Virus record (IMG/VR): IMGVR_UViG_3300010160_000117
Location: 1-36,464 of that record
Origin: a virus
Reading direction: 5' to 3' (one strand)
Length of the DNA: 36,464 nucleotides
Shown here: positions 1-36,464 of the stretch, piece after piece
Position numbering within the stretch: position 1 is the first letter of the stretch
Layout of the letters: each line of letters begins with the position of its first letter
Notes under the pieces: generated by a model
The model's input: the letters and a program-made list of their open reading frames with translations, nothing else
Told to the model about the DNA's origin: nothing
Database searches by the model: none
Position numbers and translations under genes: made by a program

Positions 1-274
1 ATTTTGTATGATCGTAGCTTTTCTTATTAAAAAGACCTTCAATTAAAAGACCTTTTGATATGCAGTTATTTATTATTCGTCTTATGCTCTGTCGATTCCA
101 ATAAGGAAATAGCTCAGAAAATGCTCTCTGGCTGTTGTAGGTCCAATAATGGCCTTCTTTATAGTTATGTCTATTTGCTATGTTTTGAATCGTCCAGAAA
201 TGTATATTATTTAAAAATATTGCCTCATCCACACCATACTTTTTCGCTATCTCTGTATTAAAGCTATGTAACAT
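1..274 (-). CDS. Replisome-organiser-like replication protein, N-terminal part (continues at the window's other end)
   Basis: This is the first 87 codons of a protein that runs off the left edge and continues at 36451 down to 35937. ATG is at 274, and an AGGG lies about 9 bases upstream. The protein begins MLHSFNTEIAKKYGVDEAIF, followed by WTYNSQRAFSELFPYWNRQS and IRRIINNCISKGLLIEG. This is the winged-helix pattern found at the start of many phage replication initiators or replisome organisers (a DnaD/DnaT-like role, recruiting DnaB helicase to the origin). Reading across the 13-base end overlap gives KKSYDHTKWYALTS with no frame change. The full product would be about 262 aa. The helicase gene follows directly. 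The fold assignment is from pattern memory; the junction is seen directly. Confidence 0.85.
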   Translation of the reverse strand, partial: MLHSFNTEIAKKYGVDEAIFLNNIHFWTIQNIANRHNYKEGHYWTYNSQRAFSELFPYWNRQSIRRIINNCISKGLLIEGLFNKKSYDHTK

Positions 275-308
275 GATAAAATCCCTATTGATAAATCCTG
301 TTGTACCG

Positions 309-332
309 AGCCCTCCGAACTGAGGGCTTTTT
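309..332 (+). terminator. Rho-independent terminator
   Basis: A 7-bp GC-rich stem AGCCCTC/GAGGGCT (309-315 with 322-328) encloses a 6-base loop and is followed by TTTTATTT on the plus strand. It has the form of an intrinsic terminator for rightward transcription. No plus-strand gene precedes it: upstream lies the antisense side of the replication genes. It may stop antisense transcription coming from the csrA operon side. Read leftward, it lies in the leader of the replication gene without a U-tract. Confidence 0.6.
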
Positions 333-428
333 ATTTGAAACCATTCATCCTAGCACGCTCAAATGCTCTAAAAGCAAGAGCAGGAAAGGCTCTTAACGAT
401 ATCTTTACAAAGTCTTGATGATATTTTT

Positions 429-451
429 CGCACATGTTTGGTGCATGTGCG
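429..451. repeat. Perfect 8-bp inverted repeat, hairpin-forming
   Basis: CGCACATG (429-436) and CATGTGCG (444-451) form a perfect stem with a 7-base loop TTTGGTG. There is no T-tract on either strand, so it is not an ordinary terminator. It could be an operator, a primosome-assembly or origin hairpin, or an RNA stem. Confidence 0.6.
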
Positions 452-516
452 TATGACAAAGCTAATAAGAAATTTTGCATGTGACAAATCCTTCTGTTGT
501 TCGCAAGAATTAAAGG

Positions 517-544
517 TTGACAGACAAATTAAATGTGCTACAAT
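517..544 (+). promoter_or_regulatory. Strong sigma70 promoter with extended -10
   Basis: TTGACA at 517-522, a 16-base spacer and TACAAT at 539-544, preceded by TG at 536-537 (extended -10). It matches the consensus closely. Transcription would start near 551 and run rightward into 551-990, where no plausible ORF exists. The product is therefore predicted to be a non-coding RNA. Confidence 0.7.
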
Positions 545-640
545 TTTACCCATATTCGCCGACTTCTATTCGGTTAATGTATCCAGGGCCTACGGCCACG
601 ACTAGCCTGGTGCTGATACACCTGGTTAGTCGATCATACT

Positions 641-708
641 AATGCAATACTTAATAACAATCAATCACTTAGTGAAATAAAAAAAACACTAACAATTGTA
701 AATTATTC
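641..708. other. AT-rich stretch, possible DNA-unwinding element
   Basis: About 70 bases very poor in G and C, including an 8-A run and CACTTAGTG (667-675). It sits between two structured segments close to the replication gene. It could be the melting region of an origin, or simply an unstructured linker of the candidate RNA. Confidence 0.3.
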
Positions 709-784
709 GTAAAGATTTACGGCCCCGGCAGCGTCTTGTACATATGATCATCCCGGATGACCCTCTTGGGGCCACCATGTTGCC
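709..784 (+). repeat. Tandem structured repeat, copy A
   Basis: It begins GTAAAGATTTACGGCC and ends GGGGCCACCATGTTGCC. Outer stem GGCCCC (721-726) pairs with GGGGCC (768-773). Inside, TCATCC (748-753) and GGATGA (755-760) form an inverted repeat. Copy B follows at a period of 87 to 90 bases with the same flanks and a different but still pairing stem. Confidence 0.6.
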
Positions 785-795
785 ACATGCACATT

Positions 796-874
796 GTAAA
801 GATTTATGGCCTCTAGGCGGTCTTTCGGATGTGAGATCCCCGGGGGACCATCATCTAGAGGCCACCATATTGCC
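796..874 (+). repeat. Tandem structured repeat, copy B
   Basis: It begins GTAAAGATTTATGGCC and ends GAGGCCACCATATTGCC. Outer stem GGCCTCTAG (808-816) pairs perfectly with CTAGAGGCC (855-863). GGTC (819-822) can pair with GACC (846-849), and GGAT (827-830) with ATCC (836-839). Against copy A, the fifth base pair of the outer stem changes from C-G to T-A on both sides, a compensatory change that suggests selection on structure. The end of this copy also supplies the -35 region of the tRNA-like gene. Confidence 0.6.
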
Positions 875-896
875 GACATCAGCAAAATGGTATAAT
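870..896 (+). promoter_or_regulatory. Promoter of the tRNA-like gene
   Basis: TATAAT at 891-896 is preceded by TG at 888-889 (extended -10). A TTGCCG lies at 870-875 with a short 15-base spacer. The expected start, about 7 bases after the -10, coincides with G903, the first base of the acceptor stem. The gene would then be transcribed with little or no 5' leader. Confidence 0.55.
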
Positions 897-902
897 AACA
901 AC

Positions 903-991
903 GACCCCGTAGCTCAGTCTGGTAGAGCCGTTTAGCTCCTAGAGCGCCGCTTTTTATCGGTAGGTCGTTGGTTCGAATCCAACCGGGGTCA
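903..991 (+). tRNA. tRNA-like gene with aberrant anticodon region (possibly degenerate, or an attachment-site relic)
   Basis: The acceptor stem is perfect (GACCCCG 903-909 with CGGGGTC 984-990, discriminator A991). The T arm is perfect (GTTGG, TTCGAAT, CCAAC at 967-983), and a good D arm is present (912-915/925-928). The middle is abnormal: about 17 extra bases (929-945) include a second GAGC. The helix around CTTTTTAT is GCCG/CGGT with an 8-base loop. A single added G between 957 and 958 would restore a normal lysine-type TTT anticodon arm; alternatively CCT at 938-940 is the anticodon and the TTT helix is a long variable arm. CCA is not encoded. The 3' end overlaps the stop codon of the minus-strand ORF that ends at 989. 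Confidence 0.6.
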
Positions 992-1177
992 TTCCAAACG
1001 ACTATTTTTATATTTCTCAATAATATCGTCTAGCGTTGGCTGCTTGTCGTAGCCATCAATCATCAGATTTATTTTGAATGATAACTTTCCAAGAGTCTTG
1101 TTTTTGCTGTAGACCGTATCAACGCGCCGCACGCAATCATACAAGTCCTGAAGCTCTGCTTTTGTAAAGTCGTTCAC
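989..1177 (-). CDS. Small hypothetical early protein (MNDFTK family)
   Basis: A 62-residue product starting at GTG 1177, which overlaps the TGA of the preceding gene (GAGTGAAC), so it is translationally coupled. It begins MNDFTKAELQDLYDCVRRVD and ends with a charged helix. The start resembles the product of the gene at 33321 on the other arm (MNDFTKEELSML), suggesting paralogues. Such short N-terminal patterns recur among small phage proteins of unknown role. Last gene of the leftward regulatory operon; its stop lies in the 3' end of the tRNA-like gene. Confidence 0.65.
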   Translation of the reverse strand: MNDFTKAELQDLYDCVRRVDTVYSKNKTLGKLSFKINLMIDGYDKQPTLDDIIEKYKNSRLE

Positions 1178-1374
1178 TCTTCATCCCCGTACTTAATAAT
1201 GTTCCTCAACACCATTAAAATACTGTCATAAGCCATTATCTCGCCCTTGTAAGCACCCATCTGATAATCGCTCAAAGGAACCTCGGCCATCTTGTCCAAC
1301 ATGAAGTCCACAGTATCTGCACGCTCTTGCCACAAATATTCGCGGAGCTCCTGAAATGTTTTTGGGTAAATCAT
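1174..1374 (-). CDS. Small hypothetical early protein
   Basis: A 66-residue product beginning MIYPKTFQELREYL. The frame is open further upstream, but ATG 1374 overlaps the TGA of the preceding gene as ATGA, which favours this start. It is rich in charged and aromatic helix-forming residues, with no Cys-based motif, signal or membrane segment. The role is unknown. It lies fourth in the leftward operon headed by the Cro-like gene. Confidence 0.65.
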   Translation of the reverse strand: MIYPKTFQELREYLWQERADTVDFMLDKMAEVPLSDYQMGAYKGEIMAYDSILMVLRNIIKYGDEE

Positions 1375-1565
1375 CGCATCCCATCCCTTAAAGCAATCAA
1401 ACAATCAGCCAGAAGTCGAAAAGCCCTGACTCCCAACACCCCATCAACACGAGTATTCGTAGCTCCTAACGCAATCTCAAGGGCATGAAAGCTACGATCA
1501 ATAGCAGAACCACTCCTAACCCTTTTCCACTCGCGAAGCTCTTCTAGCTCTTCCAGCTCAGTCAT
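1371..1565 (-). CDS. Small hypothetical early protein
   Basis: A 64-residue product beginning MTELEELEELREWKRVR, an acidic-basic amphipathic helix, followed by a helical segment ending LIALRDGMR. ATG 1565 overlaps the end of the preceding gene by 8 bases. No family is recognised. Coupling on both sides supports it being a real gene of the regulatory operon. Confidence 0.6.
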   Translation of the reverse strand: MTELEELEELREWKRVRSGSAIDRSFHALEIALGATNTRVDGVLGVRAFRLLADCLIALRDGMR

Positions 1566-1890
1566 GCGTCACCTGGTAAACATAAGGCCTCGTTTTTCGA
1601 TTAACCTTCACCCACCCTTCTCGCTCAAGAATGCAAATAATTGAACTTATTTTCGAAGGGAAGAATCCCGTGCGAAGTCCAATCGAGGTAATTGAAAGCT
1701 TATCATTCGAAAGCAAATCATGGTAAACAGAAAGAATAGCCTCGACAGAACACAAGCACCCAACATTGCTCCGTCGATTCCAAGTCGAAATAATTTTAGC
1801 CAAATCCTCTCGTGAATCACGCAACTCCATTCTTTGCTTTATTGCACGACTTTTTTCTAATATCCTTTCAATCTCCGTCGAGCTCAACAT
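1558..1890 (-). CDS. Winged-helix-like DNA-binding protein (probable second regulator of the switch)
   Basis: A 110-residue product. The C-terminal half reads as a helix-turn-helix followed by a wing: SITSIGLRTGFFPSKISSII, then a helix ILEREGWVKVNRKTRPYVYQ. This fits a small winged-helix DNA-binding domain, as in phage replication or regulatory proteins acting with a Cro/CI-type partner. The start ATG 1890 overlaps the end of the Cro-like gene by 23 bases. It could be an activator like CII or a co-repressor; the specific role is inference. Confidence 0.6.
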   Translation of the reverse strand: MLSSTEIERILEKSRAIKQRMELRDSREDLAKIISTWNRRSNVGCLCSVEAILSVYHDLLSNDKLSITSIGLRTGFFPSKISSIICILEREGWVKVNRKTRPYVYQVTHD

Positions 1891-2071
1891 TCAATACGTC
1901 CTCAAATCGTGCCCGCAATCCACCATCGGTTATCTTCTCTAACCGCACCTGACTCGCAATAGGTATGTACCCGCGAGCCACCCAACTGTGAAAGCTAGTG
2001 GCCCCCAACCCCGTGCGCCGTGAGAACTGATATCCATTCCCGTAATAAGCTTTAAATTCTTCTATTGTCAT
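1868..2071 (-). CDS. Cro/YdaS-like repressor
   Basis: A 67-residue protein beginning MTIEEFKAYYGNGYQFSRRT and continuing GLGATSFHSWVARGYIPI. This is the short helix-turn-helix layout of Cro/YdaS-type phage regulators, which pair a terse recognition helix with a W-x-x-x-G-x-I-P turn. A strong ribosome site (GGGGGAT) lies just before ATG 2071. It heads the leftward operon and faces the divergent promoter pair at 2095-2140, which it probably binds. YdaS-family proteins are known as phage Cro-like regulators; target and sign of control are inferred. Confidence 0.75.
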   Translation of the reverse strand: MTIEEFKAYYGNGYQFSRRTGLGATSFHSWVARGYIPIASQVRLEKITDGGLRARFEDVLNVELDGD

Positions 2072-2094
2072 ACATCCCCCGTTAATCTTAATAA

Positions 2095-2123
2095 ATTATA
2101 ATAATTATTGCTTGCTTAGTCAA
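2095..2123 (-). promoter_or_regulatory. Leftward promoter of the Cro-like operon
   Basis: On the minus strand, TTGACT (2123-2118), a 17-base spacer and TATAAT (2100-2095), close to consensus. It overlaps the rightward promoter so that the two -35 boxes interleave. Its -10 lies in ATTATAATAA (2095-2104), which is the inverted copy of TTATTATAAT (2131-2140). Confidence 0.75.
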
Positions 2124-2140
2124 TCTAAATTTATTATAAT
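2112..2140 (+). promoter_or_regulatory. Rightward early promoter
   Basis: TTGCTT (2112-2117), a 17-base spacer and TATAAT (2135-2140). Transcription would start near 2147, 37 bases before the first early gene. The 10-bp inverted repeats containing both -10 boxes are likely operators, giving mutually exclusive transcription. Confidence 0.75.
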
Positions 2141-2183
2141 AGCTGTACGTCAATACCGACGGTTTAAATAAGGTAGATTACAA

Positions 2184-2696
2184 ATGAGCAAGCAAGAATT
2201 AATTGACACAGTCAAAGAAGCATTCGGTGTAACTTTGGCAAATAGCGGACTAACAATGGATGATATTTTTGAGCGCGGTCCATCGCCCGAAGAAGCAAGA
2301 ATCCGAGAGCTAGACGATAAATTATCACACCTTGATAAGATAAATTATGAAATAGCTCAACTGAGAGGCATCAAAGAAAAACTTGAGTCGCGTGTTAAAG
2401 AATTATTTAATCATGAGAAAATTGGTCAATCCACTTATCGTCATGGAAAATATGGCGTAGTTATCACTACTGGATACAATTACAAACTCAATAAAAGTGA
2501 ATATGAAGTAATGAAAGGATTTATTCCCGCCGAGTTTAATCCTGTTGTGGTTACTGAAAAAGTAGAATACAAAGTTAATCCTTCTCTTTACAAGCATGCC
2601 GAAGAATACGCTGACAATGAAACACTTCGATTGCTTAGCGAACTAATGCCAAAAGAAGATTCGAAACTTAATGTTGTACTCAAAGCTGCTGTATAA
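2184..2696 (+). CDS. Hypothetical early protein with coiled coil, first gene of the recombination operon
   Basis: A 170-residue protein. Residues about 34-75 form a charged, probably coiled-coil helix (LRGIKEKLESRVKELF). A beta-rich C-terminal region contains YKLNKSEYEVMKGFIPAEFN and VEYKVNPSLYKHAEE. Proteins of this shape are often seen in phages just before the AAA ATPase and SSB-like genes and may assist recombination or replication, but I do not recognise a characterised family. Start ATG 2184 has AAGG about 10 bases upstream and follows the rightward promoter directly. Confidence 0.8.
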   Translation: MSKQELIDTVKEAFGVTLANSGLTMDDIFERGPSPEEARIRELDDKLSHLDKINYEIAQLRGIKEKLESRVKELFNHEKIGQSTYRHGKYGVVITTGYNYKLNKSEYEVMKGFIPAEFNPVVVTEKVEYKVNPSLYKHAEEYADNETLRLLSELMPKEDSKLNVVLKAAV

Positions 2697-2703
2697 GGAC
2701 ATC

Positions 2704-2898
2704 ATGAACAAAGGATTGTTAGCAATAATTTTGTTGATGGCTGGATGCACTCCGGTCATCGTTATGGAAAACGAAGACAATTGTGAGATTGTTACTACGC
2801 GCCATGATAATATTTTTACGGAGACTTGGGTTTGTCATGGCAAATTTATGACTGATGATGACATGGCTATGATTGCTATGAACGGGGTTACGAAATAA
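2704..2898 (+). CDS. Small lipoprotein
   Basis: A 64-residue product starting MNKGLLAIILLMAGC. This is a type II signal peptide with lipobox LMAGC, so lipidation is expected at Cys15. The mature part is acidic, with two further cysteines (about 24 and 41) able to form a disulfide. The frame is open 11 codons earlier, but ATG 2704, with AAGGA at 2696-2700 and right after the upstream stop, fits a signal peptide. Phage lipoproteins expressed early often act in superinfection exclusion; that role is only inferred here. Confidence 0.75.
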   Translation: MNKGLLAIILLMAGCTPVIVMENEDNCEIVTTRHDNIFTETWVCHGKFMTDDDMAMIAMNGVTK

Positions 2899-2940
2899 AT
2901 AATTGCACCTGCAATAAAAATGCAACTTGGAGTTATATTT

Positions 2941-3597
2941 GTGTCAAATAATGTATTAATTTTAGGCCCAAGCGGAAGCGGTAAGAGCACCAGCATTAGA
3001 ACCCTGGATTCTGAATCAACTTATATTCTTAACGTCCTTGGCAAGCCATTACCTTTTAGGGGATACAAGAAAAAATACAATTTAGACCAAAAAAATTACT
3101 ATGAGACAGACGATTGGACACGAGTTGTGAAATGCATTCAAGTGGTCAATTTAGAAAAGCCTCATATAAAAACATTAGTCATTGACGATCTTCAGCATGT
3201 TCTGTCAAATGAGTTTATGCGTCGAATTGGTGAGCGGGGATTTGATAAATTCAATGACTTTGCTTTTCATTTCTGGAAAATAATTATGGAGGCCAAGGAT
3301 ACTCGGGACGATCTTGTATGCGTATTCATGATTCATAATGAAATAGATGACACAGGGATGTCTAAAGTAAAAACTGTAGGGAAACTAACGGATAAAACAG
3401 TCTCCCCAGATAGCACGTTTACCACTATATTGCATAGTAATGTACGGGATGGTGAGTATTCATTCATAACGCAAAACGATGGATTTCATCTTGCAAAAAG
3501 CCCAATAGGTATGTTTGAAGAAAAAAATATCCCAAATGATCTGAAGTTTGTACGTGATACTATTACCAATTACTTTAACGACGGAGAAGATGAATGA
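2941..3597 (+). CDS. Sak4/AAA_24-type phage P-loop ATPase
   Basis: About 218 residues from GTG 2941, which has GGAG 9 bases upstream; an in-frame ATG at 2920 has no ribosome site. Walker A is GPSGSGKS near the N-terminus. Walker B is TLVIDDLQHVL. The C-terminal stretch DGFHLAKSPIGMFEEKNIPN is typical of the AAA_24 family, which includes Sak4-like single-strand annealing or RecA-like proteins. It likely drives homologous recombination together with the SSB-like protein encoded next, whose ATG overlaps this stop, and the Cas4-like nuclease two genes on. Confidence 0.85.
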   Translation: MSNNVLILGPSGSGKSTSIRTLDSESTYILNVLGKPLPFRGYKKKYNLDQKNYYETDDWTRVVKCIQVVNLEKPHIKTLVIDDLQHVLSNEFMRRIGERGFDKFNDFAFHFWKIIMEAKDTRDDLVCVFMIHNEIDDTGMSKVKTVGKLTDKTVSPDSTFTTILHSNVRDGEYSFITQNDGFHLAKSPIGMFEEKNIPNDLKFVRDTITNYFNDGEDE

Positions 3598-4154
3598 GTT
3601 TTTTTACCCTTAGCAGTGGTTCAGTTGCATCAGGTGATCCAATGGCCGCGTTCATCGCCGATATGTCGGTCATCCCAAATAATTCAATGGTCTTGGCCAC
3701 ACTAGAAAAGTGTGAAGTCAAAGAATTCCGAGGAACAAAAACATTTAGCGTAACCTGGAAAATGCTAAATTTGTTCAAGAATCAAATTGTTCGTCAAAAA
3801 ATAGACGTATTCAGCGACAACGAAAAAAAAGCAGACAGAGCAAAAGAAATGTTTATGCTCATCTTCAAAATTTGCAATGTTAATGTGCAAGACAAGAATC
3901 ATGGCCCAACACCAAACGAACTGTATCAACTTGAACGCAAAGTATGTGGATTAAGGATTCGCGAATACTCTCTTGTAGGTGATGATGGCGTGACTCGTGA
4001 AGGTAATTTTGTCAGCGAATTACACGACACCAAAGGATTTATCGAAGCAGTTGGTGAAAAAATGGTTGCCAAAGAAACAAAATCACGACCAAACCCCACT
4101 CAAGATTTCGACGAGCTCAATCCACCCATGATTGATGATGAAATTCCGTTTTGA
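3594..4154 (+). CDS. Phage single-stranded DNA-binding (SSB-like) protein
   Basis: A 186-residue protein with ATGA overlap to the ATPase gene. The middle (MVLATLEKCEVKEF, then TFSVTWKMLN) reads as an OB-fold-like beta region. The C-terminus is acidic and ends MIDDEIPF, strikingly like the DDDIPF tip of bacterial SSB that recruits partner proteins. In Sak4-type operons the gene beside the ATPase is commonly a distant SSB (DUF669-like). It should coat ssDNA and hand it to the ATPase or nuclease. Function by motif and context; fold not proven. Confidence 0.75.
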   Translation: MSFFTLSSGSVASGDPMAAFIADMSVIPNNSMVLATLEKCEVKEFRGTKTFSVTWKMLNLFKNQIVRQKIDVFSDNEKKADRAKEMFMLIFKICNVNVQDKNHGPTPNELYQLERKVCGLRIREYSLVGDDGVTREGNFVSELHDTKGFIEAVGEKMVAKETKSRPNPTQDFDELNPPMIDDEIPF

Positions 4155-4183
4155 CTTACTAAGTTTGCCAACAAGGAATAAAA

Positions 4184-4390
4184 GTGGATAATTTTAAAGC
4201 TCCATCGTTGCTTACAGTGCCTCAATTTGTCAACAAACACCCTGCTTTCACTCTCGGCGGCGTTAGAGACAATATATTCAAATATGATTTAAATGGATTA
4301 AAGAAGTGTGGCGCCATCTTGCGGAATGGTCGACGTGTTCTCATTGATGAAGAAAAGTTCTTTCAATGGGTATTGAGCCGAAATAAATAA
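4184..4390 (+). CDS. Small helix-turn-helix (excisionase/AlpA-like) protein
   Basis: A 68-residue product from GTG 4184 with AAGGA 8 bases upstream. It reads LLTVPQFVNKHPAFTLGGVR and later GAILRNGRRVLIDEEKFFQW. This is the layout of MerR/excisionase-type winged DNA-binding domains, in which a helix-turn-helix is followed by a short hairpin and a terminal helix. Without an integrase in the genome, an excision role is doubtful; it may be a transcription or nuclease-targeting factor. It sits between the SSB-like and nuclease genes. Confidence 0.65.
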   Translation: MDNFKAPSLLTVPQFVNKHPAFTLGGVRDNIFKYDLNGLKKCGAILRNGRRVLIDEEKFFQWVLSRNK

Positions 4391-4402
4391 AGGAGATCAT
4401 AG

Positions 4403-5068
4403 ATGGACCTATCAGGATTAATCTTATCAGCTATAGAAAAACGAGCCAACGACCCTCATCGAGCCTATGTTGGTGCAAGCTCCATAGGCAACCCCTGTGT
4501 CCGCGCATTGTGGTACAGCTATCACGGAGCGCCCAGCGGGGACTTCTCTCCCACGATACGTGCTACGTTCGACGTGGGTAAACGCCTAGAGGGCCTCATG
4601 CTGGATTATATTGATTTGGCCGGAATAAAGGTTATTTTGCCCGACGAAATGAATCATTATTTGTTTTGCGTGGATGCCGAGATTCCTAAGTTCCAAGGCC
4701 ATATGGATGCTTTAATTGTTGTTGACGGCGAAGAATGCGTTCTCGAAGTAAAAACCGCAAAGAATGCTAGATTTCAAGCATTAAAAAAGAAAGGTCTTCG
4801 TGAATGGTCTCCTGGTTACTACGCGCAGTTGCAATCGTACATCGGTATGCGAGGATTAAAACGCGGGGCTTTATTGGCCATCAACAAAGATTCAAGTGAG
4901 CTGCATCATGAGTGGGTCGATTTTGACAGTTACTTTTACAATGAACTTCGAGCAAAAGCTCAAACAGTGATTGATTCCGAAGAGCCGCCAGAACGAATCA
5001 ACAAATCTCCGCTTTATATTGTATGCGCCCGGTGTAATTACAAAGACACTTGTTTCTTTTCTCAATGA
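4403..5068 (+). CDS. Cas4/RecB-like PD-(D/E)XK exonuclease with probable Fe-S cluster
   Basis: A 221-residue protein with an excellent ribosome site (AAGGAGATCATAG before ATG). Catalytic motifs read in order: GHMDALIV (Asp), CVLEVKTAK (E-V-K), and a Q-x-x-Y motif in YYAQLQSYIG. One Cys near residue 30 (GNPCVRALW) and a C-terminal CARCNYKDTC trio match the four-cysteine Fe-S arrangement of Cas4/AddB-type nucleases. It probably resects DNA ends for the Sak4/SSB recombination system or DNA processing. It is not CRISPR-linked: no cas genes or arrays are present. Confidence 0.85.
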   Translation: MDLSGLILSAIEKRANDPHRAYVGASSIGNPCVRALWYSYHGAPSGDFSPTIRATFDVGKRLEGLMLDYIDLAGIKVILPDEMNHYLFCVDAEIPKFQGHMDALIVVDGEECVLEVKTAKNARFQALKKKGLREWSPGYYAQLQSYIGMRGLKRGALLAINKDSSELHHEWVDFDSYFYNELRAKAQTVIDSEEPPERINKSPLYIVCARCNYKDTCFFSQ

Positions 5069-5077
5069 GGTTTCGTC

Positions 5078-5323
5078 ATGAATGAATTAAATGCCTTGGT
5101 ACCTGGGTTCGTGGGTGGTTTTATTGGCGGGACTTCGGTTATTTGTAGCTATTATTACTACATTTTTCAGAAAACAAAGCAGTATATTGGCGCTAAAAAT
5201 ATTATGAAAGACCGGCTTGTTGTTGCCGGTCTTGAGCAAGAAATTCATGATTTAAAAGTTGAGATGAATAAGATACATTTGGAATTGTATCGTCAGTATG
5301 ATGAGAGCACGAAGCAATCATAG
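5078..5323 (+). CDS. Small one-TM membrane protein with coiled coil
   Basis: An 81-residue product with a single hydrophobic segment at about residues 8-30 (LVPGFVGGFIGGTSVICSYY), followed by a charged helix (LEQEIHDLKVEMNKIHLELY) likely to form a coiled coil. GAGG lies 7 bases upstream. It is the last gene of the rightward early operon and overlaps tail-to-tail by 6 bases with the minus-strand nuclease gene. It could be a holin-like or exclusion protein; early placement argues against a holin. Confidence 0.65.
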   Translation: MNELNALVPGFVGGFIGGTSVICSYYYYIFQKTKQYIGAKNIMKDRLVVAGLEQEIHDLKVEMNKIHLELYRQYDESTKQS

Positions 5324-5653
5324 TAAATAAAAATCCTTGATAACCTGAATCGCCGCATCAGCTCCTTGGCACCATGTGGCGTAATATCCTTCTTTCCCAA
5401 TGTTCTCGATAAAGTTTTTTTGATTTTTGGTCGGCCTATTTCCTCCGGCCTTTAATTCAATCCAAAGACCTTTAAATTGCCCATTTCCACGAGGAAGAAA
5501 ACAATCTGAAGCCCCAGCAACGACGCCCATTCGTTTTAATTTTATTGCAAAACTAACGTGGCACATGCGCTCGTTAGCCAAATGCATAAAAGGAATCTTA
5601 TGTAGCCGACAAAAATCAGCAACTGTAATTTGAATAGATTCCTCAGGCTTCAT
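5318..5653 (-). CDS. VRR-NUC domain nuclease
   Basis: A 111-residue protein that is a stand-alone VRR-NUC (PD-(D/E)XK superfamily) domain: AIKLKRMGVVAGASDCFLPR, then WIELKAGGNRPTKNQKNFIE. The GASD aspartate and the E-L-K triad are the metal-binding and catalytic residues of the family, and the Q of KNQ is also conserved. Phage versions may resolve branched DNA before packaging. Start ATG 5653 follows the lysozyme stop by two bases, so it ends the late operon. Confidence 0.85.
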   Translation of the reverse strand: MKPEESIQITVADFCRLHKIPFMHLANERMCHVSFAIKLKRMGVVAGASDCFLPRGNGQFKGLWIELKAGGNRPTKNQKNFIENIGKEGYYATWCQGADAAIQVIKDFYLL

Positions 5654-5655
5654 AA

Positions 5656-6117
5656 TTATAAATACTGCCCAAATCTGATTCTGTTGATTAAGTCAGCGCA
5701 TCGAGTCGGTGACACCTGGGTAGCCCACGCCGATTGCTTCAATTCACTTGCGGCAACAACATAAGCGCGTTCGCCTAAAGCCTTAATCATGCGAACGAAC
5801 TTGAGAAAACCACCAAGACCCATATTGAATACAAGCTCCACAAGAGCGCCTTGGCGCACCGTATCTTGATTCTGGTACCAAGGGAACGGCTCAAGCTGTT
5901 TGCGTGCTGAAGCTAGGTCATTGCGCATCAAATACCAGCATTCGTCAGTGGACAAGCCTTTCCCTGAGCGAGGGTCAATATTGCGACCAATGGCAATTGT
6001 GCTGAAACCAAGGGAATCGAGATAAACAAACTTTTTCATCCCTTCATGTTCAATTATTTTTGTTTCAAGTTGCGTGTCCACGTTAATCGTAGGGCAAAGT
6101 CCGGCAATATGAGTCAT
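5656..6117 (-). CDS. GH24 (T4-type) endolysin / lysozyme
   Basis: A 153-residue muramidase. The catalytic triad of T4-type lysozymes is visible with exact spacing: Glu in EHEGMKKF, Asp nine residues later in YLDS, Thr six residues on in FSTIAIGRN. Later VELVFNMGLGGFLKF matches the conserved second lobe. No signal peptide or SAR segment is seen, so it should need a holin to reach the periplasm. ATG 6117 overlaps the stop of the preceding small membrane-protein gene. It cleaves peptidoglycan at the end of infection. Confidence 0.9.
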   Translation of the reverse strand: MTHIAGLCPTINVDTQLETKIIEHEGMKKFVYLDSLGFSTIAIGRNIDPRSGKGLSTDECWYLMRNDLASARKQLEPFPWYQNQDTVRQGALVELVFNMGLGGFLKFVRMIKALGERAYVVAASELKQSAWATQVSPTRCADLINRIRFGQYL

Positions 6118-6275
6118 ACGGGTCCAGGAGTTAGTGGTTGATCGTCTTCAGGATCAAGAATCAAATGAGTGTCAAATTGAACTTTATATTCTGTGTTTAA
6201 ATTTGCTTTGTAAGCAATAGTAGCCAATGAAACAGTAACAACCAAACTGAAAAATAAACCCAGGTATCTTTTCAT
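6114..6275 (-). CDS. Small membrane or exported protein in the lysis cassette
   Basis: A 53-residue product beginning MKRYLGLFFSLVVTVSLATI. Two basic residues precede a roughly 18-residue hydrophobic segment; the remainder is short, polar and ends in a proline-rich tail (DDQPLTPGPV). There is no lipobox. The stop TGA overlaps the lysozyme start (ATGACTCAT), so the two are coupled. It could be a pinholin, a spanin-like subunit or a secreted peptide; sequence does not decide. Confidence 0.55.
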   Translation of the reverse strand: MKRYLGLFFSLVVTVSLATIAYKANLNTEYKVQFDTHLILDPEDDQPLTPGPV

Positions 6276-6295
6276 GGTCGTCTTCTTGAGGTGAA

Positions 6296-6331
6296 CCCTA
6301 CGTCGGCAAGCTTGGAGGCAATTACGTAGGG
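6296..6331. repeat. Inverted repeat between late genes
   Basis: CCCTACGT (6296-6303) and ACGTAGGG (6324-6331) form a perfect 8-bp stem with a 20-base loop in the gap before the lysis genes. A second small hairpin GAGTG/CACTC follows near 6345-6363. There is no U-tract on either strand. It may be an mRNA processing or stability element upstream of the lysis cassette. Confidence 0.4.
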
Positions 6332-6370
6332 CTCAGGCTATGAAGAGTGGACGAACTTCACTCCTCAACT

Positions 6371-6601
6371 CTACTTGACTCCAAACTCTGACGCAACTTC
6401 TATAACGCCTTCAATTACATGTGCAGCGCCTTCAGCCATTTCGTCAACGCCATCAACGATGGTTGCTACGCCAGGAAACATTTTTTCAATCCATTGCAAC
6501 ACTTCACCACGTTGACCTTGCATGATGTTGTAATTGGCAACCAACTGATTCATGCCAGTTTCTAGTTCAACTGCTCGAGCTTTTAATGTTTCTAAATCCA
6601 T
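6371..6601 (-). CDS. Small hypothetical helical late protein
   Basis: A 76-residue product beginning MDLETLKARAVELETGMNQL. The start is set at ATG 6601, where GGAG lies 7 bases upstream, instead of the in-frame GTG four codons earlier. The first half is a probable coiled coil; the second half (VATIVDGVDEMAEGAAHVIE) is an amphipathic small-residue helix, not clearly membrane-spanning. It lies between the last fibre gene and the lysis genes. The role is unknown. Confidence 0.65.
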   Translation of the reverse strand: MDLETLKARAVELETGMNQLVANYNIMQGQRGEVLQWIEKMFPGVATIVDGVDEMAEGAAHVIEGVIEVASEFGVK

Positions 6602-6623
6602 TTGTATCTCCACTTAGTTAAAG

Positions 6624-6648
6624 GCCCATCAAGATTAATTCAATGGGC
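6624..6648 (-). terminator. Hairpin, possible weak terminator
   Basis: GCCCAT/ATGGGC with a 13-base loop lies between two leftward late genes. In the transcription direction it is followed only by CTTTAAC. A partial terminator or RNA processing stem is possible. Confidence 0.3.
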
Positions 6649-6656
6649 TCCTATTA

Positions 6657-7439
6657 TTATTTCATAATTATATACGCAAATGTTCCAACTCCGGCATTAG
6701 CACTTGAAGTGACGACAAAACTTCCCACCCCAGGTACAATTTTAAGTACTGATGCAGCATTTGCTTGTGTATTCCAATTACCAACAACAGTACTGGTAGC
6801 TGTGCAGAAAGCGTCTGTAAAAGACTGAGCTGCGGCTCCTCCGGCTGCTGCTGCTGCTGTGACAGACTTCATTAATCCTTGAGTTTCATTTGCAACAATT
6901 AATCCTGTTGCAGCGCCTACATCGGGAATACTGTAAACAGACGCTTGTCCATGAGCAGCATTGCTAATGGTGACGTTTGTGTTGCCTGTATTCGCTACAG
7001 CAGCAACAATCAGCGAACCACGTGCCGCAGTCGATGAATAAGATATCAACGTTCCTTCGTCACCAGATAAACCTGCTTGCAAAGACCCACGGTTAATCGC
7101 AGTACCTGTGGTGTTCGCAAGTGTTCCGGCTGTGTCGGTGGACACAATGATGTTGCTGGCAATCGTCGGCAATGTAACGTCACCAGGAGATGAAATTTGA
7201 ACAAGACTAATGGTATTTGACGTAACCACAACTTTTAACCAAACAGGACCTTCGTCGCTGGTGTAGACTAATGCCATTTGATCGTTTGCAAATACATTTA
7301 AATTTGCAGCTTGCTTGAATGTGGTCAAATAACCTGTGACAGTAACCGTGGCGTAAGTGTCGTTAGTTGTAATTTGAATAACATTAGGATTAACACCAAC
7401 TTGGCCAGTTGGTTGCTGCGTGACTGATAATACACTCAT
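6657..7439 (-). CDS. Tail-associated structural protein (fibre or tip)
   Basis: A 260-residue protein beginning MSVLSVTQQPTGQVGVNPNV, followed by alternating Thr/Val-rich beta strands (YATVTVTGYL), an Ala-rich helix (MKSVTAAAAAGGAAAQSFTD), and a C-terminal beta region ending FAYIIMK. The Gly/Ser/Thr/Ala-rich, Lys-poor composition resembles that of the neighbouring fibres. The ATG overlaps the stop of the preceding gene and has GAGGA upstream. A structural tail role is inferred from composition and position; the exact part is unknown. Confidence 0.7.
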   Translation of the reverse strand: MSVLSVTQQPTGQVGVNPNVIQITTNDTYATVTVTGYLTTFKQAANLNVFANDQMALVYTSDEGPVWLKVVVTSNTISLVQISSPGDVTLPTIASNIIVSTDTAGTLANTTGTAINRGSLQAGLSGDEGTLISYSSTAARGSLIVAAVANTGNTNVTISNAAHGQASVYSIPDVGAATGLIVANETQGLMKSVTAAAAAGGAAAQSFTDAFCTATSTVVGNWNTQANAASVLKIVPGVGSFVVTSSANAGVGTFAYIIMK

Positions 7440-7906
7440 GACGATTCCTCATTGGTTGTCAAAATAGATGGCTGGAAAGATTCCAGAGCCTCAGGTGTAG
7501 CGTGTTGCGTTAAATCTGCGGTTGCCGGTAAATCACGCAATTTCTGTTTGGCTTGCGCAATCGAAAGCATCCCAACCATATCTTGTTTTTCGTGAGCTCG
7601 CTGGTAATCAATGTCGAGCTTTTTTAATCTGTCATTTCTTTCCGATCGTAACGATTCCATTTTAATTGCTCTAGCTGTGGTCATATCAATTTCAATCTGA
7701 GTTCCATTGTAGCGCCAAGCGTTACGAAATACTTGGTTTGTTGGAATATCTTCGTGCTCAATAATCCAATGCTCATCAACATCAGCCAAGTCGCGAGACT
7801 TAATCAATCTCAACGCCTCCTCTTCCCCATGCTCGGCAACAAAGCCGGGTGATGGAATACAGATGGACATGCCGCCATTCTCGTTATGAAATACAATTCG
7901 CTTCAT
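7436..7906 (-). CDS. Tail fibre assembly/chaperone-like protein
   Basis: A 156-residue protein with a different, charged composition from the fibre genes around it. RNAWRYNGTQIEIDMTTARA is followed by a long basic-acidic helix (MESLRSERNDRLKKLDIDYQ). Proteins with a W-x-x-x-G/N strand plus such a helix (DUF4376-like or Tfa-like) sit next to fibre genes and help fold or attach them. A good ribosome site (AAGGA) is present. Family assignment is tentative. Confidence 0.6.
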   Translation of the reverse strand: MKRIVFHNENGGMSICIPSPGFVAEHGEEEALRLIKSRDLADVDEHWIIEHEDIPTNQVFRNAWRYNGTQIEIDMTTARAIKMESLRSERNDRLKKLDIDYQRAHEKQDMVGMLSIAQAKQKLRDLPATADLTQHATPEALESFQPSILTTNEESS

Positions 7907-7915
7907 GGGGAATCC

Positions 7916-9721
7916 TTATAAGGTAATCAAGCCCTGGCAAAGAGCTCCTGAAATGGTATTTTGCGTCGCACCATTATTGGAGTTTTTAGTCTGAACAGCA
8001 AATCCGTTATTGTTTTGATTGAGAATAGTGTAGATACCCGATGCCGGAGAAACATTTAGACAATACGCGCTTCCCGTATAAAGCGACGAAAAATAGCATG
8101 TCCAAACTCCGGTGGAGTTACTAAGGACGGAGCTTACGCCGTACGAGTAGACGATGGTATTCGTTGTCTGATTATACTGAATCCCAACCTGACATGCGGA
8201 ATTATGATATTTTTGCGTTCCAGGGCTCGTAAATACCGTGATATCTGTCCCGGTCTCTTGTTGAGCAGTTGTTGCAGCAACAGCCCCAGCAGTTGCCGCC
8301 TGCATCGTAGGAGCCGCGCCAGCACCATTTGACGTCAGAACTTGTCCCGCAGCACCCGTGGCCACAGTCGCAATCGCATTGCCAGCAGACCATGTAAGCA
8401 GTTCACCGGCAGTCCCGTTAGCTAATGCAGTGTATGGGATGGCTGACAGCGTATTAGACGACCCAGCTATGGTTTTATTGGTCAATGTCTGTGTTGCAGC
8501 CAATCCAACCAGCGTATCGGTGGTTGATGGCAATGTGAATGTTGTTGTTCCGGCGACCGCTGCGGCCTCAAGCAATGAGTATCCGCTTCCTGAGCCTAAA
8601 AGTTTAAGTGTTCCGTTGGTGAATGATTTTACACCGGTGATTGTTTGAACGGTTGCGATGGTAACAAAATTATTTGATGGCTGAGCAATTAATTGAAAAG
8701 TAATCGGGTCGGTGCCAATGGCTGTAACCGTCGACGTCTCTGTCCAAATAGACCCGCCATGTGTATTGCCGCTACTTACAAAAACGGATGAACCCGGAAT
8801 TATTTCAGCGACTTGATCGTAATCAGTGGTACGGGTAAATATAGCCTGGGTCACACCTGTTCCAGTCGTGGACATCTGATAAATGCCATTCTCCAACGTG
8901 CTGGTCTGACTATGAAACAAAACGCGCTGATTAGCCGTTAATGTCACGCCGTCAATAACAACCACAGCCGCTACAGACTGAGTCAAGGTGGCGCCAACAC
9001 CTGCTGCGCCATTGGCATAAGTTGATGTAAAGTTAGTGGTGGTTGCCGCTATACATGGGCCGCCAGCAACAAACGTAAAACCACTTGCAATCGTATCAAC
9101 GTACGCCTTTACCGCCGCTTGCGTTGGCAGTAACGTGGCGCTATCGTCGGCCATCGTCCCATCATTTGATATTCCGGCGACGCCTTGCGGGTACGTCCCG
9201 GAATTAAGAATAAACAATCCTGAACCGTTGGTTGTAAGTAGCAAATCACCGTTGGTCACCGAGTTGGTTATGGTGTTTCCAGCAGTATTAACGAGACCAC
9301 CAAAGGTCAGCGTACCCGGCATCACAACTGTTGCTGACAATGTAAATGTCGGCGCGCCCGAGACCCCAGAGCCATTGGTAATGGTAACTTGATTTGCAGT
9401 GCCTGTTAACGTCCGATTCGCAAACGTAGATGCCGCCGTCTGAACCACAACACCAGTACTAGCCAATGCTGTCACACCATCTAAAACAGCGCTCCAGGCC
9501 TGTACGTCGCTTCCGATTGCAAGGCCTAAGTTAGCCCTAGCGTCTGACGCGTTATCAGCTCCTGTGCCTCCCCGTGCGATAGGAACGATGGTTCCCTCAG
9601 GTATGACGCCGGCATAAGTGAACTTAGTATTAATGCCGCCACGAAGCCCAACAACAATGTCGTTAATTAATAGGTCGCCGCCGGTTGCAAAGTTACTGAA
9701 CTTTGAATTTTGGACTGTCAT
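7916..9721 (-). CDS. Tail fibre / receptor-binding protein 1
   Basis: A 601-residue protein, strongly Gly/Ala/Thr/Ser-rich. It contains phage-fibre phrases: ARGGTGADNASDARANLGLA near residue 47-66 and TLVGLAATQTLTNKTIAGSS near 400-420. Residues about 215-345 form a module (TYANGAAGVGATLTQSV, DGVTLTANQRVLFHSQ, LENGIYQMSTTGTG, TRTTDYDQVAEIIPGS) that recurs in the protein encoded at 10900. The C-terminal part, with YHNSACQVGIQYNQTTNTIV, is unique and likely the receptor tip. AAGGA precedes ATG. Confidence 0.8.
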   Translation of the reverse strand: MTVQNSKFSNFATGGDLLINDIVVGLRGGINTKFTYAGVIPEGTIVPIARGGTGADNASDARANLGLAIGSDVQAWSAVLDGVTALASTGVVVQTAASTFANRTLTGTANQVTITNGSGVSGAPTFTLSATVVMPGTLTFGGLVNTAGNTITNSVTNGDLLLTTNGSGLFILNSGTYPQGVAGISNDGTMADDSATLLPTQAAVKAYVDTIASGFTFVAGGPCIAATTTNFTSTYANGAAGVGATLTQSVAAVVVIDGVTLTANQRVLFHSQTSTLENGIYQMSTTGTGVTQAIFTRTTDYDQVAEIIPGSSVFVSSGNTHGGSIWTETSTVTAIGTDPITFQLIAQPSNNFVTIATVQTITGVKSFTNGTLKLLGSGSGYSLLEAAAVAGTTTFTLPSTTDTLVGLAATQTLTNKTIAGSSNTLSAIPYTALANGTAGELLTWSAGNAIATVATGAAGQVLTSNGAGAAPTMQAATAGAVAATTAQQETGTDITVFTSPGTQKYHNSACQVGIQYNQTTNTIVYSYGVSSVLSNSTGVWTCYFSSLYTGSAYCLNVSPASGIYTILNQNNNGFAVQTKNSNNGATQNTISGALCQGLITL

Positions 9722-9768
9722 TGGTTTTCCTTAATATTTATCCCATTCTTCAATTAGCATGTTAGTCC

Positions 9769-10890
9769 TTATCGTGCACGGCGGGCAAATATTCCGCCAT
9801 ATCCAACACAAGTTGATACGGTGAAATATGATAAAACCGACAAATAAACTGTTGTTGTTGTTGCAACGGAAACGCGACGGAATGGCACTGCGAATCCAAC
9901 GGCGCCAGAAATAAATGGCACCACCCCTGCCACAGGATATGATAACAATGCCTCGAGCGACGAATTAGGCGCTGTAGCAGATGTGTTGCTTGACCATCCA
10001 ATAAATTGAATGACGTTCGTGGTACTGCCACCATAAAAAACTACATTACCCCAAACATCCCAGTCTCCCGCAGTTAGACTAATAGTCGTGATATTAGACA
10101 CCGCCCCGGTTGATAATGATACGCTTGAAGCGTCAGAAATTACGCTCGAAACAAACTCCCCAACAGTACCTGCAGCAGAATTATTATTTGTAGTCGTACC
10201 GACAATGCCTGCAACTTGTGCCGGTGTTATTGCCGCATTAAACGTAGTGGCTCCAGCAAAATAGTTAGTTCCAGACGCACTATAAATACCATAATTAGCG
10301 ACACCTCCTCCTGAAGCGGAGGCATAAACACCATAAACAGTCGACGGCCCAGTTGCCTCTCCAGAAACGCCGGTAACTGTAGATGTTTCTCCGGTGTATG
10401 TATCAGTAACCACTCCACGCACGCCATAATATGCCATGTTAGTGGCGGTAGAAGCCGAAGTCAGCGTCGTTACTTTCGAGTAAATGCCATGATAACTTCT
10501 TGCCGACGACCCACTCGCGCGCTGAACAATGGCATTTACATCCAACCCTGTATTGATAGGCACGCCGCTACCTGTCGTCGTGTTAATCTGTTGACCAATA
10601 GCGTCAGAAGCCGAATTCAACCCAGATACAGTAATAACCTGACCATAGAACGTTACATTGGCGCTTCCACCTGAAACTGCAATTGTTTGACCTGTTCCGC
10701 CCGTTCCTGCCGTCGCTATCAACCCAACAACCGAAGGGACTATAGCAGGGTCTGTACCGGCTATAGCAACTCTCGTGGCACTTGCCGACCCTAAGGCAGG
10801 TGTAATCAATGTAGGCGTATTAGCCCCGACAAAGGTACCCGTGCCTGTAATACCCGTAAGCGAGTTACCCGTAGAATTTACTGTTGCCAT
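9769..10890 (-). CDS. Tail fibre protein 2
   Basis: A 373-residue protein. The N-terminus (STGNSLTGITGTGTFVGANT, then PTLITPALGSASATRVAI) is a common phage side-fibre phrase. The middle has repeated YGV/YGI elements (YHGIYSK, YYGVRGV, YGVYASA, YGIYSAS), suggesting a beta-helix repeat. The C-terminus ends basic, GGIFARRAR. The neighbouring fibre genes share its composition. AAGGGG lies upstream of ATG 10890. It is likely one arm of the host-recognition apparatus; the receptor is unknown. Confidence 0.75.
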   Translation of the reverse strand: MATVNSTGNSLTGITGTGTFVGANTPTLITPALGSASATRVAIAGTDPAIVPSVVGLIATAGTGGTGQTIAVSGGSANVTFYGQVITVSGLNSASDAIGQQINTTTGSGVPINTGLDVNAIVQRASGSSARSYHGIYSKVTTLTSASTATNMAYYGVRGVVTDTYTGETSTVTGVSGEATGPSTVYGVYASASGGGVANYGIYSASGTNYFAGATTFNAAITPAQVAGIVGTTTNNNSAAGTVGEFVSSVISDASSVSLSTGAVSNITTISLTAGDWDVWGNVVFYGGSTTNVIQFIGWSSNTSATAPNSSLEALLSYPVAGVVPFISGAVGFAVPFRRVSVATTTTVYLSVLSYFTVSTCVGYGGIFARRAR

Positions 10891-10899
10891 GACAACCCC

Positions 10900-12378
10900 T
10901 TAAGTCGTAGTTAGAAGGACGCTAGATGTGCTTATCATTACCCATGAAGTATTAGCAACATCGGCAACCAGAGTTATGGTTTGGCCTGCAACTGCCGTAC
11001 AGGTAACGGTACCACTTACAGATGTCGTTACGTTGTTAACGCGTATTGTGTCGCCAACGGCCGTTTGAACAACCCATCCGCCGGTGTTCGCAGTAGCGCC
11101 AATGAGCGACACAACATCACCCACGGCGTATGTAGACGGCAATGTTAATGTTGTTTGTCCAGCATTTAATGCAATGTATTTAGTGGAAACGACAGCGGTT
11201 TGTGTTGTACCGGTTATTGTTACTGTTGCAAGCCCGCCGCCAGTCGCCGTAATTGTAATGCTATTCGAAGCATTTGAAATGCTAACCCCTGCCCCTGCTG
11301 TTAACGAACCTGCCGCAGGAGCGCCAGCGGTAGACCCGATAACTAATTGGCCATCTGTTAACGCAAGCCATTGCGGTACGCCTGTGGCGCTTGTAGCAAG
11401 CGACGCTCTATTGGTTGTTGCTAAACCTGATACTACGTTAGAGCCGCTTGCGTACAACATTGTGCTCACTGCATATGTATCAGCAAACGTTGACGTAGAA
11501 GCAACCCAGTTCGTGCCATTCGCTCTTAAAATTGTTCCCGTGCCTGTGGCTATCGCAGGAAAAGTCGCGGTGGTCCAGGCAGGCAATGCAGCGGCACCCC
11601 CTGACTGCAACATTTGACCTGCACTTCCTGTGCCAACAGATTGCCATGCGCCAGTTGCAGTGGTGCCTGCGGCCATTAGACTGTAGGCTGTGGCTGTGGC
11701 AATTGCTGTCCCGCCCGATGACACGGCCAGTGGAGTTGAGCTTAAAACTAGGCTAGGAACAGTCAATCCATAAGTAGCAATTGTCTGTGCAGCACTAGGA
11801 GCTAACAATACCGCGCCCGTAGGAACAGCAACAGAATAAGCAGTAAACGTAATCGGTGTTGTACCTATGGTGAATGGCCCTGCGCCAGTCTCCTGGTATA
11901 CCAATCCGGCATTAATCGTTCCTTGACTCACGGGAACTACGCCGTATTGAATCACTTCAGCCGCTTGGTCATAATCCGTGGCTCGCGTCAGAACCCAGTT
12001 AGTAGCACCTGTCCCAACTGTCGTTACCGTGTAAATACCGTTCTGAAAAGTGGACGCCTGGTTTTTTACTAGAACGCGAGCGGCCACGGTCATCAGTACA
12101 CCATCAATCGTCAACGCAACCTGTGCGCCAGCGTTTGTAAGCGTCGCTCCAACACCTAACGTACCATTAGCATACGTTACCGTTAAAGCGCCTGTGGTGG
12201 CCACGGATGCCGCTGAATAAGCAGTTAATCCTTGAGCTGTTAGAAAGTATTTTAATTCATCACTGCGCAAGTATTTCTTTGTGATTCCATCAACACCAAT
12301 CAGAGTGTCAACGCCAGGAATTACGTCAGTACCGTTTGGCGTACCGAGAGGGAGTGCGGTTATTTTAATATTAGCCAT
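10900..12378 (-). CDS. Tail fibre / receptor-binding protein 3
   Basis: A 492-residue fibre. The N-terminus (MANIKITALPLGTPNGTDVI) includes IKITALP-type phrases typical of phage fibres that begin with a short trimerisation or attachment segment. Residues about 60-180 (TYANGTLGVGATLTNAG, DGVLMTVAARVLVKNQ, FQNGIYTVTTVGTG, TRATDYDQAAEVIQYG) are a diverged copy of the module in the 7916-9721 product. The C-terminus (TLTLPSTYAVGDVVSLIGAT, VQTAVGDTIRVNN) resembles a beta-rich tip. A role in adsorption is inferred. Confidence 0.8.
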   Translation of the reverse strand: MANIKITALPLGTPNGTDVIPGVDTLIGVDGITKKYLRSDELKYFLTAQGLTAYSAASVATTGALTVTYANGTLGVGATLTNAGAQVALTIDGVLMTVAARVLVKNQASTFQNGIYTVTTVGTGATNWVLTRATDYDQAAEVIQYGVVPVSQGTINAGLVYQETGAGPFTIGTTPITFTAYSVAVPTGAVLLAPSAAQTIATYGLTVPSLVLSSTPLAVSSGGTAIATATAYSLMAAGTTATGAWQSVGTGSAGQMLQSGGAAALPAWTTATFPAIATGTGTILRANGTNWVASTSTFADTYAVSTMLYASGSNVVSGLATTNRASLATSATGVPQWLALTDGQLVIGSTAGAPAAGSLTAGAGVSISNASNSITITATGGGLATVTITGTTQTAVVSTKYIALNAGQTTLTLPSTYAVGDVVSLIGATANTGGWVVQTAVGDTIRVNNVTTSVSGTVTCTAVAGQTITLVADVANTSWVMISTSSVLLTTT

Positions 12379-12387
12379 GACGTAATC

Positions 12388-12576
12388 CTATACAGGTTGA
12401 GTTATCAATAAGTCGCCGTTTTGTGCCGTAATGAACAACCCATTTTGCGTAATTAAAAACAATGAATCAGGAGGAGGAGTCAAGCCCTGGTCGTCAACAA
12501 CTCGAACAAATACACTTCGGACAAGAGGGTTTTGGTCTTGCCCTGGAAATGGTTTACTACCGTTAAAAAAGGGCAT
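12388..12576 (-). CDS. Small tail protein with short internal repeats
   Basis: A 62-residue product with GGAG 9 bases before ATG; it overlaps the preceding gene by 14 bases. The C-terminal half repeats a short beta-type unit: LFLITQNG, LFITAQNG, DLLITQ. This could form a small beta-solenoid or a trimer cap. The gene sits inside the fibre cluster, so a structural accessory role is likely but not shown. Confidence 0.6.
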   Translation of the reverse strand: MPFFNGSKPFPGQDQNPLVRSVFVRVVDDQGLTPPPDSLFLITQNGLFITAQNGDLLITQPV

Positions 12577-12937
12577 AGAAAGTTACTCCGACAACCGCTG
12601 ATGTGTCAGCAGTGTAGAAATGTAATGTGTCACCAGCTTGTACTTGACGTGCGGATGGATTTAGTTCGCTGGTGGTAGATGCGAATGTGCCGCCCACTGG
12701 AACAGCTGCCGTGGCATTCACGGCAACCCAAATAGATGAGCCTGGTTCATAACTGAATATGGCGATAAATTTGTTGTATGTTGTGGATGTAATAGCGCCC
12801 ATTGCGGCGCTACCAGGAACCGTTAGCGTGGTATCGGTCAAAGTCACTAAATTGGCGCTGTATTTATCAATTGAAAATGGCAGACCGAAGCCGTTAAAGC
12901 CATTTATGTCCCTGGTCATTGCAAACGATGTTGCCAT
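12563..12937 (-). CDS. Small beta-rich tail or decoration protein
   Basis: A 124-residue protein beginning MATSFAMTRDINGFNGFGLP, with strands such as LVTLTDTTLTVPGS, KFIAIFSYEPGSSIWVAV and DTLHFYTADTSAVVGVTFYA. The last pattern (valid, finite values, then VTFYALF) is common in small phage head or tail surface proteins. It has AAGGA upstream. It probably coats the particle or links fibres; no specific family recognised. Confidence 0.65.
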   Translation of the reverse strand: MATSFAMTRDINGFNGFGLPFSIDKYSANLVTLTDTTLTVPGSAAMGAITSTTYNKFIAIFSYEPGSSIWVAVNATAAVPVGGTFASTTSELNPSARQVQAGDTLHFYTADTSAVVGVTFYALF

Positions 12938-12984
12938 TTTTATTCCTTATAATTAATGTTATGAGGTCATAATATCATAGGCGC

Positions 12985-15129
12985 CTATACCACCACACCT
13001 AGGCGGGCGTCGGCAACAAAATTGTATGTTATGTATGCAGTGCCGTAGTTACTACCTGTTGCAACTATCGCATTTGATAATTTAGTTGTTCCTGTAATAG
13101 TCATTGAATTATATTTTGTGTTAGGTGAATACTGCCAAAACCCACTGCTTGGGCCCGTGGCGTCCAAATCAGAATAAGCAGTTACAGCCCCATCGCCAAT
13201 TACTTTGCCCGAAACAGCATTTACAGTCCCTACAGTTGAATAATATGCCATAGATGGAATGGCGCGCTTTAAAGTATATGGAGTTGTAAATGAAGAAGTG
13301 ATTAGTCGAATCTCTGTGGCGGTTTTATTGTTTATTCCTTGGTTAACTGATATCGCGCCCACTGTGTTTGCGCTTCCAATAGTCGCACCTAAAGGATAAT
13401 TTGTCTCATAGTAATATTGGCACTCTCTTAGCACTTCATCGGGAGTCTGCGGAGCAGGTCGCGTCGGAATGTTTCCTTGCACCAAGGATACATATTGAAA
13501 GGCCACTGATTCAGTCGACGTCATCGTGTCGAAAGTTACAACAATGGCAAATAATGTGGCAGTAGATGTGTCTGTTGCTGACGAATCCCATCCGCTAAAG
13601 CTGAATGGAGTTGCTGCTGTCGTCGGTGTGAATGATGCAGTTTCTTGCTTTCGTGTCACAGCAGTCCAGCCGGCCAGAAACGTAGGGGCTCCAGCAGTAA
13701 TGCTAGTGACAAGACTTGCAGGAAGCACTGGAACAACTGGCGTGGTGTTAGCCGTCCACATTAAATCGACTCTTGCCGCTAAAGCCGCTCCTGTTTTTGA
13801 GCATACCACTTGCACGGCCATCGCACCGCGCAGCAATTCTCTTGCTTGAGGTAAACCAAGATATTGGATCATAGCAAATGACGTGGTTTGTGCGGCTGTT
13901 ATAGTAAATAAACCCCCAGTATTCGTCATGGACAAACCATTGTTTACCGTCTGGAACAAGATGGTCTGGTCGGCAACATAGTACGCTCCATTGGCCCCGG
14001 CTGCTTGAGCGCCTGGAGCGGTTCCTAAAATCTGACATGGATTCAATGCAAAGTCCCACCCAACCAAGTAACTTGGAATAGGCTTATATTGCAGCAATGG
14101 ATTGTAATAATAAAACAAATTGTTTTCTTGCTGTGCGGTAGTTTGTTGCTGAAAGGCCACGTCAGCCGTTGCGTCAGCCACACTCAAAAACTGGAAACTT
14201 GAAAGTGTAATTGTTTTGCCGGCGGGAATAACTAAATTAAAATTAATGTACGCGTTGTTTGATTGCGTGTCTGTGTTGAAGGCTGTGATTTCTGGTCTGC
14301 CAACTGTGGCATAAGTAGCTAGCGAGCCGCTTGCCGGAACAGTCCATACACCTAGTTCTTGTGTTGTGCCGCTAGATGTCACGTAATTCAACGTCAATGA
14401 AACGCTAGTCGAGCCAGCCGCAGCAACAAATGATGCGTAAGTTAGCTTGCCATAAAATATATTGGTTGTGTCTACGAAACGTTGCTGAAGCGTTGCTGAA
14501 GCACCGAGACCAAGCGTATTCAATGTTAGTGCGTATGAGGGACTGCTTTCGTTTGCTCCCGTGGTTGTTTTTACCCAGGTGGCTGTGAATGTTCCAGCTC
14601 CTGTTGTTATCAAGTCCCAACCAGGCGCTAATGATGTTGTTTCTGGTGACCCGGTAACAGTGTACGTATGAGCGACATCAGTTGCCGATCCAAACGCAAC
14701 ATCAACAAACTGTGGATTTGTAATTTGATTTGCACTTGTTGCTTCGACGGCAGGAATGATGTCGCCTGTATTGTCTACATGAGGAACCGCTTCACGGGCA
14801 AATTGGAATACAGCCCCGGAACTATACACCGTTATGTAATAGAGCTGGTCTGCGCCATCATCATCATAGGGCAAGAAATAAGGGACCGTTGGATTACCGC
14901 TTCCATCTACAAAGCTGCCAATACTGCTAAGAATCATTGGATTTGGCAGGCGCGTGAATGTGTAGGTTGGATCGTCGCCCGTTATTTGCCACACGTCCTT
15001 CAATGCAGTCGGATTGTTGTCTTCGTAGAACGTGACAATTCCGCCAGACAAAGGAAGGCCCGTGTCTTTGTCTGTGATCAGGGTATTGATACTGAAGGCC
15101 GGGATATATGCGGTATCTAATGAAGGCAT
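12985..15129 (-). CDS. Large tail fibre/needle-type protein
   Basis: A 714-residue protein from ATG 15129, whose AGG lies 8 bases upstream; an ATG two codons earlier (15135) is also possible. N-terminal domain: INTLITDKDTGLPLSGGIVT, then FYEDNNPTALKDVWQITGDD. This is a head-proximal phage fibre domain seen in many podovirus and siphovirus genomes. The middle contains carbohydrate-binding-like beta stretches (ITTGAGTFTATWVKTTTGA). The C-terminus (TGTTKLSNAIVATGSNYGTA) is again fibre-like. It is the first gene of the fibre cluster. A virion attachment role is likely. Confidence 0.75.
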   Translation of the reverse strand: MPSLDTAYIPAFSINTLITDKDTGLPLSGGIVTFYEDNNPTALKDVWQITGDDPTYTFTRLPNPMILSSIGSFVDGSGNPTVPYFLPYDDDGADQLYYITVYSSGAVFQFAREAVPHVDNTGDIIPAVEATSANQITNPQFVDVAFGSATDVAHTYTVTGSPETTSLAPGWDLITTGAGTFTATWVKTTTGANESSPSYALTLNTLGLGASATLQQRFVDTTNIFYGKLTYASFVAAAGSTSVSLTLNYVTSSGTTQELGVWTVPASGSLATYATVGRPEITAFNTDTQSNNAYINFNLVIPAGKTITLSSFQFLSVADATADVAFQQQTTAQQENNLFYYYNPLLQYKPIPSYLVGWDFALNPCQILGTAPGAQAAGANGAYYVADQTILFQTVNNGLSMTNTGGLFTITAAQTTSFAMIQYLGLPQARELLRGAMAVQVVCSKTGAALAARVDLMWTANTTPVVPVLPASLVTSITAGAPTFLAGWTAVTRKQETASFTPTTAATPFSFSGWDSSATDTSTATLFAIVVTFDTMTSTESVAFQYVSLVQGNIPTRPAPQTPDEVLRECQYYYETNYPLGATIGSANTVGAISVNQGINNKTATEIRLITSSFTTPYTLKRAIPSMAYYSTVGTVNAVSGKVIGDGAVTAYSDLDATGPSSGFWQYSPNTKYNSMTITGTTKLSNAIVATGSNYGTAYITYNFVADARLGVVV

Positions 15130-15139
15130 GGGCATAGCC

Positions 15140-15162
15140 TGAACGAATTAATTATAGGTTCA
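15140..15162 (-). promoter_or_regulatory. Possible fibre-operon promoter with inverted repeat
   Basis: On the minus strand TATAAT (15156-15151) lies 27 to 22 bases before the fibre ATG. It is flanked by TGAAC (15140-15144) and GTTCA (15158-15162), an inverted repeat. No good -35 box is present, so it would need an activator if it is a promoter at all. Confidence 0.35.
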
Positions 15163-15206
15163 TTCTACACCCGAATTGTGGTAGATGGATACTGCAAGAC
15201 AGGAGA

Positions 15207-15419
15207 CTATTTCAATCCTGCGAAAGCGAGAATAACAGCAACCACAGACGCAAACATGATGCCGCCTACGCCTAGCATGATGCTGGAAAATTGCTTATGC
15301 ACATCATCTGCAATGGCTGCGATCTCGAATCTCATTTCTTCAATAGCAGCGACCGCTTCTTCCACTCGTCGCAATCTCACTTCATGATCAACGTAATTCT
15401 CTTGAGCTTTAGTGGTCAT
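15207..15419 (-). CDS. Coiled-coil plus C-terminal TM protein (XhlA-like)
   Basis: A 70-residue protein. Residues 1-40 form a charged coiled coil (VRLRRVEEAVAAIEEMRFEI); residues 48-69 form one membrane segment (IMLGVGGIMFASVVAVILAF). This cytoplasmic-helix/TM-anchor layout is that of haemolysin XhlA-type phage proteins, which cooperate with holins in lysis. AAGGA precedes ATG. It may be the holin partner of the distant lysozyme gene, since no other clear holin is seen. Confidence 0.65.
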   Translation of the reverse strand: MTTKAQENYVDHEVRLRRVEEAVAAIEEMRFEIAAIADDVHKQFSSIMLGVGGIMFASVVAVILAFAGLK

Positions 15420-15544
15420 TTTATTTCCTTCCGGCTGATCCGTTGTTTTTAGTATGCAAATTAATCAATACAATCTATATTCTTTCTGTTTTCAGTATAA
15501 AATGAACATTTTATTTTATATTAGACTATTAATTATGCAAAATA

Positions 15545-16258
15545 TCAATTTTCCTGATCTACACATCTACCAAGCAATTGAGGAAGCGGCGATCTCGGGA
15601 AGATTTTGGCCAATAGTGATATCTTTTCCTTGGCGCGTTGATAGCATTCTTTATAGGGAACCAGGAGCTCCATTGATTCTTTTAATGAGATCGATATTGC
15701 CTCATCTGCCATCTCAATCAAATTAAGCTGGCGAATTGACATAACATCACGAGCGTTAGGGTAGCGCTGCTCAACAATAAATAATCCGGTTAATTCCATC
15801 TTTGAGAAATTCATATAGTACTTCTCCGCCGATCTGCTTCCTTGATCTCTAGCATAGGAGATAAAGGATTGTATTGTATCCGTCGCCTCTCTGCGCATTA
15901 CTTTAGATTTATCTCGAATCGCCTTCCATTCAGAATTTGATTTCTGAGCAGCCATTTGCTGAAGTATATTTCTTTGCTTGAAAAAGGCGTGAGTCAACTT
16001 CTCTTTAAAATCTATTACAGAAGGAGAGTTCCTCATTAAAGTAATAAGAAAAGTTGCCTGAAGCTCAGACAAATAAGCAATATCCAATGGGCGCCCAGAG
16101 GTAGATACTTTCGACATTTCAAATGTAGAAAGGGTGTTCGTATTTGAGTGCTTTTTAAGCAATGAAATAACCGCCCTATGCTCGAGGCCACACCCCTCAC
16201 TGATTGCCAATGAGGTGGTGAATATATTATTTTTCTTTAGCACGACTAAATCACCCAT
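15545..16258 (-). CDS. Rha family phage regulatory protein
   Basis: A 237-residue protein beginning MGDLVVLKKNNIFTTSLAIS, followed by EGCGLEHRAVISLLKKHSNT. Later TSGRPLDIAYLSELQATFLI and LMRNSPSVIDFKEKLTHAFF follow. This order is the Rha (pRha) domain of lambdoid phage regulatory proteins, which affect growth in particular host backgrounds. A C-terminal helical extension of about 130 residues follows. Start set at ATG 16258; a GTG one codon earlier is possible. It sits between ejection and fibre genes, the place of P22's immI antirepressor locus. Confidence 0.8.
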   Translation of the reverse strand: MGDLVVLKKNNIFTTSLAISEGCGLEHRAVISLLKKHSNTNTLSTFEMSKVSTSGRPLDIAYLSELQATFLITLMRNSPSVIDFKEKLTHAFFKQRNILQQMAAQKSNSEWKAIRDKSKVMRREATDTIQSFISYARDQGSRSAEKYYMNFSKMELTGLFIVEQRYPNARDVMSIRQLNLIEMADEAISISLKESMELLVPYKECYQRAKEKISLLAKIFPRSPLPQLLGRCVDQEN

Positions 16259-16315
16259 CACACATCCATATGAATAAAGATTTTATCTTATTACACAAAT
16301 AAGCATTAATCAAGC

Positions 16316-16344
16316 TTGTTATTGCGTAATTGTCGTGCTATATT
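16316..16344 (+). promoter_or_regulatory. Rightward promoter inside the late region
   Basis: TTGTTA (16316-16321), a 17-base spacer and TATATT (16339-16344). It points rightward, against the flanking late genes, and away from the Rha gene. Transcription would start near 16351, reading the 21-codon ORF at 16376, then antisense to the ejection gene. Confidence 0.55.
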
Positions 16345-16375
16345 ATTAACCAATCCAACTTAAAAGGAAAATGTG

Positions 16376-16441
16376 ATGTCAGCAGCAATTATAGGAATGC
16401 TCCTGGTTCTTTACTGGGACGGCCAAGAGCGAACGTATTAG
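16376..16441 (+). CDS. Putative 21-residue microprotein
   Basis: ATG 16376 encodes 21 residues (MSAAIIGMLLVLYWDGQERT, then Tyr) and ends at TAG 16439-16441. AAAAGGAAA lies 6 to 14 bases upstream, and the promoter at 16316-16344 is placed correctly. The first 14 residues are hydrophobic, so it could insert in the membrane. The stop overlaps the end of the convergent ejection gene. It may be a true microprotein or the leader of a regulatory RNA; no homologue is known to me. Confidence 0.4.
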   Translation: MSAAIIGMLLVLYWDGQERTY

Positions 16442-18108
16442 GCTTTTTTTGCTGAGTATTGAGTTAAACCCCTGCTCAGCATCTCCATAAATTTTATTGC
16501 CTTACCTTGTTTATCAGATATTTTGTCTATCTCGTTAAGTTTCTTGTCCCAGTTTGGGCTCGTGATGAATTCAATTGCGGCTTTGTCATTTTTCCCGCCC
16601 GTAAATACATGCTTCATGAAATTTTCAGCGAAATTACCTGCGTTTCTTTCTTTGGTCATGTTTGTTTTTTCTAAGGCGCTAGCTGTGCGTATCGTTGGCG
16701 TTCCAATTAAGTCTTTAAACAGCAGCTTCATGTCCTTAAGTTTGGATTGGGCTAACGGTGAGTTTCTTAATGAGTGCATCATTTTATTGAAATCTGAGTC
16801 GCTCGCTAAAACCTTATAGAAATTCATTCCTGTCATGTCTTTTTTATCAAAAGCTTTTTCAAGGTCTTTTCTGACAAATTGTCTTTCGTATAGATTTCTT
16901 CCTTTTTTGTAGTCTGGAGAAATGGCATCCAAATCTGACACAAGCTGCTTTCTAGTTTTTGACAGGATTCTAGCTTCTGAGTCCGGTGCTTTTTGTATCA
17001 TGTCATCAAGCGAACGCTTAACAAGGTCCCAATATCCGAGAGAATCTTGCGGTATATTCTTAAGCTCCTCCTGATAAGCGGGCCTTCCTTTTACCATGCG
17101 TTCAGCTCTGGAAATAATTTTATTGTCTTTATATTTGTCGCTTACTTCTGTGGGAACTTCAGCTGGGTAAGCTTTTTCATAATGCTGCTTTACTTTTGGC
17201 GCATGAGTTTCTTCATTGTAGACGTGATCTAAAACACCTTGTATGGCGCTCTTTTCCGACTCAATTCGCTGCTGACCTTTTTCATATAATAACTTTGAGC
17301 CTTCAGGCGTCTTCCCGAGCGCGCCTTGTTTTGCACCTACGTATGGATTCAAGCTGGCTTCAGCAGGTGTTAAATAAGACAAGCCCAAACGTTTCGCCGC
17401 ATCTAGTCTTGGTTGCGCTTCATTTAGATTCACGCCCTCAGATAGCTCCCTACCTATTTTTCTTTTACTCTTAAAACCTCTTCCCCCCAGGGCGGCGGCC
17501 AATATAGCTGCCGTATCTTGATAAGGACCAGAGGCACCAATGTCTTTGGCAACCTCATGACCTGCTGCCCCGGCGGCCAAGGCGGTAAGGGTCTTAACTG
17601 TTTTTCTAACCGCTGGCTTTGCCGTCTTTCCTAAATGCATCAAAGCCCCAAACCCCGCTCCCAACCCTCCGCCCACAGCAGCACCTGTTAGAGGGTCTTC
17701 TTCGTTCTGAATTCCGCCCAAGATCGATTGAGGGATCGCCTCGGCAGCAGCGGCTTTTAAATACTTTCCAACCTTTGGGATTGATTCAATCACTCTTCCT
17801 GTTTTCCCTACAAGATTTGCTTTTGGACCCAAAAGCATAGGAAGTATCTCAAATACTTTTTGTATATTCTTATCCACGTTGCTTTCATGCCTAGATGTAT
17901 CTGCCCTCTCCACATGAAGCTTTTTAGAGAGATCTTCACTGAATGGCTTTACAACCCTTGAAGGGATATTTGCAAATGGTCTTCCGAAATCCGCGTAGCC
18001 AATTAAAGCATCCTCTCCATATTGCCGCGCATTATTAAAAAAATTTTCGCCTGGTTTTTTTGTTTCAATGCCTTTGAAATCATCAGAGGTTGGTTTATAT
18101 GCTGCCAT
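16438..18108 (-). CDS. Ejection (internal virion) protein, large
   Basis: A 556-residue protein. After a polar N-terminus (KGIETKKPGENFFNNARQYG), residues about 130-215 are Gly/Ala-rich and hydrophobic: AAVGGGLGAGFGALMHLGKT and TLTALAAGAAGHEVAKDIGA. This is typical of phage proteins that enter membranes during DNA ejection. The C-terminal half is helical and charged. It takes the place of P22 gp16/gp20 in the order coat, gp4, gp10, ejection genes. ATG overlaps the preceding stop (TAATG). Assignment is by position and composition. Confidence 0.75.
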   Translation of the reverse strand: MAAYKPTSDDFKGIETKKPGENFFNNARQYGEDALIGYADFGRPFANIPSRVVKPFSEDLSKKLHVERADTSRHESNVDKNIQKVFEILPMLLGPKANLVGKTGRVIESIPKVGKYLKAAAAEAIPQSILGGIQNEEDPLTGAAVGGGLGAGFGALMHLGKTAKPAVRKTVKTLTALAAGAAGHEVAKDIGASGPYQDTAAILAAALGGRGFKSKRKIGRELSEGVNLNEAQPRLDAAKRLGLSYLTPAEASLNPYVGAKQGALGKTPEGSKLLYEKGQQRIESEKSAIQGVLDHVYNEETHAPKVKQHYEKAYPAEVPTEVSDKYKDNKIISRAERMVKGRPAYQEELKNIPQDSLGYWDLVKRSLDDMIQKAPDSEARILSKTRKQLVSDLDAISPDYKKGRNLYERQFVRKDLEKAFDKKDMTGMNFYKVLASDSDFNKMMHSLRNSPLAQSKLKDMKLLFKDLIGTPTIRTASALEKTNMTKERNAGNFAENFMKHVFTGGKNDKAAIEFITSPNWDKKLNEIDKISDKQGKAIKFMEMLSRGLTQYSAKKA

Positions 18109-19406
18109 TATTTATTCTCCTCTGAAGATAATTTAACCAAATAACGTTGATGCGGATTTAATTTTGACAGCCAGCTCTGAAATTGTTTTTTTGTTTGAAC
18201 AGATTCAGGAACTTTTGGAGTTTCTTTATTTCTTATATCTATTCCCCTGGTAATTGCTCCGGTTGAATAACTTCGTCGATCACCCAGCTCCTTCATGAAA
18301 TTATATATTCGATCTTGATATCCTTGCTCTGATTCATTCGTTCCTTTGCTTACGATCTGCTTTGCTAGTTCTAGCGCTTCTTTTTGTGACGGAAGTTTAA
18401 AAGCGGCCATAACAGAATCAACAAGTGTAGCTGTTTTTGCTTTGTAAGCTGCGCCAGATGTTGGATTAAATAAATTCCCTACAAATCTTTCTGGGTGCGG
18501 CATTTCAGATAACTCAGCAAGCAATGGCATCATATTATCAATGGCAGAGACAACCTTCTGATGTGACGCCATTTCACTTTTTTCCAATGGAACAAAATTA
18601 GGGTCTTGTGGAGATCCTGCGGTCAATTGTTTAACCACAGTTCTTCCGCTTGGATATTTTGTTACCTGTGTAACAGATCCAGATTTAGAATCAATCTTTG
18701 TTGTCTCGGTCTTTTTTAATCCTTTCTTTTCAAGCAGCGCACGAGACAATGGATTTTCGTCATACATTTTATCTATGTGATATAAATTAGGATTTCCTTC
18801 TGATATTTGCTGCTCATTAGAAGCCAATCTTTTTGTTTCTGGCATGCGTTGTTGCGGCTCCTCTGCCTGAACCGCGCTTTCATTTTGTCTTTGATTTTGA
18901 TTCAGCGCAGGAATATCAAACCCATTCGGATTCATTCCTTTATCAGACTCGGACGGGTCCGCTCCAAACGAAGTCATCTGACTCATGCCACCAGGAACAG
19001 AGCCCTGATTTGAATAGTTGCTCTCGCCTGTTCCTGCTTTTTGTGGGTCAATATAACCGCGCCCCCCGCCTTCGGTAACCATGCCGGCACCTGGCGATGC
19101 ATTTCCTCCAACGGCATTATTGATCATGCGATCTAAAGCCGCATCATAGATTGCTTTTTGAAGAGCCTGTTGCTTGCCTTGATTCGTTAATTTAGACCCT
19201 TTCAAACTTTCTTGAGCCATTGGCTCTGAATATTTTGCCTCAGTTCCTCTGATTTGATTCATGAACTCACGCATAACCTCTTCTTGTTTGATCTTGGTTG
19301 GCTCGCGCTCCATCTGATAGCCCTTCAGAACGTTAGCCAGCAAATCAGAAATTATAGGCTTCTGAGCAGGTATAGCGGCATAATTAATCCAGTTATTGAC
19401 TGCCAT
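18108..19406 (-). CDS. Ejection (internal virion) protein, middle
   Basis: A 432-residue protein. It begins with a leucine-rich segment (QKPIISDLLANVLKGYQMER). A long low-complexity Gln/Asn/Gly/Ser region at about 110-200 is followed by a conserved-looking C-terminus (LPSQKEALELAKQIVSKGTN, then YSTGAITRGIDIRNKETPKV). Glutamine-rich disordered parts are usual in P22-type ejection proteins such as gp20. GGGGGT precedes ATG. It should be packaged in the head and delivered with DNA. Confidence 0.7.
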   Translation of the reverse strand: MAVNNWINYAAIPAQKPIISDLLANVLKGYQMEREPTKIKQEEVMREFMNQIRGTEAKYSEPMAQESLKGSKLTNQGKQQALQKAIYDAALDRMINNAVGGNASPGAGMVTEGGGRGYIDPQKAGTGESNYSNQGSVPGGMSQMTSFGADPSESDKGMNPNGFDIPALNQNQRQNESAVQAEEPQQRMPETKRLASNEQQISEGNPNLYHIDKMYDENPLSRALLEKKGLKKTETTKIDSKSGSVTQVTKYPSGRTVVKQLTAGSPQDPNFVPLEKSEMASHQKVVSAIDNMMPLLAELSEMPHPERFVGNLFNPTSGAAYKAKTATLVDSVMAAFKLPSQKEALELAKQIVSKGTNESEQGYQDRIYNFMKELGDRRSYSTGAITRGIDIRNKETPKVPESVQTKKQFQSWLSKLNPHQRYLVKLSSEENK

Positions 19407-19412
19407 TTGATA

Positions 19413-20033
19413 TTACCCCCAAATCTTATTGCCAAATAATGACAAAGGATTGCTCGCCACGCCACTAGCCCCACCTAGCAATTGAGCCAGTTGCTGAAAC
19501 AATGCCTGTTTATTACTGTTTTGCTGATTCTGACCCTGGAAAGCCGACCCAGCCTGTTGATTAAGCGCCCCAGTTAGCATGTCTGCCAAGCTACCGGAAG
19601 CCTCGAATCCTTTATTAGCAAAACCTTGCTCGCCCTCTGTTCCAGATTTATTAATGCCTAATACGTTGTTTAAGTATTGCTGCATGTCGCCGGATAGAAG
19701 CTGGTCGGCTTGTTCGCCATATTGTTGTTGATGATAACCTGTCCCAGCTAAGCCACCCGCAGCAGCAGCTGCACCCATACCTTTTTGAAGCTCCCCGCTC
19801 TTAAACTTGTAAGCATCAGAAGGCTTGTAACCAGATTGAATCTCAGCCAAAAAACCTTGGGGATCGCTCATCATGCGCTTGAATTGCTCGCTGAGCATGC
19901 CAGTAGCATCTTTACCCTGTTGAATATAAGGGTCATAAGCGCCATGACCAACGCCAGGGATTTGATCTAAATAAGGCTTTGCCGCATTAGCCGGATTTTT
20001 TCCGCCATGAAATAATTCTGATAACCAAGACAT
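19413..20033 (-). CDS. Ejection / DNA transfer protein, small (P22 gp7-like position)
   Basis: A 206-residue protein beginning MSWLSELFHGGKNPANAAKP, with Gly/Ala-rich central helix (MGAAAAAGGLAGTGYHQQQY) and Gln/Asn-rich C-terminus (AFQGQNQQNSNKQALFQQLA). The layout matches small phage DNA-transfer proteins that come first in the ejection cluster. A strong AGGAGA ribosome site lies before ATG 20033. It likely helps form the conduit across the envelope. Confidence 0.7.
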   Translation of the reverse strand: MSWLSELFHGGKNPANAAKPYLDQIPGVGHGAYDPYIQQGKDATGMLSEQFKRMMSDPQGFLAEIQSGYKPSDAYKFKSGELQKGMGAAAAAGGLAGTGYHQQQYGEQADQLLSGDMQQYLNNVLGINKSGTEGEQGFANKGFEASGSLADMLTGALNQQAGSAFQGQNQQNSNKQALFQQLAQLLGGASGVASNPLSLFGNKIWG

Positions 20034-20068
20034 AATTTTCTCCTAAACTAATGAACGACTCAAAAGCC

Positions 20069-20419
20069 CTATGTAATTAAGAATTCATCGCCGCCAACCG
20101 TACTTCCCAATGTCTCAATAGTACCAGTTGGCGCAGGTAACAACGATGTTTTCACCTGAAGCTTTCCAAGTGTTGTGTTAAACCAAATTGTTCCTACCGG
20201 CATACCGGTCTGGTTAATGCCATTAACAGCCAAACCATTGGGAACCGAGCCAGATGCTGTGTTAATTTGCGTTGTAGGCAATGCCGGAACAGTCCAGCCA
20301 TTGTCGCTCAATGCCCCCTGCATAGCCTGATTCAAGCTTGACTCATACAGCTGCATCGACGGCGTTAAGTAACCGTCGTCTTGAACAAATTTTATATTAA
20401 TGAAGCCAGGTATAATCAT
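20069..20419 (-). CDS. Small tail protein, hypothetical
   Basis: A 116-residue protein beginning MIIPGFINIKFVQDDGYLTP. It includes MPVGTIWFNTTLGKLQVKTS, a phrase (W-x-N-T-x-x-G-K-L) found in many phage fibre or tail-knob proteins, where it forms a beta-hairpin. ATGA overlap with the gp10-like gene makes it part of the head-tail operon. It may be a tail needle or knob accessory; unassigned. Confidence 0.65.
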   Translation of the reverse strand: MIIPGFINIKFVQDDGYLTPSMQLYESSLNQAMQGALSDNGWTVPALPTTQINTASGSVPNGLAVNGINQTGMPVGTIWFNTTLGKLQVKTSLLPAPTGTIETLGSTVGGDEFLIT

Positions 20420-22041
20420 TGTCTAACCTCGATCACGCCGTTCTTTATCAACACTCTTCCTTGGTTCCAGAATCTTAATTGAAGCGTTATTTGGTTACAT
20501 GCCCCCAATCGATTAAACCGAGGCTGACACCTGAAATCAGCGGTATTATGCAAATAATAAGGAACCGCATTACTAAAGGTAACCCCGCCGTTCTTCGACA
20601 TCGTGACGTCAATGCGTGGCCTTCCAGCATTGCCGCTCACGCAGTAACCGTCTTCCATCAATAATGGCGCATCATCCTCGTCGTAAATGATTTGTCCGTT
20701 CTCGTTCAGAATGTAGCCGTAACACTGGTCTATGCCGCTTACGTTCTCAGTGGTACCTGACTCAAGGACGAAGGTGAATAAATCAACCAGGAACTTCTCA
20801 GGGCGCTCCAAGCGGTATGTATCGCATATCCTCACCCGTGGGATAGTATGAACATCCAAGTCAGTGGTTGTTGTGTACGTCGTTAGGTCTGAATTCATCA
20901 AATAAAGCTTGGCGTCATTCAAGCTGATGAAATACGTTTCGGTGTTAAAATAAGCCACGTCACGAGCAGGATGGAAGTCAAAATTCCAATCTGTTAAGTC
21001 ATAAAATTTCTGCGTCGTGAAATCATAGATGATGGTGGCATTATCCGCCGCGTTGAAAAATGTTAACTGGTAGAACAGGTGCCCGTCTTGTCGATAGAAG
21101 AATGCCGTCGATTGCTCTGGAAATTGAATTTTGGCCAAGAAAAAATCAATCCCATCGGATGATATTCTGGTTGCAGCACTGCCGTTGCTCACCATGATAC
21201 TTGGGGCATTTCTTTCATTGATTCCAAGCCAACAAACAAATTCATCGCTACTGGCAATGGTTGAAATTGAAGCGCACCCATAATCTATGTTTACGGACGT
21301 TTGGCGCTGGTAGATGGTTGTGCTTGCGACTTGAGTCCATATTTCGGCAACCGATGAACCGAACACCATAAGATTGTTTCCGGCACTTGGTATTCTTATC
21401 GCTGCAATCGCGAAATCAGGCTTTGTTTGTAACGTAAGGGCTTGTTGATAAGTTAACGAGAATTCAGTTGTTGCATCATCTGCATCATAAGCCGATTGAT
21501 AAACATACCATTGGCTGCCGCTCGGCGTTTTGTCGCCATTACCAAATATGAAATAAGTATTTTGATAGGTGACATAATTTCGTTTAAAAGAAAATATTGG
21601 CTGAATAGTTGGCGTCTGAGGATACCCGGCCAAACCAAAGTTCCCTGTGTTCCAATTGTATATGTATAAAGTTTCAGTTCCGTTCACAAAGACTATTTGT
21701 GAGCTTAAATTCTCATCGATAAAAACTTCAGCCGTCCCTTCGAGTGGCAAAGCTTCATTAATCAGCACAGCTGACGTTGAAGTTACCGTATCGAATCGAA
21801 AGACTGCAGTTCCCACAACAACAAGAATGAAACCGCCTCGAACACTATGAAAGAGTGCCCTACCACTGGCGTTCCCGTCTAATAATGAGGTAACTGCTTC
21901 ATATCCGGCAAAGTTAACGAGGAAGTCATCGGAAATAAAAAGATTGAAAGTCCTTTCTGTCGAAATAAAATTGTATCGACCGTAAGTGGAGCTACCAACG
22001 ATCTTGACTGGGACCTCTTGGGAGTTAGGCGTTAACGTCAT
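20416..22041 (-). CDS. P22 gp10-like packaged-DNA stabilisation / tail accessory protein
   Basis: A 541-residue beta-rich protein beginning with TPNSQEVPVKIVGSSTYGRY. It then has FISTERTFNLFISDDFLVNF, FHSVRGGFILVVVGTAVFRF and repeated WD/propeller-like strands with SNGSAATRISSDGIDFF. P22 gp10-type proteins close the portal and start with this kind of Y-G-R-Y-x-x-I-S/T-x-E-R-T-F-N phrase. It sits directly downstream of the gp4-like gene. It should seal DNA in the head and connect to the tail needle. AGGGA before ATG. Confidence 0.85.
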   Translation of the reverse strand: MTLTPNSQEVPVKIVGSSTYGRYNFISTERTFNLFISDDFLVNFAGYEAVTSLLDGNASGRALFHSVRGGFILVVVGTAVFRFDTVTSTSAVLINEALPLEGTAEVFIDENLSSQIVFVNGTETLYIYNWNTGNFGLAGYPQTPTIQPIFSFKRNYVTYQNTYFIFGNGDKTPSGSQWYVYQSAYDADDATTEFSLTYQQALTLQTKPDFAIAAIRIPSAGNNLMVFGSSVAEIWTQVASTTIYQRQTSVNIDYGCASISTIASSDEFVCWLGINERNAPSIMVSNGSAATRISSDGIDFFLAKIQFPEQSTAFFYRQDGHLFYQLTFFNAADNATIIYDFTTQKFYDLTDWNFDFHPARDVAYFNTETYFISLNDAKLYLMNSDLTTYTTTTDLDVHTIPRVRICDTYRLERPEKFLVDLFTFVLESGTTENVSGIDQCYGYILNENGQIIYDEDDAPLLMEDGYCVSGNAGRPRIDVTMSKNGGVTFSNAVPYYLHNTADFRCQPRFNRLGACNQITLQLRFWNQGRVLIKNGVIEVRQ

Positions 22042-22282
22042 GTTCGGGTCCCTATTATTATTAATATATCTTTAAGATCTTAAACCTTGTAACTACTATT
22101 AGCTAAGCATAATCAGTGGATTCTCGCATCTTCATCAATTGCTTCAATCACCTGCGCGAGACAAACCCTGTGCGCTATTCCGGTATATCCAGTGCGCACA
22201 TTGTGAATAACTTTCGATCACAATTACTGTTAAATTCATCCACAATAATCCAGGCAATCAACCAACCAACTGCCAACAGGTA
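22042..22282 (-). other. Intergenic region with palindrome and internal late promoter
   Basis: This 241-base gap between the gp4-like and gp10-like genes holds no ORF of useful length. It contains the perfect 14-base palindrome TTTAAGATCTTAAA at 22071-22084. A possible leftward promoter overlaps it (listed separately). Such a long gap is unusual in an otherwise tightly packed late operon. Confidence 0.5.
22063..22092 (-). promoter_or_regulatory. Possible internal late promoter over a palindrome
   Basis: On the minus strand TTACAA (22092-22087), an 18-base spacer and TATATT (22068-22063), 22 bases before the gp10-like ATG. The spacer contains the 14-base palindrome, as expected for repressor or activator control. 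Confidence 0.4.
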
Positions 22283-22990
22283 TTACATAGGTACCCACCC
22301 GCCGCTCAGGTTCACTATTGCATAATTAATGGCCGATCCGCTTGTTAATGTGCTAAGTTTCTGCTGCTTTAAATCATACGTATTAGACTTAGCATTGATG
22401 ATCGTATAGTAATTGGCAAGCTGCTCAGATACTAAAGGCGGGGCGTTGTAGCCGTATTCTTTGCACAACCTGACCGCTAACTCATACTTCAGAAAGTTGG
22501 TATAGAACGCCTCGTAGGTCAAACTAAGATTCTGGAATTGAGTTACCGTGCTAAGCCTGAATTGGCCCCAAATCTCCAAAGGAAACTCTTGGCTCGGCAA
22601 GAAATATAAGAATAAATTTGAACCATTTAAGCACCGTTCTGTATGCCAATTGAACGGCAAACTTTCAATGTTCGTAGCTCGGAACGAGCCAAAGTAGTCT
22701 TTTCGTTGCTGGTTGCGTGTTTGGTATCTTATGGTGTCAATGTAAAACGTGAATGTTTCTGCGTAAATCAAATTCGGAATAAAATACATCTGCTGACCGA
22801 TGACCGCACTAAAGTTATAAACTGATGTGTACGGGACAAGACTTGAGTCGATGTCTTTATCAGTGATCAACTCATTCAGGAATCGCAGCCCATCGCTGAG
22901 CTGCTGTCCTGTGGGTGTCTCAAACTCACGGCTTACAATGTTAGATACATAGTACGCGTCGCTAATTAATTGGTTCGCCGTTAAAGTCAT
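22283..22990 (-). CDS. P22 gp4-like tail accessory factor (head completion)
   Basis: A 235-residue protein. It begins MTLTANQLISDAYYVSNIVS, then GQQLSDGLRFLNELITDKDI. P22 gp4-type proteins (tail accessory factor) begin with this phrase. Later ALRYELAVRL-type text appears as KYELAVRLCKEYGY. It binds the portal first and starts the tail machine. GGGGTG precedes ATG 22990. It follows the coat and decoration genes, as in P22-like gene order. Confidence 0.85.
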   Translation of the reverse strand: MTLTANQLISDAYYVSNIVSREFETPTGQQLSDGLRFLNELITDKDIDSSLVPYTSVYNFSAVIGQQMYFIPNLIYAETFTFYIDTIRYQTRNQQRKDYFGSFRATNIESLPFNWHTERCLNGSNLFLYFLPSQEFPLEIWGQFRLSTVTQFQNLSLTYEAFYTNFLKYELAVRLCKEYGYNAPPLVSEQLANYYTIINAKSNTYDLKQQKLSTLTSGSAINYAIVNLSGGWVPM

Positions 22991-23007
22991 AAGTCACCCC
23001 TTAGTTA

Positions 23008-23748
23008 TTACAAGTAGTCAGTGTAGCCCGCTGTAGAAAGGCTCAGCGTGTCGCCAGCTGCCACTTTGTATTGAATGGTAGGTACGCCTGAGTTCAAGCG
23101 AGCAGGAACAGTTGCCATACCTACTTGAGCCGCAGCTACGCCAGTACCGAACTGAACGATACCGTTTGTTGCAGACGAACCATAAGGCAGGAAGTGAGCA
23201 AGTTCGCCCGCGCCATCTGGTGTGAATGTAACTAAAAAGATAACATTCGTTGCGATTGGAGGCACAGACGTTGCAAGGTCGACTGCCGCGTATGTTTGTG
23301 AAGCTCCACCAGCGAGCTCTGAGATACCAACGTCGTAATACATGTCTTTAACTTGGTTGTCGCCAAACTGCCAAAACAACAGAAAATGTACAGAGCCATC
23401 GGTTAATACTGCGCCGATACGTCGATACATGTCGTAGCCAACAGGAATGCTTGGTGCTGTGAAACTTGTGGAAATCACCGCGCCTGCTGTGTTGTTTTGT
23501 GTGCTGTCGCCAACGGCATAAACGGCATACATGGTGCTTGCTGCTAATGCTCCTTGGTCGATTCCGTTGATATAGCCGCTTACAGCTGAATCAATTGTAA
23601 CTCCAGCATCCAAGATGATGTCGTTAACATTGGTGCTATTTCGGGCTGCGCCTGATGCTACTGTCAACGTGGTGTTGCTTGCCCAAGCTAATTGTAGATC
23701 GTCTACATATAGATTAGGGGCATTTACGATTGGGGTTGATACTGACAT
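23008..23748 (-). CDS. Head-associated structural protein (decoration-like)
   Basis: A 246-residue protein: LYVDDLQLAWASNTTLTVAS, then GAARNSTNVNDIILDAGVTI and GQGALAASTMYAVYAVGDST-like text. A recurrent phage virion phrase of this kind (small-residue, beta-rich, 'Y-A-V-Y-x-V-G-D-S') occurs in proteins encoded next to coat genes. GGAG lies before ATG. It is preceded by a hairpin-containing leader. Likely a capsid surface or head-tail protein; not assigned to a characterised family. Confidence 0.7.
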   Translation of the reverse strand: MSVSTPIVNAPNLYVDDLQLAWASNTTLTVASGAARNSTNVNDIILDAGVTIDSAVSGYINGIDQGALAASTMYAVYAVGDSTQNNTAGAVISTSFTAPSIPVGYDMYRRIGAVLTDGSVHFLLFWQFGDNQVKDMYYDVGISELAGGASQTYAAVDLATSVPPIATNVIFLVTFTPDGAGELAHFLPYGSSATNGIVQFGTGVAAAQVGMATVPARLNSGVPTIQYKVAAGDTLSLSTAGYTDYL

Positions 23749-23882
23749 GATACTTTACTCCTCAAGAGTTTGATTTCAGGCCCTAACTTCGGGCAAAACC
23801 TGATGCTTCTTTATCATCTTTTCTTTTAAATTGAGCCCAAGATACGATCTAAAAAGGGCCCAAACAAGATCAAAAACTATAC
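23749..23882 (-). other. Spacer after the coat gene with hairpins
   Basis: In the transcription direction, GGGCCC near 23835-23840 can pair with GGGCTC near 23816-23821 (one G-U pair), and CAGG-TTTT-GCCC (23802-23791 region) pairs with GGGC-CTG (23783-23777 region). There is no good U-tract. It may reduce read-through or protect the abundant coat mRNA end. Confidence 0.4.
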
Positions 23883-25133
23883 TTATAGAGGGAAGATCAC
23901 GCTCATGGCATTATCTGCGACCTGTGTTTTTCCCCAGATGATATCGTGCACAGTTCCTTGTTGATTCTGGCCAAACAGAGCACCAGTATACATCCGCAGG
24001 CTAGCACCAGACTCTTCATCAGTTACAACAGAAGTTGCAAACGGGTCTTGGTCAGGTAACGGAGGAATCGCTGTATAGAACTGGTTACCAGATTGAATCA
24101 TACCCGCTCTGTGTGACGGCAAGAATTTAACTTGCATGCCAGCAACGATTGGATTGTTGATGTTTTGATTCTTTCCAGAAGCTGCTTGCAAAGGAGGGTC
24201 GATGCTAACAGTAACTTGACTTCCGCCTGTAGACGTAGCATCAGCAGTAACCTTAAATTGAACAGGTGTAGCTGAAACAGCATGCCCGATGAACGTTAGA
24301 AAGCGCATGTTAGGCTTGCCAGACACATTGTCTTGGAACTGTCCTTTGTCATACTGAAGAACCGCAGCAGGGTCACTTGCAGCGCTAGAGCCACTGAAAG
24401 TAATCGTGATGACACCGCCATCACTGTTCTGTGTAGTGCTTACAACAGTCAATGTGGTTTGAGCAATCCCGTTGCTACCAGCAATATGAATTGGCAACAG
24501 ATTTGATTCGTACCATGCGCATTGACTGAAGTCACCCAATTCCCAAGAGTTAGCAATCTCGTTATTTCGGTTCATAGCGAACTGATTCAAACCAGTGTTA
24601 ACGATTCCAGGAATCGCGATGTCAGACAGGTAACCACGAGTCATGTCACGAGCCGCACCAAAGTTACGGAACAATGCCAAGGCTTGAGCCAACTGACCAA
24701 ATGAGTTAATTGGTGTCAGGCCGTCTCCATAAAAACGATAAGGAGCGGTAACGCAAAGCTCGGCAATATTTTCCTCGACAACTGAACCCAACTCTTCGAT
24801 AGACGCTTTACCGAAACGCGCCATGTAATCTTCTAAGTTGAATATTAATTGTTGTGCAGTAACGTCAATACCAATGTTTTTGGATTGATCGACAGTTAAT
24901 GTTTGAACGCGTTGCTCAACACCTTGGAAGTTAACAACCAAGCCGTTATTCGCAATGAACCGTGGTGGTTTGTCAAACGTAATGGTGTCGCCTAAGTTGG
25001 CAGGATTAGCTTTTTGAAAGTCATTGTAACGTTTGTTTGCTGTAGCGATAAAGCAGAAACGGTTTTGCAAGAACGCCAAATCGGCTTTATTGTATGTTTG
25101 TACGTTCTGTAAAATATTATTTGGCAATGCCAT
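23883..25133 (-). CDS. Major capsid (coat) protein, P22 gp5-like
   Basis: A 416-residue protein starting MALPNNILQNVQTYNKADLA. It then has LQNRFCFIATANKRYNDFQK, GDTITFDKPPRFIANNGLVV and VNFQGVEQRVQTLTVDQSKN. P22 gp5-type coat proteins begin with these features, have the same length (about 430) and have the HK97 fold. GGAGAAG precedes ATG. It follows the scaffold gene immediately, as expected for a procapsid pair. Confidence 0.9.
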   Translation of the reverse strand: MALPNNILQNVQTYNKADLAFLQNRFCFIATANKRYNDFQKANPANLGDTITFDKPPRFIANNGLVVNFQGVEQRVQTLTVDQSKNIGIDVTAQQLIFNLEDYMARFGKASIEELGSVVEENIAELCVTAPYRFYGDGLTPINSFGQLAQALALFRNFGAARDMTRGYLSDIAIPGIVNTGLNQFAMNRNNEIANSWELGDFSQCAWYESNLLPIHIAGSNGIAQTTLTVVSTTQNSDGGVITITFSGSSAASDPAAVLQYDKGQFQDNVSGKPNMRFLTFIGHAVSATPVQFKVTADATSTGGSQVTVSIDPPLQAASGKNQNINNPIVAGMQVKFLPSHRAGMIQSGNQFYTAIPPLPDQDPFATSVVTDEESGASLRMYTGALFGQNQQGTVHDIIWGKTQVADNAMSVIFPL

Positions 25134-25184
25134 GGCTCTTCTCCAAAAGAATGAACTTTCGGGTCAAGACATGGCACCAAGCTT

Positions 25185-25919
25185 CTAGCCCTTAAACATG
25201 GCCTTCAGGTCACGCATGGACAGATTACCCTGGCTACCAATATCTTGCCCGACCGGGGAAGATTGCATACGACCAAGGGGTGCTTTGACGCCCGCGGATT
25301 GCTCCTGGGCCTGCGCTTGCTGATTAGCCTTAATAGACTGACTTAGTTTGTTCATCATGTTCTGAGCGGCCTTAGGGTCTCTCTCGGACATGTAACTTAA
25401 CTGCGCCAGCTTATTAGGGTTCTTAGCAATCTCATACATCACGGCCTGCGTGTTGTCGGTCTGATTAGCTAAGTACACAAGCTGTGGAAATGCCGCCGGG
25501 TTAAAGTCTGCCATTATCTCGTCGAAGTCATCAAAGCTTTCTTTACCTGATGCCATCTTGCCGTGATAATCTGCAGCCAATTTCTCAGCCTCTTTTTGCA
25601 ACTGTTCTTGCGCCTGCGATTCTTGCTGATTCTGAAGTTGAGCCATCAGGTCATCATAAACCTGTTTTCGGAGAGCATCAGTATCGATTGCTTGCCCCTG
25701 ACCACCCATTAATGGTTGCTGCGTCTTCAGCGATTCATTCTCGCGTCGTAAGTCATCAAGTTCTTGTTGCATGCTATCGCGTCCTTTTAGTTTTGCCTTT
25801 TTGACTAACTCGTTCACACGCGACACCGAAAGCATTTTCTCAGGAGGGGCTTCAACTGGAGACGAAACTTCTTCTGATACTTCTGGGCTTTCCAAATCAA
25901 TTACACCTTCTTCTGTCAT
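25185..25919 (-). CDS. Scaffolding protein
   Basis: A 244-residue protein (ATG 25919; an in-frame GTG four codons earlier is possible). It has an acidic N-terminus (MTEEGVIDLESPEVSEEVSS), a basic segment (RVNELVKKAKLKGRDSMQQE), and long Gln-rich coiled coil (LMAQLQNQQESQAQEQLQKE). It ends with a basic-hydrophobic motif (MRDLKAMFKG) resembling coat-binding scaffold tails. It lies just before the coat gene. It should guide coat assembly and leave before maturation. Confidence 0.8.
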   Translation of the reverse strand: MTEEGVIDLESPEVSEEVSSPVEAPPEKMLSVSRVNELVKKAKLKGRDSMQQELDDLRRENESLKTQQPLMGGQGQAIDTDALRKQVYDDLMAQLQNQQESQAQEQLQKEAEKLAADYHGKMASGKESFDDFDEIMADFNPAAFPQLVYLANQTDNTQAVMYEIAKNPNKLAQLSYMSERDPKAAQNMMNKLSQSIKANQQAQAQEQSAGVKAPLGRMQSSPVGQDIGSQGNLSMRDLKAMFKG

Positions 25920-25931
25920 CTGTAATCTCAC

Positions 25932-26060
25932 TGTTTAAGCCGTCGTGAACGTGATAGCCGGATGTGCTCGCATCCGTAGGATTTTCGCCGGGTTATGCTG
26001 CCCGTAAGCTTCGATCTAATTCTGATTACTATACTATCATATTGTTTCTAACGAACGATA
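25932..26060 (-). other. Scaffold leader region with hairpins
   Basis: About 130 bases without a gene. In the transcription direction it contains ACGGATG/CATCCG-type stem CGGATG-CGAGCA-CATCCG (near 25960-25980), and a GGGC-rich stretch. A TATAGT-like -10 near 26020 could be an internal promoter. No U-tract is seen. The long untranslated leader before scaffold may set scaffold-to-coat ratio. Confidence 0.35.
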
Positions 26061-26198
26061 TTATTTTTTCTTCTTGCGAGACTTGCCTGCAACTGAGAGC
26101 GCAATAGCAATTGCCTGTTTAGGCTTGCGTCCTGTGCTCTCAAGTTCAGCAATGTTTTCGCCAACTGCTTTACGACTCTTGCCCTTTTTCAATGGCAT
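26061..26198 (-). CDS. Small basic protein (DUF6496-like)
   Basis: A 45-residue, Lys-rich product: MPLKKGKSRKAVGENIAELE, then an STGRKPKQAIAIALSVAG core and a KSRKKKK tail. The N-x-x-x-E-x-E-x-G-K/R-x-K-Q-A-x-A-I-A pattern is widespread in small phage proteins classed as DUF6496. Function is unknown. Basic composition suggests DNA or capsid-interior binding. It lies between portal and scaffold genes. Confidence 0.75.
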   Translation of the reverse strand: MPLKKGKSRKAVGENIAELESTGRKPKQAIAIALSVAGKSRKKKK

Positions 26199-26207
26199 GA
26201 TAAATCC

Positions 26208-26387
26208 TTAGCTGTATTTCTTGTTGCAACAAGCAACCATTGAAGGCGCAAGCATGCCTTTTTTACTCATTTTCGCGCCTGCATCAGGACGATTAGCCGC
26301 CTCAACCATGGATGCGCTAGGACGACTTACGCGCTCGCCCGCCATTTTCTTCTCTGATGCTTTTGCCATGCTTTGTGCTGGTTTCAT
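26208..26387 (-). CDS. Small hypothetical late protein
   Basis: A 59-residue product: MKPAQSMAKASEKKMAGERV, ending MVACCNKKYS. ATG 26387 overlaps the portal stop (ATGA), so translation is coupled. It is Met/Lys/Ala-rich with adjacent cysteines near the end and no membrane segment. No family is recognised. It is just downstream of the portal gene. Confidence 0.65.
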   Translation of the reverse strand: MKPAQSMAKASEKKMAGERVSRPSASMVEAANRPDAGAKMSKKGMLAPSMVACCNKKYS

Positions 26388-28615
26388 TTTGATTCTCCCT
26401 TGGGTTTTTTAGCTTCAACCATCTTAGCATGCTCATGCTCTTTGTGAGACATTTCATGCCCATGATGCATATCAATCGTGTTGTTATGATGCGCCGCCAC
26501 ACTAACAGCCATATCGACCGCAGTACGTGCGTTTTGCGCGTCTGTCTGCTCTTGTTTAAGAGCCAACTCAACATCCGCATTCTGGACCTTGCTCATCACC
26601 TCAAGGAATTTTATATCAAGTTCCTTGTTCTTAACAGCATCATCAGTGCTAATCTTCGTCAAGTCAACTTGCGCCTTCATCTCAGCTTCTTGTTGTTTCT
26701 GCGCCAACTTAGCCTGCTCTGTTTGCGCCTGAATCATAACCTTCTGTTGCTCACCTTGAACCTTGGCTTGCTCAATCTGCATTTGCATCTGCATCATTTG
26801 CGCGGGGTCTGGCTGATTCTTCTGGGCTTCCATCGCTTGTTGCTGAGCCTGCTTTTGCTGCTCCATGAACTGAGCCGCCATCGCTTTGATGTTGTCGATG
26901 CCACGAATATCAATGTTATCCAACAAGACCTCAAGCCCTTCAGTATTCATGAACTGCGCGAACTGCTCACTAGCGCCCATCAAGCTCACGATAGTCTTCA
27001 ATGCAATCTGTTTTTGAACAGCAAAGTTAACGCCAGCTTCAACATTAACCTCAAGCGCATTCGTGTCGTAATCGAACTTCACGTTGCCCTGCTTGTTAAC
27101 TTCGTAATACTCATGCTTGCCGTTAGGTAATGTAATCGGAATAGTGCGTGGTGTAACATAGTACTTCGGCAACAGTCCTAAATACCCCTCACCCAACCGA
27201 TTCCAGCCTTCGATAAATCCCTTCGTGTAAGGCATTGCGGCGGCATTAGAATGCATCGCGCCCTGCATGATAGCCACACCTGATGTGTCATTGTCGTTGA
27301 TTCCTTGCGCGGCGTCATACGAACCTAGAATGTTTTGGATCACATCATCAGCACTCAAAAACGCCTGCATAATTTCAGGAGGCATCGGAACACGCGCAAC
27401 TTCACGTGGCGGATTAATTTGTTGTTGTGGGTCGTTATCTTTCCATTGATTGTACAGAAGAATCGTAGCTTTCTGTGGATTTGTGTACGCCAGTTGATAA
27501 TCCGCATTGTCTGGGATAGCCTCAATGGGTGCCGTCCACTTGTGTTGAATCGTGGTTTCAATCTCATTACACCATGACTGACCAGCGAAGTTCTTCATCT
27601 TCTGGGCGTCACGTGTATGATAAACGTACGGACGGGTCATCTGCTCGACTGCGCCGCCGTTGGAGCTTTGGATGAGAACTGAGTTACCGTCGAAGAATAC
27701 CAAGGGCAGGATATCAAAGCTCGTCGTCTCTTGCTCGAGAATCGTGTTCCCACACACCGTGTACTTCATGATTGTTTCAACGTCAGCTATTCGGGATTTC
27801 AATACAACCGGTGGCTGCTCAATGATTCCTTGCTCTTCCCACGTAGCCAGGAACTTGTTGTAACTACTCTCGGTGACTACATGGCCATTCGCCAACTTAA
27901 CAATCTTGGTTTTTTTTATCTTCTTCTCGAAGTACTCACAGAACAGCATGATGTCTTCGCGTTGTGATTTGTAGCTCCAATTGAAGCCGTCTGTTTCGCG
28001 CGTAAATGACTCAGCTTTAACCACATCATTACCATACTTTTCTTTTGCCTCATCAGCTGTCTTCGGAAAGAGTTGGTAACAATAGCGTCCGTCTCCTTTG
28101 TGCGACTTACGAGCCAACGGGTCAAATCCGCACAAAGTGGGGTCAAATACGCGGTCAACGCAAATAACTTGATCAAAAGATTTTGAGTTCGCGTACTCGG
28201 TATAAAGCTCAGCCACTGAGAATCCGCCAGACAACAAATCTCTATATAACCGATAGCTCAGGCTGTCTTTGTCCTTGCCCATGAAAGAGGCCTTCATGTG
28301 GGCTTCTACGAGCTCGATAACGCGTGGGTCAGCTATTTGCACGCCTTCAGCTGCTCGCACACTAAATGCTGGGTCCATCTTGGAAAACTCACCACACAAT
28401 CGACTGATGTACGCTTCAGTAATATTGAATTCCATCATCGGCTTTTGGATTTCCATTAACACAGACTTGTCAGCTGGCGACAGTGACGTCTTGAAGATAA
28501 ACGTAATGTAATCGTGGAAACGCTGATAGTTTAATCGGAAATAATCATGGGACTGACGAACGTTTTCTTTGATTTTGTCTAACTTATCTTTGGTGTCGCC
28601 CTTAACGTATGCCAT
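26384..28615 (-). CDS. Portal protein, P22-like
   Basis: A 743-residue protein, the same size as the P22 portal (about 725). It begins MAYVKGDTKDKLDKIKENVR and has MMEFNITEAYISRLCGEFSK, then CVDRVFDPTLCGFDPLARKS. Typical P22-portal text follows, such as QINPPREVARVPMPPEIMQA and GINDNDTSGVAIMQGAMHSN. A long Gln-rich C-terminal coiled coil (barrel region) ends in His-rich HHNNTIDMHHGHEMSHKEHE. It forms the dodecameric DNA entry ring. It overlaps the terminase gene by 14 bases. Confidence 0.95.
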   Translation of the reverse strand: MAYVKGDTKDKLDKIKENVRQSHDYFRLNYQRFHDYITFIFKTSLSPADKSVLMEIQKPMMEFNITEAYISRLCGEFSKMDPAFSVRAAEGVQIADPRVIELVEAHMKASFMGKDKDSLSYRLYRDLLSGGFSVAELYTEYANSKSFDQVICVDRVFDPTLCGFDPLARKSHKGDGRYCYQLFPKTADEAKEKYGNDVVKAESFTRETDGFNWSYKSQREDIMLFCEYFEKKIKKTKIVKLANGHVVTESSYNKFLATWEEQGIIEQPPVVLKSRIADVETIMKYTVCGNTILEQETTSFDILPLVFFDGNSVLIQSSNGGAVEQMTRPYVYHTRDAQKMKNFAGQSWCNEIETTIQHKWTAPIEAIPDNADYQLAYTNPQKATILLYNQWKDNDPQQQINPPREVARVPMPPEIMQAFLSADDVIQNILGSYDAAQGINDNDTSGVAIMQGAMHSNAAAMPYTKGFIEGWNRLGEGYLGLLPKYYVTPRTIPITLPNGKHEYYEVNKQGNVKFDYDTNALEVNVEAGVNFAVQKQIALKTIVSLMGASEQFAQFMNTEGLEVLLDNIDIRGIDNIKAMAAQFMEQQKQAQQQAMEAQKNQPDPAQMMQMQMQIEQAKVQGEQQKVMIQAQTEQAKLAQKQQEAEMKAQVDLTKISTDDAVKNKELDIKFLEVMSKVQNADVELALKQEQTDAQNARTAVDMAVSVAAHHNNTIDMHHGHEMSHKEHEHAKMVEAKKPKGESK

Positions 28616-30149
28616 CGCGTTGTGTCCTTAACTGAGATTGCTTTCTCATCTGAGCCGCGAGAGCGGTCATGACCGAAGAGCTAGAACTTTCTTTGTTGCT
28701 TGTATGGTACAACGTTTTGTCAATTAGCGCTAAGCGTACGGCGTCAGCGAGGGTGTCAGCAATATCGTCATGTCGATGACTGTTGTTGGCCGTAATCTTG
28801 CACATGTGAGCTGTGCACATCTCGGCATGACGAGCGCCTTCGGTAAACGATACTTTTTTGGCTGCAACATGGGGCTGAATATCTAAAAATCGTTGTGTCT
28901 TACTGCCTGATGTTTTGTTTCTGGGGATGTCGCGTATCTGCATGCCTCGAAGCTCTTGCAGCACACTAACCAATGTCACACCGGTAGACTTCTTCTCGAT
29001 AGCGGCTATCAATGGAGGATGCTTGTGTCGCGCGCACTCAGCCCAGAACATCATGAACTCATCCTTCAAATCTTTAGGTTCCACACGAAGCTCCGCGCAA
29101 TCAAGCCAATGCAACCCCATTTCTCCAGTCTTTCGCCCCATGACTTCAATGTAATATAGGCCCCAGAATGAGAACACGGTGGCGTCGTTGTATGACTTGG
29201 ATGTCTCTGCTGTGTCAGCCGTGATAAACGTAAAAAATATATCAGGCTCTTGCTCGAGCACGGCAAAATAGTTTGGTCGAAATAGAGCGCCTCCGGCTGG
29301 CTGAGGGTCTTGTTGATGCTGACTTGCGAACACATAGATGTCTCTCTCTTCACGTATCTTTAGCATCTCGAGAGGAAATGCTTCCGGATAAAGGCAGTTG
29401 CCAGCGGCGTCAATGCTCTTGAGGATGACTCGCTCCCAATGATGACCATCATTCCCTGCAAGCAGATAAGCAGGCAAGTCCGCTTCATGCAAGCGCTGAC
29501 CTATGAATATCATCGGGACGTTTATACCTCGAACACGCTGAAGTATGGTCTCTCGGTAATTCTGGATAACTCCTTCGCGGACCAAATCTGAGTGAACTTC
29601 ATCCGGCTTGTGTGCGTCATCAAGGATAAGGGCTCCACTAAATCGATCGAGGCCAGGTAATCCGGCATCGCGACCAGTAATAGCACCTGAGCTACCAAAA
29701 GCCCCCACTGCACCGCCAGCGGTAGTCTGGAAAAAGTCTTTTGCTTTGCTGTCCGCACGAAGTTCTACCCCAAACAAATTTCGATAATCGTTTAGCATCA
29801 TAATACGTCTTACCGTATCAGTGTGAGCGGCGGCCAACGTATGTGAGTATGAAATATAAAGATATTTGCTATCCGGGTACTTAGCCATCGTCCAAGCTGT
29901 CCACATAGACATGAGCAAACTCTTTCCGTGCCCAGGAGGGACGTTGATCACAAGTCGAGTTGTCTCTAGCTTTGCGCACTTTACTAATTCGCGACAAATT
30001 GTTATTACATGTGACTCGCGCCCAGCAGGGCATGGCAAAATAAAATCTCGACCAGTTAATACGGGATAAAACGTACGAACAAAAAGAAGAAAGCTTGATT
30101 GTAATTGAGAGATTAACTGAGCTTTTTCTTCATCAGACATCGCTTGCAT
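28602..30149 (-). CDS. terL: Terminase large subunit (ATPase-nuclease)
   Basis: A 515-residue packaging motor. Walker A is VINVPPGHGKSLLMSMW; Walker B is GALILDDAHKPDE. The nuclease domain shows FITADTAETSKSYNDATVFS, then an acidic patch in IAAIEKKSTGVT and HRHDDIADTLADAVRLAL. A second ATG (30140) is equally possible. The start overlaps TerS by 17 bases. Headful (pac) packaging is typical of this portal/TerL type and agrees with the circular map. Confident by motifs. Confidence 0.95.
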   Translation of the reverse strand: MQAMSDEEKAQLISQLQSSFLLFVRTFYPVLTGRDFILPCPAGRESHVITICRELVKCAKLETTRLVINVPPGHGKSLLMSMWTAWTMAKYPDSKYLYISYSHTLAAAHTDTVRRIMMLNDYRNLFGVELRADSKAKDFFQTTAGGAVGAFGSSGAITGRDAGLPGLDRFSGALILDDAHKPDEVHSDLVREGVIQNYRETILQRVRGINVPMIFIGQRLHEADLPAYLLAGNDGHHWERVILKSIDAAGNCLYPEAFPLEMLKIREERDIYVFASQHQQDPQPAGGALFRPNYFAVLEQEPDIFFTFITADTAETSKSYNDATVFSFWGLYYIEVMGRKTGEMGLHWLDCAELRVEPKDLKDEFMMFWAECARHKHPPLIAAIEKKSTGVTLVSVLQELRGMQIRDIPRNKTSGSKTQRFLDIQPHVAAKKVSFTEGARHAEMCTAHMCKITANNSHRHDDIADTLADAVRLALIDKTLYHTSNKESSSSSVMTALAAQMRKQSQLRTQRDGIR

Positions 30150-30600
30150 TTATTTTGTTGAGGTCGGCTACTAATTCTTTGATTTTAAGAAGCGTCTCGT
30201 CAGAAGAGGGTTTTTCTTCGGGATGCTTACGCTCCCCATAAACTTTTGGAGCAAGCTTTGCTGCGGTCCACTTTCTGTTGTCACAAACTAACCGAGCATG
30301 ACCAAGCATCCCGGCGTCTATTTTCGTAATTCCTAATGCATCAACATAAGCGTTCTCGAACAATTCACTAGCAACCTCTTCAATGGATTCAGCCATTAAT
30401 TCGGCCTGATGCTGCTTAGCCAGTGTGTACATGTCAGAAAACAATTTCTTTTCCCATCGCCAAACATTGATAGTTTCCCTGCTGGGAAGCTCTGGATACA
30501 TTCGGCAAAGAGTGGGTAAACCATAAGGATTTGTTGCGACAAGCGTACATATTCTATTAGCCAGCTTTTCGGAATAAATAGAAGGGCGCCCAGCAGCCAT
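30133..30600 (-). CDS. terS: Terminase small subunit
   Basis: A 155-residue protein beginning MAAGRPSIYSEKLANRICTL. Then PELPSRETINVWRWEKKLFS is the helix-turn-helix and Trp of this family, followed by a helical oligomerisation region (AESIEEVASELFENAYVDAL) and RKWTAAKLAPKVYGERKHP near the C-terminus. It selects the packaging site and feeds TerL. GGGGTG precedes ATG. Confidence 0.9.
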   Translation of the reverse strand: MAAGRPSIYSEKLANRICTLVATNPYGLPTLCRMYPELPSRETINVWRWEKKLFSDMYTLAKQHQAELMAESIEEVASELFENAYVDALGITKIDAGMLGHARLVCDNRKWTAAKLAPKVYGERKHPEEKPSSDETLLKIKELVADLNKINASDV

Positions 30601-30601
30601 A

Positions 30602-30832
30602 TTACACCCCTACTACAGCTTCAGAAGTAACAACGCGCGACATCGACCGCTCATCATTTACTTCTCGACTTACACGCTTAGCTCGTGTCCGAGGGGCAAC
30701 AACATCTAAATCCAACTTAACAACATTACTAACCTCACCCTCACCCTCACATTCAGGACAAGTCCGAGTGATATACCCCATGCCCACAATCTTGCCAACA
30801 CCACGGCACGAATTACACGTCACTAATGCCAT
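30602..30832 (-). CDS. DnaJ-type zinc-finger protein
   Basis: A 76-residue protein. Two CxxCxGxG-like units (TCNSCRGVGKIVG and TCPECEGEGEVSN), as in DnaJ's central zinc domain, should bind one zinc. The rest is Val/Arg-rich (KRVSREVNDERSMSRVV). It precedes TerS, and such small Zn proteins often occur in phages just upstream of terminase, possibly regulatory. It overlaps a 38-residue ORF upstream by 20 bases. Confidence 0.75.
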   Translation of the reverse strand: MALVTCNSCRGVGKIVGMGYITRTCPECEGEGEVSNVVKLDLDVVAPRTRAKRVSREVNDERSMSRVVTSEAVVGV

Positions 30833-30929
30833 ACATCACCTTCAATTCGTTAATCCAATCCATGACCGACGCTAAATACGCATCTAATGCTTGAACATCA
30901 TCAATACTGCTTGTGTACGCATACGGCAT
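30813..30929 (-). CDS. Small ORF at the head of the late operon
   Basis: A 38-residue acidic product: MPYAYTSSIDDVQALDAYLA, then SVMDWINELKVMYG. The ribosome site is weak (GGA about 7 bases away). It may be a coupled leader peptide to the zinc-finger gene, which starts inside it. It may also be chance; kept because the spacing fits the operon. Confidence 0.4.
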   Translation of the reverse strand: MPYAYTSSIDDVQALDAYLASVMDWINELKVMYGISDV

Positions 30930-31105
30930 AAGTTTTCCACAAAATTAGGGGATAAATACGATTAATCCTGTGGAGAACTATAACAAAGGCGCATACACAC
31001 TACAATCTTTACCATGATCAAAATCAATCCATCATACTAAGCAAAATAAGCTGACTAATTTAGTAAACATAAGTATACTAACCCCATTGAAGCAGCAAAC
31101 TAAAA
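30930..31105. other. Divergent intergenic region between late and right early operons
   Basis: It separates leftward late genes from the rightward operon. TTTTCCACA (30933-30941) and TGTGGAGAA (30969-30977) form an imperfect inverted pair and resemble DnaA boxes, with GGGGATAAA between them. ACTAA half-sites lie at 31036-31040, 31054-31058, 31060-31064 (inverted) and 31077-31081. A leftward late promoter is not clear. Confidence 0.5.
31051..31079 (+). promoter_or_regulatory. Rightward promoter of the right early operon, with operator-like palindrome
   Basis: CTGACT (31051-31056), a 17-base spacer and TATACT (31074-31079). The palindrome ACTAA-T-TTAGT (31054-31064) overlaps the -35 region and another ACTAA (31077-31081) the -10. 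This fits repression by the XRE protein encoded at 31411. Confidence 0.55.
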
Positions 31106-31411
31106 ATGGAGAGTAAAATGGAGAGCAAAGTGGATAAGTACGAAGGCATAGAGTATGAGGTAGAGCAATGGATGGACGACGAAGAGCCTGGCGCATACCC
31201 TAAATACATTTATACGATACGCACTGAGTTTACAGATTACGACTCCAATGATTGGTATGGCAGTGAGTCTGATGCCCATTCAGCAGCTAAAGAAGAGATA
31301 GACAGCATGATGGACGGACCAGACGAGCCAGACTATGACGCACCAACATTCGCAGAAACATATCGCAAAGCTTGGGAACACGATCAAAATTTAAAAGGAA
31401 GGGGATGGTGA
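31106..31411 (+). CDS. Small acidic early protein
   Basis: A 101-residue, strongly acidic protein (VEQWMDDEEPGAYPKYIYTI, then EFTDYDSNDWYGSESDAHSA). Acidic small early proteins in phages sometimes mimic DNA or inhibit host nucleases, but no family is recognised. The start may be ATG 31106 or ATG 31118, which has a GGAG-type site (GGAGAGTAAAATG) and is the better candidate. Its TGA overlaps the next ATG. Confidence 0.65.
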   Translation: MESKMESKVDKYEGIEYEVEQWMDDEEPGAYPKYIYTIRTEFTDYDSNDWYGSESDAHSAAKEEIDSMMDGPDEPDYDAPTFAETYRKAWEHDQNLKGRGW

Positions 31412-31824
31412 TGTCATTACTAACATTTGGACAATTTATAGAAACAAAAAGATTAAAGCTTGGATTTAATCTAGCTGAGGCCAGTAGACGCACGGGAATT
31501 ATGGCTCAATCTATTGGAAAATATGAGGAAGGAAAAACTATTCCTCGCCCTAAAGCCCTACAGATACTAGCAAAAGGCTATGGAATTCCTCTGACTGAGT
31601 TACAGGAGTTCATCCCAATGGATGGGGTAATCAATACAATAAAAGAAAGGAAAACACCCGTCGCCACTCTAATAAAAAATATTTTACAACTATCAGAAAA
31701 GATAGATGAGTGCATGAACGGCGAATCCTATTTCGAAAAAAACATCAAACGAAAGGGTTTGGATAATTTAGACAAAGTAATTGAGCTCTTGCAAGATATC
31801 ACAATTATAGACGAGGCATTCTAA
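31411..31824 (+). CDS. XRE/Cro-type HTH repressor with C-terminal extension
   Basis: A 137-residue protein. Residues 1-65 are a classic HTH_3: FGQFIETKRLKLGFNLAEAS, then IMAQSIGKYEEGKTIPRPKA and LQILAKGYGIPLTELQEF. A C-terminal helical tail of about 70 residues is likely for dimerisation. The start, ATG 31411, overlaps the preceding stop (TGATG). A GTG one codon earlier is possible. It probably represses the promoter at 31051-31079. Lacks the peptidase domain of CI-type repressors. Confidence 0.85.
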   Translation: MSLLTFGQFIETKRLKLGFNLAEASRRTGIMAQSIGKYEEGKTIPRPKALQILAKGYGIPLTELQEFIPMDGVINTIKERKTPVATLIKNILQLSEKIDECMNGESYFEKNIKRKGLDNLDKVIELLQDITIIDEAF

Positions 31825-31919
31825 TGAAAAACAACGACAAATACATGTGGATAGCCATCGGCTGCGCCCTAACCATGGTCGGCATAATCGCCTACGGCAT
31901 AAACAACTGGGGATGGTAA
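31824..31919 (+). CDS. 31-residue membrane microprotein
   Basis: ATG 31824 overlaps the repressor stop (TAATG). The product MKNNDKYMWIAIGCALTMVG continues IIAYGINNWGW, a single hydrophobic segment. The next gene starts in its stop (TAATG again), so it lies in a coupled series. Many phages carry such tiny membrane proteins early. Function unknown. Confidence 0.6.
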   Translation: MKNNDKYMWIAIGCALTMVGIIAYGINNWGW

Positions 31920-32011
31920 TGGATAGATACCACGGCGACGAACAAGAGCTACAACAAGAATACGACGACCTACAAGAACAGAAATACTGGGAAGGAGCAG
32001 ACGAAGAATGA
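31919..32011 (+). CDS. 30-residue acidic microprotein
   Basis: ATG 31919 overlaps the preceding TAA. The product MDRYHGDEQELQQEYDDLQE continues QKYWEGADEE, acidic and helical. Its TGA overlaps the next ATG (ATGA at 32008). It is coupled on both sides, so real translation is likely; function unknown. Confidence 0.55.
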   Translation: MDRYHGDEQELQQEYDDLQEQKYWEGADEE

Positions 32012-32214
32012 CAATTTGGCTAGAAGCAACGATAGACTATTCCGATAATACTTGCAAAATTTTAATACAAGGGGAGGGTAGTGAGCACATATCATACCGA
32101 GAAATGTTTGCGTCAGACCTTGAAGACCTCGAATCCCAACTCCAATCCATAGCCTCCCAAATCCGAGATTTCAGAATAAAGAATTTCCCAGAATCGGAGA
32201 ACATTGATTTATGA
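32008..32214 (+). CDS. Small hypothetical early protein
   Basis: A 68-residue product: MTIWLEATIDYSDNTCKILI, then FASDLEDLESQLQSIASQIR. A beta-hairpin-like start precedes a helix. The ends are coupled to neighbours through ATGA overlaps. No family recognised. Confidence 0.65.
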   Translation: MTIWLEATIDYSDNTCKILIQGEGSEHISYREMFASDLEDLESQLQSIASQIRDFRIKNFPESENIDL

Positions 32215-32702
32215 CACTAAAAGATAAATTTACATCTAAAATGTCAAAACCCAATGAAAATGGATGCATAGAATGGACCGGAGCTTTGCGTGGCGGCTAT
32301 GGAGCGTTAACGATATGTGATAAAAACTCAAAATATAAATATAACAAGGTTTTTTATGCCCACAGAATATCTTATGAATTATTTATTGGTGAAATAAATG
32401 ACGGATTATTTGTTTGCCATACATGCGACAACAGATTGTGCGTTAATCCTAATCATTTATTTTTAGGAACTCGAAAAGACAATGCAGACGACATGATGAG
32501 AAAAGGAAGGAGCAATATGAAGCATGGAGAAAATCATTTCGGATCAAAATTAAAAGCGTCTGATATTAAGGACATATTTAATTTATCTAAAAACACCCCT
32601 CAAAGAACTATTGCAAAATTATTTAATGTTTCGCAAGGAGCAGTAGCGCACATATTACACAAAAGAACTTGGATAAAGGAATCTTTGGGACTGGAGAGAT
32701 AG
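32211..32702 (+). CDS. HNH_3-type homing endonuclease
   Basis: A 163-residue protein. HNH core: HRISYELFIGEINDGLFVCH, then CDNRLCVNPNHLFLGTRKDN, with the catalytic H-N-H residues. The C-terminus (TPQRTIAKLFNVSQGAVAHI) is a helix-turn-helix DNA-binding module. The N-terminus ENGCIEWTGALRGGYGAL is typical. It is a free-standing homing endonuclease; it probably inserted within the early operon without breaking it, since both neighbours read coupled. No intron is seen. Confidence 0.9.
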   Translation: MTLKDKFTSKMSKPNENGCIEWTGALRGGYGALTICDKNSKYKYNKVFYAHRISYELFIGEINDGLFVCHTCDNRLCVNPNHLFLGTRKDNADDMMRKGRSNMKHGENHFGSKLKASDIKDIFNLSKNTPQRTIAKLFNVSQGAVAHILHKRTWIKESLGLER

Positions 32703-32918
32703 ATGAGTGAATTTAAAGAAGGCGATGACGTATGGTTCTTTACGTTTCCCGAAGATGGATGCGGTGGATTTGATGTCTCATCTGTTGATTTAGAGGTTAA
32801 TAGAAATCAATGCGCCATTAATTTAACCGCGGGATATGTGGCGTATGCCTACAAATCCAAAAACGAAGCCCTAGACGCCATGATTGCAAGAATAAATGAG
32901 TTAAGGGAAGAAGAATGA
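32703..32918 (+). CDS. Small hypothetical early protein
   Basis: A 71-residue product beginning MSEFKEGDDVWFFTFPEDGC, ending in a charged helix (KNEALDAMIARINELREEE). The start fits a small beta-barrel, the end a dimerising helix. It starts one base after the endonuclease stop. Many phages carry a similar 'F-K-x-G-D-x-V' protein; function unknown. Confidence 0.7.
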   Translation: MSEFKEGDDVWFFTFPEDGCGGFDVSSVDLEVNRNQCAINLTAGYVAYAYKSKNEALDAMIARINELREEE

Positions 32919-32931
32919 CCAAGGAAGAGAA

Positions 32932-33324
32932 ATGAAAGATGAAATTAAAGTCGGTCTTTTGATCTGCGTTCTCGGAGTTGCTGCAATCGGCGGAATTTTC
33001 GGAGTCTGCGCCCTTTCCACCAAGTATTCATTATGGTCATCAGCAATACAAGGCGAAGCAGAGCTAAGAAGAGCCGACTGGAACAGACAAATATCCGTAA
33101 GAGAAGCCCAGGCGAAGAAAGACTCAGCAAGCTTGCTAGCTGACGCAGAAGTCGAAAGAGCTCGCGGCGTAGCATTAGCCAACAAAATAATCGGGGATAG
33201 CCTGAAGAACAACGAAGAATACCTACGATACCTTTGGGTCGACTCTCTACAGCACACCCAGAATCAGATTATCTATGTCCCAACCGAGGCTGGGCTACCT
33301 ATATTGGAGGCAGGGAAAAGATGA
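32932..33324 (+). CDS. Membrane protein resembling the C-terminal part of SPFH/prohibitin proteins
   Basis: A 130-residue protein. Residues 6-27 form one membrane segment (VGLLICVLGVAAIGGIFGVC). Then an Ala/Arg/Glu-rich helix (EAQAKKDSASLLADAEVERA) leads to GVALANKIIGDSLKNNEEYL, RYLWVDSLQHTQNQIIYVPT and EAGLPILEAGKR. This closely resembles the C-terminal helical region of prohibitin/HflK-HflC-type SPFH proteins, whereas the SPFH beta domain itself is absent. It might interact with host HflKC/FtsH or other membrane scaffolds. This is inference; it is a true gene by coupling. Confidence 0.75.
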   Translation: MKDEIKVGLLICVLGVAAIGGIFGVCALSTKYSLWSSAIQGEAELRRADWNRQISVREAQAKKDSASLLADAEVERARGVALANKIIGDSLKNNEEYLRYLWVDSLQHTQNQIIYVPTEAGLPILEAGKR

Positions 33325-33521
33325 ATGACTTCACGAAAGAAGAACTATCAATGTTGAAAAATGGAATTCAATACCTGTCTGATAGAACAAGTTTAAGTGA
33401 GAGATATTTAGAGGCGCATAATTCCTTGGAATCTAAAATCCAATCCCTAATCGACAACTATTGCGAACATTTAGATAGCAATATTTCTTTTGTATGCGAA
33501 GATTGCGGGAGAATAGAATGA
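33321..33521 (+). CDS. Small hypothetical early protein (MNDFTK family)
   Basis: A 66-residue product from ATG 33321, overlapping the preceding TGA (ATGA). MNDFTKEELSMLKNGIQYLS is followed by a helix and a C-terminal CEDCGRIE, a possible half zinc site. The N-terminus matches the minus-strand product at 989-1177. Unknown function. Confidence 0.7.
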   Translation: MNDFTKEELSMLKNGIQYLSDRTSLSERYLEAHNSLESKIQSLIDNYCEHLDSNISFVCEDCGRIE

Positions 33522-33700
33522 TCATTAGCGAAAAACAAATAATGCAGTTAATGAATCAGTTGCGTGACCACATAGTATTCCATGAGCAGATGGCATGCCT
33601 GGGAGCCATCAACAAAAAATATATTGATTGGTTGCGCGAATTACGCGAAGAAATAACCAACCAGCAATTCGAAGAATTAAAGGAAATCAAGAATGATTGA
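33518..33700 (+). CDS. Small hypothetical early protein
   Basis: A 60-residue product from ATG 33518 (ATGA overlap): MIISEKQIMQLMNQLRDHIV, then an amphipathic helix DWLRELREEITNQQFEELKE. Helical, one Cys, no membrane segment. It overlaps the next microgene. Unknown. Confidence 0.65.
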   Translation: MIISEKQIMQLMNQLRDHIVFHEQMACLGAINKKYIDWLRELREEITNQQFEELKEIKND

Positions 33701-33815
33701 CTACGAGAAGCACAAAATTTATTACCATCCTTTCGGTTTTGTATTCTGGGGCGGATTTTTTATTGGAGCCGGATTAACTGGGGTATTATTGACCTTAATT
33801 AGGATGATCGAATGA
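33693..33815 (+). CDS. 40-residue membrane microprotein (MIDYEK series, member 1)
   Basis: ATG 33693 lies inside the end of the preceding gene. Product: MIDYEKHKIYYHPFGFVFWG, then a Gly-rich hydrophobic segment (GFFIGAGLTGVLLTLIRMI). It starts with the same six residues (MI-D/N-YEK) as the next two genes. Its TGA overlaps the next ATG. A tandem family of small proteins. Confidence 0.6.
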   Translation: MIDYEKHKIYYHPFGFVFWGGFFIGAGLTGVLLTLIRMIE

Positions 33816-33907
33816 TTAACTACGAGAAAATATGCAAATGGATTAATAAACCAATCGTTGCGTTTTTTATCGGCAGGTTTATGTGTGCATTAAATTTGTA
33901 TATATGA
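33812..33907 (+). CDS. 31-residue microprotein (MIDYEK series, member 2)
   Basis: ATG 33812 (ATGA overlap). Product MINYEKICKWINKPIVAFFI, then GRFMCALNLYI, partly hydrophobic. It shares the MI-N-YEK start with its neighbours. Unknown function. Confidence 0.55.
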   Translation: MINYEKICKWINKPIVAFFIGRFMCALNLYI

Positions 33908-33918
33908 GGACATTTAAA

Positions 33919-34107
33919 ATGATTGATTACGAAAAACTAAAAAAATTAATAAATACTATATCTGAAATGACCCCTGATAATGGATCCGAATATTCTATGG
34001 GCTACCACGCGTCATTAATGTATATACGCAGATTTTTAGACGGAAAGGAGCCGTTTCAATTGAAAATAAACAAATTAGTATTTGCAATAGAAGAACACAA
34101 AGAATAA
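33919..34107 (+). CDS. 62-residue protein (MIDYEK series, member 3)
   Basis: ATG 33919 has AGGA 9 bases upstream and is preferred over an upstream ATG in the same frame because it restores the shared start MIDYEKLKKLINTISEMTPD. The rest (YSMGYHASLMYIRRFLDGKE) is soluble and helical. Function unknown. Third of three tandem genes with the same N-terminus but different bodies. Confidence 0.65.
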   Translation: MIDYEKLKKLINTISEMTPDNGSEYSMGYHASLMYIRRFLDGKEPFQLKINKLVFAIEEHKE

Positions 34108-34172
34108 GAACGCGACAAAAACCTACGCACGACTTGATGATGCGATTATTTTAATAAACAATGGAGCAAAAA

Positions 34173-34385
34173 ATGCTAAGCATCGAAGACCTAATAGAAG
34201 TCGAATACAAACTATACGCCGAAAAACAAACCGGCATCATGTCCCACCTGCATCACCTCAAATACGAGTCAATCGACACACATCACGAAGGATGCATCAC
34301 ACTAACCAAGCCAGCAGCTAAAATCCTAATGGAGCACGCTAATCAAATAATCGAAGCCTGCAGTGAAGTGCTAGGAGCAAAATAA
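34173..34385 (+). CDS. Small hypothetical early protein
   Basis: A 70-residue protein. ATG 34173 is preferred over ATG 34161 because GGAG (34163-34166) lies 6 bases before it. MLSIEDLIEVEYKLYAEKQT, then a His-rich middle (MSHLHHLKYESIDTHHEGC) that could bind metal, and a helix ending EACSEVLGAK. No family recognised. Directly before csrA. Confidence 0.65.
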   Translation: MLSIEDLIEVEYKLYAEKQTGIMSHLHHLKYESIDTHHEGCITLTKPAAKILMEHANQIIEACSEVLGAK

Positions 34386-34387
34386 TC

Positions 34388-34597
34388 TTGTTAATACTAA
34401 CCAGGAATCCATCTGAGCGAATAATTATTGACGACGAAATAGAAATTGAAATCCTTGAAGTCAAAGGAAGACAAGTCAAATTCGGCATCACAGCCCCTTT
34501 GGATGTTACCGTCCATCGGGGCGAGCTTTACAAAAAACTCAAGGAGTTGGCCATGGAAACAGGGTCAACCGTCATGGATATGCGAACGCCCCGTTAA
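34388..34597 (+). CDS. csrA: CsrA/RsmA-family translational regulator (phage-encoded)
   Basis: A 69-residue protein from TTG 34388. It aligns along its length with CsrA: MLILTRNPSERIIIDDEIEI, then ILEVKGRQVKFGITAPLDVT and VHRGELYKKLKEL. The key RNA-binding residues are present at usual positions: L4, T5 and R6 in the first strand, and R44 in VHRG. The C-terminal tail is slightly longer. CsrA dimers bind GGA motifs in mRNA leaders and control carbon flow, motility and virulence in gammaproteobacteria. It ends the right early operon, so it may reset host or phage translation. Confidence 0.92.
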   Translation: MLILTRNPSERIIIDDEIEIEILEVKGRQVKFGITAPLDVTVHRGELYKKLKELAMETGSTVMDMRTPR

Positions 34598-34602
34598 TGG
34601 GC

Positions 34603-35940
34603 TTAACCTCGATGCTCCCCGTATTCACGGAAATTCTTCATGCCCTTCAACGGAACAACTCCAGCGCCAGAGTAATAACTGAACGCCCGTTGTTGGTCAG
34701 TTTCCCGGAACACCCCACTTTGAAAGTCAAAAACAGCTTTCCAAAGAGAGCCAAATCTATTCTTTCGACACTTCACGATGAAATGATTCTCAGTGCCACT
34801 TACCTCGTCATCAGCATACGGTCGATGAACCCCAAGCCAAACCGTGGATGACCTTTCGCTCCCACTTGAATCAGCAGCATCAGACGTAACTGGACACTTA
34901 TCCTGACGGTTAGCATACTCCCGATTGACTTGAGAAAGTGCAATCACAATGCAATCGAGCTCAATAGCCAAAGCCGCCAATTGCTCAGAAATATTAGCCT
35001 GACGAAGCACATGAGACTCAAGTTTGTTATTCGTGTTCTGAACTAGACCCAGATAATCCACTACAACGACGCCCAAGGGCCTTTTTAGATGCGTTATGCG
35101 CGACATGGTCCGTATGTAGTCTATTGACGTCATCGTCTTGCATTCGATGGTCATAGGGATTTCTAGAGCTAATCCAACAGCAACTGTCTTGTCAGCATCA
35201 GTAAACAAATCGACATCCTTACTCATAAGGCTTGAAAGCTGTTTTCGAAAGATGTCCATGCTCGACATTTCAAGACTAAAGAACAATGTGTGTGGATTAG
35301 CATGATTCGCTGCGATGCCTTGAGCTAATCTTACGGCAAACGATGTTTTTCCTGTTCCTGAGCGCCCGGCAATTGTAATCAAGGAAGCGTTAGCGAAGCC
35401 GCCACCATTGAGGTGATCAAGCACTGAAATGCCCGAAGACACCATTTCTTTCGCAGTGCTTGGCGTAGATAGAAACAAATCGCCCAACTCTTCTGCTGTA
35501 TTCATGGTTTTAGATTGTTGCTCCGGGCAAGAAGCTATTTTTATTGCGTCCTCAATAAGTCGCGAACATGCTACAGAATGAACAGGCTCATTGCTGAATA
35601 CATGAGACATCATTTGCAATGAGGTCCTCATCATTTTGTGTTGTTTGATCATCTTTAAGCTTTCAACATCGCGGGAAAGAGAATAAACCGATGGCCAATC
35701 AGCGGAAACTTTTGCAAAATAGTCGTAAAGCTTTATGTCTAAGAGATTGAATAGCGTGAATGCATCAATAGGATGATTGGCGGAATGCTGTTTTATGATT
35801 AATTCAAATATCGCGCGAGCTTCGTTGCTCACAAAACAATCCGGCGTTAGCTCTAATAATGCCTCAAGGACTGAAACCTCTGGGTTTCCATCATGCTTGA
35901 TCAACGAGGTTATTACTTTTGATTCCAGTTCAAAACTCAT
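34603..35940 (-). CDS. DnaB-like replicative helicase
   Basis: A 445-residue protein. N-terminal DnaB domain (SFELESKVITSLIKHDGNPE), linker, then RecA-type core: Walker A ITIAGRSGTGKTSFAVR, FFSLEMSSMDIFRKQLSS, Walker B GVVVVDYLGLVQN, and IVIALSQVNREYANRQDKCP with VTSDAADSSGSERSSTVWLG. It is the phage's hexameric helicase. It overlaps the replisome organiser by ATGA, so they are coupled. It converges with csrA with only a 5-base gap. Confidence 0.92.
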   Translation of the reverse strand: MSFELESKVITSLIKHDGNPEVSVLEALLELTPDCFVSNEARAIFELIIKQHSANHPIDAFTLFNLLDIKLYDYFAKVSADWPSVYSLSRDVESLKMIKQHKMMRTSLQMMSHVFSNEPVHSVACSRLIEDAIKIASCPEQQSKTMNTAEELGDLFLSTPSTAKEMVSSGISVLDHLNGGGFANASLITIAGRSGTGKTSFAVRLAQGIAANHANPHTLFFSLEMSSMDIFRKQLSSLMSKDVDLFTDADKTVAVGLALEIPMTIECKTMTSIDYIRTMSRITHLKRPLGVVVVDYLGLVQNTNNKLESHVLRQANISEQLAALAIELDCIVIALSQVNREYANRQDKCPVTSDAADSSGSERSSTVWLGVHRPYADDEVSGTENHFIVKCRKNRFGSLWKAVFDFQSGVFRETDQQRAFSYYSGAGVVPLKGMKNFREYGEHRG

Positions 35941-36464
35941 GACTTGTCCTCGTGCTCACCGGAAATTACTTTTTTAATGTTAATCGGCCTCATGAGGACG
36001 TAGAAGTCGTTCTGTCTTGTTTTTCCGTTCACAACATAAGGGTCAATAAGCCATCGGCAACGACTTGAAATGAAACTCAGGTAGTCAAAAAGGGTTACAT
36101 CTTCATTCTCAAATAAATTTAAAGCTATATTTAACCTGGTTATTACTTTTGGTGACGCTATTTTTGGGCATGGAACTTCATTGTGTTTAGCCCAAGTCTT
36201 GAATATTTCAAAATTATCGTTTTCTGCGGGCCTGTCTCTCTTGTTTACTATCTGTTGTTTACTATCTGGTATAGGTTGGTTGGTTTCAACCACATGATTG
36301 GTTGGATCCAACCAATGGTTTTCGGTATTTTCCGAAATAGATTGGTTAAAACCAACCAATGAGCATTCATGCGGTATACAGAGGTTTTCTGTGTTGTCTG
36401 AAGGCAATGTGGTTCCAAATAAATCTAAACAAATGCTTGTTAAGGCATACCATTTTGTATGATC
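35937..36464 (-). CDS. Replisome-organiser-like replication protein, C-terminal part (starts at the window's other end)
   Basis: This completes the protein begun at 1-274. In frame from 36464: DHTKWYALTSICLDLFGTTL, then a low-complexity Asn/Gln/Thr/Pro-rich linker (about residues 110-165, with paired NQSI/NQPI repeats), and a C-terminal helical domain (LNIALNLFENEDVTLFDYLS). The first frame-internal start (TTG 36407) is not the true start. The C-terminal domain probably contacts the helicase encoded immediately downstream. Confidence 0.85.
   Translation of the reverse strand, partial: DHTKWYALTSICLDLFGTTLPSDNTENLCIPHECSLVGFNQSISENTENHWLDPTNHVVETNQPIPDSKQQIVNKRDRPAENDNFEIFKTWAKHNEVPCPKIASPKVITRLNIALNLFENEDVTLFDYLSFISSRCRWLIDPYVVNGKTRQNDFYVLMRPINIKKVISGEHEDKS
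36452..36464. repeat. 13-base terminal direct repeat (map closure)
   Basis: The last 13 bases equal bases 1-13 (ATTTTGTATGATC). Joining them gives one continuous reading frame, so the repeat is an assembly overlap or permuted end, not a biological repeat with flanking sequence. Confidence 0.9.

What the first reader, a model, noticed from the sequence alone, without database searches (positions are those of the whole stretch)
551..887. Undescribed structured non-coding block behind a consensus promoter
A TTGACA-16-TGcTACAAT promoter at 517-544 fires into about 340 bases with no ORF but dense pairing: a 14-position hairpin at 599-632, then two 87-90-base tandem units with closed stems. Its position beside the replication gene and a tRNA-like gene suggests a regulatory RNA, an origin-linked RNA or a packaging signal. 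It matches no class I recognise.
Basis: partly seen in the sequence, partly recalled or inferred. Interest (0 to 1): 0.8.

Follow-up and report, generated by a model that had tools for sequence, protein, structure and literature searches.

The report
Phage RNA antisense to replication leader
Next to this phage's replication gene lies a short, strongly conserved folded RNA, new to the RNA databases, whose position on the opposite DNA strand suggests that it throttles phage DNA replication the way antisense RNAs control plasmid copy number.

Summary
The first 90 bases of the block are a real RNA gene; the rest is not part of it. Window 550-636 (+) folds into three hairpins: H1 558-574, H2 587-597, H3 599-632. 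A covariance model built from 17 other phage sequences, window left out, finds it as the only hit in 36 kb (68.6 bits, E 8e-17). In those 17, 19 of 23 base pairs show compensatory changes; no shuffle matches this. Rfam 15 has no such family.

In all 18 phages a promoter-like sequence lies 4-7 nt before the RNA's 5' end. The RNA points away from the replication gene, about 100-320 bp upstream of its start, often with a ~50-codon ORF between. In 13 of 18 (0.4 expected) a promoter-like sequence for the replication gene faces it at its 3' edge, so the RNA would be antisense to the rep mRNA leader. H3 loops are enriched for YUNR, the motif of antisense recognition loops.

Best reading: a plasmid-style antisense replication-control RNA. 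This is inferred; no expression data exist. The tandem units (708-886) were found only in this phage; unit 1 is no more structured than shuffled sequence. The adjoining tRNA is tRNA-Lys-like with an insertion.

The parts
517..544 (+). Promoter of the RNA gene: TTGACA, 16 bp, TGcTACAAT
   Evidence: 11 of 12 consensus matches; a promoter-like sequence with its -10 ending 4-7 nt before the RNA 5' end in all 18 family members
550..636 (+). Conserved structured RNA (three hairpins); 5' end about 550, 3' end not determined
   Evidence: Model R3, built without the window: 68.6 bits, E 8.3e-17, only hit; covariation
558..574 (+). Hairpin H1 (558-562 with 570-574)
   Evidence: Covarying helix 1
587..597 (+). 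Hairpin H2 (GGCC-UAC-GGCC), short conserved loop
   Evidence: Covarying helix 2, 95.6-100% of cells paired
599..632 (+). Hairpin H3, 14 positions, loop CUGAUA with a YUNR motif
   Evidence: All 14 pairs compensatory in the 17 relatives; loop motif enriched
636..664 (-). Predicted facing promoter of the replication gene, TTGATT-17-TAGTAT; predicted start about 629 (an alternative TTGTTA-16-TATGAT at 660-633 overlaps it)
   Evidence: Same motif at the same place in 13 of 18 members, 0.43 expected; alternative
331..480 (-). Small ORF of 49 codons between the RNA and the replication gene, possible leader peptide
   Evidence: Homologs in G012 (48%) and G040 (41%) at the same place; similar-sized ORFs in several members
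2..274 (-). N-terminal part of the replication-initiation protein; continues at the right end of the record (35937-36451)
   Evidence: phrog_11233 E 1.6e-26; ORF intact across the 13-base overlap

Best explanation
Window 550-636 (+) is a small RNA gene of a new phage RNA family. It is transcribed from its own promoter, away from the replication gene, and is complementary to about the first 80 bases of the replication-gene mRNA, whose predicted promoter faces it (636-664, minus). By pairing with that leader, probably starting at the H3 loop, it most likely limits translation of the small ORF and the replication protein, or ends or slows their transcription, and so sets the pace of phage DNA replication in the manner of plasmid copy-number RNAs. 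Shown here: conserved structure, strand preference, promoter-like sequence at fixed spacing, synteny, facing promoter-like sequence. Inferred: that both transcripts are made, that they pair, and that replication falls as a result.
For: Covariation: 19 of 23 pairs with changes on both sides, 88.7% of cells paired, 0 of 500 shuffles; window found by a model without it; five members found by a model that lacked them; own promoter-like sequence in 18 of 18; always antisense and upstream of a replication gene; facing promoter-like sequence in 13 of 18, 0.43 expected; YUNR in 11 of 18 H3 loops, 3.8 in shuffles, p 0.0002, a motif typical of loop-loop antisense recognition (PMC4485353); G-U 31 against A-C 12, favouring the RNA strand; the arrangement of antisense RNA, hairpins, leader ORF and rep matches ColE2-like and REx-C plasmid modules (PMC5304414).
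Against: No expression data. No terminator was found after H3, so the RNA's length is unknown. The facing-promoter test was defined after the motif was seen, and 5 of 18 members lack it. The short H2 loop is conserved in sequence (UAC/AAC in most), which simple antisense pairing does not require and which suggests a bound protein or another contact. In the window the small ORF ends 56 bases before the replication start, so translational coupling is not evident.
Confidence: 0.6

Rival explanations
1. Transcription interference: the act of transcription from the facing promoter, rather than the RNA itself, regulates the replication region, as proposed for lambda pO against pR.
For: The two predicted promoters face each other about 90 bp apart; lambda pO lowers pR transcription and affects replication (PMC3985674).
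Against: Interference alone needs no folded RNA, yet 19 of 23 pairs covary.
Confidence: 0.15
2. A trans-acting phage RNA that binds a host or phage protein, the place beside the replication gene being incidental; the conserved short H2 loop would be the binding site.
For: H2 loop conservation; full link with a phage csrA gene in contigs of 25 kb or more.
Against: The RNA keeps one fixed place antisense to non-homologous replication genes. The window RNA has no GGA, so CsrA is an unlikely partner (sequence).
Confidence: 0.12
3. A nascent-RNA antiterminator of the HK022 put type, or an RNA primer or transcriptional activator of the replication origin.
For: H2 and H3 are one base apart (alignment), as I recall for put RNAs; promoter beside the replication gene.
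Against: No protein gene on the same strand follows until 2184; no put sequence was available to compare; the origin was not located.
Confidence: 0.07
4. The functional structure is in the replication mRNA (minus strand), a leader element that regulates its translation, and the plus-strand promoter is spurious.
For: The same helices exist in complement; the facing promoter motif is conserved in 13 of 18.
Against: G-U 31 against A-C 12; the outer H1 pair is G-U in 12 of 17 relatives and in the window; folding z -4.27 on plus, -1.89 on minus; plus-strand promoter-like sequence in 18 of 18 at fixed spacing.
Confidence: 0.05

Closest known systems
Plasmid antisense replication-control RNAs (ColE2 antisense RNA, CopA of R1, RNAI of IncI/K, Pseudomonas REx-C modules)
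   Same: Short RNA with its own promoter, encoded opposite the rep leader, hairpins with a recognition loop, small ORF between it and rep in many members, control module kept with non-homologous rep genes (PMC5304414, PMC10724649, PMC4485353)
   Different: In phages; three-hairpin architecture not matched in Rfam 15; no terminator seen; function, pairing and coupling untested
Lambda pO / OOP RNA
   Same: Phage RNA transcribed away from the replication initiator gene, convergent with the transcript that carries it (PMC3985674, PMC5869508)
   Different: The promoter is not at the start codon but about 240 bp upstream of it; no terminator after the hairpins; no cII-like gene is overlapped
Sister RNA family R1, found here in related phages (not in Rfam)
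   Same: Same genomic place, divergent from rep, own promoter-like sequence, hairpins
   Different: Different sequence and structure; the window has no R1 match; its promoter overlaps the rep start codon and its 5' end the Shine-Dalgarno complement

Membership tests
Plasmid-type antisense replication-control RNA | RNA encoded opposite to and overlapping the rep mRNA leader | tested here: met
   Always antisense, upstream of the replication gene; overlap rests on the predicted facing promoter
Plasmid-type antisense replication-control RNA | Own promoter | tested here: met
   By consensus only, 18 of 18
Plasmid-type antisense replication-control RNA | Stem-loop with recognition loop (YUNR) | tested here: met
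   11 of 18 H3 loops, p 0.0002; the window has CUGA
Plasmid-type antisense replication-control RNA | Leader ORF coupled to rep (some systems only) | tested here: inconclusive
   ORF present with homologs; coupling not shown, gap of 56 bases to rep in the window
Plasmid-type antisense replication-control RNA | Controls copy number or replication, shows incompatibility | not testable with these tools
   Needs bench work
Lambda OOP RNA | Promoter at the start of the initiator gene | tested here: not met
   Promoter 517-544, rep start 274, with an ORF between
Lambda OOP RNA | Ends at an intrinsic terminator (tO) | tested here: not met
   None found after H3
Lambda OOP RNA | Antisense to the end of cII | tested here: inconclusive
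   No gene of known family overlaps 550-636, but the RNA's 3' end is unknown
Any Rfam 15 family | Score at or above the gathering score | tested here: not met
   Only the tRNA at 903-991 reaches it; 500-1010 at E up to 10 gave no convincing match to 550-636
tRNA (for units 708-886) | tRNA model match | tested here: not met
   No tRNA match at E up to 10 in 708-886, although both stems are followed by ACCA
CsrA-binding sponge RNA (CsrB type) | Repeated GGA motifs in loops | tested here: not met
   No GGA in 550-636 (sequence)
HK022 put antiterminator | Acts in cis at the start of an early operon on the same strand | tested here: inconclusive
   Two hairpins one base apart, but no same-strand protein gene until 2184; no put sequence was available to compare

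The most novel reading that the evidence does not exclude
A whole lineage of small environmental podophages carries a portable, plasmid-like replication-control module (antisense RNA, often with a leader ORF) that is kept while the replication proteins are swapped, together with a phage CsrA; the phages may persist as copy-controlled plasmids rather than integrate (no integrase was seen).
Probability: 0.25. Interest if true: 0.8.

Novelty: new variant of a known kind. Interest (0 to 1): 0.62.

Why it matters
Antisense control of replication initiators is textbook biology for plasmids; in phages the nearest case is lambda's pO/OOP, whose role in replication has long been argued over. An RNA family supported by strong covariation, at the replication gene of many uncultured phages, gives a defined and testable element: does a phage meter its own DNA replication by antisense RNA, and why? 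It also adds an RNA family missing from Rfam 15, with a model and 18 members.

Tried and rejected
1. Tandem units as mini-tRNAs: both have a GGCC stem followed by ACCA, but there is no tRNA-model match at E up to 10, and the ACCA copies are not independent. 2. Exact-word searches for the units and for the H2 word GGCCNACGGCCACGACT: chance-level hits apart from the window and one relative. 3. The window as a member of sister family R1: no match. 4. CsrA sponge: no GGA in the window RNA. 5. Immunity RNA of the P4/P1 kind with targets elsewhere: only scattered 11-mers, no longer complementary stretches. 6. Operator palindrome CGTAAAGATTTACG at 708: one perfect copy, near matches at chance level. 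7. Packaging signal: wrong place. 8. Named phages: no DNA match for one member RNA. 9. A first, unrestricted promoter scan of the rep side gave scores near shuffles; only the fixed-position test was informative.

Full report
What the window is. The window is a virus record of 36,464 bases. Its ends overlap by 13 bases, and joining them leaves a 262-aa replication protein intact, so the map is circular and complete at 36,451 bp. It has a P22-like portal, terminase and head genes on the minus strand, a DnaB-type helicase, an O-like replication initiator and a plus-strand recombination operon (Sak4, SSB, Cas4-type exonuclease). No integrase or partition gene was seen among the ORFs scanned with PHROGs.

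The observation. The promoter at 517-544 and the hairpin at 599-632 are as described. The block as a whole folds better than shuffles (z -4.36), but the signal is uneven: 551-640 has z -4.27 on the plus strand, unit 1 -0.13, unit 2 -2.88. So the block was split into A (about 550-636) and B (708-886).

Finding relatives. The tail gene and the terminase brought in some 80 related contigs. The nearest long one, L146 (terminase 74% identical), has at the syntenic place the word GGCCNACGGCCACGACT, an 11-bp hairpin after it and a promoter-like sequence before it. Genomes sharing the window's small HTH gene were then read upstream of their replication genes. Six more carried the same architecture (a seventh, G042, was too weak to keep): promoter, CATAT, H1, linker, H2 (GGGC-UAC-GCCC type), one or two bases, long H3. 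Contigs related by the 600-aa primase-helicase gave further members by descriptor and by model. In all there are 18 distinct sequences including the window.

The structure is selected. On 13 sequences with the window, 18 of 23 pairs show changes on both sides and 92.6% of cells pair, against 0 of 500 shuffles and 27-40% for slid versions. Without the window, 17 sequences give 19 of 23 and 88.7%. A model from those 17 finds the window at 550-636 with 68.6 bits and E 8e-17, its only hit. In 0.72 Mb of other loci the best score was 18.8 bits.

Strand and promoter. Wobble pairs read as G-U on the RNA strand 31 times and as A-C 12 times. A promoter-like -35/-10 with the -10 ending 4-7 nt before the RNA's first base was found in all 18 (this is the best-scoring site in a narrow stretch, so single cases are weak, but the shared spacing is not).

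Place. In all 18 the RNA is antisense to the replication gene and begins about 100-320 bp upstream of its start, most often 190-270. Many have an ORF of 47-57 codons between; the window's (331-480) has homologs in G012 and G040. The replication gene itself varies: O-like initiator plus DnaB in the window, a different Rep in L146, a 600-aa primase-helicase in most. On the other side, a facing promoter-like sequence (TTG...-17-.A...T) ends its -10 at the H3 edge in 13 of 18, with 0.43 expected. This test was defined after the motif was seen, so the figure flatters it, although each single-sequence chance was below 5%. A less restricted scan was not informative. If the promoter is real, the rep mRNA starts inside the complement of H3 and its leader is antisense to nearly the whole RNA.

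Loop motif. YUNR occurs in 11 of 18 H3 loops on the RNA strand (3.8 in shuffles, p 0.0002). The motif is described as ubiquitous where antisense pairing starts loop to loop (PMC4485353).

Mechanism. Together these features describe a cis-antisense RNA on a replication-gene leader, as in ColE2, R1 and IncI/K plasmids (PMC5304414; PMC10724649). PMC5304414 also describes an exchangeable control module of antisense RNA, hairpins and leader ORF found with non-homologous rep genes, which resembles what these phages show. Lambda's pO/OOP is the nearest phage case: convergent with pR and affecting replication (PMC3985674; PMC5869508); but two OOP features were tested and not met here (place of the promoter, terminator). 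Expression, pairing and effect are inferred.

CsrA. The window (34391-34546, +) and L146 carry a csrA gene. All 13 contigs of 25 kb or more that carry this RNA have csrA, while of the remaining long records tested only G004 has it. The window RNA lacks GGA, so a sponge role is unlikely; shared ancestry may explain the link.

The rest of the block. B is a tandem duplication found only in this phage; its function remains open. The tRNA gene at 903-991 aligns with a tRNA-Lys of a mycobacteriophage except for an insertion of about 15-17 nt and changes in the anticodon arm.

Verdict. It is a new RNA family, most likely of a known kind (antisense replication control), in an unusual setting.

Noticed in passing
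L195:2635-2694, L200:1500-1560, L202:1327-1393, L204:1489-1547, L208:1501-1568 (-), L209:1539-1605 and others: A second conserved RNA family (model R1), absent from Rfam 15 in the loci scanned, sits divergent from rep in about 15 sister phages and about 15 further contigs. Its extended -10 overlaps the rep start codon and its 5' end is complementary to the rep Shine-Dalgarno, as with lambda pO; it carries conserved GGAU motifs.
   Followed up: partly
window 34391-34546 (+): The phage encodes a CsrA homolog (71 bits); csrA is present in every long contig that carries the RNA family and nearly absent elsewhere.
   Followed up: partly
window 903-991 (+): A tRNA-Lys-like gene with an insertion of about 15-17 nt between the D arm and the anticodon arm and an altered anticodon loop (ARAGORN reads a four-base anticodon). 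Broken, or possibly a decoy or cleavage-resistant tRNA against a tRNA-Lys-cutting defence.
   Followed up: partly
window 708-794 and 795-886: Tandem duplicated units, about 90 bp, with shared flanks and diverged cores whose outer stem is kept (GGCC...GGCC followed by ACCA); found only in this phage. The first begins with a perfect palindrome CGTAAAGATTTACG.
   Followed up: partly
window 1-13 and 36452-36464: A 13-base end overlap with an ORF intact across it: the record, classed without end repeats, is a complete circular map.
   Followed up: yes
window 308-329 (+): The only terminator-like hairpin in 250-2300, on the plus strand just upstream of the rep start codon; with the TAAAAT at the rep start it could mark a second, OOP-like short antisense RNA.
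   Followed up: no
L144:1500-1900: A relative (G039) has two tRNA-Phe genes, one of them weak, with unexplained stem-loops between them ending in ACC.
   Followed up: no

What the first reader, a model, noticed from the sequence alone, without database searches (positions are those of the whole stretch)
709..874. Two tandem repeats whose stems covary
Copies A and B share flanks (GTAAAGATTTAyGGCC ... GGCCACCATrTTGCC) but differ inside. The outer stem is GGCCCC/GGGGCC in A and GGCCTC/GAGGCC in B, extended to 9 bp, a compensatory C-G to T-A change. Inner stems differ as well but still pair. A duplication kept under structural selection is the simplest account.
Basis: partly seen in the sequence, partly recalled or inferred. 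Interest (0 to 1): 0.7.

Follow-up and report, generated by a model that had tools for sequence, protein, structure and literature searches.

The report
Duplicated RNA hairpins beside phage tRNA
An uncultured phage carries two diverged copies of a short hairpin element in a non-coding stretch between a strong promoter and an oddly built lysine-type tRNA gene; they look like paired parts of a small structured RNA, but no relatives were found, so neither structural selection nor function is proven.

Summary
Units A (709-784) and B (796-874) are 69% identical, with sharp boundaries. Their ends are nearly invariant (2 differences in 31 columns) and their interiors diverged (21 in 45; Fisher P=1e-4). 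The outer stem survives in both: 8 pairs in A (two of them G-U), 9 in B, with two double changes (C-G/U-A and G-U/U-A). The inner stem does not covary: B's 10-bp inner helix keeps only 3 contiguous pairs in A, and A alone folds no better than shuffled sequence (z about -0.1 to -0.7; B about -3). Pair shuffling does not reject chance (126/500), and no homologue was found in viral or genome collections, so 'kept under structural selection' is only partly supported.

Context: a near-consensus sigma-70 promoter (517-544) fires through a gene-free, strongly structured stretch (552-902, z=-4.5) into a tRNA at 903-990. That tRNA is tRNA-Lys-like, with an inserted D-arm hairpin and an 8-nt anticodon loop. 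Each stem is followed by ACCA, like a tRNA acceptor end. Best guess: a duplicated RNA processing or acceptor-mimic element in a tRNA precursor transcript. Coding, replication origin, tRNA-family, GOLLD and ROOL membership were tested and rejected. Modest interest.

The parts
517..544 (+). sigma-70-type promoter TTGACA-16-TACAAT with TG before the -10; predicted start about 551
   Evidence: 11 of 12 consensus matches; sequence; consensus match only, no expression data
552..640 (+). upstream structured segment: hairpins 552-580, 587-597 and 599-632
   Evidence: z=-4.06 on + strand versus -1.89 on - strand
709..784 (+). repeat unit A: 5' flank GTAAAGATTTAC, outer stem 721-728/766-773 (8 bp incl. 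2 G-U), ACCA at 774-777, 3' flank TGTTGCC
   Evidence: free fold not better than shuffles
796..874 (+). repeat unit B: 5' flank GTAAAGATTTAT, outer stem 808-816/855-863 (9 bp, 10 with U807-A864), inner stem 819-828/840-849, ACCA at 864-867, 3' flank TATTGCC
   Evidence: z=-2.9 to -3.4 on + strand
870..896 (+). possible own promoter of the tRNA: TTGCCG-15-TATAAT, which would start at about 903
   Evidence: sequence only; spacer of 15 is short and the tool's scan (16-18 nt) did not list it
903..990 (+). tRNA-Lys-like gene with a D-arm hairpin insertion (GAGC-CGUUUA-GCUC) and an 8-nt loop CUUUUUAU where the Lys anticodon loop should be
   Evidence: RF00005, 46.9 bits; ARAGORN cannot assign it; alignment with phage tRNA-Lys genes; best database matches are tRNA-Lys

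Best explanation
Units A and B are paralogous copies of a small RNA element in the non-coding 5' part of a phage tRNA transcript started at the 517-544 promoter. The element is a helix brought together by the nearly invariant ends GTAAAGATTTAyGGCC and GGCCACCATrTTGCC. On the RNA the helix closes a variable interior and leaves a 3' ACCA directly after a 7-10 bp stem, i.e. the layout of a tRNA acceptor end. The most likely way it works is as a tRNA-acceptor-like processing signal: RNase P (or another acceptor-stem enzyme) binds stem plus RCCA and cuts before G721 and G808, giving one or two stable hairpin RNAs of about 57-60 nt with CCA ends and freeing the downstream tRNA-Lys-like RNA. Shown: the duplication, the retained outer stem, ACCA in both copies, the + strand bias of the pairing, the promoter consensus match and the neighbouring tRNA. 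Inferred: transcription, cleavage, and any role of the products.
For: A/B alignment with invariant ends and diverged interior. Outer stem kept with two double changes, P=0.019. G-U pairs (two in A's outer stem, three in B's inner stem) hold only on the + strand, and B folds better there (-32.2 versus -26.8 kcal/mol), pointing to + strand RNA rather than DNA or the opposite transcript. Strong + strand promoter match. Whole 552-902 segment z=-4.5 on +. tRNA directly downstream. Short hairpins with a stem and RCCA are accepted by bacterial RNase P in vitro (PMC11221534, PMC12710915). A's acceptor-like ends GGCCCC/GGGGCCACCA have the form of tRNA-Ile2 acceptors (own knowledge), and a phage tRNA with CAU anticodon in L019 shows the same GGCC...GGCCACCA form.
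Against: A stem of 6 bp or more followed by NCCA is not rare in this genome (15 found, 10.4 +/- 3.1 expected), and ACCA is shared by descent, so it counts once. Neither unit resembles tRNA sequence (best local alignments P=0.2 and 0.9) or matches RF00005; there is no T arm. A is not unusually stable. On the minus strand the whole 552-902 segment is about equally structured (z=-4.1). RNase P does not explain conservation of GTAAAGATTTA or TrTTGCC. No homologue and no expression data exist.
Confidence: 0.3

Rival explanations
1. RNase III-type processing hairpins: B (lower stem 9-10 bp, asymmetric internal loop, upper stem 10 bp, about 60 nt) resembles T7 R-site hairpins, and A is a weaker copy; cutting there would separate the 5' leader from the tRNA.
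For: B's predicted fold; position between a promoter and a tRNA. The T7 comparison is from own knowledge and was not tested.
Against: A lacks the upper stem. RNase III needs no conserved single-stranded flanks, yet the flanks are the most conserved part.
Confidence: 0.2
2. A cis element of the opposite (leftward) transcript that runs from the repressor-like genes to the O-like/DnaB genes, such as a nut/put-type antitermination or leader element, or a protein-binding DNA site (GTAAAGATTTAC is itself nearly palindromic).
For: The region lies upstream of the leftward O-like gene; on the minus strand the conserved flank reads TAAATCTTTAC, which contains a boxA-like TCTTTA; minus-strand fold of 552-902 has z=-4.1.
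Against: G-U pairs become A-C mismatches on the minus strand and B is less stable there; an apparently intact + strand promoter and a tRNA on the + strand argue for the other direction; the boxA resemblance is weak.
Confidence: 0.15
3. A decaying, functionless tandem duplication. The matched stem changes arose by template-switch correction of a quasi-palindrome, not by selection.
For: B's arms form a perfect 10-bp inverted repeat while A's are imperfect; A is not stably folded; pair-shuffle control 126/500; no conservation elsewhere.
Against: Substitutions avoid the ends (2/31 versus 21/45, P=1e-4), which neutral decay does not predict; 8 of 9 outer pairs kept (P=0.019).
Confidence: 0.2
4. Fossil or shortened tRNA genes: A and B are tRNA genes that lost their D, anticodon and T arms but kept the acceptor stem and CCA.
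For: Stem plus ACCA, neighbouring tRNA, GGCC acceptor form; a phage tRNA in L019 happens to have the same 5' flank and GGCC start.
Against: No similarity to 65 tRNAs beyond shuffles, no tRNA model match. The L019 match was picked by the pattern itself and no other L019 tRNA has that leader.
Confidence: 0.08

Closest known systems
GOLLD and ROOL RNAs (large structured phage RNAs beside tRNA islands)
   Same: non-coding, highly structured, in a phage genome next to a tRNA (PMC12286853)
   Different: far shorter (about 350 nt before the tRNA), built round two paralogous hairpins, no match to the Rfam models
Minimal RNase P substrates (hairpin with acceptor stem and RCCA; pseudoknot substrates)
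   Same: stem of 7-10 bp with a free 3' ACCA and a 5' leader (PMC11221534, PMC12710915)
   Different: those are designed or plant-virus structures; A and B have no T-arm equivalent and cleavage is untested
Phage tRNAs that counter host tRNA nucleases (tRNA-Tyr against retron-Eco7, tRNA-Lys against PrrC)
   Same: phage tRNA-Lys-type gene behind a strong promoter (PMC11555353)
   Different: here the tRNA has a D-arm insertion and an aberrant anticodon loop, and changing the anticodon or mutating stem-loops of the published tRNA-Tyr abolished its effect; A and B are not tRNAs
T7-type RNase III processing hairpins
   Same: B's two helices with an asymmetric internal loop (own knowledge of T7 R sites)
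   Different: A lacks the upper helix; conserved flanks unexplained; not tested

Membership tests
tRNA (RF00005) | cloverleaf/T-arm signal above gathering score | tested here: not met
   A and B: no RF00005 match at E up to 10; only 903-991 matches
tRNA (RF00005) | acceptor stem followed by a discriminator base and CCA | tested here: met
   A 721-728/766-773 + ACCA 774-777; B 808-816/855-863 + ACCA 864-867; not rare by chance
GOLLD / ROOL and any other Rfam family | match to the covariance model | tested here: not met
   no non-tRNA family at gathering score; weak sub-threshold hits only
RNase P minimal substrate | stem plus 3' RCCA plus 5' leader | tested here: met
   sequence
RNase P minimal substrate | cleavage by RNase P at the 5' base of the stem | not testable with these tools
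   needs in vitro cleavage
RNase III hairpin | two helices with an internal loop in both copies | tested here: not met
   B yes, A no
Protein-coding repeat | substitutions concentrated at third codon positions | tested here: not met
   hand count on alignment A2: about 7/8/8 over codon positions 1/2/3 in the one open frame; the frame runs into the tRNA
Replication origin iterons | located with the initiator-gene repeats | tested here: not met
   the iteron-like palindromes lie at 36276-36360 inside the O-like gene, not here

The most novel reading that the evidence does not exclude
A new kind of phage small RNA: duplicated mini-RNAs that mimic a tRNA acceptor end (stem plus ACCA) and are released with an altered tRNA-Lys-like RNA, together acting as decoys for host enzymes or toxins that attack tRNA ends or anticodon loops.
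Probability: 0.06. Interest if true: 0.75.

Novelty: new member of a known kind. Interest (0 to 1): 0.3.

Why it matters
Phage tRNA loci are known to hold anti-defence tRNAs and orphan structured RNAs. A duplicated hairpin unit with conserved ends and acceptor-like tails next to a structurally altered tRNA-Lys would be a small, easily tested case of tRNA mimicry or tRNA-precursor processing by a phage. If ordinary, it is a caution that a single compensatory pair between two copies is weak evidence for selection.

Tried and rejected
Homologues by BLAST in phages and plasmids: only tRNA or chance matches. DNA patterns in viral contigs: chance matches only; they were read and, folded. Pattern in genome contigs: none. 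Neighbouring proteins as bait: Sak4 one distant contig, DnaB none, portal about 80 relatives kept, but their replication modules differ and none carries the units. A covariance model of A+B over 1.4 Mb of relatives found A, B, a pattern-selected tRNA and one match at E=3.5, and nothing in tRNA-matched loci. Portal search in genome contigs gave only two contigs in MAGs, host not identified. Coding repeat: rejected, flat over codon positions. Homology of the spacer after B with that after A (which would make the tRNA promoter a third copy): P=0.18, not supported. Similarity of the 552-640 hairpin to A or B: not significant. A possible pseudoknot (GGCAGC/GUUGCC in A, GGCGGU/AUUGCC in B, with a C-G to U-A change) was noted by eye but needs a 5-nt loop to span a long helix and competes with G-U pairs and B's inner stem; not claimed.

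Full report
What the window is. The window is a whole 36,464-base IMG/VR contig. It codes for a P22-type portal, a terminase, an O-like/DnaB replication pair and a Sak4/SSB/Cas4-exonuclease set. Both ends share the 13-mer ATTTTGTATGATC, and a minus-strand O-like reading frame continues across the junction, so the genome very probably closes to a circle. Named phages are at best about 24% identical in the portal, while IMG/VR holds at least 229 relatives. The host is unknown.

The observation. Units 709-784 and 796-874 align with 24 substitutions and one 3-nt gap in 80 columns. The boundaries are sharp: the 30 bases before A and before B match at 3 of 30. Substitutions avoid the ends (2 of 31 columns) and fill the interior (21 of 45; Fisher P=1.3e-4). 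The outer stem has 8 pairs in A (6 Watson-Crick, 2 G-U) and 9 in B, with two pairs changed on both sides (17/64 C-G to U-A, 19/62 G-U to U-A) and one on one side. Keeping at least 8 of 9 pairs despite six substitutions in the arms has P=0.019 under random substitution. The inner helix of B is not kept in A beyond chance (P=0.69). A folds no better than shuffles, B does. The pair-dealing control over all pairs is not significant (126/500).

Surroundings. No gene is apparent on either strand from about 275 to 989 (the one + strand frame over the units runs into the tRNA and its substitutions are flat over codon positions). On the + strand a TTGACA-16-TACAAT promoter with TG before the -10 lies at 517-544. 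The stretch 552-902 is strongly structured on either strand (z=-4.5 on +, -4.1 on -), with hairpins at 552-640, then A, B and a tRNA at 903-990. No terminator was found after the tRNA. The G-U pairs in A's outer stem and B's inner stem exist only on the + strand, and B is 5 kcal/mol more stable there. This favours a + strand RNA element over a DNA cruciform or the leftward transcript.

The tRNA. ARAGORN cannot assign it. Aligned with phage tRNA-Lys genes found through its T arm (L224, L225) it reads as a class I tRNA-Lys-like gene with a 13-17 nt insertion in the D arm (a small GAGC/GCUC hairpin), a 5-nt variable loop and an 8-nt loop CUUUUUAU at the anticodon. Its best database matches are tRNA-Lys. 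Whether it decodes is doubtful (inference).

What it most likely is. Both units put ACCA directly behind the closed stem, as in a tRNA acceptor end, and sit in what looks like a tRNA precursor. Bacterial RNase P accepts such small substrates in vitro (PMC11221534, PMC12710915). I therefore favour a duplicated acceptor-like processing or small-RNA element, at 0.3. The case is weak: stem plus NCCA occurs 15 times in this genome against 10.4 expected, the units do not resemble tRNAs, and the conserved flanks GTAAAGATTTA and TrTTGCC remain unexplained. RNase III hairpins, a leftward-transcript or protein-binding element, and a decaying duplication polished by template switching are live rivals.

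Relatives. Sequence, pattern, protein-neighbour and covariance-model searches found no other copy. The nearest matches were chance. One tRNA in L019 shares the 16-base pattern and the GGCC...GGCCACCA form, but it was selected by the pattern, and no other tRNA of that locus has the leader.

Known kinds. It is not a member of tRNA, GOLLD, ROOL or any other Rfam family. By place it resembles the orphan structured RNAs near phage tRNA islands (PMC12286853) and phage tRNA loci used against tRNA nucleases (PMC11555353), but no shared sequence or function was shown.

Verdict. A real, diverged duplication with a conserved outer stem, most likely part of a structured phage RNA next to a tRNA. Structural selection is plausible, not demonstrated. 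Interest 0.3.

Noticed in passing
window 903-990: tRNA-Lys-like gene with a hairpin inserted in the D arm and an 8-nt anticodon loop CUUUUUAU; ARAGORN reports it as unassignable with a 4-base anticodon.
   Followed up: partly
L224:303-389 and L226:1039-1125: A phage tRNA called tRNA-Leu(tag) by ARAGORN looks like tRNA-Lys(UUU) with a D-loop insertion (loop CUUUUAA), similar to the window's tRNA.
   Followed up: partly
window 36270-36361: Cluster of nested palindromes (TTGGTTGGATCCAACCAAT and variants) inside the O-like gene, the strongest fold in the window (z about -5); probable replication origin iterons.
   Followed up: partly
window 1-13 and 36452-36464: Identical 13-bp ends; the O-like reading frame continues across the junction, so the contig probably circularises although IMG/VR calls it linear.
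   Followed up: yes
window 2081-2141: AT-rich 23-bp direct and inverted repeats between the divergent genes at 2071(-) and 2184(+), likely repressor operators.
   Followed up: no
window 33691-33709, 33810-33828, 33917-33935: Three copies of a 19-nt repeat GAATGATTGACTACGAGAA spaced about 107-119 bp among small + strand ORFs.
   Followed up: no
L019:1278-1365 (-): A tRNA with CAU anticodon (probably Ile) in a tRNA-rich phage contig carries exactly the GTAAAGATTTAC leader and GGCC acceptor start of units A/B; probably chance.
   Followed up: partly
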